DNA from: a virus
Reading direction: 5' to 3' (one strand)
DNA length: 60,170 bases
Virus record (IMG/VR): IMGVR_UViG_3300046538_000299
Coordinates: 1-60,170 of that record
Below are positions 1 through 60,170 of this stretch, piece after piece. A model generated the notes under the pieces. That model saw only the letters and a program-made list of their open reading frames with translations. It was not told the DNA's origin and ran no database searches. Every line of letters begins with the position of its first letter. The stretch's first letter is position 1. Made by a program: the position numbers and the translations under genes.

Positions 1-1116
1 CTATCCGGCGATTTCGCTGATATCCAAGTCGGGTACCGCCTCTGACCAGACCACTTCCGCGTGATCCTTCTGGTAGTTTTTGGTCATCTCCTCGCTGGCA
101 TGTCCGGCGATCTTTTGCCCGTCCTTTCCGGCTTTCTTGTACAGATGCAGCGAAAGCGCTCTGACTTCATGGAAGCCCGGCATCTCTTCTTCCCTCCATC
201 CCTTGTAACAATCCGCTGCCTCCCGCGCTTCCTTGAAAGCCCTGGTCAGATACCGTTCCTCAATCTTGGTCCAGTGCTCTTTCGTTTCAGCCTGCTTCTG
301 TTTCTTTCGCTCCGGCCGTCGGTGGATCAGAAACGGGGAGACGATGTTGTCTCGGCAGTGGCTGATGACCCGCTGAAGCTCTGGTGTGACCCTGAACCGG
401 ATCCATGCCATGTCCGAAGCTTTGGCGGTCTTCTGCTGCACCACGTAGAGGTATCCATCCTTCACGTCTTCGAACTTCATGGACAGAATGTCGGTGCGCC
501 GCTGCGCTGTAATCAGCGCAAGATCAATTGCGTTCTGCAGCCAAGCGGGCGATTTCTCCCGGATGGCTTTCAGGCCTTCGACGGTGTGGCGCTTGCGGGC
601 TTTCTTTTCGATCCGGCTGATCGTGCTCATTGCGGGGTTGTCGGGGCACAGCCCCTTCGCTGCGGCGTGGTTGAATATATCGATCAGCAGTGCGCGGCAC
701 TGGTTTGCAGTACGAGGCGTTACCGAATCCAGCAGCTCGGCGATCATGCGAATTGTGATCTGGTCGATAGCCTTGCCTTCGAACGCCTTCCGAAAACGTC
801 GAAAGTGCACCCCGTACAGGTCGAGCGTCCCCTGGGAGAGCTCGCGAGGAGGCAGCACCTTCTCTTCATACTGGGTCAGGAATGCGGTGAACAGCTCTGC
901 TGACTCGCCCATCACTGCGTTAACCAGGTCGGCCCCCTGCATGAAGGCGAGGTTCAATTGCTTGGCCGCGTCTACCGCTTTGACCCGATCGGCGCCGAAC
1001 GGAAACCACTTTCCATCGGTTGGCCGGCGGTACCGGTATGTTCCGCGCCGATCATCCAGGTAGAGGTTCGGCGGCAAGCCTCTGTTCGACTTGTTACGCG
1101 GCCGTGGCACCATCAT
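1..1116 (-). CDS. int: Tyrosine recombinase, lambda Int type (prophage integrase)
   Basis: Site-specific recombinase that inserts and excises the prophage. The N-terminus (RGLPPNLYLDD..TYRYRRPTDGK) closely follows the arm-binding domain of lambda Int. The catalytic set is visible at lambda-like positions: R206 (TAQRR), K229 (QQKT), H316-x-x-R319 (HEVR), H339 (GHAS) and nucleophile Y348. At 371 residues it is near the 356 of lambda Int. I start at the ATG at 1114-1116, which overlaps the xis stop; an in-frame extension to 1179 lies inside xis and lacks an RBS. The gene ends at the first base of the window, so the left attachment site must lie just outside. Confidence 0.96.
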   Translation of the reverse strand: MMVPRPRNKSNRGLPPNLYLDDRRGTYRYRRPTDGKWFPFGADRVKAVDAAKQLNLAFMQGADLVNAVMGESAELFTAFLTQYEEKVLPPRELSQGTLDLYGVHFRRFRKAFEGKAIDQITIRMIAELLDSVTPRTANQCRALLIDIFNHAAAKGLCPDNPAMSTISRIEKKARKRHTVEGLKAIREKSPAWLQNAIDLALITAQRRTDILSMKFEDVKDGYLYVVQQKTAKASDMAWIRFRVTPELQRVISHCRDNIVSPFLIHRRPERKKQKQAETKEHWTKIEERYLTRAFKEAREAADCYKGWREEEMPGFHEVRALSLHLYKKAGKDGQKIAGHASEEMTKNYQKDHAEVVWSEAVPDLDISEIAG

Positions 1117-1325
1117 GCAGCTCCTTTCAATACCATCGCTACGAGCTCGTTTCCGGCGGACTTGTTGAAGGCCGCCCAATCGATATACCAGAGTTTTCCA
1201 ATCTGCTCGCCCGGGAGCTTGCCGTCTCGGATGTAATTGCGGATCGCTTGGGAGCAGGGCGGCGTGCCGTTCTCCCCCCAGCGCCGGCGGCGGAATTCGC
1301 TGATCTTTATCAGTTCGCGCTTCAT
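1113..1325 (-). CDS. xis: Excisionase-like DNA-binding protein
   Basis: A 70-residue basic protein directly upstream of int and overlapping its start by 4 bases, the usual place for xis. It has a winged-helix/MerR-like pattern (ISEFRRRRWG..PPCSQAIRNYIRDGKLPGEQIGKLWYIDWAAF), where the helix picks the DNA and the GKLWYID strand forms the wing. Excisionases bend DNA at the attachment site and steer Int towards excision. Family call is by pattern and position. Confidence 0.85.
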   Translation of the reverse strand: MKRELIKISEFRRRRWGENGTPPCSQAIRNYIRDGKLPGEQIGKLWYIDWAAFNKSAGNELVAMVLKGAA

Positions 1326-1347
1326 GTTGGCTACCTCCGTCCGGTGG

Positions 1348-1857
1348 CTATGAGGGGTTGAGTGCTGGGTATTTGGCCAAGGCTGCGTCGGCGATCTTCA
1401 TCGCTGCTTGGGCTTCGTTGACGTAGGCAGGATCGAAGCCGCCGCACAGGTGAATCGTTACCTGGCAGGCATGCAGGTTTTCGCGGTTGAGCTTCAGCGC
1501 TGCGGTCAGATCCTCGCGCGCTGCGCCTTCAGCCCGGCCAATGTCCCAGAACCGTTTCGCCCAATGACCTTCCGGAGGCTCGTTCGAGTTCTGGTAGCCG
1601 AACGCCATGGCGCCGGTGATGGCATCGCACAGGTCACGCTTGTAGGCGTTATCGCCGTCGATGGTAAGGCCGCGACGACGCAATGTGCTGACTACCTCGT
1701 CGTCTTGCAGGTCCATATCTTTGAGTACGATTTCTTCTTCTGGCTTGCTGGGTGTGTAGATGACCAGTGCGATTTTTGCTTCTGACCAGAGGTGTTCGCT
1801 GATCTTCACTAATGCGTCGTTGGCGATCGTGTTGAAGCGTTGAAGAATTGCAGACAT
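1348..1857 (-). CDS. Hypothetical early phage protein (169 aa)
   Basis: Acidic soluble protein, start ATG at 1855-1857 with GGAAT upstream; a longer in-frame reading to 2109 runs across the divergent gene at 1969 and is not credible. The C-terminal half reads as helical (EDLTAALKLNRENLHACQVTIHLCGGFDPAYVNEAQ..). No recognised domain. Position behind xis suggests it belongs to the leftward early operon but its role is unknown. Confidence 0.75.
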   Translation of the reverse strand: MSAILQRFNTIANDALVKISEHLWSEAKIALVIYTPSKPEEEIVLKDMDLQDDEVVSTLRRRGLTIDGDNAYKRDLCDAITGAMAFGYQNSNEPPEGHWAKRFWDIGRAEGAAREDLTAALKLNRENLHACQVTIHLCGGFDPAYVNEAQAAMKIADAALAKYPALNPS

Positions 1858-1968
1858 AGGAATTCCTCGCCCGCCGTACACCGGCAGACATGTAGATGGA
1901 TGAATAAGAGATTTGGAGAAAATTTTGCTCTGTATTGCTACCATCCCCTGCCTAACAAGGAGGGCGGT

Positions 1969-2313
1969 ATGGAAACGTTCGTGTGGGGCTTGGCGCTGGC
2001 AGCAGTTGTAGGCATAGGGAAAGTCGCTTGGTCCGCGCCGAAGCTTTACCAGATGCTCCCTAATTGGGTTGTTTTGGTCGCCTTCATCATCTTTCAGACG
2101 TGCTTCCAAATCTGGGACTTCGCTATAAGGCTCGATAGCTCGAAACTTCGTGATTTTGCGCCGGCGAAGAGTGCTGAGATGCTTATGCTTTCAGAGACTT
2201 TGACGGTTCCAACATCGTGGTGGATCGGCTTAGTGTGCGGTTTCGTCTACCTAATGCTTTTACAAATGCTTGCCGCCCTAAAAATTCATCACGACGAGAA
2301 AGTGTCCCAGTAA
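1969..2313 (+). CDS. Small membrane protein, plus-strand accessory gene
   Basis: 114 residues with a strong RBS (AAGGAGGGCGGT) before ATG 1969. Hydrophobic segments at roughly residues 4-20, 30-50 and 85-105 suggest two or three membrane passes. It runs against the leftward operon and has its own start signals, the pattern of a lysogenic-conversion gene ('moron'). Function unknown; superinfection exclusion would be a guess. Confidence 0.75.
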   Translation: METFVWGLALAAVVGIGKVAWSAPKLYQMLPNWVVLVAFIIFQTCFQIWDFAIRLDSSKLRDFAPAKSAEMLMLSETLTVPTSWWIGLVCGFVYLMLLQMLAALKIHHDEKVSQ

Positions 2314-2374
2314 CTGGCATGCCTGCATACGCAGCAGGCAATAGGGATAGGGCGGGGCCGAACGGGCGGCGGGG

Positions 2375-3154
2375 TTACTGCGTGGCGGCGGGGTGCGTAG
2401 CGTTCCACTGTGCGAAGGCTTCCTGCGTAGTTGCCGCAGTGATCGTCTCGTCGCAGGTGTGACAGAAGGCCTTCCCGCCGCACGCACCGACATCGCGATG
2501 CCCGAGCTTGCACGGGTTCATATGCCAGTCTTCGTCGCTCAACGCCGCATCGAGTTCCGGATATTCCGGCCGCTCTGGCGGGTAGGCATCTGCCGTCATT
2601 GCCTGGTCAATCGCGGCGCGCAAGTTCTCGTCGTAGTTCTCGCCGATCACGCGCTCATGCGGTTTGTCCATCCAGCGCCCGACGATCTCAACGCAGGACG
2701 TATAGTCGCCGGTATCGCCCAGCGCGCTGCTGTGATGACGCACGTCCCAAAAGTTCGCTTCCAGCGCGTCAAGCCGCTCCTTGTCCTTTTTCAGGTCGTC
2801 GACAAGCTCATCCGCCACGTTCAAGCGCTGCTGGAGCGCGGCGTTCTCGGCCTGCAGGCGGGTTACGTCCGGATGCAGTTCGAGCGTGTCCGCATCTGGG
2901 TCGATCAGTTTGTTCGCAGGGTCGAGCAGCACCAACAATCCGAAAGTCACGCGGAAGATTGAGCCGTGATCATTGATTTCCAAAAGCTTGCGCAACACTT
3001 GCTGACACTGTTCGGGGTCTTCGATATCGAAGACATCATCGTCACTGTCCATCGCCTCTGGAACCCATTCCTTTTGGAGGAATTCGATAAAGCTTGCGGT
3101 TTGCTGGGCGACCTCAAGATCTTGCTCGCTGGCGCGAGCCATTTTCATTGGCAT
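2375..3154 (-). CDS. Early protein with C-terminal zinc-ribbon of Lar type
   Basis: About 259 residues. The middle (ENAALQQRLNVADELVDDLKKDKERLDAL) is a coiled coil. The C-terminus (NPCKLGH..GACGGKAFCHTCDE.. EEAFAQWN-like ending) resembles the short cysteine-rich domain of Lar/restriction-alleviation proteins, where paired cysteines hold zinc and the chain ends in a 'EAxxxWN' helix. I prefer the ATG at 3154 (AGGGATATCGCC before it) to the one at 3175, which falls inside a palindrome. The neighbour is a DNA methyltransferase, which fits a restriction-evasion role, but this is inference. Confidence 0.7.
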   Translation of the reverse strand: MPMKMARASEQDLEVAQQTASFIEFLQKEWVPEAMDSDDDVFDIEDPEQCQQVLRKLLEINDHGSIFRVTFGLLVLLDPANKLIDPDADTLELHPDVTRLQAENAALQQRLNVADELVDDLKKDKERLDALEANFWDVRHHSSALGDTGDYTSCVEIVGRWMDKPHERVIGENYDENLRAAIDQAMTADAYPPERPEYPELDAALSDEDWHMNPCKLGHRDVGACGGKAFCHTCDETITAATTQEAFAQWNATHPAATQ

Positions 3155-3166
3155 GGCGATATCCCT

Positions 3167-3212
3167 GTAACCCATTCAGGTTACTTTTAGAGATGTAACC
3201 TCTGGAGGTTAC
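3167..3212. promoter_or_regulatory. Two tandem GTAACC-N6-GGTTAC palindromes
   Basis: Perfect dyads at 3167-3184 and 3195-3212, each GTAACC, six bases, GGTTAC, with starts 28 bp apart. They fill the space between the methyltransferase stop and the start of the 2375-3154 gene. Two identical dyads in an upstream region suggest an operator for a dimeric repressor; no terminator-type T-run is present. Confidence 0.6.
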
Positions 3213-3223
3213 TTTGGGGTTGG

Positions 3224-5317
3224 TCAGGCGGCGACGGCCTGGCGTTGAGTTGCGCGCCATGGGTCGTTGGCGCGGGCGAGGGCGGCCATCGGCGGCGGGC
3301 TTACGCTGTTGCCGCACATGTGGACCTGCTCGGTCTTCGTGAACGGCTTGCCGTCGGCGCCGTGCGTGATGATGTAGTCCGGCGGGAAGCCCTGCGCTCG
3401 GTACAGCTCGGCCGGTTGCAGCATCCGCAGCCGGATATCCACGATCACGTAGGGGGTGCCCTTGACCATGACGGTGACCAGGCCAAGCCGATCCTTGGTC
3501 GTGATCGTTGGCGCCGGCTGATCGCAGGAGCTCATGTTCTCGGTGCCGTAATAGCTGATCAGGAACGCAGCAACCCGCAGCGCCCCTTCTTCATGCTCGG
3601 GCGAAAGCTCAAAGCTGACCAGCGAACTCTTTCCGCCACCACCGGCGGTGATCGTCGGCGATGGGTCGGTCAGTGCCTGGCCAACGCTGGCGCCGAACTG
3701 ACGCTCCATGAAAGCAGTCATCAGGCCGTGATGGGTGCCGCCAGCGCTCACAGTGTGCAGTGGCTCATCCGCTGCCCGGGCGTCACAGTTGCCGCGCAGG
3801 TGCAGGAGACTCGCCGTCACCAGTTGCTGCTGACTGCCGGTATTCGTCACCGTGGTCATCGGGTCGTTGAGGCTTTTCGCGTCGGTGGTGTTGAAGCCGC
3901 CATTCATTTGCGCCATGAACGCGGTGGCGAAGCCCATGGCGTGGGCGGCGCCAGCTGGGCGCTGGTAGTTGCCACCGCTGGTGATGGTGGGAAGAGGCTC
4001 GTCTAGCGCCTTGCCTTCATCGTCGAACCGGAACTTGACCAAGTGCGCAGCGGCAATCGCGTGCTTCACGCCGCCAGCGACAACCGTGCCGAGAGGCTGA
4101 TCCATATCCTGCGTACGCGGCTGCTGGCCTTCACGTTCACCGTAACCCGTTTGCACGAGGGTAGGGCTGATCAATGTCAGTTCGCCCCGGTTGGCGCAGG
4201 TCACGGTCGGCAGAGGTTCGAGTGGATCGTTGATGCGGTCGCCGCCCTGGTGCGTTGCTGGCGCGATCACCGGGCTGACGACAGAGAAAGAACCACCTTT
4301 CGGGTAGGACGTCACTGTCCGCAGCGGCTCATTCATCGATTGCACCGCCTCGGTCGACCAGTTCGCGATCGGCACAATGAAGGGGGTAGGGTTGTCGATA
4401 ACGAACTTCTTCATGCCCTTGGCGATCCGGCGCTTGGTGGCGTCGGCCAGTTCATCCTTGCGCCCGAAGATGCTTTTGCCCAGGTCGCTGAAGTCGATGC
4501 ACTCGGCGGCGGTGCGGTATTTCTGCTGGCCTTTCGCGGGCTTCTTAGCGTGTGTCGGCTCTGGCCACACAATCGGCTTACCGTCACAGCGAGCAATCAT
4601 GAACAGGCGCTCCCGACTAGTCGGCGCGCCGAAGTCGCAGGCCTTGATGACGCGCCACTCGACGGCGTAGCCCATGCCTTCCAGCAGATGTACGAACCGG
4701 CGCCAGGTAGTGCCGCGGCGCTTCGGATCGGGAACCAGAAACTGCTGGCCTACTGGAACAACCTCGCCAGGTGCGGCGACAACCTTCTCGATGACTTCCT
4801 TCCCTTTGGCGTTCAGCACGGTCACCAGCTTAATGGCCCGGCCGCTTTCCTTGTCGCGCTTGGCGATCAGCGGACCCCACTGAAGGATTTGCTTCACGTT
4901 TTCCAGGCTGATGACACGAGGCGTTTTCTTGCCGGCCCACTTCAAGCCAATCCACGACAGGTTTCGGATCTCACGCTTGCGCGGCTGTCCGCCAGCTGCC
5001 TGGCTGTGGTGCGTACAGTCGGGCGACATGTGAAACCATCCCACTGCCTTGCCGCCGCACTCCGTATCCGGATCACCCTCGAACACGTCGGTGGTGAAAT
5101 GCTTGGCGCCAGGGTGGTTGATGGTGTGCATGCTGATCGCCTTGGCACTGTGGTTCTTCGCCACACTGACCTTACGCCCGAGACCCATTTCCAGCCCGGT
5201 ACCGGCGCCGCCACCGCCGCAGAAGAAGTCCACGACGATCTCATCGTCTTGCGGGTCGAAGCCAAGGCCGTACTGAGTTTTGAAATCGAAGGGGTGTTTC
5301 TTCTGATGTGCAGACAT
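3224..5317 (-). CDS. DNA cytosine-C5 methyltransferase, orphan, with repeat-rich target domain
   Basis: 697 residues; transfers methyl from SAM to cytosine C5. Motif I is at residues 29-42 (VDFFCGGGGAGTG), motif IV carries the nucleophile Cys101 (SPDCTHHSQ, not the common PPC), motif VI is E139-N-V, and motif X is near the end (CGNSVSPPPMAA). Between motifs VIII and X lie eight degenerate copies of [DN]-x-P-x-x-T-[VI], spaced 30-60 residues. The start has GAGGATC upstream. No restriction nuclease is adjacent, so it probably protects phage DNA from host restriction. Known related phage methylases are of similar length. Confidence 0.92.
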   Translation of the reverse strand: MSAHQKKHPFDFKTQYGLGFDPQDDEIVVDFFCGGGGAGTGLEMGLGRKVSVAKNHSAKAISMHTINHPGAKHFTTDVFEGDPDTECGGKAVGWFHMSPDCTHHSQAAGGQPRKREIRNLSWIGLKWAGKKTPRVISLENVKQILQWGPLIAKRDKESGRAIKLVTVLNAKGKEVIEKVVAAPGEVVPVGQQFLVPDPKRRGTTWRRFVHLLEGMGYAVEWRVIKACDFGAPTSRERLFMIARCDGKPIVWPEPTHAKKPAKGQQKYRTAAECIDFSDLGKSIFGRKDELADATKRRIAKGMKKFVIDNPTPFIVPIANWSTEAVQSMNEPLRTVTSYPKGGSFSVVSPVIAPATHQGGDRINDPLEPLPTVTCANRGELTLISPTLVQTGYGEREGQQPRTQDMDQPLGTVVAGGVKHAIAAAHLVKFRFDDEGKALDEPLPTITSGGNYQRPAGAAHAMGFATAFMAQMNGGFNTTDAKSLNDPMTTVTNTGSQQQLVTASLLHLRGNCDARAADEPLHTVSAGGTHHGLMTAFMERQFGASVGQALTDPSPTITAGGGGKSSLVSFELSPEHEEGALRVAAFLISYYGTENMSSCDQPAPTITTKDRLGLVTVMVKGTPYVIVDIRLRMLQPAELYRAQGFPPDYIITHGADGKPFTKTEQVHMCGNSVSPPPMAALARANDPWRATQRQAVAA

Positions 5318-5321
5318 AGGG

Positions 5322-5345
5322 GATCCTCGGCAGTGGCGTGATTCA
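5322..5345 (-). repeat. 24-bp leader repeat, copy 1
   Basis: Sequence starting GATCCTCGGCAGTGGCGTGA, five bases upstream of the methyltransferase start; matches 7101-7124 at 23 of 24 positions. On the minus strand it supplies the GAGGATC ribosome-binding stretch. Confidence 0.85.
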
Positions 5346-5391
5346 TTTTGGTGGGTTATGTTCGAGCCACATAAATCCGAGCGTGGCCGTA

Positions 5392-6087
5392 ATGAAGCAA
5401 TGGTGTGAATGGTGGAGTAAAAAAATAAATTGGTGGGTAAGCCAAAAGCTTGAGTGGTACGCAGGCTGCGGAACGATGATTTATATGGGCATTATTGTTT
5501 TGGTTATGGCCGCAAAACACGATTCTTTATTCGACTTGGAGTTAAACGAACTTGGAGATTTCTTAGCTGGAGCCTTTGGACCAATTGCGTTTCTCTGGCT
5601 TGTCTTGGGTTACATACAGCAGGGGGCTGAGCTCCGCCAAGGCACTGAGGCTCTTCTGTTGCAGGCGACCGAGTTAAACTCCTCAGTCAAGCAGCAGGCT
5701 GCGATTGCGGAAGCTCAAAGGATCAGTCTTATAAATTATGATAGATCTCTAGAGCCTCTACTCGCGCTTAAATTTGAATCTTATGAATTTATTGAAGGCG
5801 ATGCGTACGATCTTTATTCACTTACAAATATGGGAGCTTATTGCGAATGCTTGGTTATCAACCACCTACAAGGTCTCGACGAGTTTCGGGCCGCCGGACT
5901 TCATACCCTGTTCAAAGATGAGTCAAAAAAGTTCTATTTGCAGCCAAGCAACGATGAACAGATGACCTTATTGGTAAGGTACAAAAGAAGTAATGGATCA
6001 GAAGGGGCGCAGGGATTTGTGATTGGTTATCACTATGATGAGGATGGCTACAGTGTGCTGGTTTCAAAACTTCCATTCGTAATTTAG
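5392..6087 (+). CDS. Membrane-anchored hypothetical protein, accessory gene
   Basis: 231 residues from ATG 5392 (a GTG at 5338 is possible but overlaps the leader repeat). Two membrane segments near the N-terminus (GTMIYMGIIVLVMAA and AGAFGPIAFLWLVLGYI) are followed by a short coiled coil and a soluble domain of about 120 residues. It is AT-richer than its neighbours and stands on the opposite strand between the methyltransferase and the TGT-like gene. The layout resembles other two-pass 'TM plus cytosolic domain' phage morons here (32371, 58652). Function unknown. Confidence 0.72.
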   Translation: MKQWCEWWSKKINWWVSQKLEWYAGCGTMIYMGIIVLVMAAKHDSLFDLELNELGDFLAGAFGPIAFLWLVLGYIQQGAELRQGTEALLLQATELNSSVKQQAAIAEAQRISLINYDRSLEPLLALKFESYEFIEGDAYDLYSLTNMGAYCECLVINHLQGLDEFRAAGLHTLFKDESKKFYLQPSNDEQMTLLVRYKRSNGSEGAQGFVIGYHYDEDGYSVLVSKLPFVI

Positions 6088-6129
6088 TTGAAGTGTCTGG
6101 GCAACCACAAGGGATGGTATCAACGCCCT

Positions 6130-6855
6130 CTACAGCGTCAGTTCTATCTGCGGTTCTTGGAGCCAGATCGCCGCGCTGTTATGTGCCTCTATCCGGTCTG
6201 CGATCACGCTTGCACGCTGGCCAGCAGTTGGCGGTGCGTACATGCCGAAGCGGCTGATGCTGCCGCCATTCACCGCGGCGTTCGTGGAGTCAGCAGAGGC
6301 AAATGGCAGGCGCTGGAAGATGGCGGGGTCCAGCATTCTCAAGCCGTGAAGGCGACAGGTCGGGCGGCCCTGATCGTCACAGATGGCGTCCATCGCAGCG
6401 CTCATCCGCTTCCACCAGGATCCAGCGCCCGGTGTCGCCCACTGACCGGAGCTGCCGATGGCAACTGTCCGCCAGCACCTTGCCAGCCTCTGCAGCCGAT
6501 CAAGCGACTCGTGCAAATGCCAGACGGGCACGCCCCGCAACTCTTCAGGCCACTGCCGAACGAGGCTGTCGTTCGCGTCTTCGTCACCGTCGATCACGTC
6601 AGGAATGAGCGCCCAGGTGAATCCGGGGTGGCGGTGCCAGTCTTCCACCCACCGTGTATAACCATCGACGTCTACCTGGCCGCCTTTCTTCCACACCGTG
6701 AACGCGCCATTGTCGAAAACAAATGACTTGCACACATCGGCCACAATCCCGAGATCGTCTTTGCGGGGGAAGGGCACCAGCGCGTGGCGCCCGGCCAAGA
6801 ACTTCGCAGCGTCCTCACGCTTTCCGCCGACTGGCGTGCCGTGGTAATGGATCAT
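6130..6855 (-). CDS. TGT/DpdA-like TIM-barrel protein (possible base-exchange enzyme)
   Basis: 241 residues. The pattern FVFDNGAFTVW, WALIPDVIDGD, a PVWHLHES strand, IAIGSSGQW-like turn, CRLHGLRML and FASADSTNA follows the order of conserved blocks in phage tRNA-guanine-transglycosylase-like proteins, the group that includes DpdA enzymes which swap guanine for 7-deazaguanine in DNA. Acidic residues in DNGAF and PDVIDG would be the candidate catalytic pair. No queuosine/preQ0 synthesis gene is in the window, so host preQ0 would have to be used. Family assignment is by memory of these blocks, so moderate. Confidence 0.55.
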   Translation of the reverse strand: MIHYHGTPVGGKREDAAKFLAGRHALVPFPRKDDLGIVADVCKSFVFDNGAFTVWKKGGQVDVDGYTRWVEDWHRHPGFTWALIPDVIDGDEDANDSLVRQWPEELRGVPVWHLHESLDRLQRLARCWRTVAIGSSGQWATPGAGSWWKRMSAAMDAICDDQGRPTCRLHGLRMLDPAIFQRLPFASADSTNAAVNGGSISRFGMYAPPTAGQRASVIADRIEAHNSAAIWLQEPQIELTL

Positions 6856-7097
6856 CCGCTCAGCCTCACGGTTTCAATCTCGACGCCTTGGTGCGTTGCG
6901 ATGATGGTCTGATCGCCGCCAAGGGTGTCGGACAGGTGGTCCGCAATCTGCTCATGCCAGCCGGTTTTAATCAGTGCCGTCGCCGACTTGATGTGCTCGA
7001 CGTGGATCATCGCTGACGACTTAATTTCGAGCCGGTAGACAATCATCTCGCCGTCGGCGGGGCAGACAGCCGCAAAGGTGTGCCGGTAGGTGTTCAT
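6852..7097 (-). CDS. Hypothetical early protein (81 aa)
   Basis: Overlaps the TGT-like gene by 4 bases (ATGA), so the two are translationally coupled. Contains MNTYRHTFAAVCPADGEMIVYRLEIKS, a beta-rich opening typical of small phage proteins, then HVEHIKSATALIKTGWHEQIADHLSDTLGG. No recognised family. Coupling suggests it works with, or is dosed with, the TGT-like protein. Confidence 0.72.
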   Translation of the reverse strand: MNTYRHTFAAVCPADGEMIVYRLEIKSSAMIHVEHIKSATALIKTGWHEQIADHLSDTLGGDQTIIATHQGVEIETVRLSG

Positions 7098-7100
7098 GCT

Positions 7101-7124
7101 GATCCTCGTCAGTGGCGTGATTCA
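7101..7124 (-). repeat. 24-bp leader repeat, copy 2
   Basis: Second copy of the repeat at 5322-5345, one mismatch, four bases upstream of the gene ending the coupled pair 6130-7097. Confidence 0.85.
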
Positions 7125-7172
7125 AAGTTGGGAATGGCCTACGCTTACCTCTCCACAGGAAGGGAGAAGGTC

Positions 7173-7388
7173 ATGAGCGAGAACCGGGAATTGGCGCTAT
7201 CTATCGCGCTTGAAGCTGTACTGAACGCAGCGCGCGAGCTTCACGTGGATGTGGATGAGCTTTGCGAGCAGGCAATCGGGTCGCTGACGTTTCTGCCTAA
7301 GAGCGTATCGCCGTCTGTTGTTGCCGCTATCCGAGAGATCGAGGTTGCAGCTGATGCGCTCGATTACGACGGGGTGGATGGCGGTTGA
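7173..7388 (+). CDS. Hypothetical acidic protein (71 aa)
   Basis: ATG 7173 follows GGGAGAAGG at good spacing. All-helical, acidic (ENRELALSIALEAVLNAARELHVDVDELCEQA). No family recognised. Plus-strand, against the leftward operon. Confidence 0.6.
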   Translation: MSENRELALSIALEAVLNAARELHVDVDELCEQAIGSLTFLPKSVSPSVVAAIREIEVAADALDYDGVDGG

Positions 7389-7506
7389 TCTGGTGGTGAG
7401 CTCAGGCTCAGCTATAGCTTTGTCTCGGGGTTTACTCGCTCAAAGAAAGCTAATACTTCTCTCGTCGGATCGGGAAATTAAAATATGACGATAATCGAGG
7501 TTTCTA

Positions 7507-8214
7507 ATGGTAAGGGATGACGGAAGAGTGACTTCGCCAGTTGTTATGCTCGACGAACCAATAACCGATCCAGAGGCTGCTATATCATATGCTTCTAATG
7601 ATCTCGATGCATGGAAGCGACTTTACGAGCTTTGTATCGATCTCAGAAATTTTGAAATATCTCAGCTAGTGCAGCGAAATAATTTCTTCATGATATTTCA
7701 AGGTGTTCTTTTGGCTGGTGTTTGTCAATCCGCTGGACAGATTCCTATCGTAAGCTTTATGGTCTGCTTGGCTGGTATTGTAGTGTCTTTGTTACAAGCT
7801 GGGATGGCATGTGGCGCAAAATATTGGCAAGTGCACTGGGAAGTAAATACAGTCAACGCGGAAAAATCCATGACGCGTATGATAAAGATTCATGGCAAAA
7901 TAAGAAATAAAATTGCTACGGATGGAGTCTTGATCGATCCCCTGCTTTTATCGCGTTTACAGCATAGGCAGTTTCTAATTCATTTGTTTCAAGATGACTA
8001 CAACACCGAATCTATCAAAGCATCATTGGGGGGCAGTAGGATAAAGAGACGCTTCATCAACGGCCTGATAATGCGTCGATTTTCTTCAAGTAGAATACCA
8101 ATCTATGCTGGAATCTTTCTGTCGCTTATATGGGCAGTCCTTTTGGTCAATACCACTAACCTAAGCTGGGGGGTTAGCATGCCAACCTTCATCTCGGGCT
8201 TCCCTTCAAGATAA
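7507..8214 (+). CDS. RipA-like multi-pass membrane protein, accessory gene
   Basis: 235 residues. After an acidic head comes WKRLYELCIDLRNFEISQLVQRNNFFMIFQGVLLAGV, close to the pattern of RipA-family octameric membrane proteins, then a second membrane segment (FMVCLAGIVVSLLQAGM) and a third near residue 205 (IYAGIFLSLIWAVLLV). AT-rich relative to the flanks, its own start at 7507 with GAGG upstream. Probable moron; role unknown. Confidence 0.68.
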   Translation: MVRDDGRVTSPVVMLDEPITDPEAAISYASNDLDAWKRLYELCIDLRNFEISQLVQRNNFFMIFQGVLLAGVCQSAGQIPIVSFMVCLAGIVVSLLQAGMACGAKYWQVHWEVNTVNAEKSMTRMIKIHGKIRNKIATDGVLIDPLLLSRLQHRQFLIHLFQDDYNTESIKASLGGSRIKRRFINGLIMRRFSSSRIPIYAGIFLSLIWAVLLVNTTNLSWGVSMPTFISGFPSR

Positions 8215-8306
8215 GGCTGCGCCAAGACGATACACGCTGATTGGCGAATAGGTTGGTGGTGGGCTATACGTGGTGGCCGGCATGGGGCCGGGTTAAGGAG
8301 TGAGAA

Positions 8307-8516
8307 ATGACTGAGGAATATAAAAAGGTCTTGGGCATACCAGCGGAAAACACACTGGTTGAAATTGCCTCAAGCCGCGAGCAGCGAAAAGGACAGGACG
8401 CAGACTTGTACACGTTCAACGAACTCAACCCGGCAGGCGAGGTTGTAGCAACGCACAATATCAGGGATACGATGTCAGTCTATCCGCCTCAGACCCGGAG
8501 AATTATTGTGGAATGA
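8307..8516 (+). CDS. Hypothetical small protein (69 aa)
   Basis: Strong RBS (AAGGAGTGAGAA) before ATG 8307. Sequence is hydrophilic with a beta-like end (YPPQTRRIIVE). Its last 14 bases overlap the convergent gene at 8503. No recognised family. Confidence 0.6.
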   Translation: MTEEYKKVLGIPAENTLVEIASSREQRKGQDADLYTFNELNPAGEVVATHNIRDTMSVYPPQTRRIIVE

Positions 8517-8829
8517 TTACCTCGTCTCCGGGGTCATTTCGAATCATTAACATGCTTTTCTGATCAAATAGTCGCGCCACTTTTCCGGATGGTCTGTATT
8601 CGTGGCGCGGCGGGGAGAGGAGCGGCAGCGCGCCGCCCGGCCCCAAGCCATGCAGGTGATGAATCATCAAGGTCATTGCCTCACCCTGTTCCTCGATGCC
8701 GGACCACTGCATCAAATCCAGCAGGGCCTGCTTAGTCCCTGGTCGAACCTTCAACCTCAAGTCCTCTTCCTGCAACTTCGCGGCCTTCTCGTGCCTGCGC
8801 TCGTCGCGCTGCTTCTGATTCAAGGCCAT
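8503..8829 (-). CDS. Hypothetical early protein with RHH-like segment
   Basis: 108 residues. A basic N-terminus (NQKQRDERRHEKAAKLQ) precedes LRLKVRPGTKQALLDLMQWSGIEEQGEAMTLMIHHLHGLG, a strand-helix-helix layout like ribbon-helix-helix DNA binders. Starts at ATG 8829, overlapping the stop of the next gene upstream. A regulator is possible, not shown. Confidence 0.62.
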   Translation of the reverse strand: MALNQKQRDERRHEKAAKLQEEDLRLKVRPGTKQALLDLMQWSGIEEQGEAMTLMIHHLHGLGPGGALPLLSPPRHEYRPSGKVARLFDQKSMLMIRNDPGDEVIIPQ

Positions 8830-9161
8830 CACGCAGCACTCCGCTCGAACTCGCCGGGCCCACAGTTAAGCAGGTCACAGACTCGGTTGATGATCCGAAG
8901 TGCGGCATCGAACACCTTCGCGTCGTCCGGCTCGCGGCTCAGTCGTTTCATGTTTGGCTGATGCTCCAAGCAGACCTTGTCGACCAGACGCCAAGCCAGC
9001 TTTCTGAGCTCGTCTGCGCTGTTATGGGTGCGCAGGCTGAGAGCAAAGACCAAAGCAACATCTTCAGGCCGGTACTGCCCGCCGCTCCGGGTGTTGTAGA
9101 GCTTCTTTACCGATGTCATCCATGAGGGAAGGCTTACGACTCCTGATGGCGTCTTTTCCAT
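8829..9161 (-). CDS. Hypothetical early protein (110 aa)
   Basis: Helical protein (PEDVALVFALSLRTHNSADELRKLAWRLVDKVCLEH). One-base-type overlap with the downstream gene shows operon linkage. No domain recognised. Upstream 9162-9242 holds only spacer. Confidence 0.65.
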   Translation of the reverse strand: MEKTPSGVVSLPSWMTSVKKLYNTRSGGQYRPEDVALVFALSLRTHNSADELRKLAWRLVDKVCLEHQPNMKRLSREPDDAKVFDAALRIINRVCDLLNCGPGEFERSAA

Positions 9162-9242
9162 GGTCGGTCTCCTTGAGCCCGCTGGGAGGTAGGTGGTGTT
9201 GTGGATTCCGCTTGCGCTGCTGAGGCGCTTTGAAGACGCGCT

Positions 9243-9857
9243 TCACCGTTTAGCTGCCGGATACTCGATCTGGTAATCGCGAACGAGCCTGCGGAAATAC
9301 TTGGAGCTAATGCCCATGTGCTGGGTGGCCTTGCGCTGGCTTACACCGATATCGCGGAGGGCTTTGATGCGCTCGACATTCCGAGCATCTTTCACGGGGT
9401 CACTCTCGTTATGCACTAGGTTCGCGGCACCGCCATTGGCAGCCCGCTGGAATTCAAAGCCGTAAGCCCGCGCCATGGTGTAGAGCTGCTTGCGACTGAT
9501 TCCGGTGAGTTCGGCGACTTCCCCCTGCGAAAGCGTCTTGGCCAGATCGCGAACACGATCCAAGTCAGCCGGTGGCATCTTCGGCTTCACTGGCTTGGCC
9601 TGAGCCTCCTCGATGTCCGGAACAATGCGCAGATGCTGCATCGATTCCTTTTTGCTGCGACGCGGCGGAAGCGGCTTGCGATCTGGCGATTCGACTGGGG
9701 CGGGAGCAGTACGGTACCCGTATGGCCGTGGCGCCGGAATAGGCCTTGCCACCTCTGATACCTGGCCACCGCGGCGAAGATACTCATCCATCGCCGCAGC
9801 CAGTTCAGCCGACTTTGGCTGGTTGTGCCGGACCATGCTTAATTCGAGGCTGATCAT
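9243..9857 (-). CDS. DNA-binding protein with two helix-turn-helix units
   Basis: 204 residues from ATG 9857, which overlaps the exonuclease stop (ATGA); a longer reading inside the exonuclease gene is not credible. Two HTH-like blocks: LSQGEVAELTGISRKQLYTMARAYGF and IKALRDIGVSQRKATQHMGISSKYFRRLVRDY, joined by a proline/basic linker. Probably a phage regulator or replication/recombination accessory; no named family. Confidence 0.75.
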   Translation of the reverse strand: MISLELSMVRHNQPKSAELAAAMDEYLRRGGQVSEVARPIPAPRPYGYRTAPAPVESPDRKPLPPRRSKKESMQHLRIVPDIEEAQAKPVKPKMPPADLDRVRDLAKTLSQGEVAELTGISRKQLYTMARAYGFEFQRAANGGAANLVHNESDPVKDARNVERIKALRDIGVSQRKATQHMGISSKYFRRLVRDYQIEYPAAKR

Positions 9858-10471
9858 GCCGCCACCCCAAGAACTCGGTTCATGCGCTCGTCCATGATTT
9901 CGTAGAAGTCCTTCATCCGCTGCGAAAGCTTCCGGATGTAGGCTTCGTCCCGGTACATGCGCTTGATAAAAAGAGGCATTCCCGGCCAGAAGCTGACAAA
10001 GTCGATCCACTCGCGCTCTGCCAGCCACAAGCCGCCTTGGCACTGGGCTACGTGATCCTTGGGCACCTCATCCTGCAGAATGACGCTGACCTGGAATTTC
10101 GGGAGCTTGGTTTTAACTTCAGCCAAGCCATCGGCACCCACCAGAGAGTCTGGCGAATAGCCGGCGCCGTGGTTGAGGATGATCCCGCAATCGCTGGTTT
10201 CCACTTCGCACTGTTCGCGGTAAAGGTTCCGGGCAACGGCCTCAAGCTCATGACCGCGTTCCGTGTGGCGATTGCCGGAGAATGGATCAGCCGCTTCACC
10301 GGTGATTCGCTCACCGATCAGCGTATCCATGTAGGTGAAGGCCCCGACCCCGAATCCACCTTCACCCTTCCCGTTGACCAGCAAGCATTCGAACTCGGAA
10401 GCGGTGGCGATACCCAGTCGCAGGTTCAGCCACTCTTGAGTGCCTTGCTCTACGTTCGTGATGATTTGCAT
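9854..10471 (-). CDS. YqaJ/lambda-exonuclease family 5'-3' exonuclease
   Basis: 205 residues. Begins TNVEQGTQEWLNLRLGIATASEFECL, the standard opening of lambda-Exo/YqaJ enzymes. RGHELEA gives the Glu, SPDSLVGADGLAEVKTK gives the D-(E)-x-K core that binds metal, and DHVAQCQGGLWL follows the conserved Gln. It digests one strand of a duplex end so the neighbouring ERF annealase can pair the exposed strand. Confidence 0.93.
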   Translation of the reverse strand: MQIITNVEQGTQEWLNLRLGIATASEFECLLVNGKGEGGFGVGAFTYMDTLIGERITGEAADPFSGNRHTERGHELEAVARNLYREQCEVETSDCGIILNHGAGYSPDSLVGADGLAEVKTKLPKFQVSVILQDEVPKDHVAQCQGGLWLAEREWIDFVSFWPGMPLFIKRMYRDEAYIRKLSQRMKDFYEIMDERMNRVLGVAA

Positions 10472-10474
10472 GGC

Positions 10475-11251
10475 TTACTCCTTCGGGCGGTTGGCTGATT
10501 TGTTGAGTCGGGCCAGAACTTCATCCACTTCGGACTTGTAGACGTTCTCAGGGGCGCCGTATTTGGCCTTGAAACTGTCCTGCATCAGTTGGCTGCATTT
10601 GCCAAGCAGAGCAGTAATTTGTGCAGCCTGGCCGGCGGTGACTACGGGTTCAGGTGCAGGCTCTGGGCCTGCGCCGTTGCCATCGTCGTCCTCGTTGGTC
10701 AGGACGACGTTGAAGATCATCATCGTCAGGTAGCGGCGGGCGTAACTGAATGTCGAGCCGGCAGCATGGACGCCGGTCTTGTTCACGCTGCCCTTGATGC
10801 CCGCCGAGTCAATCGGCAGATCAACGTGGTACTGCTTTGTGTGGCCAGCCTCATGCATGCAATCGCACAGGGTCCGGATATGGCCAACCAGCGCGCTGTC
10901 GCCAGTTCCGAATGACAGCGAGAAGCCGTGCGCGGTGTAGACCGGGGAAATCTTGCGATCAATCGACTCAAGCGCGGCGTAGGAACTGCTCGTCTGAGCG
11001 TTGTACTTGTCGCGGAACACCGGGCCGATTTCAGCCTGGGCGCGAACCATGGCAGCGTTGAAGGCAGCTGCGGCAGTGCGGTCGGTGTGCCGCTCGTACA
11101 TCTCCATCATCTTCTGCATCTTGTCCGCATCGAAGGCGGGGTCAGTCGCCGCACGCTGGATCATCGTCAGCATTGCGGTGGATTCGTTGGTCGCCGCCGG
11201 GCTGGCGACTTGCCGGGCTTCCGATTGCTCGGCGAGGGCTACGTTGCTCAT
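10475..11251 (-). CDS. erf: ERF-family single-strand annealing protein
   Basis: 258 residues. The ERF core is clear: AAAFNAAMVRAQAEIGPV, SSYAALESIDRKISPVYTAHGFSLSF and HAAGSTFSYARRYLTMMIFNVVLTNEDDDGNG, the last being the signature block. Anneals complementary single strands and works with the exonuclease next door (4-base gap). C-terminal region after residue 200 is a proline-rich linker and short helical tail. Confidence 0.94.
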   Translation of the reverse strand: MSNVALAEQSEARQVASPAATNESTAMLTMIQRAATDPAFDADKMQKMMEMYERHTDRTAAAAFNAAMVRAQAEIGPVFRDKYNAQTSSSYAALESIDRKISPVYTAHGFSLSFGTGDSALVGHIRTLCDCMHEAGHTKQYHVDLPIDSAGIKGSVNKTGVHAAGSTFSYARRYLTMMIFNVVLTNEDDDGNGAGPEPAPEPVVTAGQAAQITALLGKCSQLMQDSFKAKYGAPENVYKSEVDEVLARLNKSANRPKE

Positions 11252-11258
11252 GTCGACC

Positions 11259-12422
11259 TCAGTATTGAATGGAAATGGCGGGGATCAGATTGCTGGCGAT
11301 CAGCTTCACAGCGAGGCGCGCGCAGTCTTCGGTCATGCCGTTCTGCATGAAGGCCTCTTTTGCGGCCTTGTAGATGGCGCCTTTGTGCGCCTTGTCGGCT
11401 TCGCGGGCTGCTTGCTGGCGGGCGACTTCGGCGGCTTCGGCCTCCTGGCGTGCAATCTCGGCCAATCGAGCCTGCTCAACCGCTGCGGCTTGGCGTTTCT
11501 CGGCGGCGATGCGATCTTGCTCGGCCTTCTGGATGGCGGCATGCCTATCGGCCTCAGCCTGAGCAGCAGCGCGGACAGCCTCTTCTGCTTTTACTTGCAG
11601 CTGGATACGATCGTATTCAGCTTTTGCAGCTGCTTCCTTTGCGGCAAGTTCTGAGGCGCGCTGCTGGGCGGCGGCCTGGTCTTTCAGGTCCTGCTCGCGC
11701 TTTGCGGCTGCCGCCAATTCTGCAGCGGCACGCTCGTCAGCCTCGCGCCGGGCCTTCTCAGAGGCCGCGCGGGCAATGGCGGCGTCACGCTCTTGCTGTT
11801 CGCGGATGGCCTTCTCGGCGTTGAACTTGGCGATCTCAGCCAGTTCCGCTTCGTGCTTTGTTCGATCGGCGAGCAGTGAACGAAGGGTGGCCAGCGACCG
11901 ATCCTTGGCCTGGGCAGCCTCCGGCAGAAACTCCTGCCAACTGTCGCCGAGCGCGACCTGTTCCAGATCGGCAATGACATTAGCTACGTGCGCCGCTGTC
12001 GGGGTCTCTGCGAATACAGCCAGGTCCTTGATGCGCTGAATGCCGTCGTTATGAGCGTCGACGCGCTTGTCTTCGGCAGCCTCCCAGTCATCCAATGGTT
12101 TGCGCACTTCCTTTTGCCAAGATTCAAGGGTGTCCCACACGCGCTTGCGTTCGGCATCGATCTTTTTGGGGATTTCCTTCTGCTTGGCGGAAATCTCTTT
12201 ACCGACTGCCTCAAGCGCCGTTTTTGACTTGGCGATCTGGTGTGCCATGGACGCGAAGGCTTCACGACCCTTCCGGGTGGTAAGGTCTGGCAGAGTCTTT
12301 TGGAACTCATCGACCTTGGCGCGAACTTGCTGAAGCCATGGCTCAAGGCCGTTGGTAGTGCTGAACACCGTGAGGGCTGTTTCCGCCGGCGGCACTACGG
12401 CCAGTTGGTTTTCCGTGGACAT
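11259..12422 (-). CDS. Large coiled-coil early protein (recombination operon)
   Basis: 387 residues from ATG 12422 (GGGAGAT upstream, preferred to 12440). Residues about 1-150 form a helical domain (RKGREAFASMAHQIAKSKTALEAVGKEI..). Residues about 170-345 are a long Ala/Glu/Arg/Lys coiled coil of TolA-like composition (ERAAAELAAAAKREQDLKDQ). The end (AFMQNGMTEDCARLAVKLIASN) is conserved-looking. Position in front of ERF suggests an accessory to recombination, but composition-driven similarity to TolA is not evidence of function. Confidence 0.8.
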   Translation of the reverse strand: MSTENQLAVVPPAETALTVFSTTNGLEPWLQQVRAKVDEFQKTLPDLTTRKGREAFASMAHQIAKSKTALEAVGKEISAKQKEIPKKIDAERKRVWDTLESWQKEVRKPLDDWEAAEDKRVDAHNDGIQRIKDLAVFAETPTAAHVANVIADLEQVALGDSWQEFLPEAAQAKDRSLATLRSLLADRTKHEAELAEIAKFNAEKAIREQQERDAAIARAASEKARREADERAAAELAAAAKREQDLKDQAAAQQRASELAAKEAAAKAEYDRIQLQVKAEEAVRAAAQAEADRHAAIQKAEQDRIAAEKRQAAAVEQARLAEIARQEAEAAEVARQQAAREADKAHKGAIYKAAKEAFMQNGMTEDCARLAVKLIASNLIPAISIQY

Positions 12423-12482
12423 GTGTATCTCCCGCGCCATCCGTGTGCCGGGGCGCTGCGATTGAATAGGGTGGGGGTTGAA

Positions 12483-12590
12483 TCAGTGCGGGGCGTAAGC
12501 GCTGGCGATCATCCAGGCAGAGCAGAACAGGAGGGTGAAGAAACTGCCGCGCCAGAATGCGATGCGCTTGGCGTGTTGGTAACGGGTCAT
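12483..12590 (-). CDS. Tiny membrane protein (35 aa)
   Basis: Short reading MTRYQHAKRIAFWRGSFFTL..., one membrane segment (SFFTLLFCSAWMIASAY) after a basic head. Its ATG overlaps the stop of the gene at 12587 (ATGA), which is the main support. Function unknown. Confidence 0.5.
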   Translation of the reverse strand: MTRYQHAKRIAFWRGSFFTLLFCSAWMIASAYAPH

Positions 12591-12949
12591 GGCCACGGCC
12601 TCAGTGACTGGCGAACAACATCATGAAGTGCCTTTCCGCTGCGGCTGATCTTCTGTCCACGCAACTGCCATTTTTTGGTGGTCGGCCAGCAATCAACTTT
12701 GCGGCCATCGCCTAGGGTGAGCACGACGTGCAACCCGTTGTTAAGCTTCCGGTGCTGGACCCGCGTGTTAGAAAGCCACTTATCGAATTGCTCTAACGCT
12801 TCTGCTTTCCGCACAGCCTTGTTGTGCTTGGTCGACCCATGACCGCCACATGCCTGGCAGCAGCGGGGATAGCCAACATCCTCACCGATGAATCCGCAGC
12901 AGCTCATGCAGTGCGAGCCGTCGGCCACGTTGTCTTCGTAGAAGCTCAC
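12587..12949 (-). CDS. Zinc-ribbon hypothetical protein (120 aa)
   Basis: N-terminal C-x-x-C-C...C-C-x-x-C cluster (HCMSCCGFIGEDVGYPRCCQACGGHG) should bind zinc; the rest is basic with a beta-like HVVLTLGDGRKVDCWPTTKKWQ stretch. Overlaps its neighbours by 4 bases on both sides, so it is part of a tightly coupled run. No function known. Confidence 0.7.
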   Translation of the reverse strand: MSFYEDNVADGSHCMSCCGFIGEDVGYPRCCQACGGHGSTKHNKAVRKAEALEQFDKWLSNTRVQHRKLNNGLHVVLTLGDGRKVDCWPTTKKWQLRGQKISRSGKALHDVVRQSLRPWP

Positions 12950-13140
12950 GGCCGAACCCTCACCGCAATTCGTCGCCCTTTCTGCATCGGCGCCAAGCGC
13001 TTAGTCAGATCGCAAACCGGGGTCTCGCGCGGCAGGCCGAGCACCTCATTGAACGGAAGGCCGAAGCCTATGACAGCAAGCTTTCTTTCGATGTCGTCGA
13101 GCTGCTCGTCGATCAGAGATTTCACGACTGGCGTGCTCAT
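12946..13140 (-). CDS. Hypothetical early protein (64 aa)
   Basis: Helical start (KSLIDEQLDDIERKLAVIGFG) and basic tail (KGRRIAVRVRP). ATGA overlaps with both flanking genes support it as real. No family recognised. Confidence 0.65.
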   Translation of the reverse strand: MSTPVVKSLIDEQLDDIERKLAVIGFGLPFNEVLGLPRETPVCDLTKRLAPMQKGRRIAVRVRP

Positions 13141-13331
13141 GCGGCAAGCCTCCCGCGACGCTGGAGTATCTTCACCAGCCGCTCACAGTAGTGGTGGAAT
13201 TCAGGGATGGTGATGACGCCGTTGGTGAGGTGGTCGGTGATTTGCTTCTGCACCAACACCTCGTTGAAAGCAGGGCAGTCCCAGTCCTCAAGCCCTTCAA
13301 GCGCAACGTCGATGAGGATGTGCGGGCTCAT
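13137..13331 (-). CDS. Hypothetical early protein (64 aa)
   Basis: Acidic/helical small protein (VQKQITDHLTNGVITIPEFHHYCERLVKILQRRGRLAA). ATGA overlaps on both sides. No family recognised. Confidence 0.63.
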   Translation of the reverse strand: MSPHILIDVALEGLEDWDCPAFNEVLVQKQITDHLTNGVITIPEFHHYCERLVKILQRRGRLAA

Positions 13332-13744
13332 AGGTCCGCATCCTCTGCTTCAGCCTCAAGGCCTGCTTCGGCGTGCGGCTCGACCAGCGCTACAGCGATA
13401 TCGAACAGCTTGCCCATCGGCGTTTGGCCCTGACCGAGCAGGCCCAACGCGAACGTCTTGGCCGGCACACCGCCAAGAGCAGCGATGACCACCTGAGCGA
13501 AGAAGTCATCAGGATCTTCATCGTCGATCTGCCGCTGATTCAGATGAGTCTGAACTTCGGACAGAAACGTGGAGTACTCGACGACGATGGGGGAACAGGA
13601 ACGACGACGAATCACCAGGTCACAGCCGCGCATCAGGTTCTCGGCGGTGTCTTCAATCCAGCGGTGAGCCGCTTCTTCATGCCCGGAGTCGTCATCCGGC
13701 AGCATGTTGTCCCAGCGGGCTTGCGCTCTTGCGAATGAGTTCAT
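13328..13744 (-). CDS. Hypothetical early protein (138 aa)
   Basis: ATG 13744 has GGAGGCGACC upstream and is preferred to 13774. Acidic C-terminus (EAGLEAEAEDADL). Helical segments throughout (EEAAHRWIEDTAENLMRGCDLVIRRR). No known domain; first gene of the coupled run 12483-13744. Confidence 0.68.
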   Translation of the reverse strand: MNSFARAQARWDNMLPDDDSGHEEAAHRWIEDTAENLMRGCDLVIRRRSCSPIVVEYSTFLSEVQTHLNQRQIDDEDPDDFFAQVVIAALGGVPAKTFALGLLGQGQTPMGKLFDIAVALVEPHAEAGLEAEAEDADL

Positions 13745-13862
13745 GGTCGCCTCCGTGGCGAGCTGAGACCGCATTGATCAGATGCCCGCGCAGGTGACCA
13801 AGCCCGTGCCGTGAAGCACGCGGGCACCTGTCGATGCGGTCGTTGTGGGGTAGGGGTTTGAA

Positions 13863-14228
13863 TTAGGCGATGGCTTTAGTGATGGCAGTTAGTGGCGCAT
13901 CCCACTCAGCAGCGAAATCCGAACAGTCGCTGCTTTCAAGCCATTGGGAGTGAACAGAATCACAGTCACCGCTTGGAGCGGTACGTGACAGCCAGTCTTC
14001 GAATGCCCGCTGCTCTGCGTTATCGACGATGCCCTTCAGAGCGATAAGCAGATCAGGCGCGGCAGCAATCAACTTTGCGTTAGCCGCGTTTTGTTCACGG
14101 CTCTCGGCGTCGTGCTGAAACTGGCTGACCATCCCGATGTGGCGAAACGGCTCAAGGCGGTTGACCGAGCCCTCATACCGCGACTCGTCAACTACCCAGG
14201 GCCCGGGCGTAAATCTGAAACCGTTCAC
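13863..14228 (-). CDS. Conserved-type phage protein with TPGPW..LIAAAPDLL motif
   Basis: 121 residues. TPGPWVVDE, a region with ENAANAKLIAAAPDLLIALKGIVD and a helical tail are typical of a common family of phage early proteins of unknown function. Overlaps the gene at 14225 by 4 bases. The 118-base gap 13745-13862 shows no gene. Confidence 0.75.
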   Translation of the reverse strand: MNGFRFTPGPWVVDESRYEGSVNRLEPFRHIGMVSQFQHDAESREQNAANAKLIAAAPDLLIALKGIVDNAEQRAFEDWLSRTAPSGDCDSVHSQWLESSDCSDFAAEWDAPLTAITKAIA

Positions 14229-14503
14229 GCTGCGAACATCTCTTGCTGATGCGGTCGCGGTGTGCAGCGCTGGATCCCAGCGCGTACGGCCGACTCCAGC
14301 AATGAGGCGTCTTGTTCAAGCTCCGGGAATGCCCCGGCAAATCCACTCACTGCATCGCGAATTGCGGTTGCTTCACGCTGCAAGGAGGGAATCACGATGC
14401 TGCGCATGTTTCCAAGGGTGCACACATCAAGGCTGCATTCCCGGCAAAGCCGGATGTAATCGAGCATGTATTTAGGCACTTCTCGTTCTCCGTTGATTTC
14501 CAA
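14225..14503 (-). CDS. Hypothetical early protein (92 aa)
   Basis: Helical protein (KYMLDYIRLCRECSLDVCTLGNMRSIVIPSLQREATAIRDAVSG). Coupled by ATGA to 13863-14228. No family recognised. Confidence 0.65.
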   Translation of the reverse strand: MEINGEREVPKYMLDYIRLCRECSLDVCTLGNMRSIVIPSLQREATAIRDAVSGFAGAFPELEQDASLLESAVRAGIQRCTPRPHQQEMFAA

Positions 14504-14535
14504 TGCCGCCTCATAGAAGCGGCATCAGTAAATCG

Positions 14536-14721
14536 TCATGCTGCAGTCTTGCAGTCAGCCGCTGTCATTCGTTGCCCGTCTTCCAGCTCAACTACGCAAA
14601 CACTGTTGCGATATCCCCGCTCTGTGTTGAGCCGGTTAGCCTCGAGGATGCAGAGGCTCAGGTCGCTATCGGTAAACACCTGCAGCTCGCCGCGCAGGGT
14701 GATGCGGATGACCTTGTTCAT
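14536..14721 (-). CDS. Hypothetical early protein (61 aa)
   Basis: Small beta-rich protein (NKVIRITLRGELQVFTDSDLSL, SVCVVELEDGQRMTA). ATG overlaps the stop of 14718-14933. No family recognised. Confidence 0.66.
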   Translation of the reverse strand: MNKVIRITLRGELQVFTDSDLSLCILEANRLNTERGYRNSVCVVELEDGQRMTAADCKTAA

Positions 14722-14933
14722 GCTGCCTCCATTGCCTGCTGGGCCAGAAACTCGGTAACAGCCTCGGCCGGGGTGCAGCCGTCGCAGTACAGGTCGTGCA
14801 GCATGTCGTTGTCCGAGCCGTTGGCTGTTTCGCGTCCGAGAATCTTCTCGGCCTTGGCGATCCAACCGTTCCAGCGGCGCTCTTGTGCGTCTTCGCGGCA
14901 CTCATCAGCCGCCATCGTTGCCATGTTGAACAT
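14718..14933 (-). CDS. First gene of the leftward early operon, hypothetical (71 aa)
   Basis: Helical protein with two cysteines (AADECREDAQERRWNGWIAKAEKILG; CDGCTPAEAVTEFLAQQ). It is the first gene after the leftward promoter, where lambda keeps N, but it has no arginine-rich N-terminus, so I do not call it an antiterminator. Confidence 0.66.
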   Translation of the reverse strand: MFNMATMAADECREDAQERRWNGWIAKAEKILGRETANGSDNDMLHDLYCDGCTPAEAVTEFLAQQAMEAA

Positions 14934-15193
14934 CGTGATTCCCTCCGGTTGATTTTCCGGATACCCCTCGCGAGAAGGGCACCGAGAAAATCTGTCTTGT
15001 CACTCACTGCGCCCGTCAGGGTCATTCGCACAGTTCGGTCATCACCTCGCCAGAATCAGCCCCTCAATGGCTTTCATCTGGCGCCGGTCGCCTCACAAGC
15101 GCAGCGGTTTGTTTCCTTCGGTTTACTGACCTCCCACCGATGGTGCCGGGAGTGACCTAACCGGTTTGGCCGGGTAGTCGTTCATGGCGCTGG

Positions 15194-15206
15194 TTGTTAA
15201 AGAGCG
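15194..15206 (-). promoter_or_regulatory. boxA antitermination element in leftward leader
   Basis: Minus strand reads CGCTCTTTAACAA, an exact match to the boxA consensus used in lambda nut and rRNA leaders. It lies about 30 bases downstream of the leftward promoter and before the first gene. Two small hairpins follow on the transcript (about 15158-15175 and 15128-15150), which could stand in for boxB. Confidence 0.65.
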
Positions 15207-15237
15207 GTTCGGAGCAGTGTGTCGCTGCGATGGGTGA

Positions 15238-15267
15238 AATATGAACTACAGGTTCACATTGCGTCAA
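15238..15267 (-). promoter_or_regulatory. Leftward early promoter (PL-like)
   Basis: Minus-strand -35 TTGACG at 15262-15267 and -10 CATATT at 15238-15243, 18-bp spacer. Operators at 15242-15256 and 15267-15281 cover both elements, as expected for a repressor-controlled PL. It would drive the genes from 14933 down to int. Confidence 0.6.
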
Positions 15268-15355
15268 GTACCAAAAGTACATATTTTTCTCTCGGCTCAG
15301 TTTCCAGTTCAGAAACTGCCGGTCGAAATGGGATTTACGATGAACCTAAGGTTCG
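15242..15355. promoter_or_regulatory. OL-like operator cluster
   Basis: Three 15-bp partial palindromes of TGAAC-N5-GTTCA type: 15242-15256 (TGAACTACAGGTTCA), 15267-15281 (AGTACCAAAAGTACA) and 15341-15355 (TGAACCTAAGGTTCG). The first two are 25 bp centre to centre, one turn-phased like lambda operators. The same motif recurs at 17869-17940 by the repressor gene. Confidence 0.62.
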
Positions 15356-15374
15356 CTATGCTCGCCCTCGATTA

Positions 15375-15390
15375 CTGGATGGATATACAG
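15375..15390. promoter_or_regulatory. LexA-box-like site
   Basis: CTGGATGGATATACAG, one base off the CTGT-N8-ACAG consensus, 21 bases before the ATG of 15412. Suggests SOS control of the DUF1654-like gene. Confidence 0.5.
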
Positions 15391-15411
15391 TTTTTGTTAA
15401 GGAGGTGTTTT

Positions 15412-15729
15412 ATGGCGCAGCAAGGCAGCAAGAAGAGTTCAGGGCCGGCGACTATCAGCCCTATGGAGCGGCTTACCATGCGCGTGTCGTCGATGATCAA
15501 TCACCCGATCGCCCAGGAAAGGCGGGAGGTCAGGATTCATCGGCTCGATACGGACGGGGAGAGGGAGTGGAACGAGATCGTGAATGCGATCTCAGAAGCG
15601 GACGGGATCAACCTTACGCACAATCACGAAGATGCATCGATCACGCTGAGGTGGGAGCCTTCGGAGGACGACGAGAAGCCCGCGCAGATAGCGGACCCAT
15701 TCGAGTCAGAAGAACCGGCGCCATTCTGA
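15412..15729 (+). CDS. DUF1654-like protein
   Basis: 105 residues from ATG 15412 (AAGGAGGTG upstream). The block SPMERLTMRVSSMINHPIAQERREVRIHRLDTDGEREWNEIVNAISEADGINLTHNHEDASITLRWEP follows the pattern I know for DUF1654 proteins of Pseudomonas and its prophages, many of which sit behind LexA or PrtR sites. Plus-strand gene facing away from PL, with a LexA-like box in its leader. Molecular function unknown. Confidence 0.7.
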   Translation: MAQQGSKKSSGPATISPMERLTMRVSSMINHPIAQERREVRIHRLDTDGEREWNEIVNAISEADGINLTHNHEDASITLRWEPSEDDEKPAQIADPFESEEPAPF

Positions 15730-15741
15730 CGCGCACAAAAA

Positions 15742-15763
15742 AGCCCGCCTTGCAGGGCGGGCT
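15742..15763. terminator. Intrinsic terminator between convergent genes
   Basis: AGCCCGCC, 6-base loop, GGCGGGCT. On the minus strand it is followed by TTTTTT, so it ends the 16836-15767 transcript; it may also slow the plus-strand gene. Confidence 0.85.
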
Positions 15764-15766
15764 ATT

Positions 15767-16492
15767 TCACTTGCGGGGAGTTTTTTCCGTGCTGACGGGC
15801 GGTGCAACAAGCATATTCTGTTGCTGTTGAATCTGCTCCAATAGCTTTTGCGTAGCTTGGGTCTGCTGTTTGGCGGATTCAACCAATTGCGATGTCTCCC
15901 GACCCGTATCGAAGCTAGAAACGCCGAAGCTGAGCATCGCTGCGAGGATGCTGCCCACGCCTATTATTGTGGCGCCTGCAGCTCCCCACACTGCACCCTT
16001 GATGTTTTTCATGTGTCCCAATTCGACGTGCATAGCCTTCATCTCGCCTTTAGCCTCAGCCGAGTCCAGGCGAATTTGGGCCATAGCGTCTTTCACAGTC
16101 TGCTCAAAACTTTTTAGCCGGACGTCTATGCGAGCGTCCTGAGCTTCAAGATGAGCCTTAAGTTCTTCACGATCCATATCAATCTCTACCTGATCTGCGC
16201 TGCTACCAAGCTCGATGGCCGGGATATCAGTCCCTGTAGGGCCGTCTAGGATGATCGGCGGGCCCATTCCTGCTACATCGGTTGCAAGTCGAGTGTAGCG
16301 GTCCTGAGCAATCCTGATGGTGTCTGTGATCGACTCGTTTGCAACCGTATAAATGGGGTCCATCGCCAATTCTGACATGCCGTCGATAAAATCTCGGCTC
16401 GTTTGACGAACGATGATGGCAACAAAAAAAGCGCTTCCTTGGGTAGCCGAATGAGCTAATCGAGGCCTATAAATGCCGCTAGCACTTTCCAT
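15767..16492 (-). CDS. Membrane protein with coiled coil in the immunity region
   Basis: Up to 241 residues; ATG 16378 (residue 39) is an alternative start. Residues about 105-160 form a coiled coil (REELKAHLEAQDARIDVRLKSFEQTVKDAM), then one long membrane hairpin (GAVWGAAGATIIGVGSILAAMLSFGV) and a Gln-rich tail. Lies beside the repressor, three bases after 16495, and ends at a terminator, the place where lambda has rexAB. An exclusion role is inferred from place only. Confidence 0.7.
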   Translation of the reverse strand: MESASGIYRPRLAHSATQGSAFFVAIIVRQTSRDFIDGMSELAMDPIYTVANESITDTIRIAQDRYTRLATDVAGMGPPIILDGPTGTDIPAIELGSSADQVEIDMDREELKAHLEAQDARIDVRLKSFEQTVKDAMAQIRLDSAEAKGEMKAMHVELGHMKNIKGAVWGAAGATIIGVGSILAAMLSFGVSSFDTGRETSQLVESAKQQTQATQKLLEQIQQQQNMLVAPPVSTEKTPRK

Positions 16493-16494
16493 TT

Positions 16495-16836
16495 TTAACC
16501 GGCCTGAGGGGCGGATATGGCTGCTATCTGTTCATCGTAAAGCGCAATGCTTTCATGCAGCGCTTTGGCGAGGCTGCGGGCGGATTCCAAAGGGATAGTA
16601 AGGTTCGCAACGGTATAACGAACCAATACCGAGTCATCCTCTTTGACCACGGTTGCCATGCCGTTGTCCTTTGTAATGAACGTCTCGTTTTGAACGTCGA
16701 TTGAGTCCCTGCCGGCAGTCACCATAACCTTGGGGCCGTGGCCGGTATGGATGACAGTGATGTTGAATGCATCCACCATTTCGTTGACGAACGTTGGTGA
16801 CTTGATGTGTTTCAGCTTTGTTCCTTCAGCAAACAT
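16495..16836 (-). CDS. Hypothetical protein of the immunity operon (113 aa)
   Basis: RBS GGAGAGG before ATG 16836. Beta-rich (NITVIHTGHGPKVMVTAGRDSIDVQNETFI) then a helix (SARSLAKALHESIALYDEQIAAI). Paired with the membrane protein downstream. No family recognised. The gap 16837-17015 has no gene; it holds a small hairpin (16863-16875). Confidence 0.68.
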   Translation of the reverse strand: MFAEGTKLKHIKSPTFVNEMVDAFNITVIHTGHGPKVMVTAGRDSIDVQNETFITKDNGMATVVKEDDSVLVRYTVANLTIPLESARSLAKALHESIALYDEQIAAISAPQAG

Positions 16837-17015
16837 AAACCTCTCCTGTCAATGCCCCAGTATCGACTATCAGTCGTGAATCTTGAGAAAAATTTAAGAC
16901 TAAAACCTAGAAATCTCTGACGACTAGCGCTTAGATCTCCGAAGCGCAGATCATGGCTATGTGACCGGGAAAATCCGCTGAATCGCAACCTTCGCGCATA
17001 ACGAGCAAAGCCCGT

Positions 17016-17876
17016 TCAAACGAGATTCCCATTCCACACAAACAGCACGCGCGCTTGAATGTAGGTCTCGTCAATGAAAATGTCCTCGGCCTTGTGCTTC
17101 CGGTTGTCCGAGATCATCTTGAATTTGTCCTTTCCCTTCATCTGCAGGCGCTTGATGTACTGAAAGCCGCCGTAAGAGAAGTAGTAGATCCCGTCGCCGA
17201 CGAATTCCCTGATGCTGATATCTACCAGGCAGGGGTCGCCGTGCTTGATGGTTGGCGTCATCGATTGGCCCCATCCCGTGATCACCTTCAGGTGATAGTG
17301 TTCCTTGAACTCAACGCCCATCGAACGGAGCTGGGAAGGACTGACGCGAACGTCCTGCAGCATTTCCGGGAAGTCGTGAGCAACCTCGCCGCCGCCCAGC
17401 GCGCCGCGCACGTCATAGTGCGCGATCCACACTTCGTCGCCGACCTTGCCGATGCCTGGCTTGTAGGCGTCGTTTACGAGCACTTCGATGGTGTCGTCCT
17501 GATCGGTTCCTTCAGCAACTGACAGAAGCTTCTGCAGACGATCGTCGCCCAGCTTCTTGCCTGCCAGCATTTCCCGAATCTTGTCAGCGGCAGTCGACGA
17601 ATCACCAGCGACGACCTGATCAACGAGCAGCCCTGGCCCGTCTCCCGAACCATGTTGAAGCCATTCGATTTTGACGCCGAGATTTTCGGCAATCGCCTGC
17701 ATTTTTGCCGGGCCGGGTATCGACTCCCCATTGAGCCATTTGCTGGCCGCTTTGGGGGTGACCTTTGTCATTTCAGCGAGGCGAGCGCCCGCACCCCATT
17801 GATCGATGCCTTTCTCGGCAAGCGACTTTTTTAGGCGGGAGGCAAACGCGGCGCGGATCTCTTCTATTTGAACCAT
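17016..17876 (-). CDS. cI: CI-like prophage repressor (HTH plus S24 peptidase)
   Basis: 286 residues from ATG 17876. N-terminal HTH (GARLAEMTKVTPKAASKWLNGESIPGPAKMQAIAENLG) is followed by a linker and a LexA/S24 fold: the cleavage-type ALGGGEVAHDFPE region, GQSMTPTIKHGD with the catalytic Ser, and YIKRLQMKG with the Lys. RecA-stimulated self-cleavage would induce the prophage. An in-frame ATG at 17921 lies within the operators and has no RBS; 17876 also lacks a good RBS, so a leaderless message like lambda cI is possible. Confidence 0.92.
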   Translation of the reverse strand: MVQIEEIRAAFASRLKKSLAEKGIDQWGAGARLAEMTKVTPKAASKWLNGESIPGPAKMQAIAENLGVKIEWLQHGSGDGPGLLVDQVVAGDSSTAADKIREMLAGKKLGDDRLQKLLSVAEGTDQDDTIEVLVNDAYKPGIGKVGDEVWIAHYDVRGALGGGEVAHDFPEMLQDVRVSPSQLRSMGVEFKEHYHLKVITGWGQSMTPTIKHGDPCLVDISIREFVGDGIYYFSYGGFQYIKRLQMKGKDKFKMISDNRKHKAEDIFIDETYIQARVLFVWNGNLV

Positions 17877-17940
17877 AGGTTCAATATCGCATGCCCTTGC
17901 ATGTACTTTCAGTTCCGACATAATATGTACTGCAAGTTCA
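17869..17940. promoter_or_regulatory. OR-like operator cluster and rightward promoter
   Basis: Operators at 17869-17883 (TGAACCATAGGTTCA, perfect), 17902-17916 (TGTACTTTCAGTTCC) and 17926-17940 (TGTACTGCAAGTTCA); centres 33 and 24 bp apart. Plus-strand -35 TTGCAT (17897-17902) and -10 CATAAT (17919-17924, 16-bp spacer) place PR under the second and third sites, upstream of cro. The first site covers the repressor start codon, giving a route to autoregulation. Confidence 0.68.
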
Positions 17941-17959
17941 TATTTAGCCCGGAGGCCAC

Positions 17960-18199
17960 ATGAGCCCGCTCAAGAAATCGATTGATGACGCCGGCGGCGT
18001 TCCGGTGGTTGCCATGGCATGCGGCAAGACGCCGCGAGCCGTTTACAAGTGGCTGACCGCCGAGTGCCTGCCGCGCACTGAATACACCGGCGAAACCCGG
18101 TATGCCGAGCGGATCGCCGGACTGGCATCAGCCAATGGGAAGCCGTTCGAGCCGTCTTGGCTCCTGGCGGAAGCCCACCCTAGGAAATCTGCCGCCTAA
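17960..18199 (+). CDS. cro: Cro-like HTH regulator
   Basis: 79 residues, divergent from cI, RBS GGAGG. KKSIDDAGGVPVVAMACGKTPRAVYKWLTAECLPRTEYTGETRYAERIAGLA is a Cro/YdaS-type helix-turn-helix. It should compete with CI for the operators and favour the lytic path. Confidence 0.88.
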   Translation: MSPLKKSIDDAGGVPVVAMACGKTPRAVYKWLTAECLPRTEYTGETRYAERIAGLASANGKPFEPSWLLAEAHPRKSAA

Positions 18200-18402
18200 C
18201 CGCGCTTCGAGCTGAGCGAGATCGTCGCCAGTTCGAAGCCGCGCAGAGCCTCTTGGCTCAACTGATCACGTAACTGACTGGCCTTCTGCTCGAACGCAGG
18301 CCAGAGCCTCATCTGAGACGACAGGGGCAGGGTGGATGCCAAGGCACCCACAAAGCAGCAGAGGGCGGTTATCTCGCCTTGCAGTTCGGAAGAGTCGGTC
18401 AT
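18196..18402 (-). CDS. Small hypothetical protein convergent with cro (68 aa)
   Basis: Helical reading (ELQGEITALCCFVGALASTLPLSSQMRLWPAFEQKASQLRDQLSQEALRGFE) with AAGGA at a workable distance from ATG 18402. It faces the cro/CII transcript and overlaps cro by 4 bases. The regular amphipathic pattern argues for a real gene; family unknown. Confidence 0.55.
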   Translation of the reverse strand: MTDSSELQGEITALCCFVGALASTLPLSSQMRLWPAFEQKASQLRDQLSQEALRGFELATISLSSKRG

Positions 18403-18485
18403 GGATACGTCCTTGATCAGTTGGTAACCGAATCATCGCTGTGTTGGCACAGAGCCACCACGGAAAACGTAACGAGGTTTTACGA

Positions 18486-18908
18486 ATGGAAGACTTTTTG
18501 GATGCGTGCCAGTCGGCGGTGAAGGGCAACGAGCCCAAATCATTGGCCGCGAAGATGGGTGTTCCGCATGTGAGCCTGCTCCAACGCGCGAACCCCGACA
18601 ACGACAACCACCACCTGACCATCGAGCACCTGTACGGCGTGCTGCTCCATACCGGCGATATGCGCCCCCTGATCGCTCTGGCATCCGAGTTTGGTTTCGA
18701 CTTGGTTGCCCGCGACAAGCCGGCACCGACCGATCTGAACTCAGCGCTGATGCGCCTGCATGTCGATCTCGCTGACGTAACTCGACTGGCCTACGACGCA
18801 CAGTCGGACGGGCATGTGTGCTCGCGTGAGAAGTCGGAACTGATCAAGGAAGCCGACGAGGTGATCGTCAGCCTGGAAGTGTTCAAGCAGTCCGTAAAGG
18901 TCGCCTGA
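18486..18908 (+). CDS. Phage regulatory CII-type protein (CP76 family)
   Basis: 140 residues. DFLDACQSAVKGNEPKSLAAKMGVPHVSLLQRANPDNDNHHLTIEHLYGVLLHTGDMRPLIALASEFGF is typical of the phage_CP76/CII regulatory family; an HTH lies near residues 18-45. It sits between cro and the replication gene as CII does. Probably activates establishment promoters for lysogeny. Confidence 0.78.
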   Translation: MEDFLDACQSAVKGNEPKSLAAKMGVPHVSLLQRANPDNDNHHLTIEHLYGVLLHTGDMRPLIALASEFGFDLVARDKPAPTDLNSALMRLHVDLADVTRLAYDAQSDGHVCSREKSELIKEADEVIVSLEVFKQSVKVA

Positions 18909-18924
18909 ATTTCAGACACAAAAA

Positions 18925-18944
18925 AACCACCGGGCCTGGTGGTT
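18925..18944 (+). terminator. Hairpin before the replication gene (weak terminator)
   Basis: AACCACC-GGGCCT-GGTGGTT followed by only CTTC, preceded by an A-run. Could attenuate early rightward transcription ahead of O, or terminate antisense reads. Confidence 0.5.
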
Positions 18945-18973
18945 CTTCAGCAAAGCAGTAAGCGAGAAAAATC

Positions 18974-19831
18974 ATGACAAACATCGTCTCATTTGACAAG
19001 TCCCGAGGGTTCACCCGAATGGACAATTCCGTTATGGAGGCGCTTTCCACCGTCGACCTGCCTGCGCGCGAGCTTCGTGTTGTCATGGCAATTGCCCGTC
19101 AGACAATCGGGTACCTAGTCGAAACGAAGCGCCTTACCGCCGACGACCTCGGCAAACACACCAACATGCGCCGCGACGTCACGTCGAAGGCAATCAGTCA
19201 TCTGCTGGAGCGCCGGATCATCTACCGCATCGGTGGAAGCCGTGGCGACATCGGCATTTCACCGGTTTCCGAATGGGTTTTCTACGAGGAAAAACAGCCG
19301 AATCTCACTGAGACCAAAACGTCTCACTCAGACAATATCGTCTCACTGAGACAGGAAACGAGTGAGACCAAAACGGCAACTTGCCTTCCTTATACAAAGA
19401 AAGAACCCCTATTAACTCTTCCTTCGGAAGAGATTAATCCGCCCCAAGCCGAAGAGGCCCCGGCTAAGCCTGAACGCAAAAAGCCGTTCGGCCTGACCAA
19501 CCTCCTTGCCAACAACCCTCACTGCCTGACCGAAGGCCTGCTCAAAGACTGGCTGGCCCTGCGCAAGGAGAAAAAGGCCGCCGTCACCGAGACCGTCTGG
19601 AACTCGCTGAACGCCGAACTGGTGAAGTGCGTTGATCTGGGCATCGCTGCCGATGTCGCGATGACTGAGGCGCTCTCCGCTGGCTGGCAGGGGTTCAAGG
19701 CAGCCTGGATTGCTAACCGCATCGCTGAAAAACCAGCCGCTGCACCCTCCGCATCACGACACCACGGCTTCGCCGGTCGCGACTACACCGCAGGCCTGAC
19801 CCAGCGGGAGGACGGCAGCTATGCGCTCTGA
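18974..19831 (+). CDS. Lambda O-like replication initiator
   Basis: 285 residues. N-terminal winged-helix DNA-binding block (SRGFTRMDNSVMEALSTVDLPARELRVVMAIARQTIGY, then KHTNMRRDVTSKAISHLLERRIIYRIGG) as in phage replication protein O. A variable linker at residues about 110-160 is encoded by the iteron region, then a C-terminal domain (LTEGLLKDWLALRKEKKAAVTETVWNSLNAEL). It should bind the origin inside its own gene and recruit the DnaC-like loader next door. Confidence 0.88.
   Translation: MTNIVSFDKSRGFTRMDNSVMEALSTVDLPARELRVVMAIARQTIGYLVETKRLTADDLGKHTNMRRDVTSKAISHLLERRIIYRIGGSRGDIGISPVSEWVFYEEKQPNLTETKTSHSDNIVSLRQETSETKTATCLPYTKKEPLLTLPSEEINPPQAEEAPAKPERKKPFGLTNLLANNPHCLTEGLLKDWLALRKEKKAAVTETVWNSLNAELVKCVDLGIAADVAMTEALSAGWQGFKAAWIANRIAEKPAAAPSASRHHGFAGRDYTAGLTQREDGSYAL
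19302..19440. other. Probable phage replication origin: iterons plus AT-rich stretch
   Basis: Three near-perfect copies of the palindrome GTCTCACTGAGAC start at 19302, 19321 and 19340, exactly 19 bp apart, with a fourth half-copy at 19361-19368. About 20 bases to the right begins an AT-rich stretch (19390-19440). Iterons within gene O followed by an AT-rich unwinding region is the lambda ori plan. Confidence 0.7.
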
Positions 19832-20633
19832 AAAGGTGATTGCCATGTCCGACGTGAAACAGGCCGCCGGCCAGTGTATCCAGCCAGCCCACTGCGAAAA
19901 TCACGGCCCGTTCGAACAGCGCGTCACCGTGCTGCTGGGGCGCGAGATCGTTGGCCGCTGCCCTGAGTGCGAACGCAAGGAGCGCACCGAACGCGAAGCC
20001 AAGCAGCGCGCCGAAGAGATCCGGATCAAGCGTGAAGCCATGGTGAAGAAGCTCGGCGCGGCGCTGATCCCGAAACGCTTCGCTGATCGCACCCTGGACA
20101 ACTACCAGGTCGAGCACGAAGGCCAGCGCAAGGCCTTGGCGTTCTGCCGTCGCTACGTCGCCGCGTTCGCCGAGATCGAGCGCACGGGTCGCTGCCTGAT
20201 GCTGCTGGGCCAGCCCGGTACCGGAAAGACCCATCTTGGCGCGGCCATGGCCAACGACCTGATGCGAGCTACCTCGGCCACAGCCGTGTACCGGACGGTC
20301 GGCTCAATCCTGCAGTCGATCCGCGCGACCTACGACCGCAACAACGAGCAGTCCGAGGCCGACATCCTGTCCAGCCTGATCGAACCTTCGCTGCTGGTCC
20401 TCGATGAGGTTGGGGTGAGCAAGGAGCAGCCGAGCGACTTCGAGCTGACCACCCTGTTCGCAATCATCAACGGCCGGTACGAGCAGATGCGGCCAACCGT
20501 AGTGATCTCCAACCTGAGCGGCGATCAGCTTCCGCTGGCGATGGGCGAACGTTGCGTTGATCGCCTGCGTGAGGGTGGCGGGGTGGTTGTCCCTTTTGAC
20601 TGGGAATCGCAGCGCGGCAAGGAGGGGTTCTGA
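19821..20633 (+). CDS. DnaC/IstB-like AAA+ helicase loader
   Basis: 270 residues, overlapping O by 11 bases, GGGAGG upstream. An N-terminal zinc finger (CENHGPFE...GRCPECERKE) and coiled coil lead to the ATPase: Walker A GQPGTGKTHL, Walker B LLVLDEVG, sensor VVISNLS and an arginine-finger region (ERCVDRLREGG). Loads the host replicative helicase at the phage origin. Confidence 0.92.
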   Translation: MRSEKVIAMSDVKQAAGQCIQPAHCENHGPFEQRVTVLLGREIVGRCPECERKERTEREAKQRAEEIRIKREAMVKKLGAALIPKRFADRTLDNYQVEHEGQRKALAFCRRYVAAFAEIERTGRCLMLLGQPGTGKTHLGAAMANDLMRATSATAVYRTVGSILQSIRATYDRNNEQSEADILSSLIEPSLLVLDEVGVSKEQPSDFELTTLFAIINGRYEQMRPTVVISNLSGDQLPLAMGERCVDRLREGGGVVVPFDWESQRGKEGF

Positions 20634-20827
20634 TGACTGTACGTCTCGCAACACCAGTGGAGGCGCGTCAAGCCCTCGAATTGGCAGTAACCATGACGAA
20701 CCATCGAGTGCGCTATGTGAGCGTTCCGGTTCTGAGCGACGACGATTACGACCAGATGCTTGCTCTGTCGATGTCGCGTCTGGACTCGCTCATCGATCGC
20801 GCAGAAGCGGAGGAAGCCCGCCCATGA
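20633..20827 (+). CDS. Small protein, DUF1382-like
   Basis: 64 residues; start overlaps the loader stop (TGATG). EARQALELAVTMTNHRVRYVSVPVLSDDDYDQMLALSMSRLDSLIDRAEAEE matches my memory of a small family (DUF1382) in Pseudomonas phages. Function unknown. Confidence 0.65.
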   Translation: MTVRLATPVEARQALELAVTMTNHRVRYVSVPVLSDDDYDQMLALSMSRLDSLIDRAEAEEARP

Positions 20828-20940
20828 CCAGCCGAATCTGGATCGTGCTCACTCTCATCACCTTGTTAGCTGGGTATGGCTTTAACCACAAGGTGGAGCG
20901 GCCTGCTCAGTCCGTGAATCTGCAGGAGGTTTTCCGATGA
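20824..20940 (+). CDS. Tiny membrane protein (38 aa)
   Basis: ATGA overlap with the gene before and 4-base overlap with the gene after. Sequence opens TSRIWIVLTLITLLAGYGF, one membrane segment or uncleaved signal. Supported mainly by the tight coupling. Confidence 0.58.
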   Translation: MTSRIWIVLTLITLLAGYGFNHKVERPAQSVNLQEVFR

Positions 20941-21413
20941 GTCCACTGATCATCCTGCAAACCCAACCATGCCCGGTCAGCTGCGTGTCCACTTGCCTGG
21001 CAATGATTGTGAATCGCCCGGCGGCTGACGTCATCGAGGAACTGCACAAGCCATACCGAGACGGCGACCTGACTCTTCGCGAAATGCTTGATTATCTGGG
21101 CGTCAAATACACCGCTTTCTATAGCCTAGACACACCACCTCTCGCAGACGAGGGGGTTTATCTGTGCACGGCGCCGTCTCTGAACATCGAGGCAGGCAAT
21201 CACCAGATCCTGATCGAAGTAACGGACGAGAATTATTTCGTGCTCGATCCAGTCCAGGGTCGTGAGGGCCGGAAGTTTTACGTGGCGCGCGGGAAGGGCA
21301 ACGGTGACCCGTTGGCGATTGATCTTGGCGGATTCGTGATTGACGCATTCATCGCTCGGGACTGCCTGGTAACCCTGAGATCTCACGCTGATCAGGAAGA
21401 GGTGGCCGCATGA
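20937..21413 (+). CDS. C39-like papain-fold cysteine protease/binding protein
   Basis: 158 residues. Gln10-x5-Cys16 followed by VSTCLAMI is the C39-type oxyanion Gln and nucleophile block; His89 (AGNHQILIEV) and Asp104 (FVLDPVQG) complete the triad at usual spacing. No signal peptide and no ABC domain, so a cytosolic enzyme. In a replication operon it might process a phage or host protein; the substrate is unknown. Confidence 0.68.
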   Translation: MSPLIILQTQPCPVSCVSTCLAMIVNRPAADVIEELHKPYRDGDLTLREMLDYLGVKYTAFYSLDTPPLADEGVYLCTAPSLNIEAGNHQILIEVTDENYFVLDPVQGREGRKFYVARGKGNGDPLAIDLGGFVIDAFIARDCLVTLRSHADQEEVAA

Positions 21414-21850
21414 CTGATCTCATGCTCCGCAACGAGAACGACCGCACGCGCCTGATGGGCTACCTGCAAGGCCTCGACCTGACCAAGCCCCTGAAACTGA
21501 CCATCGTCGAAGTCCGCAGCAAACGCAGTGACGCGCAGAACAAGCTGCTCTGGATGTGGAACGGCCTGATCCAGGCTCACCTACGGGATTCGTTCGGCCA
21601 GATAGCCAGTTCGGAGGAGTGGCACGAGATCCTGGTGTCGCGCTTGTGGCCGGCTGAAGTTCACCCTGTCCAGCTTCCAGATGGCACGCGCTACCGCGTC
21701 GGTCGGGCAAAGACCCGCAGCTTTACCATCGCGCAGATGACGACCTATCTGGAGCTGCTGGACGCTTACTGCGCTGAGCACCTGCAGCTGCTCCTGCCTC
21801 ATCCCGACGACCTGATGTACGCCATTTACGGCGAAAGGAGAGTGGCATGA
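21410..21850 (+). CDS. ninB: NinB-like recombination protein
   Basis: 146 residues. LDLTKPLKLTIVEVRSKRSDAQNKLLWMWNGLIQAHLRDSFGQIASSEEWHEILVSRLWP is the NinB (lambda Orf) signature. Binds single-stranded DNA and helps RecBCD/RecF-type recombination of phage DNA. Coupled to the genes on both sides. Confidence 0.92.
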   Translation: MTDLMLRNENDRTRLMGYLQGLDLTKPLKLTIVEVRSKRSDAQNKLLWMWNGLIQAHLRDSFGQIASSEEWHEILVSRLWPAEVHPVQLPDGTRYRVGRAKTRSFTIAQMTTYLELLDAYCAEHLQLLLPHPDDLMYAIYGERRVA

Positions 21851-21945
21851 AGACCATCAAGGCTCTGATCAGTGCGTTGGCGACCATCCTCGAAGCCGGG
21901 TATCACGCTCAGCCCATGTCCGTTCAGTTCGGGGGTGAGCTTTGA
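21847..21945 (+). CDS. Tiny hypothetical protein (32 aa)
   Basis: Overlaps the ninB stop (ATGA) and ends inside the ninG start. Begins KTIKALISALATILEAGYHA. Supported by coupling only; it may mainly serve to couple ninB to ninG. Confidence 0.4.
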   Translation: MKTIKALISALATILEAGYHAQPMSVQFGGEL

Positions 21946-22526
21946 TCCTGCAATCAGCAAAGCCAATTCGGCCGAAACGCTGCCGAGTCGCCGGGTGTGG
22001 TGCAACCTTCACGCCGACGCGCAGCTTTCAGAAATGGTGCTCGCCGGACTGCGCGGTAGTGCTGGCCCGCCAGGCGCAGGAAAAGCAGCGCAAGTCGATT
22101 GCCCAGCGCGAGCGCCGCGAGATCAAGGTACGGAAGGAGAAGCTGAAGAGCAGGGCAGAGCACCTCAAGGATACCCAGCAGGCTTTCAACGCATGGGTGC
22201 GCGAACGAGATGCCTTGCTTCCCTGTGTGAGCTGTGGACGTCACCACGAAGGCCAATGGCACGCGGGACACTACCGTACCGTATCGGCGCATCCGGCGAT
22301 CCGCTTCGAGCCCCTAAACGTCTGGAAGCAATGTGCTCCGTGCAATACGCACAAGTCAGGCGACTTGCTGAATTACAGGGCTGAGCTGATACGGCGGATC
22401 GGAGAGGAAAAGGTTTTATGGCTCGAAGGGCCGCATGAGCCAAAGAAATACACGATCGACGACCTGAAGGCGCTGGCAGCGCTTTACCGGGCAAAGACCA
22501 AAGAGCTGAAGGGGAGAGCAGCATGA
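21942..22526 (+). CDS. ninG: NinG/Rap-like recombination nuclease
   Basis: 194 residues. Zinc-type C-x4-C..C-x3-C at the N-terminus (CRVAGCGATF..KWCSPDC), coiled coil, then an HNH-like core: CVSCGRHHEGQWHAGHYRTVSAHPAIRFEPLNVWKQCAPCNTHKSG. NinG resolves branched recombination intermediates. Starts with TTG 21942, which overlaps the previous stop; no better start is near. Confidence 0.9.
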   Translation: MILQSAKPIRPKRCRVAGCGATFTPTRSFQKWCSPDCAVVLARQAQEKQRKSIAQRERREIKVRKEKLKSRAEHLKDTQQAFNAWVRERDALLPCVSCGRHHEGQWHAGHYRTVSAHPAIRFEPLNVWKQCAPCNTHKSGDLLNYRAELIRRIGEEKVLWLEGPHEPKKYTIDDLKALAALYRAKTKELKGRAA

Positions 22527-23104
22527 AGATCAATTCGGCACGTCAGGCATGGCACGACTGCACCTATAACCCGGCGCCGGGTCAGAGCTCAGACGTCGTT
22601 CAGTTGGGCGTGGTGGTCCAGGCCACCGAGCCCGGGCCGACCGCGAACCACGCCGTACACAGCGCGCTGGCGGGTCACATTCAGTCCGTCATTGCCAAGC
22701 TGCACCCTCAGGTCCGTGTGTTCGGCGAGTACATGTATGCCGCGCACCGCAGCGACGATATCCGCGAGGCGGCGGAGGAGGTGGTGTTCGGCATGGTCGT
22801 CTCCAAGTCCAAGCGCATGACAGCGAGCAAGCGCGAAAAGTTGGAGTACGTGGTGAAGGGTGTGATGCGCCGCTATCGGTACATGCACCAGGGCGGTCAG
22901 TCCTCTAATGAGGACCCGCTGATCAAACCGGAAGGTTTTCGCTCGTGGCTGATGGCCGAGTACGGCGTGCGTCTGGAATCCTGTGCCTGGGGGCGCGACT
23001 GGGAGCCGGTTATCACGCTAATTTTCGAGAGCTGTGAGGATCTTGATAGGATGGCCCTCAGCCCGGTGGGGGCTGCGATTTACCAGATGAAGGAGGCGGC
23101 ATAG
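22523..23104 (+). CDS. Candidate late-gene regulator position, conserved hypothetical
   Basis: 193 residues, ATGA overlap with ninG. Sequence is well formed (ARQAWHDCTYNPAPGQSSDVVQLGVVVQ..; KREKLEYVVKGVMRRYRYMHQGGQSSNEDP). It stands last in the early operon, the place of antiterminator Q, and has basic stretches, but I do not see a named Q family. Late regulator is an inference from position. Confidence 0.68.
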   Translation: MKINSARQAWHDCTYNPAPGQSSDVVQLGVVVQATEPGPTANHAVHSALAGHIQSVIAKLHPQVRVFGEYMYAAHRSDDIREAAEEVVFGMVVSKSKRMTASKREKLEYVVKGVMRRYRYMHQGGQSSNEDPLIKPEGFRSWLMAEYGVRLESCAWGRDWEPVITLIFESCEDLDRMALSPVGAAIYQMKEAA

Positions 23105-23113
23105 CTGTGCACT

Positions 23114-23671
23114 ATGGATGTGACCATTGGTTGGTGGGATATCGCCAAGATTGTGCTTGCCAGCGGTGCTTTGGCTGCTGGATTGCAGTGGCTAAAAGAA
23201 AGCCGGAAGGATGCCAAAAAATTTAAGGCCGAAGCGACGTTAAATGCGATCGGACTGGTCGGAATTCTGGATCGATACGTCGGGCGATGTTATCGAGAAG
23301 TTAAAAAGTATGACGGGGAAGTGCAGTACTACGTCGACTCGGACTGGTGTGTCACCCCAGAACTTGATATCGGCGATGCAAAACTTGACTACTTCAGTGC
23401 GTCCGTTCTGGCAAGACTGGCTTGGTTAAAAACCGAGCGCACACTGGCCTTTGATCACGCCGCTGATACCCTTGATTTTATGCACGACGCGGAAGGGTAT
23501 CAGGATCATTGCATCAGCATCACCGGATACTGTGGCTATGAAATCGCGTTGGTTGCCCAGACAGTTCGCAAGGAGCATGGCCTTCCTGAATTGTCTTCAG
23601 AATGGAATATGAAAGGAAAGGTGAGTGAGTTAAAGATTTATTGGTCGAGAGCGAAAAATACCCTCCAATAG
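23114..23671 (+). CDS. Membrane-anchored accessory protein (185 aa)
   Basis: One N-terminal membrane segment (AKIVLASGALAAGLQWL) then a cytosolic domain rich in aromatic and charged residues, with four cysteines. No family recognised. Stands between the early operon and a terminator, a common moron site. Confidence 0.68.
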   Translation: MDVTIGWWDIAKIVLASGALAAGLQWLKESRKDAKKFKAEATLNAIGLVGILDRYVGRCYREVKKYDGEVQYYVDSDWCVTPELDIGDAKLDYFSASVLARLAWLKTERTLAFDHAADTLDFMHDAEGYQDHCISITGYCGYEIALVAQTVRKEHGLPELSSEWNMKGKVSELKIYWSRAKNTLQ

Positions 23672-23746
23672 ACCATTGACTTCCCGCACGGCTGAGGGCA
23701 TCATTTCGCCACATTGAGTATTTTGCCTACGGCAACTTGCTGTAAG

Positions 23747-23772
23747 AACCCGGCCTTGGAGTCGGGTTTTTT
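23747..23772. terminator. Bidirectional intrinsic terminator
   Basis: AACCCG, 10-base loop, CGGGTT then seven Ts on the plus strand; it also closes the convergent gene at 23772. Confidence 0.75.
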
Positions 23773-24167
23773 TATGGGCAGGATTGAATCTGGCCAGCAT
23801 CGTTGAAGTAGCAGTTCTTCCCGCGTTCCTTGCTATACCGAAGCCCATTTCCCAATGGCACTCCATTCCTGTCCTGAAGCTTCTCATTCAAGCGAGTGCA
23901 GGAGGGTGTGCCGCTGTTCTCTCGAAACATCGAGGTCTGTTCTTTGTCGCATTTCGCGCGAAGGTCTTCGGTTATTTCAACTGTGTGCCTGTCGTAGTCG
24001 TTGGACATCTTATCCAGTCGATCGCAAGTCGGCGTTCCGTTGTTATCGCGAAACATTGAGGCGCGCTCCTTTTCGCATTTCTGCCTCATTTCTTGTACCT
24101 GCGGACTGTCTGCCGCCACCGCGACGACGGGGGTCAACAACGCCAGGACAATTACCAGATTTCTCAT
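23772..24167 (-). CDS. Secreted repeat protein with cysteine pairs
   Basis: 131 residues from ATG 24167 (AAAGGAG upstream). Signal peptide RNLVIVLALLTPVVAVAA with cleavage after AVAA. The mature part has two similar units of about 40 residues: KCEKERASMFRDNNGTPTC and KCDKEQTSMFRENSGTPSC, then a partial third (YSKERGKNCYFND). Two Cys per unit suggest disulfides in the periplasm. On the minus strand among late genes, so likely expressed in the lysogen. Confidence 0.75.
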   Translation of the reverse strand: MRNLVIVLALLTPVVAVAADSPQVQEMRQKCEKERASMFRDNNGTPTCDRLDKMSNDYDRHTVEITEDLRAKCDKEQTSMFRENSGTPSCTRLNEKLQDRNGVPLGNGLRYSKERGKNCYFNDAGQIQSCP

Positions 24168-24272
24168 CGACACCACTCCTTTGCCGCCGCTGTCCTGCCT
24201 GGTTTATTTCGTTCAGGCGACCAGCGTGTGGTTTTTATTTCGCGTGGAAAATAAAGAGAGGGCGACTCCAGA

Positions 24273-24353
24273 GGGTGCTGTAACACCCAAGGGAGACGCC
24301 AGATCGCAGCGTGTACCTGCAAGCCAGCCAAGGCCCTCACTGCTCGCGCGAGC
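24273..24353 (+). promoter_or_regulatory. Structured leader before com-like gene
   Basis: The 223-base gap 24168-24390 holds two hairpins: GGGTG-CTGTAA-CACCC at 24273-24288 and the palindrome GCTCGCGCGAGC at 24342-24353. No T-run follows, so they are not simple terminators. They lie in the leader of the com-like/bacteriocin pair and may take part in translational control. Confidence 0.45.
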
Positions 24354-24390
24354 GGGGCGGAGCCTAGCAGAAAACCATAAGGCTTTGCAG

Positions 24391-24576
24391 ATGTTGAAAG
24401 ATTGCAGATGTGGAACGTGCAAAAAACTTCTCGCCCGTATCGGCGAGATGACCGAGCTCCAGATCAAATGTTCCCGATGCGGGACGTTGAATCATGTGAG
24501 GGCCACGAGCCCCGAGCGATCGCCTTTGAGCGACATGAAAGCGGAAATCTCCGCGACAAATCATTCGTCTCGATAG
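24391..24576 (+). CDS. com: Com-like zinc-finger translational regulator
   Basis: 61 residues. Cys5, Cys7, Cys10 and Cys27, Cys30 (CRCGTCKKLL ... IKCSRCGTLN) give the knuckle of Mu Com, an RNA-binding protein that opens a hairpin to allow translation of mom. Start at ATG 24391 with TAAGG upstream. It ends 8 bases before the bacteriocin start, so that gene is the natural target here. Confidence 0.8.
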   Translation: MLKDCRCGTCKKLLARIGEMTELQIKCSRCGTLNHVRATSPERSPLSDMKAEISATNHSSR

Positions 24577-24584
24577 GTATTCAA

Positions 24585-25439
24585 ATGACGCTTACGATCT
24601 ACCCACCAATTGCTCAGAACGGCATTTCAGTCCTGCTGCCCCAAACAGAAATTAGACTAGGGCAGTACCTGCAGTCGCCTAACAAGCGCTGGAAGCTGCT
24701 CTACAAGCAAGAAGACACGGATCTGGTTCTATTCGACGGTGATATTGCAGTCTGGTCGGCTTATTGGGCAACACCGTATTCGACGCAGATATACCCACAG
24801 CGCTACGACGTGGGCGAATACAGCCGCGTGATGATGAACGGCCATTTGTCTCTAATGGACCGCGAGCGTGGTCGGATCTGGAACGCGACTACCAGTACTC
24901 CGCTGGACGGCAATTTCGCTGCCGCCGCTGTCCGGACCTTTACCCAGCTTCAGGATGACGGCAACCTCGTTACCATTGACGCGATTCCAGTCTGGGCCGC
25001 CAATAAGTCAATCCCTGTAACACCAGATATTCCTGCTGTGCTAATCCCACCAGGCACCAGCCTCGCTCAAGGGGATCAGCTTAAAATCGGTTCCTATTTG
25101 TTTGTGTTCCAAACTGACGGGAATCTGGTGCTTTACGGCCCAAACAACTCCGTTGTATGGGCTAGCTACACCCAGGGCGGAACCATTGCTGCAATGCAGG
25201 AAGATGGCAACTTCGTGATCTACGACGGCAACATGAAGCCCCTCTGGTACACCGGCACTACCGCCTTCCCAGGCGCTCATGCACGTATCCAGGCGGATGG
25301 CAGCTTTTCCATCGTAGTCCACAAGGTGGTCTGGGCTAGGTTTGGCTACACGCCTGTCGTAAAGGCGCGTCCTGTATTTTACCCGGACAACAGCGCTGCC
25401 GGGCCTAAGACCTACGATCATGTTATCTACACGTTCTAG
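24585..25439 (+). CDS. llpA: Lectin-like bacteriocin (LlpA/pyocin L/putidacin L family)
   Basis: 284 residues, no signal peptide, the size of putidacin L1. Two monocot-mannose-binding lectin domains in tandem plus a C-terminal tail. Sugar-pocket motif QxDxNxVxY is intact twice in the C-terminal domain (QTDGNLVLY at 176-184, QEDGNFVIY at 205-213) and degenerate in the N-terminal one (QEDTDLVLF, QDDGNLVTI), the known LlpA arrangement. VVWARFGYTP near residue 250 matches the family's end. Kills related Pseudomonas by binding LPS sugar and BamA. Weak RBS (AGG), which fits a need for Com. Confidence 0.92.
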   Translation: MTLTIYPPIAQNGISVLLPQTEIRLGQYLQSPNKRWKLLYKQEDTDLVLFDGDIAVWSAYWATPYSTQIYPQRYDVGEYSRVMMNGHLSLMDRERGRIWNATTSTPLDGNFAAAAVRTFTQLQDDGNLVTIDAIPVWAANKSIPVTPDIPAVLIPPGTSLAQGDQLKIGSYLFVFQTDGNLVLYGPNNSVVWASYTQGGTIAAMQEDGNFVIYDGNMKPLWYTGTTAFPGAHARIQADGSFSIVVHKVVWARFGYTPVVKARPVFYPDNSAAGPKTYDHVIYTF

Positions 25440-25453
25440 TCAGTAGCTGAACG

Positions 25454-25489
25454 CGGCCAGTTTGACTTGGCAAGGAAAACTGGCCGTTT
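25454..25489 (+). terminator. Terminator after llpA
   Basis: CGGCCAGTTT, 13-base loop, AAACTGGCCG, then TTTAT. Ten-bp perfect stem 15 bases after the llpA stop. Confidence 0.75.
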
Positions 25490-25529
25490 ATAGCTGAAAA
25501 CCCTCTTTCGTCACACTAAACAAACTTCT

Positions 25530-25557
25530 AGCCCCGGCACATATGGTGGGGCTTTTT
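25530..25557 (+). terminator. Second terminator, before the holin genes
   Basis: AGCCCC, 12-base loop, GGGGCT then TTTTC. With the one at 25454 it insulates the accessory block from the late operon. Confidence 0.65.
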
Positions 25558-25581
25558 CATGCCCAGTACGGAGTCGAGCGC

Positions 25582-25911
25582 ATGGAGTTACTTCACCGCC
25601 TGCTCGACAAACTCGACTGGCTTGTCGCAGGGCTGATTGGCGCGATCGTCGCCAGTTGGTGGCACAAGGATGACCTCAAGGACCTATGGTCCTGGGCGAT
25701 CTTCCTCGTCACCGGGATTGCCTGCGCTTTCTACCTGACCGGCATCGTGTGCGACCGCTTCAGTGTGGTCGAGCCCAGCGATGTAGCGGGAGTCGGGTTC
25801 CTGCTCGGCGCGTTCGGCGGCTCCCTGATGGCAGCCATCAATCGCGCCATCAAAGCCGCTGACCTTTGGGCACTCATTCGCCAGCGGTTCGGGGGAGGCA
25901 ATCCACCATGA
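25582..25911 (+). CDS. Holin-like membrane protein
   Basis: 109 residues from ATG 25582 (GGAGTCGAG upstream; 25543 is inside the terminator). Three membrane segments: LDWLVAGLIGAIVASWW, LWSWAIFLVTGIACAFYLTGIV and VGFLLGAFGGSLMAAI, with a charged tail, the class I holin plan. Overlaps the next membrane gene by 4 bases. Would form the inner-membrane lesion that lets the endolysin out. Confidence 0.72.
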   Translation: MELLHRLLDKLDWLVAGLIGAIVASWWHKDDLKDLWSWAIFLVTGIACAFYLTGIVCDRFSVVEPSDVAGVGFLLGAFGGSLMAAINRAIKAADLWALIRQRFGGGNPP

Positions 25912-26267
25912 ACCTTGAACTGATCAACTCCATCGCCTGCGGCCTGATCGCGCTGTGGGCCACCTGGTGCGTGCTGAGCGGGAAGGTCCGTGATGGGATC
26001 GTCGGCAAGGTCATCTACTCGGCAATCGCCATAAGCGGCTTTGTCGTGATGACGCGCAACCAGACACTTTTCTTCGGCCCGACTAATGCCGGGCTAACGC
26101 TTCATGCATCCCTATGCTTGGCTGGAGTACGCCACATGTTCATGGTCACGTATTGGCCTGCTGTGAAGAAGTGGATCTGCTCGAAGTTGAACTGCGAGCA
26201 TTGCCTACGTGATCCGCGCTTTGGTGCGCAGCCTGGTCAGGTAGATCGTCGCCGCCGGCCGCGCTGA
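25908..26267 (+). CDS. Second small membrane protein of the holin pair
   Basis: 119 residues. Membrane segments near residues 5-23, 33-48 and 60-80, then a basic cysteine-bearing tail (NCEHCLRDPRFG). Coupled by ATGA to the holin-like gene. Could be a holin partner or antiholin. Confidence 0.65.
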   Translation: MNLELINSIACGLIALWATWCVLSGKVRDGIVGKVIYSAIAISGFVVMTRNQTLFFGPTNAGLTLHASLCLAGVRHMFMVTYWPAVKKWICSKLNCEHCLRDPRFGAQPGQVDRRRRPR

Positions 26268-26268
26268 T

Positions 26269-26307
26269 CCGCGCCACAAATTAAAATGCGCCCGTTTCGT
26301 GGCGCGG
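26269..26307 (+). terminator. Long-loop hairpin after holin pair
   Basis: CCGCGCCAC ... GTGGCGCGG with a 21-base AT-rich loop. No T-run, so more likely an RNA-processing or pause structure than a strong terminator. Confidence 0.4.
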
Positions 26308-26325
26308 GATATTTCGGAGCAAGCC

Positions 26326-26529
26326 ATGCCCAGAAAACCTAAAGAGCAGTTGCCGCCGCCCGCCCAGGAAGCGCCCCCTGCTGTGGATATCAATGCCGAG
26401 GTCGGCCATCTCGACCGAGCAATCACGACCGCCCTCAACGCGGCAGTGGCTGGTGGACTGCCAAAAGGTTACATAGTCGCGGTTCTCCACGCTCACGCGT
26501 TGAAGCAGACACAGCAGCTGTTGGGTTGA
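26326..26529 (+). CDS. Hypothetical late protein (67 aa)
   Basis: GGAG before ATG 26326. Proline-rich head, then a helical unit (VGHLDRAITTALNAAVAGGLPKGYIVAVLHAHALKQTQQLL). Common just before packaging genes; function unknown. Confidence 0.62.
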   Translation: MPRKPKEQLPPPAQEAPPAVDINAEVGHLDRAITTALNAAVAGGLPKGYIVAVLHAHALKQTQQLLG

Positions 26530-26533
26530 GCCC

Positions 26534-27049
26534 ATGACGACCATTGCCTACAAAGACGGCGTCATCGCCTATGACTCCCGTCAAACCCGAAGCGGCTCGA
26601 TTGTCTCCGACGATGCTGAGAAGTCCGAGCTTGTGAATGGCGTTCGATTCTTCCTGGCGGGCGCTGTGTGCGACATGCCGGCGCTGATAACTGCTTACTT
26701 CGGTACACCCTCGCCCGTGCCCCTGGAGTGCTCAGGTTACGTGGTGGATGGCGGCAAGCTGCTGCTGATCGGTCACGACGACAAGACGGGCATCTGGAAG
26801 CAAGAGCTCGACTTGTCCAATCCTGATGCTATCGGATGTGGCGCTCCGTATGCGTTGACCGCAATGGATATGGGAGCCAGTGCCACTGATGCGGTGCGAG
26901 CTGCGATGAAGCGGGACATTTACACAGGCGAAGGTGCGAGCCATCAGGATATCTGTCGAACCAGGTGTTCACGCGGTTTAGGCTCGGCTATCACAGGCTG
27001 GCACATGCGCTGCTTGAAAGTCGAATCAAATGACCACACTCTCCAGTAA
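26534..27049 (+). CDS. Proteasome/HslV-like Ntn-hydrolase, possibly frameshifted near the end
   Basis: Opens MTTIAYKDGVIAYDSRQT, the HslV/proteasome-beta start where Thr2 becomes the nucleophile. Later GYVVDGGKLLLIGHD and GAPYALTAMDMGASATDAVRAAMKRDIYTG follow the phage family. The family normally ends soon after YTGG with K/R-V-R-x-F/I; here that continuation (KVRAIRI) lies in another frame and ends at 26981, while the open frame runs 30 residues further without family pattern. A one-base change near 26932 is likely. Confidence 0.65.
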   Translation: MTTIAYKDGVIAYDSRQTRSGSIVSDDAEKSELVNGVRFFLAGAVCDMPALITAYFGTPSPVPLECSGYVVDGGKLLLIGHDDKTGIWKQELDLSNPDAIGCGAPYALTAMDMGASATDAVRAAMKRDIYTGEGASHQDICRTRCSRGLGSAITGWHMRCLKVESNDHTLQ

Positions 27050-27069
27050 AAGCAAATGGAGAGCAGGAA

Positions 27070-27276
27070 ATGGCAGAGCTTAAGGTAGGCGACCTTGTAA
27101 CTCACCCCGGTGTTGATTACGTCATGCGCATCACTGAGATTGGGCCGCGGCAGTACAGACCTGATCCGGCCATGTGGGCCAAGTGTCAATGGGATGATGG
27201 AACGCAAACCCATGGCCGCGAATTCAAGCTATCAGGCCTTGAAATTGCCGTCCGCCAGTCAGGTCGCAACGATTGA
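27070..27276 (+). CDS. Small protein, DUF2158-like
   Basis: 68 residues, AGCAGGAA upstream. LKVGDLVTHPGVDYVMRITEIG and WAKCQWDDGTQTHGREFKLSGLEI resemble the SH3-like fold of YodC/DUF2158 proteins. Function unknown. Confidence 0.6.
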   Translation: MAELKVGDLVTHPGVDYVMRITEIGPRQYRPDPAMWAKCQWDDGTQTHGREFKLSGLEIAVRQSGRND

Positions 27277-27294
27277 GTTTAAGGAATCGGAAAT

Positions 27295-27888
27295 ATGAAG
27301 CAACCCGACTGGGAGGCCATCGAACGCGCCTTCCGGGCGGGTGCGCTTTCCATCAGAACAATCGCTGACCGCCACGGCGTCAGCGACACCGCCATTCGCA
27401 AGAGAGCCAAGGCCGGCGGATGGGAGCGAGACCTATCCGAGCAGGTCCGTAAAGAGGTTCGCAACAAGCTGGTTCGCGGCGAGGTTCGCGCTGACCAATG
27501 TGCGAACCACGAGCAAGACGCTGAGATTATCGAAGAGGCCGCAGAGGAAGGCGCCACGGTAGTTCGCAGCCACCGCCGCGACATTCGCAAAGCCACGAAC
27601 CTTGCGAACCTGCTGATGGATGATCTGCTGACCACGATCAGCAAGCGAGAAGAGATCGAAGATTCGATCGATGCTGAGACCGCTAACGACACCAACGGCA
27701 TGCGCCGGGCAACCATGCTCGCTGCCGTCGGCCTCCCCAGCAACGCAAAGACCCTGTTTCAACTCTCGTCGGCCATGAAGAACCTGCAGGTGCTTGAGCG
27801 CACCGCTTACGGCCTGGACGACAAGGAGCAGCCGAACGACTCGGACGATCTGTCCAAGCTGATGGATGAATTATCGAAGGAAGCCTGA
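27295..27888 (+). CDS. terS: Terminase small subunit
   Basis: 197 residues. N-terminal HTH (WEAIERAFRAGALSIRTIADRHGVSDTAIRKRAKAGGW) for packaging-site recognition, helical oligomerisation core, acidic C-terminus (DDLSKLMDELSKEA). Directly precedes terL (3-base gap). Confidence 0.88.
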   Translation: MKQPDWEAIERAFRAGALSIRTIADRHGVSDTAIRKRAKAGGWERDLSEQVRKEVRNKLVRGEVRADQCANHEQDAEIIEEAAEEGATVVRSHRRDIRKATNLANLLMDDLLTTISKREEIEDSIDAETANDTNGMRRATMLAAVGLPSNAKTLFQLSSAMKNLQVLERTAYGLDDKEQPNDSDDLSKLMDELSKEA

Positions 27889-27891
27889 CCG

Positions 27892-29382
27892 ATGAAGCCC
27901 GAGCACCTGAATTTGCTCCGGGATCGGTATTGGCGTCTGAACAACCTATACTTCATCACCGACAAGCTCGGGAAGAAAGTCCGCTTCCGCATGACGCAGG
28001 AGCAGATCGATTACTTCCAAGGCATGCACACCCGCAACATCATTTTGAAGGCGCGTCAGCTCGGCTTCACCACGCTGGTGTGTATCGTCCAGCTGGATGC
28101 TGCACTGTTCGAGTCAGCCAAGTGCGCGCTGATCGCTCACACGCTGAACGACGCGAAGCGCTTGTTCCGAGAGAAGGTCAAGTACGCTTACGACAACCTG
28201 CCGGCGGAGATACGCCGCGCCAATCCCGCGCGCAACGATGCTGCCGGCGAGCTGGTGTTCAGCAAGGGCGGATCGCTCTACGTCTCAACGTCGTTCAGGG
28301 GCGGCACGCTTCGCTACCTGCACGTCTCCGAGTTCGGGAAGATCTGCGCCAAGTTTCCGCACAAGGCGCGCGAGATCGTCACGGGCGCATTCGAGGCGGT
28401 GGCGGCAGATTGCTTCGTCACCATCGAGTCGACTGCTGAAGGCCGGGCCGGATATTTCTTCGACTACAGCCAAGCAGCAGAGAAACAACAGCTTTCCGGT
28501 GTTCCGCTGGGCCTGCTGGACTGGAAATTCTTCTTCTTCAGTTGGTGGCGAAACCCGTTTTATTGGCTCGATCCTGAAGGCGTCATCATCCCGCAGCGGC
28601 TGACCGACTACTTCGATGGCCTGGCCGCCAAGCACGGAATCGTAACCAACCCCGGGCAGCGCGCCTGGTACGCGGCTAAGGAAATGACGCTCGGCGACGA
28701 CATGAAGCGGGAATACCCGTCGATTCCCGTCGAAGCGTTCCAGCAGTCGGTTGAAGGCGCGTATTACTCCAAGCAGTTCGCGAAGCTCTACGCGGCGCAG
28801 CGCATCGGCGTGCTGCCCGACAACAGCCACCTCCCGGTCCACACCTTCTGGGACATCGGCGTCGGCGACTCCACGGCGATCTGGTTCGTGCGGATCGTCG
28901 GTGAAGAGTTCCACATCATCGACTTCTACCAGAACAGCGGCGAAGGCCTGCGTCACTACATGAAGGTGCTCAAGGATCGGGGCTACACCTACGGCGAGCA
29001 CTGGGGCCCGCACGACATCGATAACCGCGAGTTCGGCAGCGACGGCAAGACCCGCCGCGAGCTGGCCCGTGAGGGCTACGAGATCGACGGCCAGCGCTAC
29101 AGCCTCAAGTTCTATGTCGTGCCGAGGCTCGGTATCGATGAAGGCATCGAGCAGGCGCGCGAGATCCTGCCTGCATGCGCTTTCGACGAATCGAAGTGTG
29201 AGGAGGGCATTACAGCCCTTGAGAGTTACCGCAAAGAGTGGGACGACAAGCGCGGTTGCTGGAAGGACAAGCCTCTTCACGACTGGTCGTCACACCCGGC
29301 AGACGGGTTCAGGTATTTCGCAGTCACTATGGCAAGACGCAAGCGCACTGGCGGCGTCCGCCGAATTGGAGGTTTGGCGTAA
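27892..29382 (+). CDS. terL: Terminase large subunit
   Basis: 496 residues. ATPase: Walker-A-like KARQLGFTT near residue 53, coupling region around TIESTAEGR. Nuclease: HTFWDIGVGDSTAIWF starts the RNase-H-like domain with the first Asp, and HDIDNREFG and LHDWSSHPADGFRY supply later acids. Pumps DNA into the head and cuts it. Ends in the first bases of the portal gene. Confidence 0.94.
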   Translation: MKPEHLNLLRDRYWRLNNLYFITDKLGKKVRFRMTQEQIDYFQGMHTRNIILKARQLGFTTLVCIVQLDAALFESAKCALIAHTLNDAKRLFREKVKYAYDNLPAEIRRANPARNDAAGELVFSKGGSLYVSTSFRGGTLRYLHVSEFGKICAKFPHKAREIVTGAFEAVAADCFVTIESTAEGRAGYFFDYSQAAEKQQLSGVPLGLLDWKFFFFSWWRNPFYWLDPEGVIIPQRLTDYFDGLAAKHGIVTNPGQRAWYAAKEMTLGDDMKREYPSIPVEAFQQSVEGAYYSKQFAKLYAAQRIGVLPDNSHLPVHTFWDIGVGDSTAIWFVRIVGEEFHIIDFYQNSGEGLRHYMKVLKDRGYTYGEHWGPHDIDNREFGSDGKTRRELAREGYEIDGQRYSLKFYVVPRLGIDEGIEQAREILPACAFDESKCEEGITALESYRKEWDDKRGCWKDKPLHDWSSHPADGFRYFAVTMARRKRTGGVRRIGGLA

Positions 29383-30842
29383 TGCCTGTTCAATCCACAA
29401 ATCCAGAATACGAAGTCCACCTGCCCGAGTGGCAGATGATGGACGATGCGCTCGAAGGCGCATGCGCGATCAATCGCAGCGCGAAGTATCTGCCCAAGCC
29501 ATCTGGCATGGTTGAGGCGGAGAAGATCGATGCGGCAGGGAATGCCTACCTCTACAGAAACTACCGCGACCGGGCTCAGTACGAGCACTGGGTGCGGGAC
29601 TCTCTGCGCTCGATGATGGGCTTGGTCTCCCGGCTCATCCCTGAGATCAGCCTCCCGTCTGGGCTTAAGGATCTGGAAGATAACGCCACCGCCGACGGCT
29701 TCGCCCTCAAGCAGCTGTTCTTGCGCATGGTGCGCCAGACCGTTTCCCACGGGCGCATCCCGCTGGTGGTGAACGTCGACGACAGCGGCAAGCCGTACTT
29801 CTCGACCTATGCCACCCGCAATGCGATCAACTGGGACACAGCGGACCAAGGCGGTCGGCAGGACCTGGTACTGGCTGTGTTCCGCGAATTCCGGCGCAAG
29901 TCCGAGGATCGATACAGTCACGAATGCGTCACCGTCTACCGCGAGTTCTACATGGTCGGCAACGTCTGCTACACGGCGGTGCGCGACGAGGGCGGCGAGC
30001 TGATCGAGGACGAGCGACCACTCGGCACGATCGGCAACAATAATCAGCTGGTGCGCGGCTTGGGTTACCTGCCGGTCATCTACTGCGGCTCTACCGACAA
30101 CTCCCCGGACGTCGACGAAGTCCCGCTGCTGACAATGGCGCGCGCCGCCGTCAAGTCCTACCAGCTGAGTGCCGACTACTTCACCGCGCTGCACCAGACC
30201 AGTCACCCGCAGCCGTGGGTCGCCGGCCTGGACGAGAAGGTCGAGCTGACCGTGACCGGCCCATCTGCGGCTTGGGATTTGGGCCCCAGCGGATCGTGCG
30301 GCTATCTGGAATTCCAGGGCGCGGGAATCGAGGCTGTTCGCACGGCGATGAGTGACCAGAAGAGCGCTGCGCTTGAAGCTGGTGCCAAGGTGATGGATGC
30401 CACCGGCGGTACTGAGTCGGGGGAAGCCCGGAAGACTCGCCAGAACGACCAGCACGCCACACTGCACAGCATCGTCATGTCTGTTGCAGAAGCGATCGAG
30501 CAAGGCCTGCGGTATGCGGCTGAGTGGACCGGTTACAACCCCGACGATGTGACGTTCACGGTTAAGCCTGAGTTCATCACGCCGGTGGTCGATCCTCAGG
30601 TTCTGGCAGAGCTGCAAAAGGCCGTGATGGCCGGAACTGTCAGCGCGGACACCTACTGGCTCTACCTCACCACCGGCAAGCTTCCCGAGCGGGGCTACGA
30701 CGATGAGTCGGAACTGATCAGCGACGAACGTGAGTCCGCTGGCATCAACCTGGACAACCAAAATGGCGATAGTACCGGCAGAACAGGACGCGCAGCTGCT
30801 GGAGCAGACGACCCGGCACTCAGTGATGATCGAGCGGCTTAA
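29382..30842 (+). CDS. Portal protein (DUF4055 type)
   Basis: 486 residues. Start ATG 29382 overlaps the terL stop (TAATG). HPQPWVAGL and the central TGPSAAWDLGPSGSCGYLEFQGAGIEAVRTAMSDQKSAALEAGAKVM are characteristic of DUF4055 portals, followed by AEAIEQGLRYAAEW. Forms the dodecameric DNA gate of the head. Confidence 0.92.
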   Translation: MPVQSTNPEYEVHLPEWQMMDDALEGACAINRSAKYLPKPSGMVEAEKIDAAGNAYLYRNYRDRAQYEHWVRDSLRSMMGLVSRLIPEISLPSGLKDLEDNATADGFALKQLFLRMVRQTVSHGRIPLVVNVDDSGKPYFSTYATRNAINWDTADQGGRQDLVLAVFREFRRKSEDRYSHECVTVYREFYMVGNVCYTAVRDEGGELIEDERPLGTIGNNNQLVRGLGYLPVIYCGSTDNSPDVDEVPLLTMARAAVKSYQLSADYFTALHQTSHPQPWVAGLDEKVELTVTGPSAAWDLGPSGSCGYLEFQGAGIEAVRTAMSDQKSAALEAGAKVMDATGGTESGEARKTRQNDQHATLHSIVMSVAEAIEQGLRYAAEWTGYNPDDVTFTVKPEFITPVVDPQVLAELQKAVMAGTVSADTYWLYLTTGKLPERGYDDESELISDERESAGINLDNQNGDSTGRTGRAAAGADDPALSDDRAA

Positions 30843-31854
30843 GGCTGGCGAGGTCAAGAAATTCGGGAAGTACCTGCGCCAGATAGACACGGTCGTGAGG
30901 GACCAGCTGACCCGAAAGGAACTGACGACCTACAGCCGTCAGCGTCTGGAAGAGTTCCTGGCGCGCGTCGATGGCAAGTTGCTCGACATCTACAAGGCCT
31001 ATGCCAATGTGGTTCAGGCTGACTTGGTCGACATCGCGCTCTACGAGTCGACGTTCGAGGCCAGCAGCCTGAATCATGCGTTCTCGATTGATGCTGTCGT
31101 GCCGAGCAACGCGGTGATCCGAGCGGCGGTGTTCTCCTATCCGCTTCAGGTGAGCGGGCTCGACGGCGGCAAGCTGTTGAAGCCATTCCTCAGCGGCTGG
31201 ACTCGCGCCGAGACGATGCGAGTCACCAACACCATCAGGCTCGGCTTCGGCCAGGGCCAGACGAATGCCCAAATAATCCAGGCCGTTCGCGGTACCGCCG
31301 GGCAGAACTTCACGGATGGCGTCCTGGCAATAAGCAACCGCAACGCTGCATCAGTTGTGCAAACCGCGATCCAGCATGTGGCCACCACCGCGCGGATGGA
31401 GACGCTGAAGGCGAACCCTGATGTCGTTCAAGGCTACCGCTGGGTGTCGACACTGGATCGGAAGACTTCGCAGCAGTGCAAGGGCCTCGACGGTCGAGTG
31501 TTCAAGGTCGGCAACGGGCCGCTACCTCCGGCGCACATCAATTGCCGGTCGACCACCACGGCGGTGACTCGGCTCGACGACTTCTTTTCGGACGGTGCCA
31601 CTCGCGCTTCAATCGGCGATGACGGTGGCGGGCAGGTCGATGCCTCGCTGACTTATTACACCTGGCTGGCAACTCAACCCGCCAGTTTCCAAGATGCGGC
31701 GCTGGGTCCGGTGCGCGGAAAGCTCTTCCGCAATGGAGGTCTCTCGCCTGAGAAGTTCGCAAAGCTGCAGCTCGACAAGTCATTCAAACCGTTGACCTTG
31801 GCCGAACTCAAAGAGATCGAGCCGGAAATGTTCAAGCGTGCCGGTGTAAACTGA
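30763..31854 (+). CDS. Head morphogenesis protein (SPP1 gp7/Mu F type)
   Basis: 363 residues, overlapping the portal end by 80 bases. C-terminal domain has GYRWVSTLDRKTSQQCKGLDGRVFKVGNGPLPPAHINCRSTTTAV, the Mu-F/SPP1 gp7 signature with conserved Cys and His. Minor head protein joining the portal during assembly. Confidence 0.92.
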   Translation: MAIVPAEQDAQLLEQTTRHSVMIERLKAGEVKKFGKYLRQIDTVVRDQLTRKELTTYSRQRLEEFLARVDGKLLDIYKAYANVVQADLVDIALYESTFEASSLNHAFSIDAVVPSNAVIRAAVFSYPLQVSGLDGGKLLKPFLSGWTRAETMRVTNTIRLGFGQGQTNAQIIQAVRGTAGQNFTDGVLAISNRNAASVVQTAIQHVATTARMETLKANPDVVQGYRWVSTLDRKTSQQCKGLDGRVFKVGNGPLPPAHINCRSTTTAVTRLDDFFSDGATRASIGDDGGGQVDASLTYYTWLATQPASFQDAALGPVRGKLFRNGGLSPEKFAKLQLDKSFKPLTLAELKEIEPEMFKRAGVN

Positions 31855-31878
31855 CCGCCCATCCCACCAGGGCGCGCC

Positions 31879-32367
31879 ATGATCATCGTCGAGCACGGTA
31901 AGGGCGACAATCCCGAGGCGAACAGCTACACCGACACGGACGCGCTCCGGTTCCATGGCGACTACTACGGGTTTCCGGTGCCTGCTGATGAGCCCGGCCG
32001 AGCCAAGTATCTGCTGAAGGCTGCGCGGGCTATGGATGCGATGCAGTGGAAGGGCAGGCCCTCATCATCCAGACAGCCTTTAGCCTGGCCTCGCGACGGG
32101 ATCGTGCTCGACGGGGAACTCCTCAGCAAGTCGATGATCCCCTACGGCATCTGCCACGGGCAAACCATGCTGGCCATCGAGCTCTACGCCGCTGATCACG
32201 GAATAGAACTGCAGGAGCCCACGCATGCGTTCGACGGTAAGAAGCGGCTGTCACTGACGCGCAGCACCTCCGGCAACCGCAACCATCCGCCGCTGTGGGT
32301 GGAAAGCAGGACGCAATTCGCGGATTATCTCGCACTGCGCGGCTTGCGCTTGGTAGCTAAGGGATAG
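31879..32367 (+). CDS. Head-tail adaptor of DnaT-like/gp15-type family
   Basis: 162 residues. IIVEHGKGDNPEANSYTDTDALRFHGDYYG, then YLLKAARAMDAMQWKGRPSSSRQPLAWPRDGIVLDG match phage proteins labelled 'DnaT-like ssDNA-binding' that sit by the head-tail connector. Packaging-neck role is more likely here than DNA binding. The C-terminal 40 residues look less conserved. Confidence 0.7.
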   Translation: MIIVEHGKGDNPEANSYTDTDALRFHGDYYGFPVPADEPGRAKYLLKAARAMDAMQWKGRPSSSRQPLAWPRDGIVLDGELLSKSMIPYGICHGQTMLAIELYAADHGIELQEPTHAFDGKKRLSLTRSTSGNRNHPPLWVESRTQFADYLALRGLRLVAKG

Positions 32368-32370
32368 CGA

Positions 32371-32964
32371 ATGTTCAAATTGGTGTGGCGGGCGTTCTTA
32401 GTTGTTATATTGGTCACAGCTGTTGGTCTCGCATTTATGCTCGGCGTATCGTTCGGGCTCAGCAACAATCACGACAAGTTCATATCAGAGACGGTGCCGG
32501 TCCTCTCCATGTTAGGCGGATGGGTCTCGGGCATTGGGGCTTTAGCTGCGGTTCTTGCTACTTTGTGGCTCGCCGACAAGCAGCGCAGAGGGGATGTAGA
32601 GCATTTGCGAGTGTCGATGAGCATGGGGCTGGTAAATCCAGACTATCCTTGGTTCATCGGCGTGCAGGTAGTAGCAGATGGAAACAGACCAGCTACCGTT
32701 AGATCACTGACCTTCACCTCCCCCCATGCTCAGCACGCTGTGCATATCACTGGTTTCTTGCATTTTGGAAGCCAGTTACCGGTTCAGCTGAGTTATGGCG
32801 AGAAAGCTGAATTCAATCTGGAATACGGCACTGGCAAGCAGCTTAAGGACTTCGTTGATAGGTACTGCGCAGGCAAACCAAATGGCCTAAAGGTAGTAGT
32901 TTCCACAAACTTAAATTCATTTTCCGCCAAGGTGGACCCAAATTTCTTAACGCTTGATGATTAG
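32371..32964 (+). CDS. Two-pass membrane protein set into the head operon
   Basis: 197 residues. Membrane segments near residues 7-30 and 45-66, then a soluble beta-rich domain. AT-richer than the head genes on both sides and followed by its own terminator, so it is an inserted accessory gene. No family recognised. Confidence 0.68.
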   Translation: MFKLVWRAFLVVILVTAVGLAFMLGVSFGLSNNHDKFISETVPVLSMLGGWVSGIGALAAVLATLWLADKQRRGDVEHLRVSMSMGLVNPDYPWFIGVQVVADGNRPATVRSLTFTSPHAQHAVHITGFLHFGSQLPVQLSYGEKAEFNLEYGTGKQLKDFVDRYCAGKPNGLKVVVSTNLNSFSAKVDPNFLTLDD

Positions 32965-32981
32965 GTTCTGAATCTCATACG

Positions 32982-33004
32982 ACCCGCCAATGGCGGGTTT
33001 TTTT
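32982..33004 (+). terminator. Intrinsic terminator after the inserted membrane gene
   Basis: ACCCGCC-AAT-GGCGGGT followed by seven Ts. Sits inside the head operon, so late transcription must be antiterminated or restart. Confidence 0.88.
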
Positions 33005-33045
33005 ATGCCCGCGAAGCGGGAAATCAAACCCAAGGGGTGTACCAA

Positions 33046-33783
33046 GTGGCAGACGAAAACCAGATTGATCTTGATGACCAGGCAGTGAAGGACGCCATCG
33101 CGGCAGCTGTTGAAGCAGCAACCGCCGGGCTCAAGAGCAAGAATTCCGAGCTGCTTGGCAAGCTCAAAACTTCCTCGACCGAACTGGACAGTTTCAAAAC
33201 CCAGTTCGAAGGCCTGGATATTGCCGCGGTGAAAGGCCTCCTGACCAAGGTCGGCCAGGACGAAGAAACCAAGCTGATCGCCGAGGGCAAGCTGGACGAG
33301 GTCATTACTCGTCGTACCGAGCGCCTGCGCGGCGACTATGACAAGCAACTGGCCGCCGAAAAGTCCCGCGCCGACAAGGCCGAAGCATTCGCTGCGAAGT
33401 ACAGCGACAAGGTGCTGGCCGACTCCATCCGCGCTGCCGCCATCAAGGCCGGTGCGCTGCCTGAGGCTGCCGAGGACATCATCCTGCGCGCCAAGGGCAC
33501 CTTCAAACTCAGCGACGACGGTGAGGCGATCGCCACTGACCGTGATGGCGAGGTCATCTACGGTAAGGACGGCAAGACCCCCCTGTCCCCGCTCGAATGG
33601 GCGGAATCGCTACGTGAATCAGCAACACACCTCTGGCCAAGGGCTCAGGGAGCCGGGCAGACCGGCGACAACGGTGGCAAGGCCACGAAGAAATGGGGCG
33701 AATACACGGAGTCTGAGCGCGCCGCGCTGGCCCGCGACAACCCCGATGCGTTCAAAAAACTCTTGGCCACCAAAGGAACCTAA
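33046..33783 (+). CDS. Scaffolding protein
   Basis: 245 residues from GTG 33046 (AAGGGG at 8-base spacing). Acidic, long coiled coil (LKSKNSELLGKLKTSSTELDSF; YDKQLAAEKSRADKAEAFAAKY), then a basic C-terminus (KWGEYTESERAALARDNPDAFKKL) that would touch the capsid. Sits directly before the major capsid gene. Confidence 0.85.
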   Translation: MADENQIDLDDQAVKDAIAAAVEAATAGLKSKNSELLGKLKTSSTELDSFKTQFEGLDIAAVKGLLTKVGQDEETKLIAEGKLDEVITRRTERLRGDYDKQLAAEKSRADKAEAFAAKYSDKVLADSIRAAAIKAGALPEAAEDIILRAKGTFKLSDDGEAIATDRDGEVIYGKDGKTPLSPLEWAESLRESATHLWPRAQGAGQTGDNGGKATKKWGEYTESERAALARDNPDAFKKLLATKGT

Positions 33784-33786
33784 TCC

Positions 33787-34764
33787 ATGGCAACGACCCA
33801 ACTGGCGGACATCTTTGTCGCCGACTATTACGGCACTATCGCGCCGGTCAACTCTCCTGAAAAGACCGCGGTCTTTGACTCAGGGATCATCGTCAAATCG
33901 CCTGAGCTGGATGCCATCGCGCAGAACGGCCAAGGCACCTCGGAAATCAGCTACTGGCAGGATCTGGACGCTGACGAAGAGCCGAACATCTCGAACGACA
34001 ACCCGGACGACCTGGGCGAAGTCGGCAAGGCAGAGCAGGGCACTATGCGCGCCCGTACGCTCTACCTCAACAAAGGCTATGGCGTTGCTGACCTGACGTC
34101 CGAGCTGGCCAACACCGAGCCGATGCAGCACATCCGCAACCGCTTTGGCACCTACTGGACCCGCCGCTGGCAGCGTTACCTGCTCGGCGCGGCCCGCGGC
34201 GTGATCGCATCGAACATCGCGAACGACGCCGGTGACATGGTGGTGGATGCCGGTGCGACCATCAGCGCCGGTGCCTTCCAGGATGCTGCTTTCACCTCTG
34301 GCGATGCTGCCGATGTGTTCTCCGCGATCGGCGTGCACTCCGTGGTGATGAACCAGATGGTCAAGCAGGATCTCATCGAGTATCTGCGTGACTCCGATGG
34401 CCGCATCATCCTCGCCACCTACCTGGGCAAACCGGTATTCATGGACGACAGCCTCGTCTACGGCGCTGGTCGGTACCTGTCGGTGTTCTTCGGCCAGGGC
34501 GCGTTCGGCTACGGCGAGGGCACCCCAGCAGTTCCGGTCGAGCTGGAGCGCAAGCCAGGCGGCGGCAACGGTGGTGGTGCTGAAGTCCTGTGGGAGCGTA
34601 AGACGTTCATCCTGCAGCCTGCCGGTTTCAGCTGGAAAGGAAGCAACAACCAGAACCTCAGCCCGACCGCCGCGCAGTACGCTGCTGCTGCGAACTGGGA
34701 GCGCGTCTTCGACCGCAAGCAGGTTCCGTTCGCCGCCGTGATCAGCGGCACCACCACCCCGTAA
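33787..34764 (+). CDS. Major capsid protein
   Basis: 325 residues, HK97-type. ATTQLADIFVADYYG..., NKGYGVADLTSELANTEPMQHIRNRFGTYWTRRWQRYLLGAARGV and a C-terminal ADNT-like ending. No protease gene is adjacent and no long delta domain is visible; maturation cleavage is not expected. Confidence 0.92.
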   Translation: MATTQLADIFVADYYGTIAPVNSPEKTAVFDSGIIVKSPELDAIAQNGQGTSEISYWQDLDADEEPNISNDNPDDLGEVGKAEQGTMRARTLYLNKGYGVADLTSELANTEPMQHIRNRFGTYWTRRWQRYLLGAARGVIASNIANDAGDMVVDAGATISAGAFQDAAFTSGDAADVFSAIGVHSVVMNQMVKQDLIEYLRDSDGRIILATYLGKPVFMDDSLVYGAGRYLSVFFGQGAFGYGEGTPAVPVELERKPGGGNGGGAEVLWERKTFILQPAGFSWKGSNNQNLSPTAAQYAAAANWERVFDRKQVPFAAVISGTTTP

Positions 34765-34814
34765 TCCAGCTGTGACGGGGCGTCCTCGGGCGCTCCGTTA
34801 CAAGGGAGCGAATC

Positions 34815-35264
34815 ATGAAAGTGATCTACACCAACAAGCCAGGCAATAAGCCTGGCGTGTGCTATCGACTGCTCAGTGAGTTCTTCGGGGTGATCAGCGC
34901 GGCGACCGATGTCTTCGTCCAAGGCGACAACCCCAACATCATTGAGGCCTACCAGCGCGCAGGCATCAAGGTCACCGGCGCGGATGAAAACGGCTTGCGT
35001 ACTGATGGCCCGACGGTTGCGGAGTATGTCGAGGCCGGCTACCAGGCGAGCAACTACCCGCCGAACGGCTACGCCTCGCGCAGCACTGCCGAAGAGATCG
35101 AAGCAGCGATTGCCGCTCAGAAGCCGAAGGCTGACACCAACACTGAAACCGACCCGCTGAAAATGAAGGTCGACGAACTCAAGGCCTGGCTGACCGCGAA
35201 AAACATCACGTTCGACGCCTCGGCCAAAAAAGAAGACCTGCAGGCCCTGGTGCCAGCGGAATAA
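34815..35264 (+). CDS. HeH/LEM-domain head protein
   Basis: 149 residues. The C-terminus (PLKMKVDELKAWLTAKNITFDASAKKEDLQALVP) is a helix-extension-helix (SAP/LEM-like) unit common in phage head-neck operons. N-terminal part is beta-like and unassigned. The 50-base gap before it holds a GC-rich hairpin (34775-34800). Confidence 0.75.
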   Translation: MKVIYTNKPGNKPGVCYRLLSEFFGVISAATDVFVQGDNPNIIEAYQRAGIKVTGADENGLRTDGPTVAEYVEAGYQASNYPPNGYASRSTAEEIEAAIAAQKPKADTNTETDPLKMKVDELKAWLTAKNITFDASAKKEDLQALVPAE

Positions 35265-35274
35265 GGACAAGCAC

Positions 35275-35652
35275 ATGACCGACTTCATCACCGTGGCCGA
35301 TGTTGATGCTCAGTTGGGTCCTGGCTGGGCGGGCACCGGTGATGCGGTCCTTGCTGTGGCGATGGCGAATGCCTGGCTCACGGCCAAGATTAATAGACCC
35401 GTTGCAGATCCGACCCCTGACGCCATCAAGCTTGCAGGCGCTCAGGTTGCGAAGGAAGCGGCAGCGGGCAACCTGTACAGAGCGACCCAGAAAGAAGTTC
35501 TGAGCAAGACGGTATCGGCTCAGTCGGGCACTTCCGTCAGCAAGACCTACGCGGAAGGCTCGACTGACCTTTCCGCCAGCGAGAACTTCGCCCTCGCGCT
35601 TTTGGCGCCGTGGGTCAAGCGCTCGGGCACGATCATGCTCAAACGGGTGTAG
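35275..35652 (+). CDS. Head-tail connector protein
   Basis: 125 residues. ITVADVDAQLGPGWAGTGDAVLAVAMANAWLTAKIN...AIKLAGAQVAKEAAAGNLYR fits gp6-like connector proteins; place between capsid and tail completion genes supports this. Confidence 0.72.
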   Translation: MTDFITVADVDAQLGPGWAGTGDAVLAVAMANAWLTAKINRPVADPTPDAIKLAGAQVAKEAAAGNLYRATQKEVLSKTVSAQSGTSVSKTYAEGSTDLSASENFALALLAPWVKRSGTIMLKRV

Positions 35653-35654
35653 CC

Positions 35655-36044
35655 ATGGGAATGCGCGAAGAGATTCAGGCCGAACTGGCTGAAGCGTTTG
35701 ACGATCCGGACGGCCTGGCCGACGCGGTGAAGCCCGTGGAAGGCTCGCGCAAGTCGACCCCGGTCTATGACCCGTCTACGGGCACTACCACTGGTGGAAC
35801 CATTACCTACACCGGGCGCGGCGTGTTCGGCAGCTATCTGGCCAAGGAAATCGATGGATCGCTGATCCAAACCACGGACGAGAAGCTGCTGATCCTGCAG
35901 AGCGAGCTGTTTGTTTCGGTCGATGGTGCGCAGAAACCCACTCCGGCAGAGCCGAAGATCGGCGACACAGTGGGCGGAAAGCGCGTGCTGAATGTAAGCC
36001 AGGATCCTGCTGAGGCGACATGGACTGTTCAACTGAGGAAGTGA
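35655..36044 (+). CDS. Head closure/stopper-type protein
   Basis: 129 residues. MGMREEIQAELAEAFDDPDGLADAVKPVEG, then a beta barrel (TGGTITYTGRGVFGSYLAKEIDGSLIQTTDEKLLILQSEL) as in stopper proteins that plug the neck. Related phage genes are sometimes misnamed glutamate 5-kinase. Confidence 0.75.
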   Translation: MGMREEIQAELAEAFDDPDGLADAVKPVEGSRKSTPVYDPSTGTTTGGTITYTGRGVFGSYLAKEIDGSLIQTTDEKLLILQSELFVSVDGAQKPTPAEPKIGDTVGGKRVLNVSQDPAEATWTVQLRK

Positions 36045-36045
36045 C

Positions 36046-36702
36046 ATGGCTTCCAAATATTCAGGACTGAGCGGCGGCTTCGCTGCTCAGATTCAGGCCT
36101 TTGCCAATCAGGCCCAAGAGGCCATTGACGCAACGTTGCGCGAAATCGTCATTGAGCTCGGCAGCAGCGTGATTCGCATGTCGCCTGTGGGCAATCCGGA
36201 AATCTGGGCAGCCAACCTCACGCACCGCGAGAAGAACACCCGAGAAGCCGACGACTACGACTTCAAGGTTGCAGCTCGTAACACGGTCATCAACCTGACC
36301 GAATCGAATTTCACCAAGTCCGGGAAGCTCAAGAAGGGCGTCAAGTACGCCAAACCGTTGACTAAAGCCGAACGGGTCCAGAACTTCAACGTGAACGGTC
36401 TGGTTTCCGGAAAGGACTACGTCGGCGGGCGCTTTCGTGGCAACTGGATGTTCAGCATCGGATCGACAGACAACACCACGACGGAGGAGGTCGACCCGAG
36501 CGGGCGCAAGTCCAATGCGCGGATAGTCGACGGAGCGATCGAGTTCAAGGCGGGCGACACGGCCTACATCACCAACTCACTGCCATATGCGATCCCGCTT
36601 GAGTTTGGCCATTCCCAGCAGGCCCCCGGCGGCATGGTCCGCATCACCGTCGCGCGCTTCCAGCAGATAGTGCTGGAGGCCATCAGGAACAACCAGGTAT
36701 GA
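36046..36702 (+). CDS. Tail completion protein (HK97 gp10 type)
   Basis: 218 residues. SSVIRMSPVGNPEIW, GRFRGNWMFSIGS and SLPYAIPLEFGHSQQAPGGMVRITVARFQQIV are the known blocks (membrane-free neck protein with 'P-VDTG..R..W' and 'Y...LE.G.S.QAP' motifs). Joins tail to neck. Confidence 0.88.
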   Translation: MASKYSGLSGGFAAQIQAFANQAQEAIDATLREIVIELGSSVIRMSPVGNPEIWAANLTHREKNTREADDYDFKVAARNTVINLTESNFTKSGKLKKGVKYAKPLTKAERVQNFNVNGLVSGKDYVGGRFRGNWMFSIGSTDNTTTEEVDPSGRKSNARIVDGAIEFKAGDTAYITNSLPYAIPLEFGHSQQAPGGMVRITVARFQQIVLEAIRNNQV

Positions 36703-36896
36703 AGTACGAAGACGTTGAGGTAAGGACCTTTTGGCGCTACGCGTTGTGCCAATGCGGCGAAAGACTTGAGCGAGAGCCTAATTCACCTGCTTACATGACT
36801 AGCCCTCCGCTTTACCTGCACTGCTGCCCGAAATGCCACACGAGGCAGTCCCTGCCTTTCCAGTCGCCGCAACTGATCACTGAGGCCGTCAAATGA
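36699..36896 (+). CDS. Zinc-ribbon hypothetical in neck operon (65 aa)
   Basis: C-x-C and C-C-x-x-C pairs (ALCQCGERL; YLHCCPKCHTRQ). Overlaps both neighbours by 4 bases. Unknown role. Confidence 0.65.
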   Translation: MKYEDVEVRTFWRYALCQCGERLEREPNSPAYMTSPPLYLHCCPKCHTRQSLPFQSPQLITEAVK

Positions 36897-37303
36897 GCCA
36901 TCAGATCATCCGTCGCATCTACGAGCAGCAGCTTGCAACTTGGGCGGCGCCACGAGGCTGGCGGATCGCTTATCAGGGCGTGGCATTCGAACCCGGTGAC
37001 GACGAGACCTATCTGCGCGCCTTCACGTTGCCCGCTGGTACCGACACCCAAACGCTGGAAGGCACGGACCGGGTCTACACCGGCGTGTTTCAGATCAGCG
37101 TCGTGGCTCCGGCTGGCAACGGCACAGGCGATGTGGAGGGTTTGGTAGATGACCTCGACGACCTGTTCCCAACCTTCTTGCGACTCCAGCAAGGCGACTT
37201 TGAGGTGATGGTGCTGACGCCTGTTGAACCCGGGCCAGCCATTGTCGACGACACAACTCTCACCGTATCGGCTTCGTTTCAATACCGGGCCGACCGCGCA
37301 TAA
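36893..37303 (+). CDS. Tail terminator protein (DUF4128/U-like)
   Basis: 136 residues. IIRRIYEQQLATWAAPRGWRIAYQGVAFEP..TYLRAFTLPA, TDRVYTGVFQISVVAPAGNGTGDVEGLVDDLDDLFP is the DUF4128 tail-terminator pattern. Caps the finished tail tube. Confidence 0.85.
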   Translation: MSHQIIRRIYEQQLATWAAPRGWRIAYQGVAFEPGDDETYLRAFTLPAGTDTQTLEGTDRVYTGVFQISVVAPAGNGTGDVEGLVDDLDDLFPTFLRLQQGDFEVMVLTPVEPGPAIVDDTTLTVSASFQYRADRA

Positions 37304-37324
37304 CCCGCCCATTGGGCAAACCCT

Positions 37325-37347
37325 GAACCCCGCCGAGTGCGGGGTTC
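37325..37347 (+). terminator. Hairpin before major tail gene
   Basis: GAACCCCGC-CGAGT-GCGGGGTTC, nine-bp stem, no T-run. Possibly an RNA-processing or attenuation site that raises tail-tube mRNA relative to neck genes. Confidence 0.5.
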
Positions 37348-37374
37348 GTCATTTCTGCGAAGAGGAAAAAACCC

Positions 37375-38037
37375 ATGGGCTACAAACTCCCGAACGGCGC
37401 CACCATCCAGCACGGGGCGACCTACGCTACCGAGCTGGCTTTCGCCACCATCTCCAATGCCTCCGAAGCTGTGGCAACCGTTGTCGGCGGCACGCTGTCG
37501 GCAGGTGACATCGTACTGGTCACGTCGGCATGGTCGCGCCTCAACAATCGCGTGGTGCGTGTGAAGGCTGCTACAGCTACCGCGATCACGCTCGAAGCCA
37601 TCGACACCACCGATACGCAGCTCTACCCGGCCGGTAGCGGTGCAGGCACTCTGAAGAAGGTGCTCTCTTGGGTTGCTGTGCCGCAAGTCGTTGATGTGGT
37701 GTATTCCGGTGGCGACCAGAACTACACCGACGTCGTCTTTCTGGAAGACGACCAAGGCCGGCAGATTCCCACCGATAAAGCCGCATCCAGCATGGCGCTG
37801 ACAATTGCTGACGATCCTGCGCTGCCGCACAACGCAGTGCTGTCGAAGGCCGACTCCGGCAAGCAGATCCAAGCCGCACGCATGAACCTGCCGGGCAACG
37901 ACACCATTTTCTACGGCACCTATACCTCGTTTTCCAAGCAGCCGACCGTCACCCGGAACAACCTGATGGCACGCACGGTGAACCTGGCGCTGCAGGCCGA
38001 GCCGACTCGCTACAGCACCGCAGCGGGCGGGGCGTAA
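37375..38037 (+). CDS. Major tail (tube) protein
   Basis: 220 residues. Lambda V-like: TIQHGATYATELAFATISNASEAVATVVGGTLSAGDIVLVTSAWSRLNNRVVRVKA shows the Ig-like opening, and DRKxxxxTFG-type C-terminal part (QPTVTRNNLMARTVNLALQAE). Follows the tail terminator and a hairpin; RBS GAGGAAAA. Confidence 0.86.
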   Translation: MGYKLPNGATIQHGATYATELAFATISNASEAVATVVGGTLSAGDIVLVTSAWSRLNNRVVRVKAATATAITLEAIDTTDTQLYPAGSGAGTLKKVLSWVAVPQVVDVVYSGGDQNYTDVVFLEDDQGRQIPTDKAASSMALTIADDPALPHNAVLSKADSGKQIQAARMNLPGNDTIFYGTYTSFSKQPTVTRNNLMARTVNLALQAEPTRYSTAAGGA

Positions 38038-38040
38038 TTC

Positions 38041-38430
38041 ATGGCGAAGTTCAGGATTGCCCAGAACCCGACGTTCAAGTCGGACGTGGACATCCCGCGC
38101 GTTGGCGGGAAGGCGCAGGCGGTTGAATTCGAATTCAAGTACCGCGACCGCGAGGAACTCGCGGAATTGTTCGCGAGCTGGAACAAAGCGGCCAAGGATG
38201 AGCAGGAGCGGCTGAAGGATCTCGGTGATGACATTACCCTCGTAGACTTGACCCTTGCGGACATTGACCGCCAGGTCGCACAAGTGACCGAACTGATCGT
38301 GGGCTGGAGCTTCGATGACAAGCTGTCCCCGGAGTCCATCCGCGCTTTGGTAAAAACCTCGGCGGGTGCTGCTGACGCGATCCTCAAGGCTTATCAGGCC
38401 GCCTTTGCTGTGGCTCGACTGGGAAACTGA
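38041..38430 (+). CDS. Tail assembly chaperone, G-like
   Basis: 129 residues. KFRIAQNPTFKSDVDIPRVGGKAQAVEFEFKYRDREELAELFASW and later TELIVGWSFDDKLSPESIRALV are the G-type chaperone pattern. Its last codons GGA-AAC-TGA contain the shift site described next, so a fraction of ribosomes make the longer GT fusion. Binds the tape measure during tail assembly. Confidence 0.88.
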   Translation: MAKFRIAQNPTFKSDVDIPRVGGKAQAVEFEFKYRDREELAELFASWNKAAKDEQERLKDLGDDITLVDLTLADIDRQVAQVTELIVGWSFDDKLSPESIRALVKTSAGAADAILKAYQAAFAVARLGN

Positions 38431-38470
38431 AGGCGGTGTCGCAGGCGCTGTATTCGCCTGCGGCACCGCC
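38421..38470 (+). promoter_or_regulatory. Programmed -1 ribosomal frameshift signal
   Basis: Slippery heptamer G-GGA-AAC at 38421-38427, four bases later a 16-bp stem: GGCGGTGTCGCAGGCG at 38432-38447, 7-base loop, CGCCTGCGGCACCGCC at 38455-38470, with one G-U pair. Shifting -1 reads GGG-AAA-CTG-AAG-GCG and enters the T-like frame. Confidence 0.88.
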
Positions 38471-38738
38471 TGAGCAGCTCGCACTGTTTGGTCTTTCCTC
38501 TGTCGATCTCGACGAGACTGTTGAAATCCTGCCGGACAACTGGCCTGCGTTCATCGTCATGGAAGCCATGGGCACCCAATGGCGCACCGGGATGGGCGGC
38601 GCCAGTGGATTGGACTACTCCGTAGTGCCAGCCGTCATGTCGCTCGTCAACATTCCCAAGAAAACCAGAAACCAGGTGTTCCATGACCTTCGGGTGATGG
38701 AAGCCGAGGCGTTGCTCGTCATGAGCGAATCGAAATAG
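38428..38738 (+). CDS. T-like part of the GT fusion (frameshift product)
   Basis: Open in the -1 frame from the slippery site to 38738. SQALYSPAAPPEQLALFGLSSVDLDETVEILPDNWPAFIVMEAMGTQWRTGMGGASGLDYSVVPAVM is typical of DUF1799/T-domain proteins. A GTG at 38436 exists but has no RBS and lies in the stem, so it is read as a C-terminal extension of the gene at 38041 (about 232 residues in all). Confidence 0.88.
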
Positions 38739-38748
38739 CGGAGCACTC

Positions 38749-41700
38749 ATGTCGGGCACAATCGCCGAACTCGGGATAGCGGTAGATTCGGGTGATGCCG
38801 TCCAGGCCGCGACCGATCTGGACAAGCTCACAAAGGCTGGAGCCAGCGCCGAAAAAGCCGCTGACGGCGTCACCACCGGTTTCAAGAAGACCGCTGACGC
38901 GGCTGACAAGCTGGCAGAAGCTGAGGCCCGCGCCGCGCAGGCTACCGAGGATGCGAAGGCACGCCTGCTGGGAACCGCCCAGACGTCGCTGAAGAACAGC
39001 GAGTATTACCAGCGCCTGACTACCAGTGTGAATAGCACTGCCGGCGCGATGGATGTCAGTCGCGATTCAACGGCAAGTCTCCTCGCGCTGCAGAAGCGCA
39101 TGCAGGCCGAGTCCGACGCGCTTGTCGGGACCACCCAGGATAGCGCCAAGGCTGCGAAGGATGCAGCGGCGGCCACCGGCGTACAGGCAGAGGGCTTGCA
39201 AGCACTGCTGGGCAAGATCAGCCCGACGCTCGCCGCGCTGCAGAAGCTGGACGATCAACAGGAGCTGCTGAACAAACATCGCGCCGCTGGCAATCTCGGA
39301 GAGGACGACTACAAAACTTTTTCGGCAGATATCGACACCGCGCGGCAGAAGGTCAAAGGTTTGGGCGACGAGACATCGAAGTTCAGCCTGAACACCAAGG
39401 GCGCGCGCGAGAACGTACTTCAGCTGGGCAACGCCCTGGCCGAGGGCAACTTCCGTGTCGCCGCTCACCACCTACTGGAAATCGGCACAAGCGCTGGCAC
39501 GTCGGCTCTGCGCTTGGCTGCGATCCTTGCGCCCATCGCAGCAGTTGCCGCGGTGGTCGCCACCTTGGGCATTGCCTACTACAAAGGCAGCGAGGAGGCC
39601 GACAGCTACAACAAATCGCTTATTACCACCGGCAACGCAGCGGGGGTAAGCGCTGAACAGCTTGGAGCTCTGGCTCGGCAAGTCAGCGCAACGGTAGGCA
39701 CAACAGGCGCTGCCGCCGAAGTACTCGCGACATTGGCAGCCAACGGCAAAATCGCGGGCGACAGCTTTGGGGCGATCACCCAGGCCGCCGTCGGCATGCA
39801 AGAGGCGACCGGAACCGCCGTCAGCGCCACCATTGCCGAGTTCGTGAAGCTCGCCGACGACCCTGTGAAGGCGTCTGTGGCCCTGAACGAGCAGTATCAC
39901 TACCTCACTGCATCCGTTTACTCGCAGATCTCTGCGCTGGAAGAGCAGGGCGACCATGCCGCAGCGGTAAAGCTCGCGACTGAGCAGTACGCCGACGCAA
40001 TTAATGAGCGCACTCCCAAGATTCTTGAAAACCTGAGTTTCTGGGAGCGCGGATATCTGGCGGTGGTGAAAGCCGCTGACGGATTGAAGAACTTGGGCCG
40101 CTCCGATATCGATACAGATATCGCCAATGCGCAGCGGGATCTCGATCAGGCTCAAGCCGGCGATGTCGGCCTGTTCCAAAACAAACAGGAGATGATCGAG
40201 TACTACACCGACAAGCTGACCTTCCTGAAGGACACGAAGGCTGCCAACGCTGACATCGCGAAGTATGATGCCGAACAGGCCAAGGCACAGCAAGACTCGA
40301 TCAGTGCCATGGGCAAGATCGACGCGCTGACGAAATCGTCATGGACCAACGAACAGAAGCGCACTGAGGCGGTAAAGGAATACAAGAAGTGGCTGGATGA
40401 CATTCGGAAGACCAATCCGAATGATGCACGCCTCAATCAGACCGTTGTCGACCAGAACCTGTCGAACATCAACGACAAGTTTAAAGACCCAAAAGGCCAC
40501 GCTAATCAGCTGAACCTGACCGGTTTCAATGATGCGCAGAACAATCTCAAGTCGATCACCGGCTACTACCAGAACCTCGAAAAGGAACTGGATTCGGCGC
40601 AGAAGGCCGGGCTGGTGTCGGCGGAGTCGTACAGCAGTCAGCGCGTCGCGATCGTTGAGCAGGAGAAGGGCGACCTCACCGCAGCCTACGAGGCTGAAAT
40701 CGCCGCCCTGCAAGCGGTGCGAGACAAGTCGTCGACCACGGGCGAACAGCGCATCCAGCTTGACCAAAAGATTACCGATGCGCGCACGAGTATGGTCAAG
40801 GCGCAGAAAGACGCTGACAGCCAACTGGAGGTTCTGGCCAACAACGAAAAAGGCCGGATCGACAAGCAGACCCGCTCGATCGATCAGTATGTGCAGGCGC
40901 TGGATCAACAGCAGAAGGCGCTTGAACTTGCCGGGCAGCGCGCGGTGCTCGGCGTGGGCCGCGGTGACAGGCAGAACGCACTCGATGGTCAACTGAACAG
41001 CCAGCAAGACCGGTTTGCTCAGCAAGCTCTCGACCTGGCAAATCAGAAGTCAGATCCGTCCCGGAACATGTCGGATGAGGAGTTCGCCAAAAAGTCCCAG
41101 GCTCTGGCCGACGCCAATAAGAAGGCCACCGACCAGATCCGGCAGAATTACGCCGATGTGGAGACCGCCCAAGGCGACTGGACCAACGGAGCAACCTCCG
41201 CTTGGGAAAACTACCTCGACAGCGCGCGCGACATCGCCGGCCAGACGAAAACCCTGTTCACCAACGCCTTCAGCAGCATGGAGGATGCCATCGTCAATTT
41301 CGCGCTGACCGGGAAGCTGTCTTTTTCCGACTTCGCGAAATCGATCCTGGCAGACATGGCGCGCATCGCTACCCGCCAAGCGTCATCCGCACTGCTCAGC
41401 TCACTCTTCGGAGCTGGGCTGAGTTACTTCTCAGGCGGAGCCAACGGTTTTGCTGCTGGATCCTCTGCCGCTACTTCTTCGAGCCTCGGCGCATCGCAGG
41501 CCGGGTATTCGTCGACGTACTTTCCGCAAGCTGACGGCGGCGCCTGGCTCAACGGCGTGCAGATGTTCGCCAACGGCGGAGCGTTCACCAATAGCGTCGT
41601 TAGCTCGCCGACAGCATTCGGCATGGCTAACGGCAAGCTGGGCGTGATGGGCGAAGCCGGTGATGAGGCCATCATGCCGCTCACCAGAACTTCGAGCGGT

Positions 41701-41916
41701 GCCCTCGGCGTAAGAGCGCTCGGTGGCGGCGGCACGAGCGTGTCGATCAGTGCGCCGGTCAGCCTTGTCGTTGAGGATCGCAGCTCTGACGGTCTTGAAC
41801 TGGATCAGACGGCGCTCGCACAGAATCTGCAAATCCAGATCAAGCAAGCGGCCGAGAAGGCCGTCGCTGATTCGTGGCGCCCGGGCGGCGTGAGCTTCCG
41901 GCAGACAAGGACCTGA
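38749..41916 (+). CDS. Tape measure protein
   Basis: 1055 residues. N-terminal ELGIAVDSGDAVQAATDLDKLTKAGASAEKAADGV is the lambda H-type opening; the middle is long coiled coil with membrane-like segments near residues 250-280 (AAILAPIAAVAAVVATLGIAYY); the C-terminal part (FTNAFSSMEDAIVNFALTGKLSFSDFAKSILADMARIATRQ) matches the lambda tail-tape C domain. At about 0.15 nm per residue the tail would be near 155 nm. Confidence 0.95.
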   Translation: MSGTIAELGIAVDSGDAVQAATDLDKLTKAGASAEKAADGVTTGFKKTADAADKLAEAEARAAQATEDAKARLLGTAQTSLKNSEYYQRLTTSVNSTAGAMDVSRDSTASLLALQKRMQAESDALVGTTQDSAKAAKDAAAATGVQAEGLQALLGKISPTLAALQKLDDQQELLNKHRAAGNLGEDDYKTFSADIDTARQKVKGLGDETSKFSLNTKGARENVLQLGNALAEGNFRVAAHHLLEIGTSAGTSALRLAAILAPIAAVAAVVATLGIAYYKGSEEADSYNKSLITTGNAAGVSAEQLGALARQVSATVGTTGAAAEVLATLAANGKIAGDSFGAITQAAVGMQEATGTAVSATIAEFVKLADDPVKASVALNEQYHYLTASVYSQISALEEQGDHAAAVKLATEQYADAINERTPKILENLSFWERGYLAVVKAADGLKNLGRSDIDTDIANAQRDLDQAQAGDVGLFQNKQEMIEYYTDKLTFLKDTKAANADIAKYDAEQAKAQQDSISAMGKIDALTKSSWTNEQKRTEAVKEYKKWLDDIRKTNPNDARLNQTVVDQNLSNINDKFKDPKGHANQLNLTGFNDAQNNLKSITGYYQNLEKELDSAQKAGLVSAESYSSQRVAIVEQEKGDLTAAYEAEIAALQAVRDKSSTTGEQRIQLDQKITDARTSMVKAQKDADSQLEVLANNEKGRIDKQTRSIDQYVQALDQQQKALELAGQRAVLGVGRGDRQNALDGQLNSQQDRFAQQALDLANQKSDPSRNMSDEEFAKKSQALADANKKATDQIRQNYADVETAQGDWTNGATSAWENYLDSARDIAGQTKTLFTNAFSSMEDAIVNFALTGKLSFSDFAKSILADMARIATRQASSALLSSLFGAGLSYFSGGANGFAAGSSAATSSSLGASQAGYSSTYFPQADGGAWLNGVQMFANGGAFTNSVVSSPTAFGMANGKLGVMGEAGDEAIMPLTRTSSGALGVRALGGGGTSVSISAPVSLVVEDRSSDGLELDQTALAQNLQIQIKQAAEKAVADSWRPGGVSFRQTRT

Positions 41917-41917
41917 C

Positions 41918-42256
41918 ATGGCAATCGAAACCTTCAGCTGGCCGACCCAGACGGGAGATTCGCCGGACATCGACTGGCGGGTGCGCAAGTCACAGTTCGG
42001 CAACGGCTATAAGCAAACGGTCGGTGATGGGCCGAACAACAAGGAGCAGTCGTTCCCAATCACCTACACCGGGCCAAAGTCCACAGTGCAGCAGATTATG
42101 GAATTCCTCGGCCGTCATGGCGGGGCCAAAGCCTTCAAATGGACAACCCCGCTTGGCGAAGTAGGCCTCTACACCTGCGAGAAAGCCGTGCCGACGCCGC
42201 TTGGCGGCGGCCAGTTCAAGCTTACCGCGACGTTCGACCAAGCATTCCTACCGTAG
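41918..42256 (+). CDS. Minor tail protein M
   Basis: 112 residues. ETFSWPTQTGDSPDIDWRVRKSQFGNGYKQTVGDGPNN is the start of lambda M-like proteins, and FKWTTPLGEVGLYTCEK..FKLTATFDQAF the end. Tail tip. Confidence 0.93.
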   Translation: MAIETFSWPTQTGDSPDIDWRVRKSQFGNGYKQTVGDGPNNKEQSFPITYTGPKSTVQQIMEFLGRHGGAKAFKWTTPLGEVGLYTCEKAVPTPLGGGQFKLTATFDQAFLP

Positions 42257-42265
42257 GGATTCACC

Positions 42266-43015
42266 ATGCCATTAATCAACGACCTGCAGGTTCTCGAACC
42301 TGGCAGTGAGGTATTGCTGTTTGAGCTGGACGGCTCGGACTACGGTGCGGACATTCTGCGGTTTCACGGACACGCAATCCCTCACACCTCGGCCGAAATC
42401 ATCGCGGCTGGTGCCGATGCAGACCAGCTACCCGCGAAATCGATCTGGTGGCAGGGAGAAGAATACGGAGCCTGGCCAATGCAAATCGACGGCATTGAGG
42501 CGAACGGCGACGGCACAGCGGTGCGCCCAACATTGTCAGTCGGAAACGTGAATGGGCGAATCACTGCGCTGTGCCTCGCATTCGAGGATCTGCTCGACTT
42601 CAAGGTGACCATGCGGCACACGTTGGTGCGTTACATCGATGCGGTTAACTTCCCGGCCGGCAATGCTGAGGCAGACCCGACGCAGGAGTCCATCGAAGTC
42701 TGGTATCTGGACCAGAAGACCAACGAGGACGGCGAAACGGTTTCGTGGGAGCTGGCCAGCCCGGGCGATGTCGGCGGCGAGTCAATCGGCAGGCAGATGA
42801 CCACGCTGTGCCACTGGTGTCTCACCGGTGGGTATCGCGGCCCAAACTGCGGCTACACCGGTCCGTTTTTCGATAAGGACGGCAATCCGACTGACAACCC
42901 TGAGCTCGACGAGTGCAACGGTCTGCTCACCACAGGCTGCGAACCGCGCTGGGGCGCCAACAACGAACTACCTTTCGGCGGCTTCCCGGCTGTCTCGCTG
43001 ATTGCCCGGAGTTGA
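42266..43015 (+). CDS. Minor tail protein L
   Basis: 249 residues. Four conserved cysteines at the end (LCHWCLTGGYRGPNCGYTGP...ECNGLLTTGCEPRWG) are the lambda L iron-sulfur ligands. Tip complex with M, K, I. Confidence 0.93.
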   Translation: MPLINDLQVLEPGSEVLLFELDGSDYGADILRFHGHAIPHTSAEIIAAGADADQLPAKSIWWQGEEYGAWPMQIDGIEANGDGTAVRPTLSVGNVNGRITALCLAFEDLLDFKVTMRHTLVRYIDAVNFPAGNAEADPTQESIEVWYLDQKTNEDGETVSWELASPGDVGGESIGRQMTTLCHWCLTGGYRGPNCGYTGPFFDKDGNPTDNPELDECNGLLTTGCEPRWGANNELPFGGFPAVSLIARS

Positions 43016-43017
43016 CC

Positions 43018-43773
43018 ATGCTCAAACACATCCTCAAGGCGGTGCAGACACATGCGACCGCGGAGTATCCGCGCGAATGCTGTGGCGTGCTGATCAGCAT
43101 CGGCCGCAAGCAGAAGTACATCCCATGCCCGAACACCGCAACCGACCCGAACGAAGAGTTCAGGATTGCTGCAGAGGATTACGCCGCGGCTGAAGACGAG
43201 GGCGAGGTGATCGGTATCGTTCACTCGCATCCTGATGCAACCAGCAGACCATCACCGCGCGATCTGGCGATGTGCGAAGCGACTGAACTGCCCTGGCACA
43301 TCCTTAGCTGGCCAGAGGGCGACCTACGTACCATCGTACCCACCGGCAACACGCCGTTGCTCGGTCGACCTTTCGTGCATGGCGCCTGGGACTGCTGGCA
43401 GGTCTGTGCGGACTGGTACAAGCGCGAATGGGGGCTTGAGTTCGAGGCCTTCAAGCGCGATGACGGTTGGTGGGAACAGGCCGACGGGCCGAGCTTGTAT
43501 GAGCAGGCCTACGAGGCCGCCGGCTTCGAGCGCGTCGGCACGCCGCAGCGCGGCGACATGATTGTGATGGACGTAGGGCGGACCAAGCATCCGAATCACG
43601 CCGGAATCTACCTCGACGCCGATCCTTCGCTGCCCGGCGAGTCAGCGGCAGTGCACGGCGCGGGTCCATTCCTGCTGCACCACCTGTATGGCAAACCGTC
43701 AGAGATCACTGTGTTCGGGGGCCCTTGGCACGACAGAACACGCCTGATTCTCAGGCACAGAGACGCGAAATGA
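43018..43773 (+). CDS. Tail assembly protein K (JAMM plus NlpC/P60)
   Basis: 251 residues from ATG 43018. N-terminal JAMM metalloprotease (IVHSHPDATSRPSPRDL, preceded by a Glu in YPRECCGV) and C-terminal NlpC/P60 peptidase (GAWDCWQVCADWYKREWGLEF with Cys, PNHAGIYLD with His). Cuts peptidoglycan or processes tail tip proteins. Confidence 0.94.
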   Translation: MLKHILKAVQTHATAEYPRECCGVLISIGRKQKYIPCPNTATDPNEEFRIAAEDYAAAEDEGEVIGIVHSHPDATSRPSPRDLAMCEATELPWHILSWPEGDLRTIVPTGNTPLLGRPFVHGAWDCWQVCADWYKREWGLEFEAFKRDDGWWEQADGPSLYEQAYEAAGFERVGTPQRGDMIVMDVGRTKHPNHAGIYLDADPSLPGESAAVHGAGPFLLHHLYGKPSEITVFGGPWHDRTRLILRHRDAK

Positions 43774-43823
43774 TGTCGGAGATTCTCCTCTCTTCAGAAT
43801 GCATGTCATGGTGCCCTCGTGCT

Positions 43824-43840
43824 AAATTTCGTTGAAATTT
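43824..43840. promoter_or_regulatory. Perfect 7-3-7 palindrome before HEPN cassette
   Basis: AAATTTC-GTT-GAAATTT, 17 bases before the first cassette gene. AT-rich dyad, no T-run; candidate operator for autoregulation. Confidence 0.5.
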
Positions 43841-43856
43841 CGCCAGGGCCAGCGGG

Positions 43857-44648
43857 ATGCAGCAGCTAAAAACAGAAATCGGAGATCTCTTTAAGCAGCG
43901 TCTTGTATTGAAAGACCAGCTTGCCGCTACTTGCGTAGTGGATGAAGTGTCTACAGAGCGGTTGAAAAGGCGGTTTCGTGGAATTTTGAAGTCGAACGTC
44001 TTGAGCGCGTTGCAGCAGGCTGCCGTATACCATGAATTAGCATGTTTGGTCGCCACTCAAGGACGTTACACTGAAGCGCTTTCATATATAAGATTATCAA
44101 GAGAGCTTGGTTTGGACTCTTTTGCTTTAGCTTTTACTTCCGCTTATTTGGCCTTGTTAAACGGATACGTAATAGATGCTCGGCGTGAGGTGGAAGGGAT
44201 CATGGATACCGTTGTGCCTAGTGCAATTCCGCTACTACGCGCCCACCAAGCGCAAGTAGGCATGCTGGGAGGTTTTATGGCCGATGAATCGCTGAATAGC
44301 GACTTTCAAAACGAAGCTCTCGAAGCAAAAAAAATAATCGCGAAGCTATCCATTGATGACTGGGAGCTAACGTCAAGGCTTGACGCTGCATGTCGAATGA
44401 TTAGGGCAAATATAAATCATCCTATTCTGTCGTATAAACTTTTTGCGCGAGAGGGCGATGGTATTCTGTACCGATTCATGGTCAAGGCTGATGTAGTTAG
44501 AATCGCTGAGCTAAACGAAATGCTGCTTGATATGCTACTGGATACATTTGACGGTGATATCGACAACGAGCTTTCTATCTTAATTACACCTTGGTCCCCT
44601 GTAGACCGCCCGATCTCTGAGGGGGCATATCTTGTCGGTGTCTCCTGA
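43857..44648 (+). CDS. Cassette gene 1: helical (TPR-like) protein beside HEPN gene
   Basis: 263 residues. All-helical; ALQQAAVYHELACLVATQGRYTEALSYIRLSRELGLDSFALAFTSAYLALLNGYVIDARREVEGIMDTV reads as tetratricopeptide-type helix pairs. AT-richer than the tail genes on both sides. It overlaps the HEPN gene by 17 bases. Role unknown; a sensor, scaffold or antidote for the HEPN protein would fit the layout. Confidence 0.7.
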   Translation: MQQLKTEIGDLFKQRLVLKDQLAATCVVDEVSTERLKRRFRGILKSNVLSALQQAAVYHELACLVATQGRYTEALSYIRLSRELGLDSFALAFTSAYLALLNGYVIDARREVEGIMDTVVPSAIPLLRAHQAQVGMLGGFMADESLNSDFQNEALEAKKIIAKLSIDDWELTSRLDAACRMIRANINHPILSYKLFAREGDGILYRFMVKADVVRIAELNEMLLDMLLDTFDGDIDNELSILITPWSPVDRPISEGAYLVGVS

Positions 44649-45024
44649 AGACTTTCTGAGCCTAAGCAAACGATTATGTGAGTCTCAAGATGAAATCGAT
44701 TTGCGATCTTCCATAAGCCGCGCCTACTATGGTGCTTATCATGCGGCATGCGACACGGCAATGCGCCTGCAGCTTCCAGAAGCAAAACGGTACGATGCAG
44801 GTATGCACGAGCGCTTGATCTCGAGGTTTGAATGTAATGGCCCTGGCTTGAGAAAGATTGCTCGAAGGCTCAGGGACCGTAAGCGCCTTAGGGCAATGGC
44901 TGATTATCAACTCGGCGAGCAGGTCACTCGTGAGGAGGCTTCTCTGAACGCTCTGGAATCCGCCCGGCTAGTTCAGGACCTGACAAGGATAGGGTGCGCC
45001 GCAGAAAAACAGACAGACAACTGA
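44632..45024 (+). CDS. Cassette gene 2: HEPN-domain protein
   Basis: 130 residues from TTG 44632 (GAGGGGG seven bases before; GTG 44638 is the alternative). SISRAYYGAYHAACDTAM gives R30-x6-H37, the HEPN catalytic motif of RNA-cleaving members, and RKRLRAMADYQLGEQVTREEA is the usual C-terminal helix with R-x-x-A-D-Y. Such proteins act as toxins in toxin-antitoxin and abortive-infection systems; others are mere binding modules. Confidence 0.76.
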   Translation: MSVSPEDFLSLSKRLCESQDEIDLRSSISRAYYGAYHAACDTAMRLQLPEAKRYDAGMHERLISRFECNGPGLRKIARRLRDRKRLRAMADYQLGEQVTREEASLNALESARLVQDLTRIGCAAEKQTDN

Positions 45025-45063
45025 CTGGCGTTTTGGAAATATTTGATTGGTAGACTGCGCGAT

Positions 45064-45438
45064 ATGAAGCTCGATAAAGAATTAGTACGAGAAGTCCTAC
45101 TGGCGGTCGAGGCGATCGATAAGCCAAGAGGCATGTTCGAGCTTGAAATACCTGGATGGTCCGATCAGGAAATTTCTTACCACGTCATGCTTTTGGAAGA
45201 AGCTGGGTTGCTCTCGGCCATAAGCGTGGGAGGTATGAACAACTTCAAATGGGCAGCGTCGCGATTGACCTACTCAGGTCATGAGTTTCTGGAAACCGTT
45301 AGAGACCCTGAAGTGTGGCGCAGGACAAAGGATGGAGCTGAGAAAGTCGGCGGTATCGGACTAGGCATGCTTGTGGAAGTTGGTAAAGCCTACGGCAAGC
45401 AGATTCTGAAGGAGCGGCTGGGGCTTGATTTGTCCTGA
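45064..45438 (+). CDS. Cassette gene 3: DUF2513 protein
   Basis: 124 residues from ATG 45064. KLDKELVREVLLAVEAIDKPRG, YHVMLLEEAGLLSAISVGG and LTYSGHEFLETVRDPEVWRRTKDGAEKVGGIGLGMLVEVGKAYGKQILKERLGL are the DUF2513 pattern, a winged-helix-like family common on phages and islands. May regulate the cassette. Ends at a terminator. Confidence 0.82.
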   Translation: MKLDKELVREVLLAVEAIDKPRGMFELEIPGWSDQEISYHVMLLEEAGLLSAISVGGMNNFKWAASRLTYSGHEFLETVRDPEVWRRTKDGAEKVGGIGLGMLVEVGKAYGKQILKERLGLDLS

Positions 45439-45459
45439 AACCCTCACTGCTTGGAAGGT

Positions 45460-45484
45460 GCCCAGCCATGCGCTGGGGCTTTTT
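45460..45484 (+). terminator. Terminator after HEPN cassette
   Basis: GCCCAGC, 5-base loop, GCTGGGGC with one bulge, then TTTTT. Confidence 0.75.
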
Positions 45485-45536
45485 GCATCTCGCACTCCCA
45501 GTGCTACCCTCGGCCCTTTCTCAATGAGGGATCATC

Positions 45537-45884
45537 ATGCGGATGTTGGTAGGGGCTCTGGGTGTAATTTTAATGGCGGGATGTGCGAAGTCCGTTACGG
45601 AAATGCGTGAATCCGGTCCTGAGGCAAGGTTGTATTCAAGTAAGTCCGTGGACGATGTATCCAAATGTATTGTTTTTGCGTGGCAAGGATTTACATCCTA
45701 CGGCGACCACCTTGAAATATTCATGCTGCCGAGTCGGGGCGGAGGCTCCACCGTATTGACCCGCCAGAACCAGTTCGTGGTTGATGTCGAGCCAGCTGAA
45801 GGGCGGACGCAAGTACTCTTTTTTCAGAGCGGCGATGGCAACATGAGTCGAACTCTGCTCGGAGATGTTAAGTCATGTCTTTAA
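45537..45884 (+). CDS. Lipoprotein, tail-region accessory gene 1
   Basis: 115 residues. Signal with lipobox (MLVGALGVILMAGC), so exported and acylated. Leader (GAGGGATCATC before ATG) is nearly the same as that of 45925. The mature part is different from the next two lipoproteins. Superinfection exclusion by masking a receptor is a typical role for such genes, not shown here. Confidence 0.75.
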   Translation: MRMLVGALGVILMAGCAKSVTEMRESGPEARLYSSKSVDDVSKCIVFAWQGFTSYGDHLEIFMLPSRGGGSTVLTRQNQFVVDVEPAEGRTQVLFFQSGDGNMSRTLLGDVKSCL

Positions 45885-45924
45885 ACGGCAGCAGAGACTC
45901 TGTCTTTCAATGTGAGGGATCATC

Positions 45925-46326
45925 ATGCGAATTTTGGTAGGGGCGTTGGCAGTTTCGCTGCTGGCTGGCTGTGCCACATCCCCGATTTCTGCGGACAAAG
46001 CCGATCCGGTGCCGCAATCGAGGCTGTACGCTTTCGGCAACAAGGCTGACGCCCAGGTTGTCGTGACTCGAGATAGCGGTCTCTATGGATCAGGCTGCAA
46101 CTATCGACTCTACATAGACGGTACTCTCGCGGCTGAATTTGCGTCTGGGGAAGTCGCGAAGTTCGGGGTGAAGGCCGGCAAGCATATTCTCGGAGTGAAG
46201 CCGAGCGCCGCCTGTGGCGGCTTTGGTCTGGTTGAGCGCGAGGTAGAGGTCGGTGCCGGTGAGTCAGTGCGGCGCAGGATCACTCTTTCCGGAGATGCGT
46301 TTGACATATCTCCGACAGCTATGTGA
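45925..46326 (+). CDS. Lipoprotein, tail-region accessory gene 2 (paralog of 47049)
   Basis: 133 residues. Lipobox LAVSLLAGC; mature part with VVVTRDSGLYGSGCNYRLYIDGTLAAEFASGEVAKFGVKAGKHILGVKP, a small beta-sandwich-like domain. Shares the block VTRDSG.YGS, GEVAKFG and GKH.LG with the gene at 47049. Ends at a UUCG terminator. Confidence 0.8.
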   Translation: MRILVGALAVSLLAGCATSPISADKADPVPQSRLYAFGNKADAQVVVTRDSGLYGSGCNYRLYIDGTLAAEFASGEVAKFGVKAGKHILGVKPSAACGGFGLVEREVEVGAGESVRRRITLSGDAFDISPTAM

Positions 46327-46341
46327 CCAATCATCAAAATC

Positions 46342-46362
46342 ACCCGCTTCGGCGGGTTTTTT
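46342..46362 (+). terminator. UUCG-loop terminator before I
   Basis: ACCCGC-TTCG-GCGGGT and six Ts; same stem and loop as at 47461. Confidence 0.9.
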
Positions 46363-46377
46363 ATGTCCGGAGTAAAA

Positions 46378-46986
46378 ATGGCAGCTACAGCGGCTCACTA
46401 CAGTCCTATGACTACAATCTTGTTATCTGGCTCGCTTGCGAGAAAGTTTGGCAGGACCCATAAACGCCAAATTGACAGCGGCCAGGGGCTGGAGGTTTTC
46501 CGGGCGCTGAAGGCAACCCTTCAAGGGTTTGCCGAAGAGATTCAGCGGTTGGACCGTATTGGCATGAGATTCGCCATCTTCCGCAACAGAAAAAATGTCG
46601 GTGAAAAGGATCTCGAGCTTGGCGGCACACGCGAAATTCGGATTGTTCCTGTGATCAGCGGAAGCAAACGAGCCGGGGTCTTGCAAACGATCTTGGGCGT
46701 TGCGCTGATTGTCATCGGTTTTTTTGCGTACGGCTCTACGACCGCACAAGGCGCAGCACTTATAGCTGGGGGCGTCGCATCTACAGCGGGCGGCGTTATC
46801 CAAATGCTCAGCCCTCAGGCGTCTGGGATCCGACAGAGTGCGTCGCCAGAAAACCTACCGTCCTATGCCTTCGGCTCAGCCAAGAACACCACAGCCAGCG
46901 GCAACCCGGTCCCGATCTGCATCGGACGCCGCCGCTGGGGTGGCGCGATTATCAGCGCGAGCATCTATGCGGAGGACAAGACGTAA
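46378..46986 (+). CDS. Tail assembly protein I
   Basis: 202 residues from ATG 46378 (GGAG at 5-base spacing). SGSLARKFGRTHKRQIDSGQGLEVFRALKATLQGF and a C-terminal Gly-rich membrane-like hairpin (LQTILGVALIVIGFFAYG..GAALIAGGVASTAGGVIQMLSP) match lambda I. Works with K and J on tip assembly. Confidence 0.92.
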   Translation: MAATAAHYSPMTTILLSGSLARKFGRTHKRQIDSGQGLEVFRALKATLQGFAEEIQRLDRIGMRFAIFRNRKNVGEKDLELGGTREIRIVPVISGSKRAGVLQTILGVALIVIGFFAYGSTTAQGAALIAGGVASTAGGVIQMLSPQASGIRQSASPENLPSYAFGSAKNTTASGNPVPICIGRRRWGGAIISASIYAEDKT

Positions 46987-47048
46987 CCTAGCCTGACAAT
47001 TATTGAGCGGGACTGGTACATTGCGCGAAAATAACGCTAGAGATAGGC

Positions 47049-47450
47049 ATGAGAACAATTGTTTGCGTTTTTTCACTTTTCTGTATCGCTGGTTGCTCGA
47101 CAACACCTATATCCGTGAGTGACGCTAGCCCAGTACCATCTTCACGCCTGTATGGACTTACTGAGAAAAATGAGTCTCAGCTTGTAGTCACAAGGGACAG
47201 TGGCACTTACGGTTCGGCGGTACGATTTACGCTCGCCGTGGACGGCAAAATCGTTGCCGAGCTTCATCCCGGGGAGGTGGCAAAATTTGGAATATCCTCC
47301 GGGAAGCATGTTTTAGGTTTGGGGGCCAGAGCACTGTATGGCACGCCTGATGTCCTCGAATACGAAATTGATGTGAAGCCTGGTGAAACTGTCCGCCGCA
47401 GAATCTCCGTTATAAGCGGTGATCGACGACTTTCCCCTACGGCTTACTGA
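47049..47450 (+). CDS. Lipoprotein, tail-region accessory gene 3 (paralog of 45925)
   Basis: 133 residues. Lipobox (VFSLFCIAGC). LVVTRDSGTYGSAVRFTLAVDGKIVAELHPGEVAKFGISSGKHVLGLG aligns along its length with the 45925 protein (about half the residues identical in the core). Lies between I and J with its own leader and terminator. Confidence 0.8.
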   Translation: MRTIVCVFSLFCIAGCSTTPISVSDASPVPSSRLYGLTEKNESQLVVTRDSGTYGSAVRFTLAVDGKIVAELHPGEVAKFGISSGKHVLGLGARALYGTPDVLEYEIDVKPGETVRRRISVISGDRRLSPTAY

Positions 47451-47460
47451 AATATTACAC

Positions 47461-47482
47461 ACCCGCTTCGGCGGGTTTTTTT
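47461..47482 (+). terminator. UUCG-loop terminator before J
   Basis: ACCCGC-TTCG-GCGGGT followed by seven Ts, then ATGCCTGGAG and the J gene; near copy of 46342-46380. Confidence 0.9.
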
Positions 47483-47498
47483 ATGCCTGGAGAAAAGC

Positions 47499-50400
47499 AT
47501 GGGCGCAGTTGAACAAATCGAGATCCGTGGCGCCAAGGGCGGCAGCAGTAGCCCAAAAACTCCAACCGAGGCTGCGGATAGCCTGCGCTCGACTAACCTC
47601 GCCAAACTTCTGATCGCTGTGGGCGAAGGTGAGTTCGACGGAACGCCGACAGCTGCGAACCTCTATTTGGACAACACGCCGATCAACGATGCCAGCGGCA
47701 ACGTCAATTTCCCGAACGTGAAGTGGGAATGGCGTTCCGGCGCGGTGGACCAGTCCTATATTCCGGGCATCCCCTCGGTCGAGAATGAAACGACGGTGAA
47801 CGTCGAGCTGCGCAGCGACACCGCTTGGGTCCGCTCGCTGACCAATACCCAGCTTTCCGCCGTACGCTTGCGTTTCGCTTGGCCAGCTCTCCAGCAACAG
47901 GATGAGAACGGCAACGTCGGCGGCTATCGCATCGAGTATGCGGTAGATGTCGCGACCGACGGCGGCGCCTATCAGCAGGTGCTGGATGAGGCTGTGGACG
48001 GCAAGACCACCACTCGCTATGAGCGGTCGCGCCGCATCGATTTGCCAACGGCTACGTCCGGCTGGCAGATCCGCGTCCGCCGTATAACGCCAAACCAGAA
48101 CACCAACAAGATCGCCGATACCATGCTGGTCGCCGGTTACACTGAAGTTATCGACGCGAAACTACGGTATCCGAACACTGCGCTGCTCTACATCGAGTTC
48201 GATGCCGAGCAGTTCACTAACATTCCGGCCGTGACGGTGGACTGCAACGGGCGCAAATGGCAGGTTCCGAGCAACTATGACCCTGTCGCGCGCAGCTATT
48301 CAGGCGTGTGGGATGGCACCTTTAAGTCGGCGTGGACCAACAATCCCGCGTGGGCGACATTCGGGATCTGTACGGTAGATCGTTTCGGCCTTGGCAAGCG
48401 CATCAAGCCGTTTATGGTCGACAAGTGGGAGCTTTACCGGATCGCACAGTATTGCGACCAGTTGGTGCCTGATGGCGTCGGTGGACAAGAGCCGCGATTC
48501 CTCTGCGACATGAATCTCCAAGGCAAGGCCGAAGCGTGGACACTGCTGCGGGATATCGCTGCCATTTATCGGGGTATGACGTACTGGGCGGAAGGCCAGA
48601 TTGTGATGCAGGCCGATATGCCCCGTGCGCAGGACTTTGACTACGTTTTCACTCGCGCGAATGTCATCGACGGAAAATTTTCGTACGGCAGCGCATCGAC
48701 GAAGACTCGATACACCCGAGCGATCGTCAGCTACGACAACCCAGCCAACAACTACGATACCGATGTCACCGCATTTGCAGACCCAGACCTGCAGCGTCGT
48801 TTCGGGGACAAGCCGGTCGAGATCAGCGCAATCGGCTGCACCCGTGCGTCCGAAGCTCAGCGCCGCGGTAAATGGGTGGTACTGAGCAACAATCAGGACC
48901 GCACCGTCACTTTCAAAACAGGCATGGAAGGTGCGATTCCACTGCCAGGCTACGTCATCCCGGTCGCGGATTCTTTGCTGGCTGGCCGTGAAATCGGCGG
49001 TCGCATCTCTGCTGCCGCCGGACGCGTCGTGACGCTGGACCGTGACACCCAAGCCAAGGCCGGCGACCGATTGATAATCAACCTCTCAAGCGGCAAGGCC
49101 GAAGGCAGGACAGTCCAGTCTGTGGCAGGTCGCGCCGTCACGGTGACCACCGCCTACAGCGAGACCCCAGCGGCGCAACTACAGTGGGCACTTGATGCCG
49201 ATGACTTGGCTATTCCGCTGTATCGCGTACTCAGCAGGAAGCGCACCGCCGAAGGCGACTATGAGATTGCCGCGCTCCAGTTCGAGCCCAGCAAATTTGC
49301 ATACATCGACACCGGCGCAAAACTCGAAGACCGGCCGATCAGCGTTATTCCGATCACTGTCGTTCCAGCCCCGGCCAGCGTTACGCTGTCCGCAACATCT
49401 GCGATTGACCAGGGCATCGCCGTCACCACGATGACGATCACCTGGCCTGCCGTAAACGGCGCAGTCGGGTACGACGTGGAATGGCGGAAGGACAACGGCA
49501 ACTGGATCAAGGTACAGCGCACCGGTAGCACCAGCGTCGACATCACCGGTATTTACTCGGGCGGCTATTTGGCCCGTGTACGCGCTGTCAGCGCCTATGA
49601 CATTTCGTCGACTTGGCGCTCATCGAACCTGACACAGCTGAACGGCAAGGAAGGATTGCCACCGGCGGTGACTTCGTTGACGACGGAAAGCCTGATCTTC
49701 GGTATCGGTCTGAAATGGACGTTCCCAGCCGGAGCCGAGGACACCCAGCGTACTGAACTCTGGTACAGCCAAACGCCGCAGCTGGATAGCGCGACCAAAC
49801 TGGCCGATCTGGCCTACCCGCAATCCGACTACACCATGCAGGGTCTGAAGGCAGGGCAATCGTTCTTCTTTTGGGCGCGCCTCGTCGACCGCACCGGCAA
49901 CGTCGGTCCATGGTTCCCGACCGCTCCCGGCTTCGTGAACGGTCAGGCAAGCTCAAATGCTGATGACATCCTCGACTATCTGGTCGGCGAGATCACCGAA
50001 AGTCAACTGGGTCAGGAGCTGCTGTCGGAGATCGGCAAGATCGGCGGTGACGGCCCGGGTTCGGTCAATGAACGCCTAGACCAGGTACGGACCGACTTGG
50101 GCGACCAGATCACCGACGTCAGCAACACCGTGACCGAAGTGCAGAACGAGCTTCAGGCCCAGATTGATCAGATTGCGGATCTGGCCGACTCGATGCCGTA
50201 CAAGCCCGACCAGACTTACACCGCCGGGCAGGGTGTGCTCGCCGCTGACGGGATCATCTATCAGGCGACCCAGAACGTCCCGAAAAACACAGCACCGCCG
50301 AACGCCACGTACTGGCTGAACGTTGGCCAAGCAGTGCAGACAGCGAACGGCCTGGCCGCGCGCGTCACCACCGCTGAAACCAAGATCACCAGCATCGAGG

Positions 50401-53400
50401 GCGTGAACACCGCGCAGGCGAACCAGATCACCGGCCTGCAAACCTCGCTGGATGGCAAAGCGTCGTCCACTGCTGTCCAGAGCCTGACGACCCGAGTCAC
50501 GACCGCGGAGGGCACCCTCAGCAGCCAAGGCACGGCGATCACCGGTCTGAACAGCAGCCTGACGACCACAAACCAGAACGTGACCGCCGCGCAGAATGCT
50601 GCGAATGCGGCGAACACGCTGGCAGGCGGGAAGGGCAAGGTCATCGTTCAGTCGGCTGCGCCGGCGGCTGCCGATCAGTTGGCCCAGAACCTCTGGATCG
50701 ACATCACCGGCAACGCGAACACCCCAAAGCGCTGGACGGGGAGCGCGTGGGCGGCGGTTACAGACAAGGCCGCGACGGATGCTGCGGCGGCGGCTGCGAG
50801 CGCTCTGGCGCAGGTGGGAACCAAGGCCGAGGCAGCAACTGTCCAGGCATTGAGCAATACGGTTACCCAGCAGGGGACTGACCTGACAGCGGCCGGGAGT
50901 GCGATCACCAACATCACCGCAAACATTTCGAACATTGGTGGTGAGAACCTGCTGTACAACCCATCGTTTGACAGGTTTGCGACGGCAGGCTCGCCGATTG
51001 CTGATGGCTGGGTGAGCACTGTCCCCGCGGGGCCGTCGGCAGTCTTCTCCCAAGTTGCTTCCACACTCGATCCTTCTGGCAAGTCACAGCGGATCGATGT
51101 GTCAGGCCTGACAACCAGCACCTATGCCGACTTGACCCCGGTGGTGACTAATAGGCCAGCGGTATCAGCCGGTCAGGTAATCACCTTGTCCACCAGCGTA
51201 AGAGGGACGGCAGGGCTCGGCTTTCAGCTGTTTATGCAGCATCGGGATGCAAGTGGGGCCGTATTGGCGACCGCGTCGCAGGGCGTCAATACGCTAACCG
51301 ATGGTTGGCAGCGGGTCTCACTGACCAGTGCGGCACTTCCCGCCGGGACCGTAGTTACAACGCCACTTCTTCGAGTGCGTCCAAACTCGGCGGGTTCGAT
51401 TACCGCTGGATTTGCAGAGGTGGACCGTGCGCAACTTGAAGTCTCTCCTGTCGTAAGTGGCTGGAAGGACAGCGGCAAGGTGGCTTCAGCCGACATCGCG
51501 GCCCAGGCTGCAGCCACCAGCGCGTTGACGGGGCGGGTAACCCAGACCGAGACCGGACTGACCAGCGTGAGTGGTCAACTTACCCAACTGAACAACAGCA
51601 TCGGCAGTATGGGCGGTGACAACTTGCTGCCGAACAGCTCGTTTGAGCAGACGCCAAGTGGAGACACAACTCGCCCGACTTACTGGAGAGTCGGCGGCAG
51701 CACTGGCGCCACGCCGACACTGACATTTGTCGATTCGACCCTGAGTTCAAGCGTCAAAGCCGTTCGTCTAACTCGCGCAGGTTTGGCGAACGGCGGGTAT
51801 ATAGACCTGAACTGGAACACACCCGATGCTGACCAGCCAAAAGTCACAGAGGGGCAAGCGTACACCCTGAGCGTGTATGCCAAGCTGTCCAGCTCCTCGG
51901 CTCGGTTTGCCATGTACATCCAGTGGATGAACGCGGCCAGCGTGGTTGTTTCAACCAGTCAACTCGCGGAGACGCAAGTAGGAACGACGTTCACTCGGAT
52001 CAATTTTACCGCGACGTGCCCAGCTGGCGCCGTCAAGGCGCATGTATACGCCGGACGTCTGTTGAATCGCTCCGGCGCAACTGCGGATATGTGGATCGAG
52101 CTAGATAACGTGCAGCTTCAGGAAGGCTCTGTTGCCACCGCCTACAGCCCGTCGGTGCAGGCTGTCACCAACGCGCAGGCGGTGACATCGGCGGCAGTTG
52201 ATTCGCTCTCGTCTACGGTCACCCAGCAGGGCACCACGCTGACCAGCGTTGCTGCGCGGACTACGACGCTTGAAAACGCGGTGAACAGCACCACGGACGG
52301 GCTTGCGACCAAGGCCAGCGCGGCTGCATTGCAGACGTTGTCGAATCGGGTAACCAGCGCTGAGGGCGTGAACACCGCGCAATCGTCCAGCATCACCGAT
52401 CTTCAAACATCGGTGTCGACCATTCAGGGCAGCTTGGGCGCTTCTGGGCTTGACCCGGCAGAGAACGCAACTTGGAATTTTGACAGTACGGCAGAGGGCT
52501 GGACGGCCAACAACTCGACCTTGTCGTTCCCGTCAGCTGGGGTAATGCGCCAAACCGCGACTGCTGGCGATCCGAGCATCCAAGTGTCCGGCCTGTCCAT
52601 CAACGGAGGCTTGTTTACGAAGGTCCGGATGTCCATCACGCGCCGCGCTGGAGCCGCCGCAACAGACTGGGATGGTCAGTTCTTCTACTCCACCAGCGGG
52701 CACGGTTTTACGGCATCTTTCCGCAAGGTGCTCGCAAACCCTAACCTCGCTATTGGCGCAAGCACCATCCTTGAGTTTGACATGGCGGCGCTCACCGCAG
52801 GCGGAGCGGACTGGACGTCCAGCACCATCACGGCCTTGCGTGTCGATCTTGGACTTGTAAGCGGTAGCGCGTTCGATATCGACTGGATTGCTGTTGGTCG
52901 TGTCGGGCCTGCCGCATCGAGCCGGGCATTACAGTCGCTGACATCGACTGTCACGACGCAGGGCGCAACGCAGACGTCGCAGTCCCAGCAAATCGTAAGC
53001 CTGCAAAGCTCGGTCGGAGGCAACACCGCTCAATTGCAGCAGCAGGCAACAACGATTGCGGACTCGGCCAACAAAATTGCTTCTTCATACAGCGTGCGGT
53101 TGGCTCTGTCTTCTAGTGGCCAGTATTACGCGGCCGGTTTCGGCCTTGGGCTGGATAACAGCTCTGGCGCCTTGCAATCCTCGTTCGTTGTCAGTGCCGA
53201 CCGGTTTGCCGTGCTCAACACCGTAGCGGGCAATGTTCTGACTGCCCCGTTTGCGGTCGTCAACGGGCAGACCTTCATCAGCGATGCGTTCATTCAAGAT
53301 GGCTCTATCACCAATGCAAAGATTGGTGAGGTGATCCAGTCAAATAACTGGGTTTCAGGCCAGACGGGATGGGCGATATCGAAAACGGGTTACTTCGAAA

Positions 53401-53507
53401 TGAACGGTAACACGCCCGGTGCCGGTCGGATCGTTATTACCAGCGCTGGGGTGAAGGTATACGACCAGAACGGAACCTTGCGTGTTCAGCTTGGCAACTT
53501 GGGGTGA
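47499..53507 (+). CDS. Host-specificity/tip attachment protein J
   Basis: 2002 residues. N-terminal J core (residues about 1-640; DSLRSTNLAKLLIAVGEGEFDG, EVIDAKLRYPNTALLYIEFDAEQF, LCDMNLQGKAEAWTLLRDIAAIYRGMTYW). Fibronectin-III units follow at about 620-830. Then helical linkers with repeated TTAE..TSL..K.SS.AVQSL..RV pieces, two related jelly-roll modules (opening NLLYNPSFD and NLLPNSSFE) and a third (WNFDSTAEGW), and a DUF1983-like end. Binds the receptor on the cell surface. Confidence 0.94.
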   Translation: MGAVEQIEIRGAKGGSSSPKTPTEAADSLRSTNLAKLLIAVGEGEFDGTPTAANLYLDNTPINDASGNVNFPNVKWEWRSGAVDQSYIPGIPSVENETTVNVELRSDTAWVRSLTNTQLSAVRLRFAWPALQQQDENGNVGGYRIEYAVDVATDGGAYQQVLDEAVDGKTTTRYERSRRIDLPTATSGWQIRVRRITPNQNTNKIADTMLVAGYTEVIDAKLRYPNTALLYIEFDAEQFTNIPAVTVDCNGRKWQVPSNYDPVARSYSGVWDGTFKSAWTNNPAWATFGICTVDRFGLGKRIKPFMVDKWELYRIAQYCDQLVPDGVGGQEPRFLCDMNLQGKAEAWTLLRDIAAIYRGMTYWAEGQIVMQADMPRAQDFDYVFTRANVIDGKFSYGSASTKTRYTRAIVSYDNPANNYDTDVTAFADPDLQRRFGDKPVEISAIGCTRASEAQRRGKWVVLSNNQDRTVTFKTGMEGAIPLPGYVIPVADSLLAGREIGGRISAAAGRVVTLDRDTQAKAGDRLIINLSSGKAEGRTVQSVAGRAVTVTTAYSETPAAQLQWALDADDLAIPLYRVLSRKRTAEGDYEIAALQFEPSKFAYIDTGAKLEDRPISVIPITVVPAPASVTLSATSAIDQGIAVTTMTITWPAVNGAVGYDVEWRKDNGNWIKVQRTGSTSVDITGIYSGGYLARVRAVSAYDISSTWRSSNLTQLNGKEGLPPAVTSLTTESLIFGIGLKWTFPAGAEDTQRTELWYSQTPQLDSATKLADLAYPQSDYTMQGLKAGQSFFFWARLVDRTGNVGPWFPTAPGFVNGQASSNADDILDYLVGEITESQLGQELLSEIGKIGGDGPGSVNERLDQVRTDLGDQITDVSNTVTEVQNELQAQIDQIADLADSMPYKPDQTYTAGQGVLAADGIIYQATQNVPKNTAPPNATYWLNVGQAVQTANGLAARVTTAETKITSIEGVNTAQANQITGLQTSLDGKASSTAVQSLTTRVTTAEGTLSSQGTAITGLNSSLTTTNQNVTAAQNAANAANTLAGGKGKVIVQSAAPAAADQLAQNLWIDITGNANTPKRWTGSAWAAVTDKAATDAAAAAASALAQVGTKAEAATVQALSNTVTQQGTDLTAAGSAITNITANISNIGGENLLYNPSFDRFATAGSPIADGWVSTVPAGPSAVFSQVASTLDPSGKSQRIDVSGLTTSTYADLTPVVTNRPAVSAGQVITLSTSVRGTAGLGFQLFMQHRDASGAVLATASQGVNTLTDGWQRVSLTSAALPAGTVVTTPLLRVRPNSAGSITAGFAEVDRAQLEVSPVVSGWKDSGKVASADIAAQAAATSALTGRVTQTETGLTSVSGQLTQLNNSIGSMGGDNLLPNSSFEQTPSGDTTRPTYWRVGGSTGATPTLTFVDSTLSSSVKAVRLTRAGLANGGYIDLNWNTPDADQPKVTEGQAYTLSVYAKLSSSSARFAMYIQWMNAASVVVSTSQLAETQVGTTFTRINFTATCPAGAVKAHVYAGRLLNRSGATADMWIELDNVQLQEGSVATAYSPSVQAVTNAQAVTSAAVDSLSSTVTQQGTTLTSVAARTTTLENAVNSTTDGLATKASAAALQTLSNRVTSAEGVNTAQSSSITDLQTSVSTIQGSLGASGLDPAENATWNFDSTAEGWTANNSTLSFPSAGVMRQTATAGDPSIQVSGLSINGGLFTKVRMSITRRAGAAATDWDGQFFYSTSGHGFTASFRKVLANPNLAIGASTILEFDMAALTAGGADWTSSTITALRVDLGLVSGSAFDIDWIAVGRVGPAASSRALQSLTSTVTTQGATQTSQSQQIVSLQSSVGGNTAQLQQQATTIADSANKIASSYSVRLALSSSGQYYAAGFGLGLDNSSGALQSSFVVSADRFAVLNTVAGNVLTAPFAVVNGQTFISDAFIQDGSITNAKIGEVIQSNNWVSGQTGWAISKTGYFEMNGNTPGAGRIVITSAGVKVYDQNGTLRVQLGNLG

Positions 53508-53510
53508 GTG

Positions 53511-53831
53511 ATGGCTTATGGAATGAGAGTGTGGGGCGCCGACGGCGCCCTGCAACTGGACGAAAATTCTTTCACTATTCGAGTAGTGCTGTCTCAGGTA
53601 GTCAGCTTCGGCATTGAACGCGGAGTGCAAAGTTTTTCAGTACCAGGATGCACGCCGGACAATGCGAATGCCGTTGTTATACCCATAGGCAACTACGGTA
53701 GTAATGATCGACAGTTCGAAGTCTTGGTGGGAAACGGTGTTGTCGAGGTAGCGAACTGGATGAGGAATTCGCCCACCATATTCAACACGGCTTCGGGCTC
53801 GATGCGACTCATTGTGATGAGGTTCAAATGA
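53511..53831 (+). CDS. Tail tip-associated protein 1 (106 aa)
   Basis: Beta-rich protein (MAYGMRVWGADGALQLDENSFTIRVV). 'AYG..VW...G...LD' openings are common in small proteins after J that decorate the tip. Overlaps the next gene by 4 bases. Confidence 0.76.
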   Translation: MAYGMRVWGADGALQLDENSFTIRVVLSQVVSFGIERGVQSFSVPGCTPDNANAVVIPIGNYGSNDRQFEVLVGNGVVEVANWMRNSPTIFNTASGSMRLIVMRFK

Positions 53832-54508
53832 CGTACGGCCTCAGCTTCACCAACAATCAGAATACCGTCATTCTTGACTCTGAATTCGCCCGGCTTTGCG
53901 TCATCTCCGGAGGTCGGTACGCAGCCAATCAGGAAGGTGGTCTTGCCTCGCTGACCACGTTCGTCAGGCCTGTGACCTCGCAAGAGCCCCCGTTGGTATT
54001 CATCCGGCCAGACACCACAAACGTCATCGCCGCAGCAGGGAAGATGTATTTGACGGGAGGCCCGGGGAATTGGACCGGGTTTTATGTCAGGACTTATGGA
54101 GTTACCACAGCGCAGCCAAACGGGCGTTACTTTGTCGCGGCATTCGTGGCCCAGGCTGTCGCCAACTATGGGTTGAGGTTATGGGACGGGGCAAGCAAGT
54201 TGCTGTTCGACAGCGGGACACAGGCAGCCTTGTTCACTCGATCGTTTTCGAACTGGACGTACGTTAAGTCCGAGCAGACACCCACTACCTCTTATCGAAA
54301 CTATTATCGGGTGGATTTCAATTTCCCTGAGAACGAATATCTCATGATTAATTCGTTCGGAATGACGTTGCTTTCAGGAGGTTCCGAAGGCAGAAACCTG
54401 TTCACCTGGTGGGACTTCGCGGGAGGAAATATGTATGCCATCACTGAGGCGTTCAGTAATCCCTACGATTTCCATCTTCCTGCGGTGTTCGCAAAGATAG
54501 CTGCGTGA
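53828..54508 (+). CDS. Tail tip-associated protein 2 (226 aa)
   Basis: Beta-rich; TYGLSFTNNQNTVILDSEFARLC, NYGLRLWDGASKLLFDSG echo the preceding protein's pattern, so the two are related in fold. Likely fibre or tip domain contacting the host surface. No enzymatic motif. Confidence 0.75.
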   Translation: MTYGLSFTNNQNTVILDSEFARLCVISGGRYAANQEGGLASLTTFVRPVTSQEPPLVFIRPDTTNVIAAAGKMYLTGGPGNWTGFYVRTYGVTTAQPNGRYFVAAFVAQAVANYGLRLWDGASKLLFDSGTQAALFTRSFSNWTYVKSEQTPTTSYRNYYRVDFNFPENEYLMINSFGMTLLSGGSEGRNLFTWWDFAGGNMYAITEAFSNPYDFHLPAVFAKIAA

Positions 54509-54571
54509 GCGGCCAGAAAACGGCTACACAACCATTTCCGGTTGAAATTTTACCAACCATGGAGCGTTACC

Positions 54572-54784
54572 ATGCCTTACATCGTAATCAACACCAGCAA
54601 CAGCTACGACCCAAGCAACCAGACCGAGTACGCCACCGAGGCAGAAGCGGACGCCAAGGCCCGCGAGATCCTGCAGGCGTTCCCCCAGTCCAACATCCGG
54701 ACCGCGCAGTTGCTCAAGACTTACCGCGCACAGGTGACCATCACGGCCGAAGACGTTCCTGAGCAGGATCAGCCGGCCGAGTAA
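54572..54784 (+). CDS. Hypothetical late protein (70 aa)
   Basis: GGAG before ATG 54572. PYIVINTSNSYDPSNQTEYATEAEADAKAREILQAFPQSNIRTAQLLKTYRAQVTITAEDV; a small alpha-beta protein common after tail fibre genes. Function unknown. Confidence 0.68.
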   Translation: MPYIVINTSNSYDPSNQTEYATEAEADAKAREILQAFPQSNIRTAQLLKTYRAQVTITAEDVPEQDQPAE

Positions 54785-54845
54785 CACAACGCTCACCAAT
54801 GCCCGCCAAGTGCGCTTTAGGCCGTCATAGTTGGACGGACTCTAA

Positions 54846-55166
54846 TCAGTACTGCTTACGCCGCACTTGGATATCGCCACGCTGGTATTGCTGATAACCG
54901 GTGTAAGGAATCAGGATCGTGTCCGCGATTGCGGAAGCAACGAGATCGAGGGCAATTGGCGTTACGGCCCAGTGAGGACCAGACCGGGGTGGGCTGTTCA
55001 GGTTGCAAAACTGATAACTCATTCCGCTGTAAGCCCGGGGGATTGTGTGGCAGTTGGATTGCCACTTCGCGAGGTCGTCAGCCGCGCCTTTCTCGTCGTT
55101 TAGCGTCTTCATCGTGCCGCAGCCAGATAGTGCTGCAACGAGGCCCAAGACAATCCATATCCTCAT
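54846..55166 (-). CDS. YceK/YidQ-type lipoprotein (DUF1375)
   Basis: 106 residues from ATG 55166 (GGAGAAAGACC upstream). Lipobox LVAALSGCG; SGMSYQFCNLN and ALDLVASAIADTILIPYTGYQQYQRGDI are the DUF1375 pattern. On the minus strand in the late region, so probably expressed in the lysogen as outer-membrane modifier. Confidence 0.85.
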   Translation of the reverse strand: MRIWIVLGLVAALSGCGTMKTLNDEKGAADDLAKWQSNCHTIPRAYSGMSYQFCNLNSPPRSGPHWAVTPIALDLVASAIADTILIPYTGYQQYQRGDIQVRRKQY

Positions 55167-55214
55167 TGGTCTTTCTCCATATTTGGTGAAGTACCAATCA
55201 TAGCTGTTTGAACG

Positions 55215-55239
55215 AGCCCGCTGCATGCGGGCTTTTTTT
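55215..55239 (+). terminator. Terminator before endolysin
   Basis: AGCCCGC-TGCAT-GCGGGCT then seven Ts, directly followed by CGCCTGGAGAAAAAT and the endolysin ATG. Confidence 0.9.
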
Positions 55240-55254
55240 CGCCTGGAGAAAAAT

Positions 55255-55680
55255 ATGGACGCAACCGAGAAAGACCGTGATGTGCTCGCGCGCACGCTAT
55301 TTGGCGAAGCGCGCGGAGAAGGCCTGGCAGGAATGATCGCCGTCGCGTGGACTATCCGCAACCGGGTGGATGACGGAAAAGGCAATTCATGGTGGGGCGA
55401 GGGCTATACCGGCGTCTGCCAGAAGCCATACCAGTTCAGCTGCTGGAACAAGAACGACCCGAACTATCCGTTCCTGAGTGGTGCGAAGCCGATCCCGGCG
55501 GCGGAGTTCACGATGTGCCGTCTCGCGGCCGAGCAGGTCATTGGCGGGCTGAAGCCTGACCCCACCAGCGGCGCGACCCACTATTACGCGACCACTATGC
55601 CGAAGCCGCCAGCTTGGGCTGCCAAGGCGAAGCAGACGCTGAAGCTCGGGCGCCACATCTTCTTCAGGGACGTGCCATGA
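55255..55680 (+). CDS. Endolysin, SleB-type cell wall hydrolase
   Basis: 141 residues from ATG 55255 (GGAGAAA). DRDVLARTLFGEARGEGLAGMIAVAWTIRNRV..; CQKPYQFSCWN; GATHYYATTM are the hydrolase_2/SleB blocks, with Glu in GEARGE as catalytic candidate. No signal peptide, so it depends on the holins at 25.6-26.3 kb. Confidence 0.92.
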   Translation: MDATEKDRDVLARTLFGEARGEGLAGMIAVAWTIRNRVDDGKGNSWWGEGYTGVCQKPYQFSCWNKNDPNYPFLSGAKPIPAAEFTMCRLAAEQVIGGLKPDPTSGATHYYATTMPKPPAWAAKAKQTLKLGRHIFFRDVP

Positions 55681-56189
55681 CCGAAGCCCAGATCAAGTTG
55701 ATCGTCGCCGCCGTGGTCGCCGTCGCGTTGTTCCTCGCCGGCGGGGCGGTTGCGTGGTTATGGCAGGCCAACGCCTACGGCAAGGTCATCGCTACCAATG
55801 AAGCGAACCGCCAGGCCGATATGGCGCTGATCGCTAACGCCGGGGCGGATCAGGCGCGCAAGGCGCTTGCCAAACAGCATGACGCCGAGCAGAAGCTCGC
55901 CGCACTCGACAAAGACGCCACTGAACAGAAGGAAAAGGCCAATGCCGAAAACGAAACTCTGCGCCGTGCTGTTGCTGACGGCACTCGCCGGCTGCGCATC
56001 GCGGGAAGTTGTAGTGCCGGTAGCGGGAACGTGTCCGGTACCGCCAGCGCCCCCAGCGTGGGTGATGCAGGCTCCGTCGAACTCACTGCAGCAGCTGGAC
56101 GATCTGTTCTTGATCTCAGATCCAGCATCATCGCCGACCAAGCAGCCCTAAAAGCGCTACAGTCATACGTTGTGAGCGTGTGTCGCTAA
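55677..56189 (+). CDS. Rz-like inner membrane spanin
   Basis: 170 residues, ATGA overlap with endolysin. One membrane segment (LIVAAVVAVALFLAGGAVAWLWQ) then a periplasmic coiled coil (KQHDAEQKLAALDKDATEQKEKANAENETLRRAVADGTRRLRI). The last third is Gly/Ser/Ala-rich. Works with the nested Rz1 to break the outer membrane. Confidence 0.9.
   Translation: MTEAQIKLIVAAVVAVALFLAGGAVAWLWQANAYGKVIATNEANRQADMALIANAGADQARKALAKQHDAEQKLAALDKDATEQKEKANAENETLRRAVADGTRRLRIAGSCSAGSGNVSGTASAPSVGDAGSVELTAAAGRSVLDLRSSIIADQAALKALQSYVVSVCR
55942..56151 (+). CDS. Rz1-like outer membrane spanin lipoprotein (nested)
   Basis: 69 residues in another frame wholly inside Rz; GAAGGAAAAGG before ATG 55942. Lipobox LLLTALAGC and proline-rich mature part (CPVPPAPPAW), as in lambda Rz1. 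Confidence 0.87.
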   Translation: MPKTKLCAVLLLTALAGCASREVVVPVAGTCPVPPAPPAWVMQAPSNSLQQLDDLFLISDPASSPTKQP

Positions 56190-56253
56190 TGACTTGGTCG
56201 CTTGAATCTAGAAACTTTTAGTCTGAGATTAATTGACGCTGACGGTACAGCTA

Positions 56254-56862
56254 ATGATCAGTATCAGAGGTCGAAAAAAAGGTGAATTTTTTGGGAAACT
56301 TGTGATGCTGCTTGCAGGGGCTGTGATTGGAGTTTCTTCCAGCTTGGTAACTGTTGTGGTTCAACAAAAATATCAGTATGACCAGTTTATCTTGGATAAA
56401 AAAATTCAAGCGCTCCGCGATTTTACAATGGAATTCAACAAAAACACTGTTCGTTGGTCAATGACTCTTGATTCTCTCGAGAATAATTACTTGTATCTTG
56501 AAGGTATTACATCGGATGGCGAACTCCCTATAGCCTCCGACTTTGATGGGCTTAATAAGGATTATTCAGAATTTAAAAGCATACAGCAGGATATGGGGGG
56601 TCTACTAGGTCAGAAAATACTGCTATATGCTCTTTTCGATACCAAAGCGCCTGATGTTTCTATGGGAGCTCCCAGCATGATTGACGAGGCTTTGAATGAT
56701 AAGATGATTAAAGAAACGAATCCAAAAATTCAAGCTGCTATGTTTGCAAAGGCCTATCATGAGCTAAGAGACTTAGTTACGAAGCAAAAGCTGGTTTTGG
56801 TGTCTATAACCAATGCCACTAATGATGACTTGACTAAACTCGCCAAGTCGATACAGCGATGA
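56254..56862 (+). CDS. Single-pass membrane protein, accessory gene
   Basis: 202 residues from ATG 56254. One membrane segment (LVMLLAGAVIGVSSSLVTVVV) then a helical domain of about 160 residues. AT-rich against its flanks, a mark of recent gain. No family recognised. Confidence 0.7.
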   Translation: MISIRGRKKGEFFGKLVMLLAGAVIGVSSSLVTVVVQQKYQYDQFILDKKIQALRDFTMEFNKNTVRWSMTLDSLENNYLYLEGITSDGELPIASDFDGLNKDYSEFKSIQQDMGGLLGQKILLYALFDTKAPDVSMGAPSMIDEALNDKMIKETNPKIQAAMFAKAYHELRDLVTKQKLVLVSITNATNDDLTKLAKSIQR

Positions 56863-56869
56863 GCTCCAT

Positions 56870-57314
56870 TCATAGTTCCTTACCGCGGCTTGGCGCTATG
56901 AGATGAGCACCCTGATTCCTCACATTCCCCACGTCCTTGCTCACCCTGAACCAGGTGAATTCCTCCGTCGGCCTGCAGCACTCCTTGGCGATTTCAGCAG
57001 CGCGCTCCGGCGTGGTCTCCGGATCGACCCATTCCTGGGCGTGCTTCGAACTCAGCACCACTGGGCGCCGATCGTGAATGTCCACCATCCCCTGATCTGA
57101 ATCGGCGGTGATGATCACAAAACCGTCCTGTGGATCCTGCTCCAACCCCTGATGCACTTCAGCCAGCGCGGCGAAAAATCTCAACGCGCGTGCTGGGCGC
57201 AACGTTGTAGCGCTCGATAGGCCAGAGGTCACAGCCGTTGATGATCAACTGCTGGGGCGCCAGTTCCTTGAGGTAATGGTCCATCGGTTCGTAGATCGAG
57301 TAGCGTCCGCACAT
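56870..57314 (-). pseudogene. SRAP/YedK (HMCES) gene, broken by internal frame-breaking deletion
   Basis: N-terminal part 57314-57165 reads MCGRYSIYEP...NVAPSTRVEIF with catalytic Cys2; it then stops. Directly after, in another frame, comes the C-terminal part FFAALAEVHQGLE..DGFVIITADSDQGMVDIHDRRPVVL to 56870. About 80-100 central residues, with the Glu of the active site, are gone. SRAP proteins bind abasic single-stranded DNA in SOS conditions; this copy cannot be whole. Confidence 0.85.
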
Positions 57315-57374
57315 GCTGTCACCTGTCGAAAATCGGCTTATACAGTGTTGACCACAGCAGCTCAGCTTAGTTAA

Positions 57375-57390
57375 CTGTACGCATATACAG
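57375..57390. promoter_or_regulatory. LexA box
   Basis: CTGTACGCATATACAG, exact CTGT-N8-ACAG, 16 bases before ATG 57406; lies between the broken SRAP gene and the UmuD'-like operon, so could serve both. Confidence 0.82.
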
Positions 57391-57405
57391 TATCGAGCAT
57401 GACCT

Positions 57406-57699
57406 ATGTATTTCCTAATCACACCCAGACGGCGCCTGGGAGTGGCCGTCGATAAAAAGGAATTGGCGAAGATCCCACCGATCCGGGGAGACGTGCAGAT
57501 CATCGAGTCGCATGAAAATCTGCTTGGCCGCACGACGACCACAGCATGGATATTCAGCTCGGCGCCTGGAGAGAACATTCTGCCAAGACTGCTGGACGTG
57601 CGCATAACAGGCATGGCCACTGGCGGGATGAACCTGACCGGGGTCGAGATGATTGATGACGCACTGTATGCACAATCATGGTGGTGCCGCTTTGAGTGA
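57406..57699 (+). CDS. Hypothetical protein of SOS operon (97 aa)
   Basis: Small alpha-beta protein (ELAKIPPIRGDVQIIESHENLLGRTTTTAWIFSSAPGENILPRLLDVRITGM). First gene after the LexA box, 11 bases before the UmuD'-like gene. Function unknown, likely SOS-linked. Confidence 0.75.
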   Translation: MYFLITPRRRLGVAVDKKELAKIPPIRGDVQIIESHENLLGRTTTTAWIFSSAPGENILPRLLDVRITGMATGGMNLTGVEMIDDALYAQSWWCRFE

Positions 57700-57710
57700 G
57701 GTAGCCAGCC

Positions 57711-58049
57711 ATGCTTGAAGACCAGGCGAAGATATCTCTCGACGAGCTGCTGAACATCCGCGCGCCTGGCACCTACCTGATAAAGGTGGACGGCGACAGC
57801 ATGGAAGGGGCCGGCATTTTCTCTGGCGACATCCTGATCGTTGACAAGGGGATCGACCCAGTCGATGGAAACGTCGTCATTGCACTGATCGACCGTGAGC
57901 CCACAGTGAAGTACCTGACGTTCACCGCCGGGATGCCGGTGCTCCGATCTGCCAACCCGAAGTACCCGCCGCGCTTCATCTTGGAGAACAACGAATTCGA
58001 GGTTTGGGGTGTGGTCACTTACAGTATCCGGGACCACGACAGGAATTGA
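57711..58049 (+). CDS. UmuD'-like S24 protein (HumD type)
   Basis: 112 residues. Ser30 (VDGDSMEGAGI) and Lys67 (EPTVKYL) are 37 apart, as Ser60 and Lys97 of UmuD, and DILIVDKGIDPVDGNVVIALID matches the family core. The first 25-30 residues of UmuD, with the Cys-Gly cleavage site, are missing, so it would be made in the already active UmuD' form, as HumD of phage P1. No UmuC is here; it would work with a host polymerase. Confidence 0.86.
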   Translation: MLEDQAKISLDELLNIRAPGTYLIKVDGDSMEGAGIFSGDILIVDKGIDPVDGNVVIALIDREPTVKYLTFTAGMPVLRSANPKYPPRFILENNEFEVWGVVTYSIRDHDRN

Positions 58050-58072
58050 GCATGGTCGTCTAAGAGCGGGAA

Positions 58073-58315
58073 TTGAAGATCTGGCACGAACTGCTCGAGC
58101 ATGAGGCGAGGCGAGAGTGCGCGATCGAGCATTGGGCGGGCGAGCTGGCCGGGCACGCGATGGCACTCGGCAGGCTAGGAATCATCGATGCGGAAGAACT
58201 TCGGGAAATGCTGGAGCTGGCCGACTCAGCTTATAGCCATGTGGTCGAGGAGTTACTGACCAGGGAGTGGCTGCATGTGAAGGCGGCGAACAAACTTGAA
58301 AACGGGGAGGGGTGA
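58073..58315 (+). CDS. Hypothetical protein at end of SOS operon (80 aa)
   Basis: Starts with TTG 58073 (GCGGGAA upstream, modest). Helical, acidic (LLEHEARRECAIEHWAGELAGHAMALGRLGIIDAEELREMLELADSAYSHVVEEL). Regular amphipathic pattern argues for a real protein; no function known. Confidence 0.65.
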   Translation: MKIWHELLEHEARRECAIEHWAGELAGHAMALGRLGIIDAEELREMLELADSAYSHVVEELLTREWLHVKAANKLENGEG

Positions 58316-58411
58316 ACGTTGGCGGGTGCCGGAGAAAGGGTTCGGAACTGTAGAGCGCCGAGAGGTTCGGGCGGGCGTGGATAACTCGGATGGGAGTTAT
58401 TCCACTCGTTT

Positions 58412-58434
58412 GAATTGTACGTAGAATTGTACGT
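58412..58434. repeat. Direct repeat GAATTGTACGT x2
   Basis: Copies at 58412-58422 and 58424-58434, 12-bp period, about 50 bases left of the tRNA-Thr-like fragment. Could be arm-type integrase sites. Confidence 0.45.
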
Positions 58435-58482
58435 TAAGCAGAAAAACGAAAGACTTGCATCGCTGTAAGCCTCTGTTTTATC

Positions 58483-58530
58483 TGGTGCCGGCACCAGGAG
58501 TCGAACCCGGGAGCTACGGATTACAAGTCA
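58483..58530 (-). pseudogene. tRNA-Thr(UGU)-like 3' half
   Basis: Minus strand holds CCA end, acceptor strand, T arm (GGGTTCGACTC) and anticodon loop CTTGTAA, but the D arm and 5' acceptor strand are missing or reduced. A hairpin lies just 3' of it (58451-58473). Not a working tRNA; may be an old attachment core. Confidence 0.65.
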
Positions 58531-58651
58531 GATAGGGTGAGCCACCGTTTGATATGATCCAACCATCATTGGGAGCGGGTCCAACTGTTAACGTGCTGAA
58601 ACTCTTCAAGCTGCTAGCCTTACCGCAAATACACACGGCTGAGGCTTAGTC

Positions 58652-59479
58652 ATGACGAACTTCATTCAGACCGCCGTAACGGTTGGTGGCATAGGCGGCT
58701 TAGGGTTTGCGATATTCTATTTATTATGTCGTGACATAATCCGCAAAAAAATCTTCCCGCGTTTTACGAAAGAACAAGCATACAATGTCATAAGGCTAAT
58801 CATTATTTTGGCATTCCTTGTTACGATCTCGGGATTATTAGCATGGATATATAAAGCCCCTGGCCTTCCAGTCGCATTGGTTCCAAAAATAGGGTGGGTT
58901 TCACAGGTCAAGGCGGGCTCAAATTCTGGTCGCTGGTTGATGGAAGTAAAAGATGGGCCAGTTAATAATCTGAGTGTTGAGTCGGTGGAATACGTGGCCC
59001 CTTATGGATCGGCATCACTGATCCTGCAAACCGCTAGCCCCTTGAGAGCAGTTTCACAAAGCGATGACACATCTTATTATATTGATTTTACCCACGTGGA
59101 TGATGATCTTATAGCTATCGCGCACTTGCTCGAGAATAAGAAGGTCCACGATATTTACAATTGGATGTATTATTTTCATGTTAAGGCAACCTACGATAGT
59201 GAAGTAGGTACGAAGTTTGAGAAGGTGTGGGACTTTTCATTCAGGGTTAAAGATCTCAAGACAAATCCCTCAGCTACATCTCGTCCGTTAAGCTCGACCA
59301 CATCGGACTATGAGTACGAGAGAACTCGTTTTGCAAAAATTGAAGAGTGTGGAAGGACATTCGCAGGGCCGGGATTAGTCGCAGCTATGGCATTTGTACC
59401 GATTCCAGGGGCTGAGGGCAAGGTTAAAGGTCCTGATTGGGACGCAGTACTAGCGGACGATAGTTGCTTATCGCTTTAG
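58652..59479 (+). CDS. Two-pass membrane protein, accessory gene near attachment end
   Basis: 275 residues. Membrane segments near 8-26 (VGGIGGLGFAIFYLLC) and 46-66 (LIIILAFLVTISGLLAWIY), then a soluble beta-rich domain. AT-rich; alone between two tRNA fragments. Same general plan as the 5392 and 32371 proteins. The gap 58316-58651 has no gene; 59480-59720 shows none either. Confidence 0.7.
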   Translation: MTNFIQTAVTVGGIGGLGFAIFYLLCRDIIRKKIFPRFTKEQAYNVIRLIIILAFLVTISGLLAWIYKAPGLPVALVPKIGWVSQVKAGSNSGRWLMEVKDGPVNNLSVESVEYVAPYGSASLILQTASPLRAVSQSDDTSYYIDFTHVDDDLIAIAHLLENKKVHDIYNWMYYFHVKATYDSEVGTKFEKVWDFSFRVKDLKTNPSATSRPLSSTTSDYEYERTRFAKIEECGRTFAGPGLVAAMAFVPIPGAEGKVKGPDWDAVLADDSCLSL

Positions 59480-59720
59480 GCGTAGGCCCCCTCATCACGC
59501 AGGGGCTCGGACTACAGCGTAAATTCAAACTGCCGACTGGGCGCGTTCCTTAACGCCGTACCCATCATCCCGTAGCAATATCGTGACGCTGCAGTGCGCA
59601 AAACCTCCTCTGGAAGCCGCGTGTTTCCATTTGCAAAATCACAAAAACGGCCGTATTTTGCAGGTCGGATTGAGGGCGGTTTTCTTTATATTTCAAATGG
59701 TTAGATTGATAAAGGCCCCA

Positions 59721-59767
59721 GCATGGGGTGCTAGGGGTCGAGTGTTCGAATCACTCCGTCCCGACCA
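59721..59767 (+). other. tRNA-Pro(GGG) 3' half, probable right attachment core (attR)
   Basis: Anticodon loop ATGGGGT, 3' anticodon stem GCTAG, T arm (GAGTGTTCGAATCACTC) and GTCCCGACCA end. The sequence to the left is not tRNA. This is the 3' fragment left when a phage inserts into a plus-strand tRNA from the left; the whole tRNA should lie left of base 1, beside int. Confidence 0.72.
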
Positions 59768-59783
59768 TATAATCCAATGACTT

Positions 59784-59811
59784 AGCCCAATCTTTTCAGG
59801 TTGGGCTTTTT
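59784..59811 (+). terminator. Terminator after tRNA-Pro fragment
   Basis: AGCCCAA, 10-base loop, TTGGGCT then TTTTC; probably the tRNA's own terminator. Confidence 0.8.
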
Positions 59812-59875
59812 CATGCTTAGCGACTTTTGCGGGGAATCATCCCGCTTTCCTTTTCAAGATCGTCAGCGCCGGGCC

Positions 59876-60170
59876 TCACGAGTCGGTTACTGATACTTTG
59901 TTTGCCTCCTCAATCAACCGCCCAAGCTCTGCGATAGAGTAATGGCTGGTGATGCTGCCGTTCTTGTACCCGAGCATAGCCTTGCGGTCTTCCTCTGTGA
60001 CACCCGCTGCCCGGATGCTGAGTTCCGGTACCGGTATCTCTCATTCCCACCTCAATTTGCAGACCTCCTTCTCGCGACAGCCCGTGCTCACCTTGAACAA
60101 GGCCATTGTTTGCAAGTGCGCCGGCAACTCGCCGGACATAATCGACCTCTTATCCCGTGACATCGGGTAA
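59876..60170 (-). pseudogene. Wreck of a second integrase (partial, runs off window)
   Basis: Minus strand from the window edge reads ELPAHLQTMALFKVSTGCREKEVCKLRWE, then a TGA at 60041-60043 where Trp is expected, then EIPVPEL, then jumps to AGVTEEDRKAMLGYKNGSITSHYSIAELGRLIEEANKV and stop. The Arg of the CREKEVCKLRW block and the Tyr of SHYS are tyrosine-recombinase residues, but about 80 residues between are gone. Family differs from the lambda-type int at base 1. Confidence 0.85.

Follow-up and report, generated by a model that had tools for sequence, protein, structure and literature searches.

What is a short run of AT-rich genes doing in the midst of the tail genes of a prophage? The window analysed here, the whole 60,170-base virus record IMGVR_UViG_3300046538_000299, is a Pseudomonas-type, lambda-like prophage; the original prediction, made from its sequence, was that genes for a TPR-like, a HEPN and a DUF2513 protein form a three-gene cassette between tail genes K and I, set between a palindrome and a terminator, which may protect the lysogen from other phages. 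Which of these genes belong together, what do their products resemble, and what role suits them best?

Layout of the cassette and its flanks

The cassette does lie between the two tail genes (Table 1): three + strand ORFs, gene 1, HEPN and DUF2513, follow K in that order, with two small lipoprotein genes between them and I. Its AT-richness is likewise confirmed, GC content being 46% in gene 1, 52% in HEPN and 51% in DUF2513, whereas the window as a whole has 57% and K 62%, and genes 1 and 2 overlap by the 17 bases noted at the outset. Other AT-rich stretches of the window (7501-8000, 56001-57000 and 58501-59500; 41-46% GC) may hold more cargo genes. Three small lipoprotein-like genes stand beside I (45537-45884, 45925-46326 and 47049-47450), and may encode superinfection-exclusion lipoproteins.

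Table 1. Features of the K-I region, in window coordinates
Feature	Position	Strand	Description
K	43018-43773		tail gene
Candidate extended -10 promoter element, TGnTAnnnT	43820-43828	+	37 nt before gene 1; pattern match only
Perfect inverted repeat AAATTTC-GTT-GAAATTT (7-3-7)	43824-43840	.	from sequence; significance doubtful
Gene 1	43857-44648	+	263 aa; TPR-like N-terminal part (~1-184) and C-terminal ββαβ domain (~193-245); proposed regulator/antitoxin and sensor
Gene 1/HEPN frame overlap	44632-44648	+	17 nt; from sequence
Gene 2 (HEPN)	44632-45024	+	130 aa, TTG start; AF0298 (2hsb)-like, HEPN-T type; proposed RNase effector
DUF2513 gene	45064-45438	+	start probably ATG 45064, alternative TTG 45043; PF10711, E 2.5e-28
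Intrinsic-terminator-like hairpin with T run	45461-45484 (hairpin 45461-45477)	+	from sequence
I	46363-46986		tail gene

The third gene does encode a DUF2513 protein, to judge by its strong Pfam match, but it is not part of the unit. It is missing beside genes 1 and 2 in five loci (L002, L003, L009, L089 and L100), the first two of which are close relatives that carry both genes in the same K-I slot (protein identity 69-73%), and it occupies that slot without the pair in two others (L228 and L250). The slots of L002 and L003 without it, together with those of L228 and L250 that carry it alone, lead us to reject the three-gene unit: the unit has two genes, and DUF2513 is an independent passenger. 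A literature search on DUF2513, confined to open-licence papers, returned none.

Among the flanking signals, the extended -10-like element of the window recurs at a similar distance from gene 1 (33-37 nt) in L003, L089, L094 and L100, and is also visible upstream in L002 and L009; the same pattern is found upstream in 12 of 88 relatives, compared with 1 of 88 further upstream and 2 of 88 inside the gene. This suggests that the cassette may have its own promoter. The predicted palindrome is present, but the window holds seven hairpins of this kind, and L002 and L003 preserve it only in part. Family-wide, upstream inverted repeats are only modestly commoner than expected (12 of 92, against 6.3 in mononucleotide shuffles), an enrichment not strong enough for a conserved operator palindrome, which we rejected. 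The terminator hairpin is also there, but terminator-like sites as a class are no commoner than in shuffled sequence (2 found, 1.7 expected).

Pairing of gene 1 with HEPN, and where the pair is found

Scanning with a HEPN profile gave 176 confirmed matches in genome contigs and 111 matches in viral contigs, 80 of each being kept. HEPN genes immediately preceded by an ORF number 169; for 147 of them that ORF is a gene-1 homologue, at a distance of 30 nt or less in 140 of these pairs. The two frames overlap in 98 of the 147, most commonly by 4 or 17 nt, the latter arrangement being found in L003 and others besides the window; such overlap suggests translational coupling of gene 1 and HEPN. These scans were seeded by the pattern SR.YY..[YF]H, whose conservation in them is thus by construction and can be tested only in a set collected through gene 1, and we therefore reversed the search, running a gene-1 profile against 399 genomes of the genus Pseudomonas, 399 of the same order as a Cupriavidus genome and 369 of the same class as a Pseudomonas genome, some 1,170 in total. 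HEPN is the next gene after 27 of the 28 true gene-1 homologues, L195 being the sole exception; a further match, L191, was rejected as a TPR-only false match. Genes 1 and 2 are a conserved two-gene unit. Pairing conserved in relatives, on which the original prediction had been made to depend, is what both searches found.

The pair recurs in diverse phages and in bacteria of several phyla, though sparsely (6 of 399 Pseudomonas genomes). Its settings differ: in Pseudomonas phage YMC11/02/R656 it lies outside the tail block, downstream of the early region; in Pseudomonas phage PG1, which carries a tail sheath gene and an annotated transposase, it lies between tape measure and DNA-circularisation genes; and in L005 it is found beside repressor-like genes, again outside the tail block. 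In bacterial genomes some neighbours are integrases, repressors or portal genes and others are housekeeping genes, a mixture that does not point to phage exclusion in every case. At five loci (L108, L042, L087, L016 and L150) the partner gene or the whole pair is duplicated close by.

The HEPN protein and its partner

The AF2 model of the gene 2 product (pLDDT 94) has helices at residues 5-16, 21-45, 58-67, 71-92 and 100-129, which make up an all-helical HEPN fold of four main helices and an insert helix. In a fold search each of the top 24 PDB matches is a HEPN protein or a HEPN-like entry from structural genomics, with AF0298 (2hsb) best and 2q00, HepT (7bxo) and SO_3166 (5yep) among them, at weak E-values but probabilities of 0.97-1.00; a profile search of the PDB returned 9xbd, 9xbc and, third, 2hsb. 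The HEPN assignment, which was to stand or fall with the predicted structure, is thereby borne out.

Its motif needs rereading. The R-x6-H described as intact, R30-x6-H37, is indeed present, but as a helix-2 feature distinct from the canonical Rx4-6H, which belongs at the end of helix 3; there the window protein has R87-x3-D91-Y92, with R87 kept and D91 in place of the motif histidine. This departure does not exclude HEPN membership, since loss of the motif histidine is documented for some HEPN-T families, in which a substitute is supplied from the insert between helices 2 and 3 (PMC3710099). H59, at the start of the insert helix, is placed accordingly, and with the motif histidine missing, the predicted catalysis would rest on the alternative site proposed from structure (PMC3710099). 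Conservation points the same way. Nine residues (R25, R30, Y32, Y33, H37, H59, R87, D91 and Y92) are invariant in 86 HEPN homologues, but as these come from the seeded scans, the unbiased measure is the gene-1-led set of 27: here H59, R87 and R25 are kept in 27 of 27, H37 in 26 of 27, R30 in 25 of 27 and D91 in 24 of 26. The invariance of H59 and R87 in the unbiased set ranks them first as functional candidates and R30/H37 second; the helix-2 position of the latter and their losses led us to reject them as a canonical catalytic motif. The candidate active site would thus comprise H59 and R87, with D91/Y92, E21, R30 and H37 around them. By sequence and model we class the protein as an AF0298-type HEPN-T: the motif histidine is absent, H59 comes from the helix 2-3 insert, and R87 is kept throughout both sets. 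The Pfam family of AF0298, PF05168, gives no match to the window protein at E≤1 and matches 26 of the 86 relatives, at best with 7.5e-10.

Gene 1 is modelled (AF2, pLDDT 92) as helices up to residue 184 followed by a β-β-α-β domain. Both profile and fold relate the helical part to TPR proteins, as predicted, though in Pfam it meets generic TPR models only. No PDB match lay below E 0.001, and no PADLOC model gave a relevant one; in BFVD the complete fold recurs in two phage proteins (TM 0.72 and 0.65) at 12-15% identity. Low-scoring fold matches to ZnT and DUF59 were set aside. We also considered whether gene 1 might be a degenerate minimal nucleotidyltransferase (MNT), and rejected the idea, regex and family scans giving nothing consistent: by regex the MNT signature is found in only 6 of 95 gene-1 homologues, at scattered places, no nucleotidyltransferase signature being conserved; window gene 1 has no nucleotidyltransferase match in Pfam or PADLOC; and one relative of the 95 has a weak TUTase match.

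Which part of gene 1 meets HEPN? Some HEPN genes, mostly planctomycete, are preceded by short partners of about 105 aa (L061, L080, L081, L044, L054 and others). Over their full length, short upstream partners of this kind (92-156 aa) correspond to the gene-1 C-terminal domain alone (hhalign P 3.6e-4, probability 37%; P 0.05 with the N-terminal part), which suggests that this domain is the core HEPN partner. Co-evolution does not tell which domain binds, the correlation of pairwise identities with HEPN being equal for the TPR part (0.31) and the C-terminal part (0.29), and better conservation of the C-terminal domain relative to the TPR array is clear only where pairs are moderately related. 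Contact through the C-terminal domain is weakly supported.

The K-I slot, known systems and the role of the pair

The K-I slot is a hypervariable cargo hotspot of Pseudomonas lambda-like prophages. Of the 78 slots measured (from loci L197-L276, and 43774-46362 of the window), two contain nothing; the contents of the others differ and span 0.35-4.2 kb, in many cases with one small lipoprotein gene adjoining I. Clustering of the cargo proteins of at least 90 aa gives about 70 groups, some of them antisense or chance ORFs; those that can be named include AbiU2 HEPN, YafO toxin, P22-type antirepressor domains, DUF2971 and a trypsin-like protein, and the PADLOC candidate families PDC-S45, S31, M03B and M35A are also represented. 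The company of other toxin- and Abi-type genes supports the view of gene 1 and HEPN as cargo. Most relatives of the window phage have the slot without the pair, which is therefore dispensable for phage growth. Two loci (L100 and L173) carry strongly diverged TPR-HEPN pairs (29-40% identity) in this same slot, from which it seems that the slot has received such pairs more than once, by repeated gain or by replacement. The slot recalls the prophage and satellite defence hotspots of P2/P4 (PMC9122126), where a constant site flanked by conserved phage genes likewise has a changing cargo, in part defensive; the phages and the slot are different, and a defence role of the K-I cargo is putative.

The pair itself is an unnamed, MNT-less HEPN module of the toxin/Abi kind. 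PADLOC-DB has no model for it, in keeping with the original prediction, which knew of no named defence system of this order, and the open-licence literature on HEPN with TPR partners yielded no description. The nearest two-gene relatives are the HEPN/MNT systems (HepT-MntA, SO_3166-SO_3165; type VII toxin-antitoxin; PADLOC candidate PDC-M05), in which a small HEPN gene likewise adjoins the gene for its partner; the HepT and SO_3166 structures match the window HEPN fold, and PDC-M05B models give weak matches among the 86 HEPN relatives, up to 9 members per model. They fail on the partner, however, theirs being a minimal nucleotidyltransferase, which neutralises HEPN toxicity by AMPylation, and this one a TPR and ββαβ protein without MNT motif, and the histidine of their Rx4H is D91 here. 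AF0298, the best fold match, shares the loss of the motif histidine and its substitute (PMC3710099), whereas the window HEPN falls below PF05168 and has a conserved TPR/ββαβ partner gene. LA2681 HEPN with TPR and AbiU2 HEPN with a Sel1-repeat partner are also operons of HEPN and a repeat-scaffold protein (Anantharaman 2013), but no C-terminal ββαβ domain like that in gene 1 is described for them; membership of either was rejected, as their Pfam models find no match among the 86 HEPN homologues (E≤0.01 for LA2681). Tha of Staphylococcus aureus prophages is a HEPN RNase that protects the lysogen and is triggered by tail proteins (PMC11087260), a precedent that makes an anti-phage role possible for a prophage HEPN, though in a different system: Tha is a single 301-aa protein with a canonical R-x4-H and an antisense inhibitor gene (PMC11087260), whereas here there are two co-directional genes, an alternative site and no R-x4-H.

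We propose, with a probability of about 0.6, that genes 1 and 2 form a HEPN effector-regulator module, an RNase held in check by its partner and carried as prophage cargo, probably for phage exclusion. HEPN would be a metal-independent RNase with the alternative HEPN-T active site, H59 acting with R87; the gene-1 protein, produced along with it, would restrain it, with the ββαβ domain as the putative contact, while the TPR array might sense a signal such as a protein of an incoming phage. On this signal HEPN would be released and cut RNA, cell or phage would be stopped, and the lysogen would exclude competitors. The module moves with prophages as their cargo, and in the window occupies the K-I slot. 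RNase activity, inhibition, sensing and the anti-phage role are what we infer from these data; a toxin-like switch directed at competing phages is the probable role of the pair, and protection of the lysogen is plausible from the context.

A plain addiction module, in which a labile antitoxin (gene 1) and a HEPN toxin stabilise the prophage or host lineage without sensing phages, would account for the antitoxin-first order, the overlapping frames and the small HEPN, all reminiscent of type VII HEPN/MNT toxin-antitoxins (PMC11586414, PMC7641770), as well as for chromosomal relatives adjoining housekeeping genes. We think it unlikely: an antitoxin would not require so large a TPR domain, the hotspot in which the pair recurs carries cargo of many kinds, and the sparseness of the pair in Pseudomonas speaks of gain and loss rather than entrenchment. 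Still less probable is a developmental regulator, in which HEPN, made from the tail-gene transcript, would target RNA of phage or host during late lytic growth, without exclusion. The genes are co-directional within the late tail block and the PG1 pair also keeps such company, but the K-I slot mostly lacks the pair, a promoter-like element of its own precedes gene 1, and in L005 and R656 the pair is outside the tail block. Lowest of all we place a three-gene defence system that also needs DUF2513; that gene lies only 39 nt downstream of HEPN in the window, ahead of the terminator-like hairpin, and in L114 a DUF2513-like ORF (28% identity) directly follows HEPN, yet the loci in which pair and DUF2513 occur apart tell against it.

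The effector-regulator reading may extend further, to a widespread and distinct class of HEPN two-gene systems in proteobacteria, planctomycetes and several unrelated phages, in which a ββαβ "HEPN-partner" domain replaces the nucleotidyltransferase antitoxin. Planctomycetes would have this domain in minimal form, proteobacteria and phages joined to a TPR sensor, and the class would share the H59/R87 site and a role in phage exclusion; for this tentative generalization we put the odds a little below even. If the partner does restrain HEPN without a nucleotidyltransferase, it would represent another way of controlling HEPN RNases, and defence finders would gain a two-gene signature that they now lack. 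The K-I slot, for its part, is a ready place in which to search for further anti-phage cargo.
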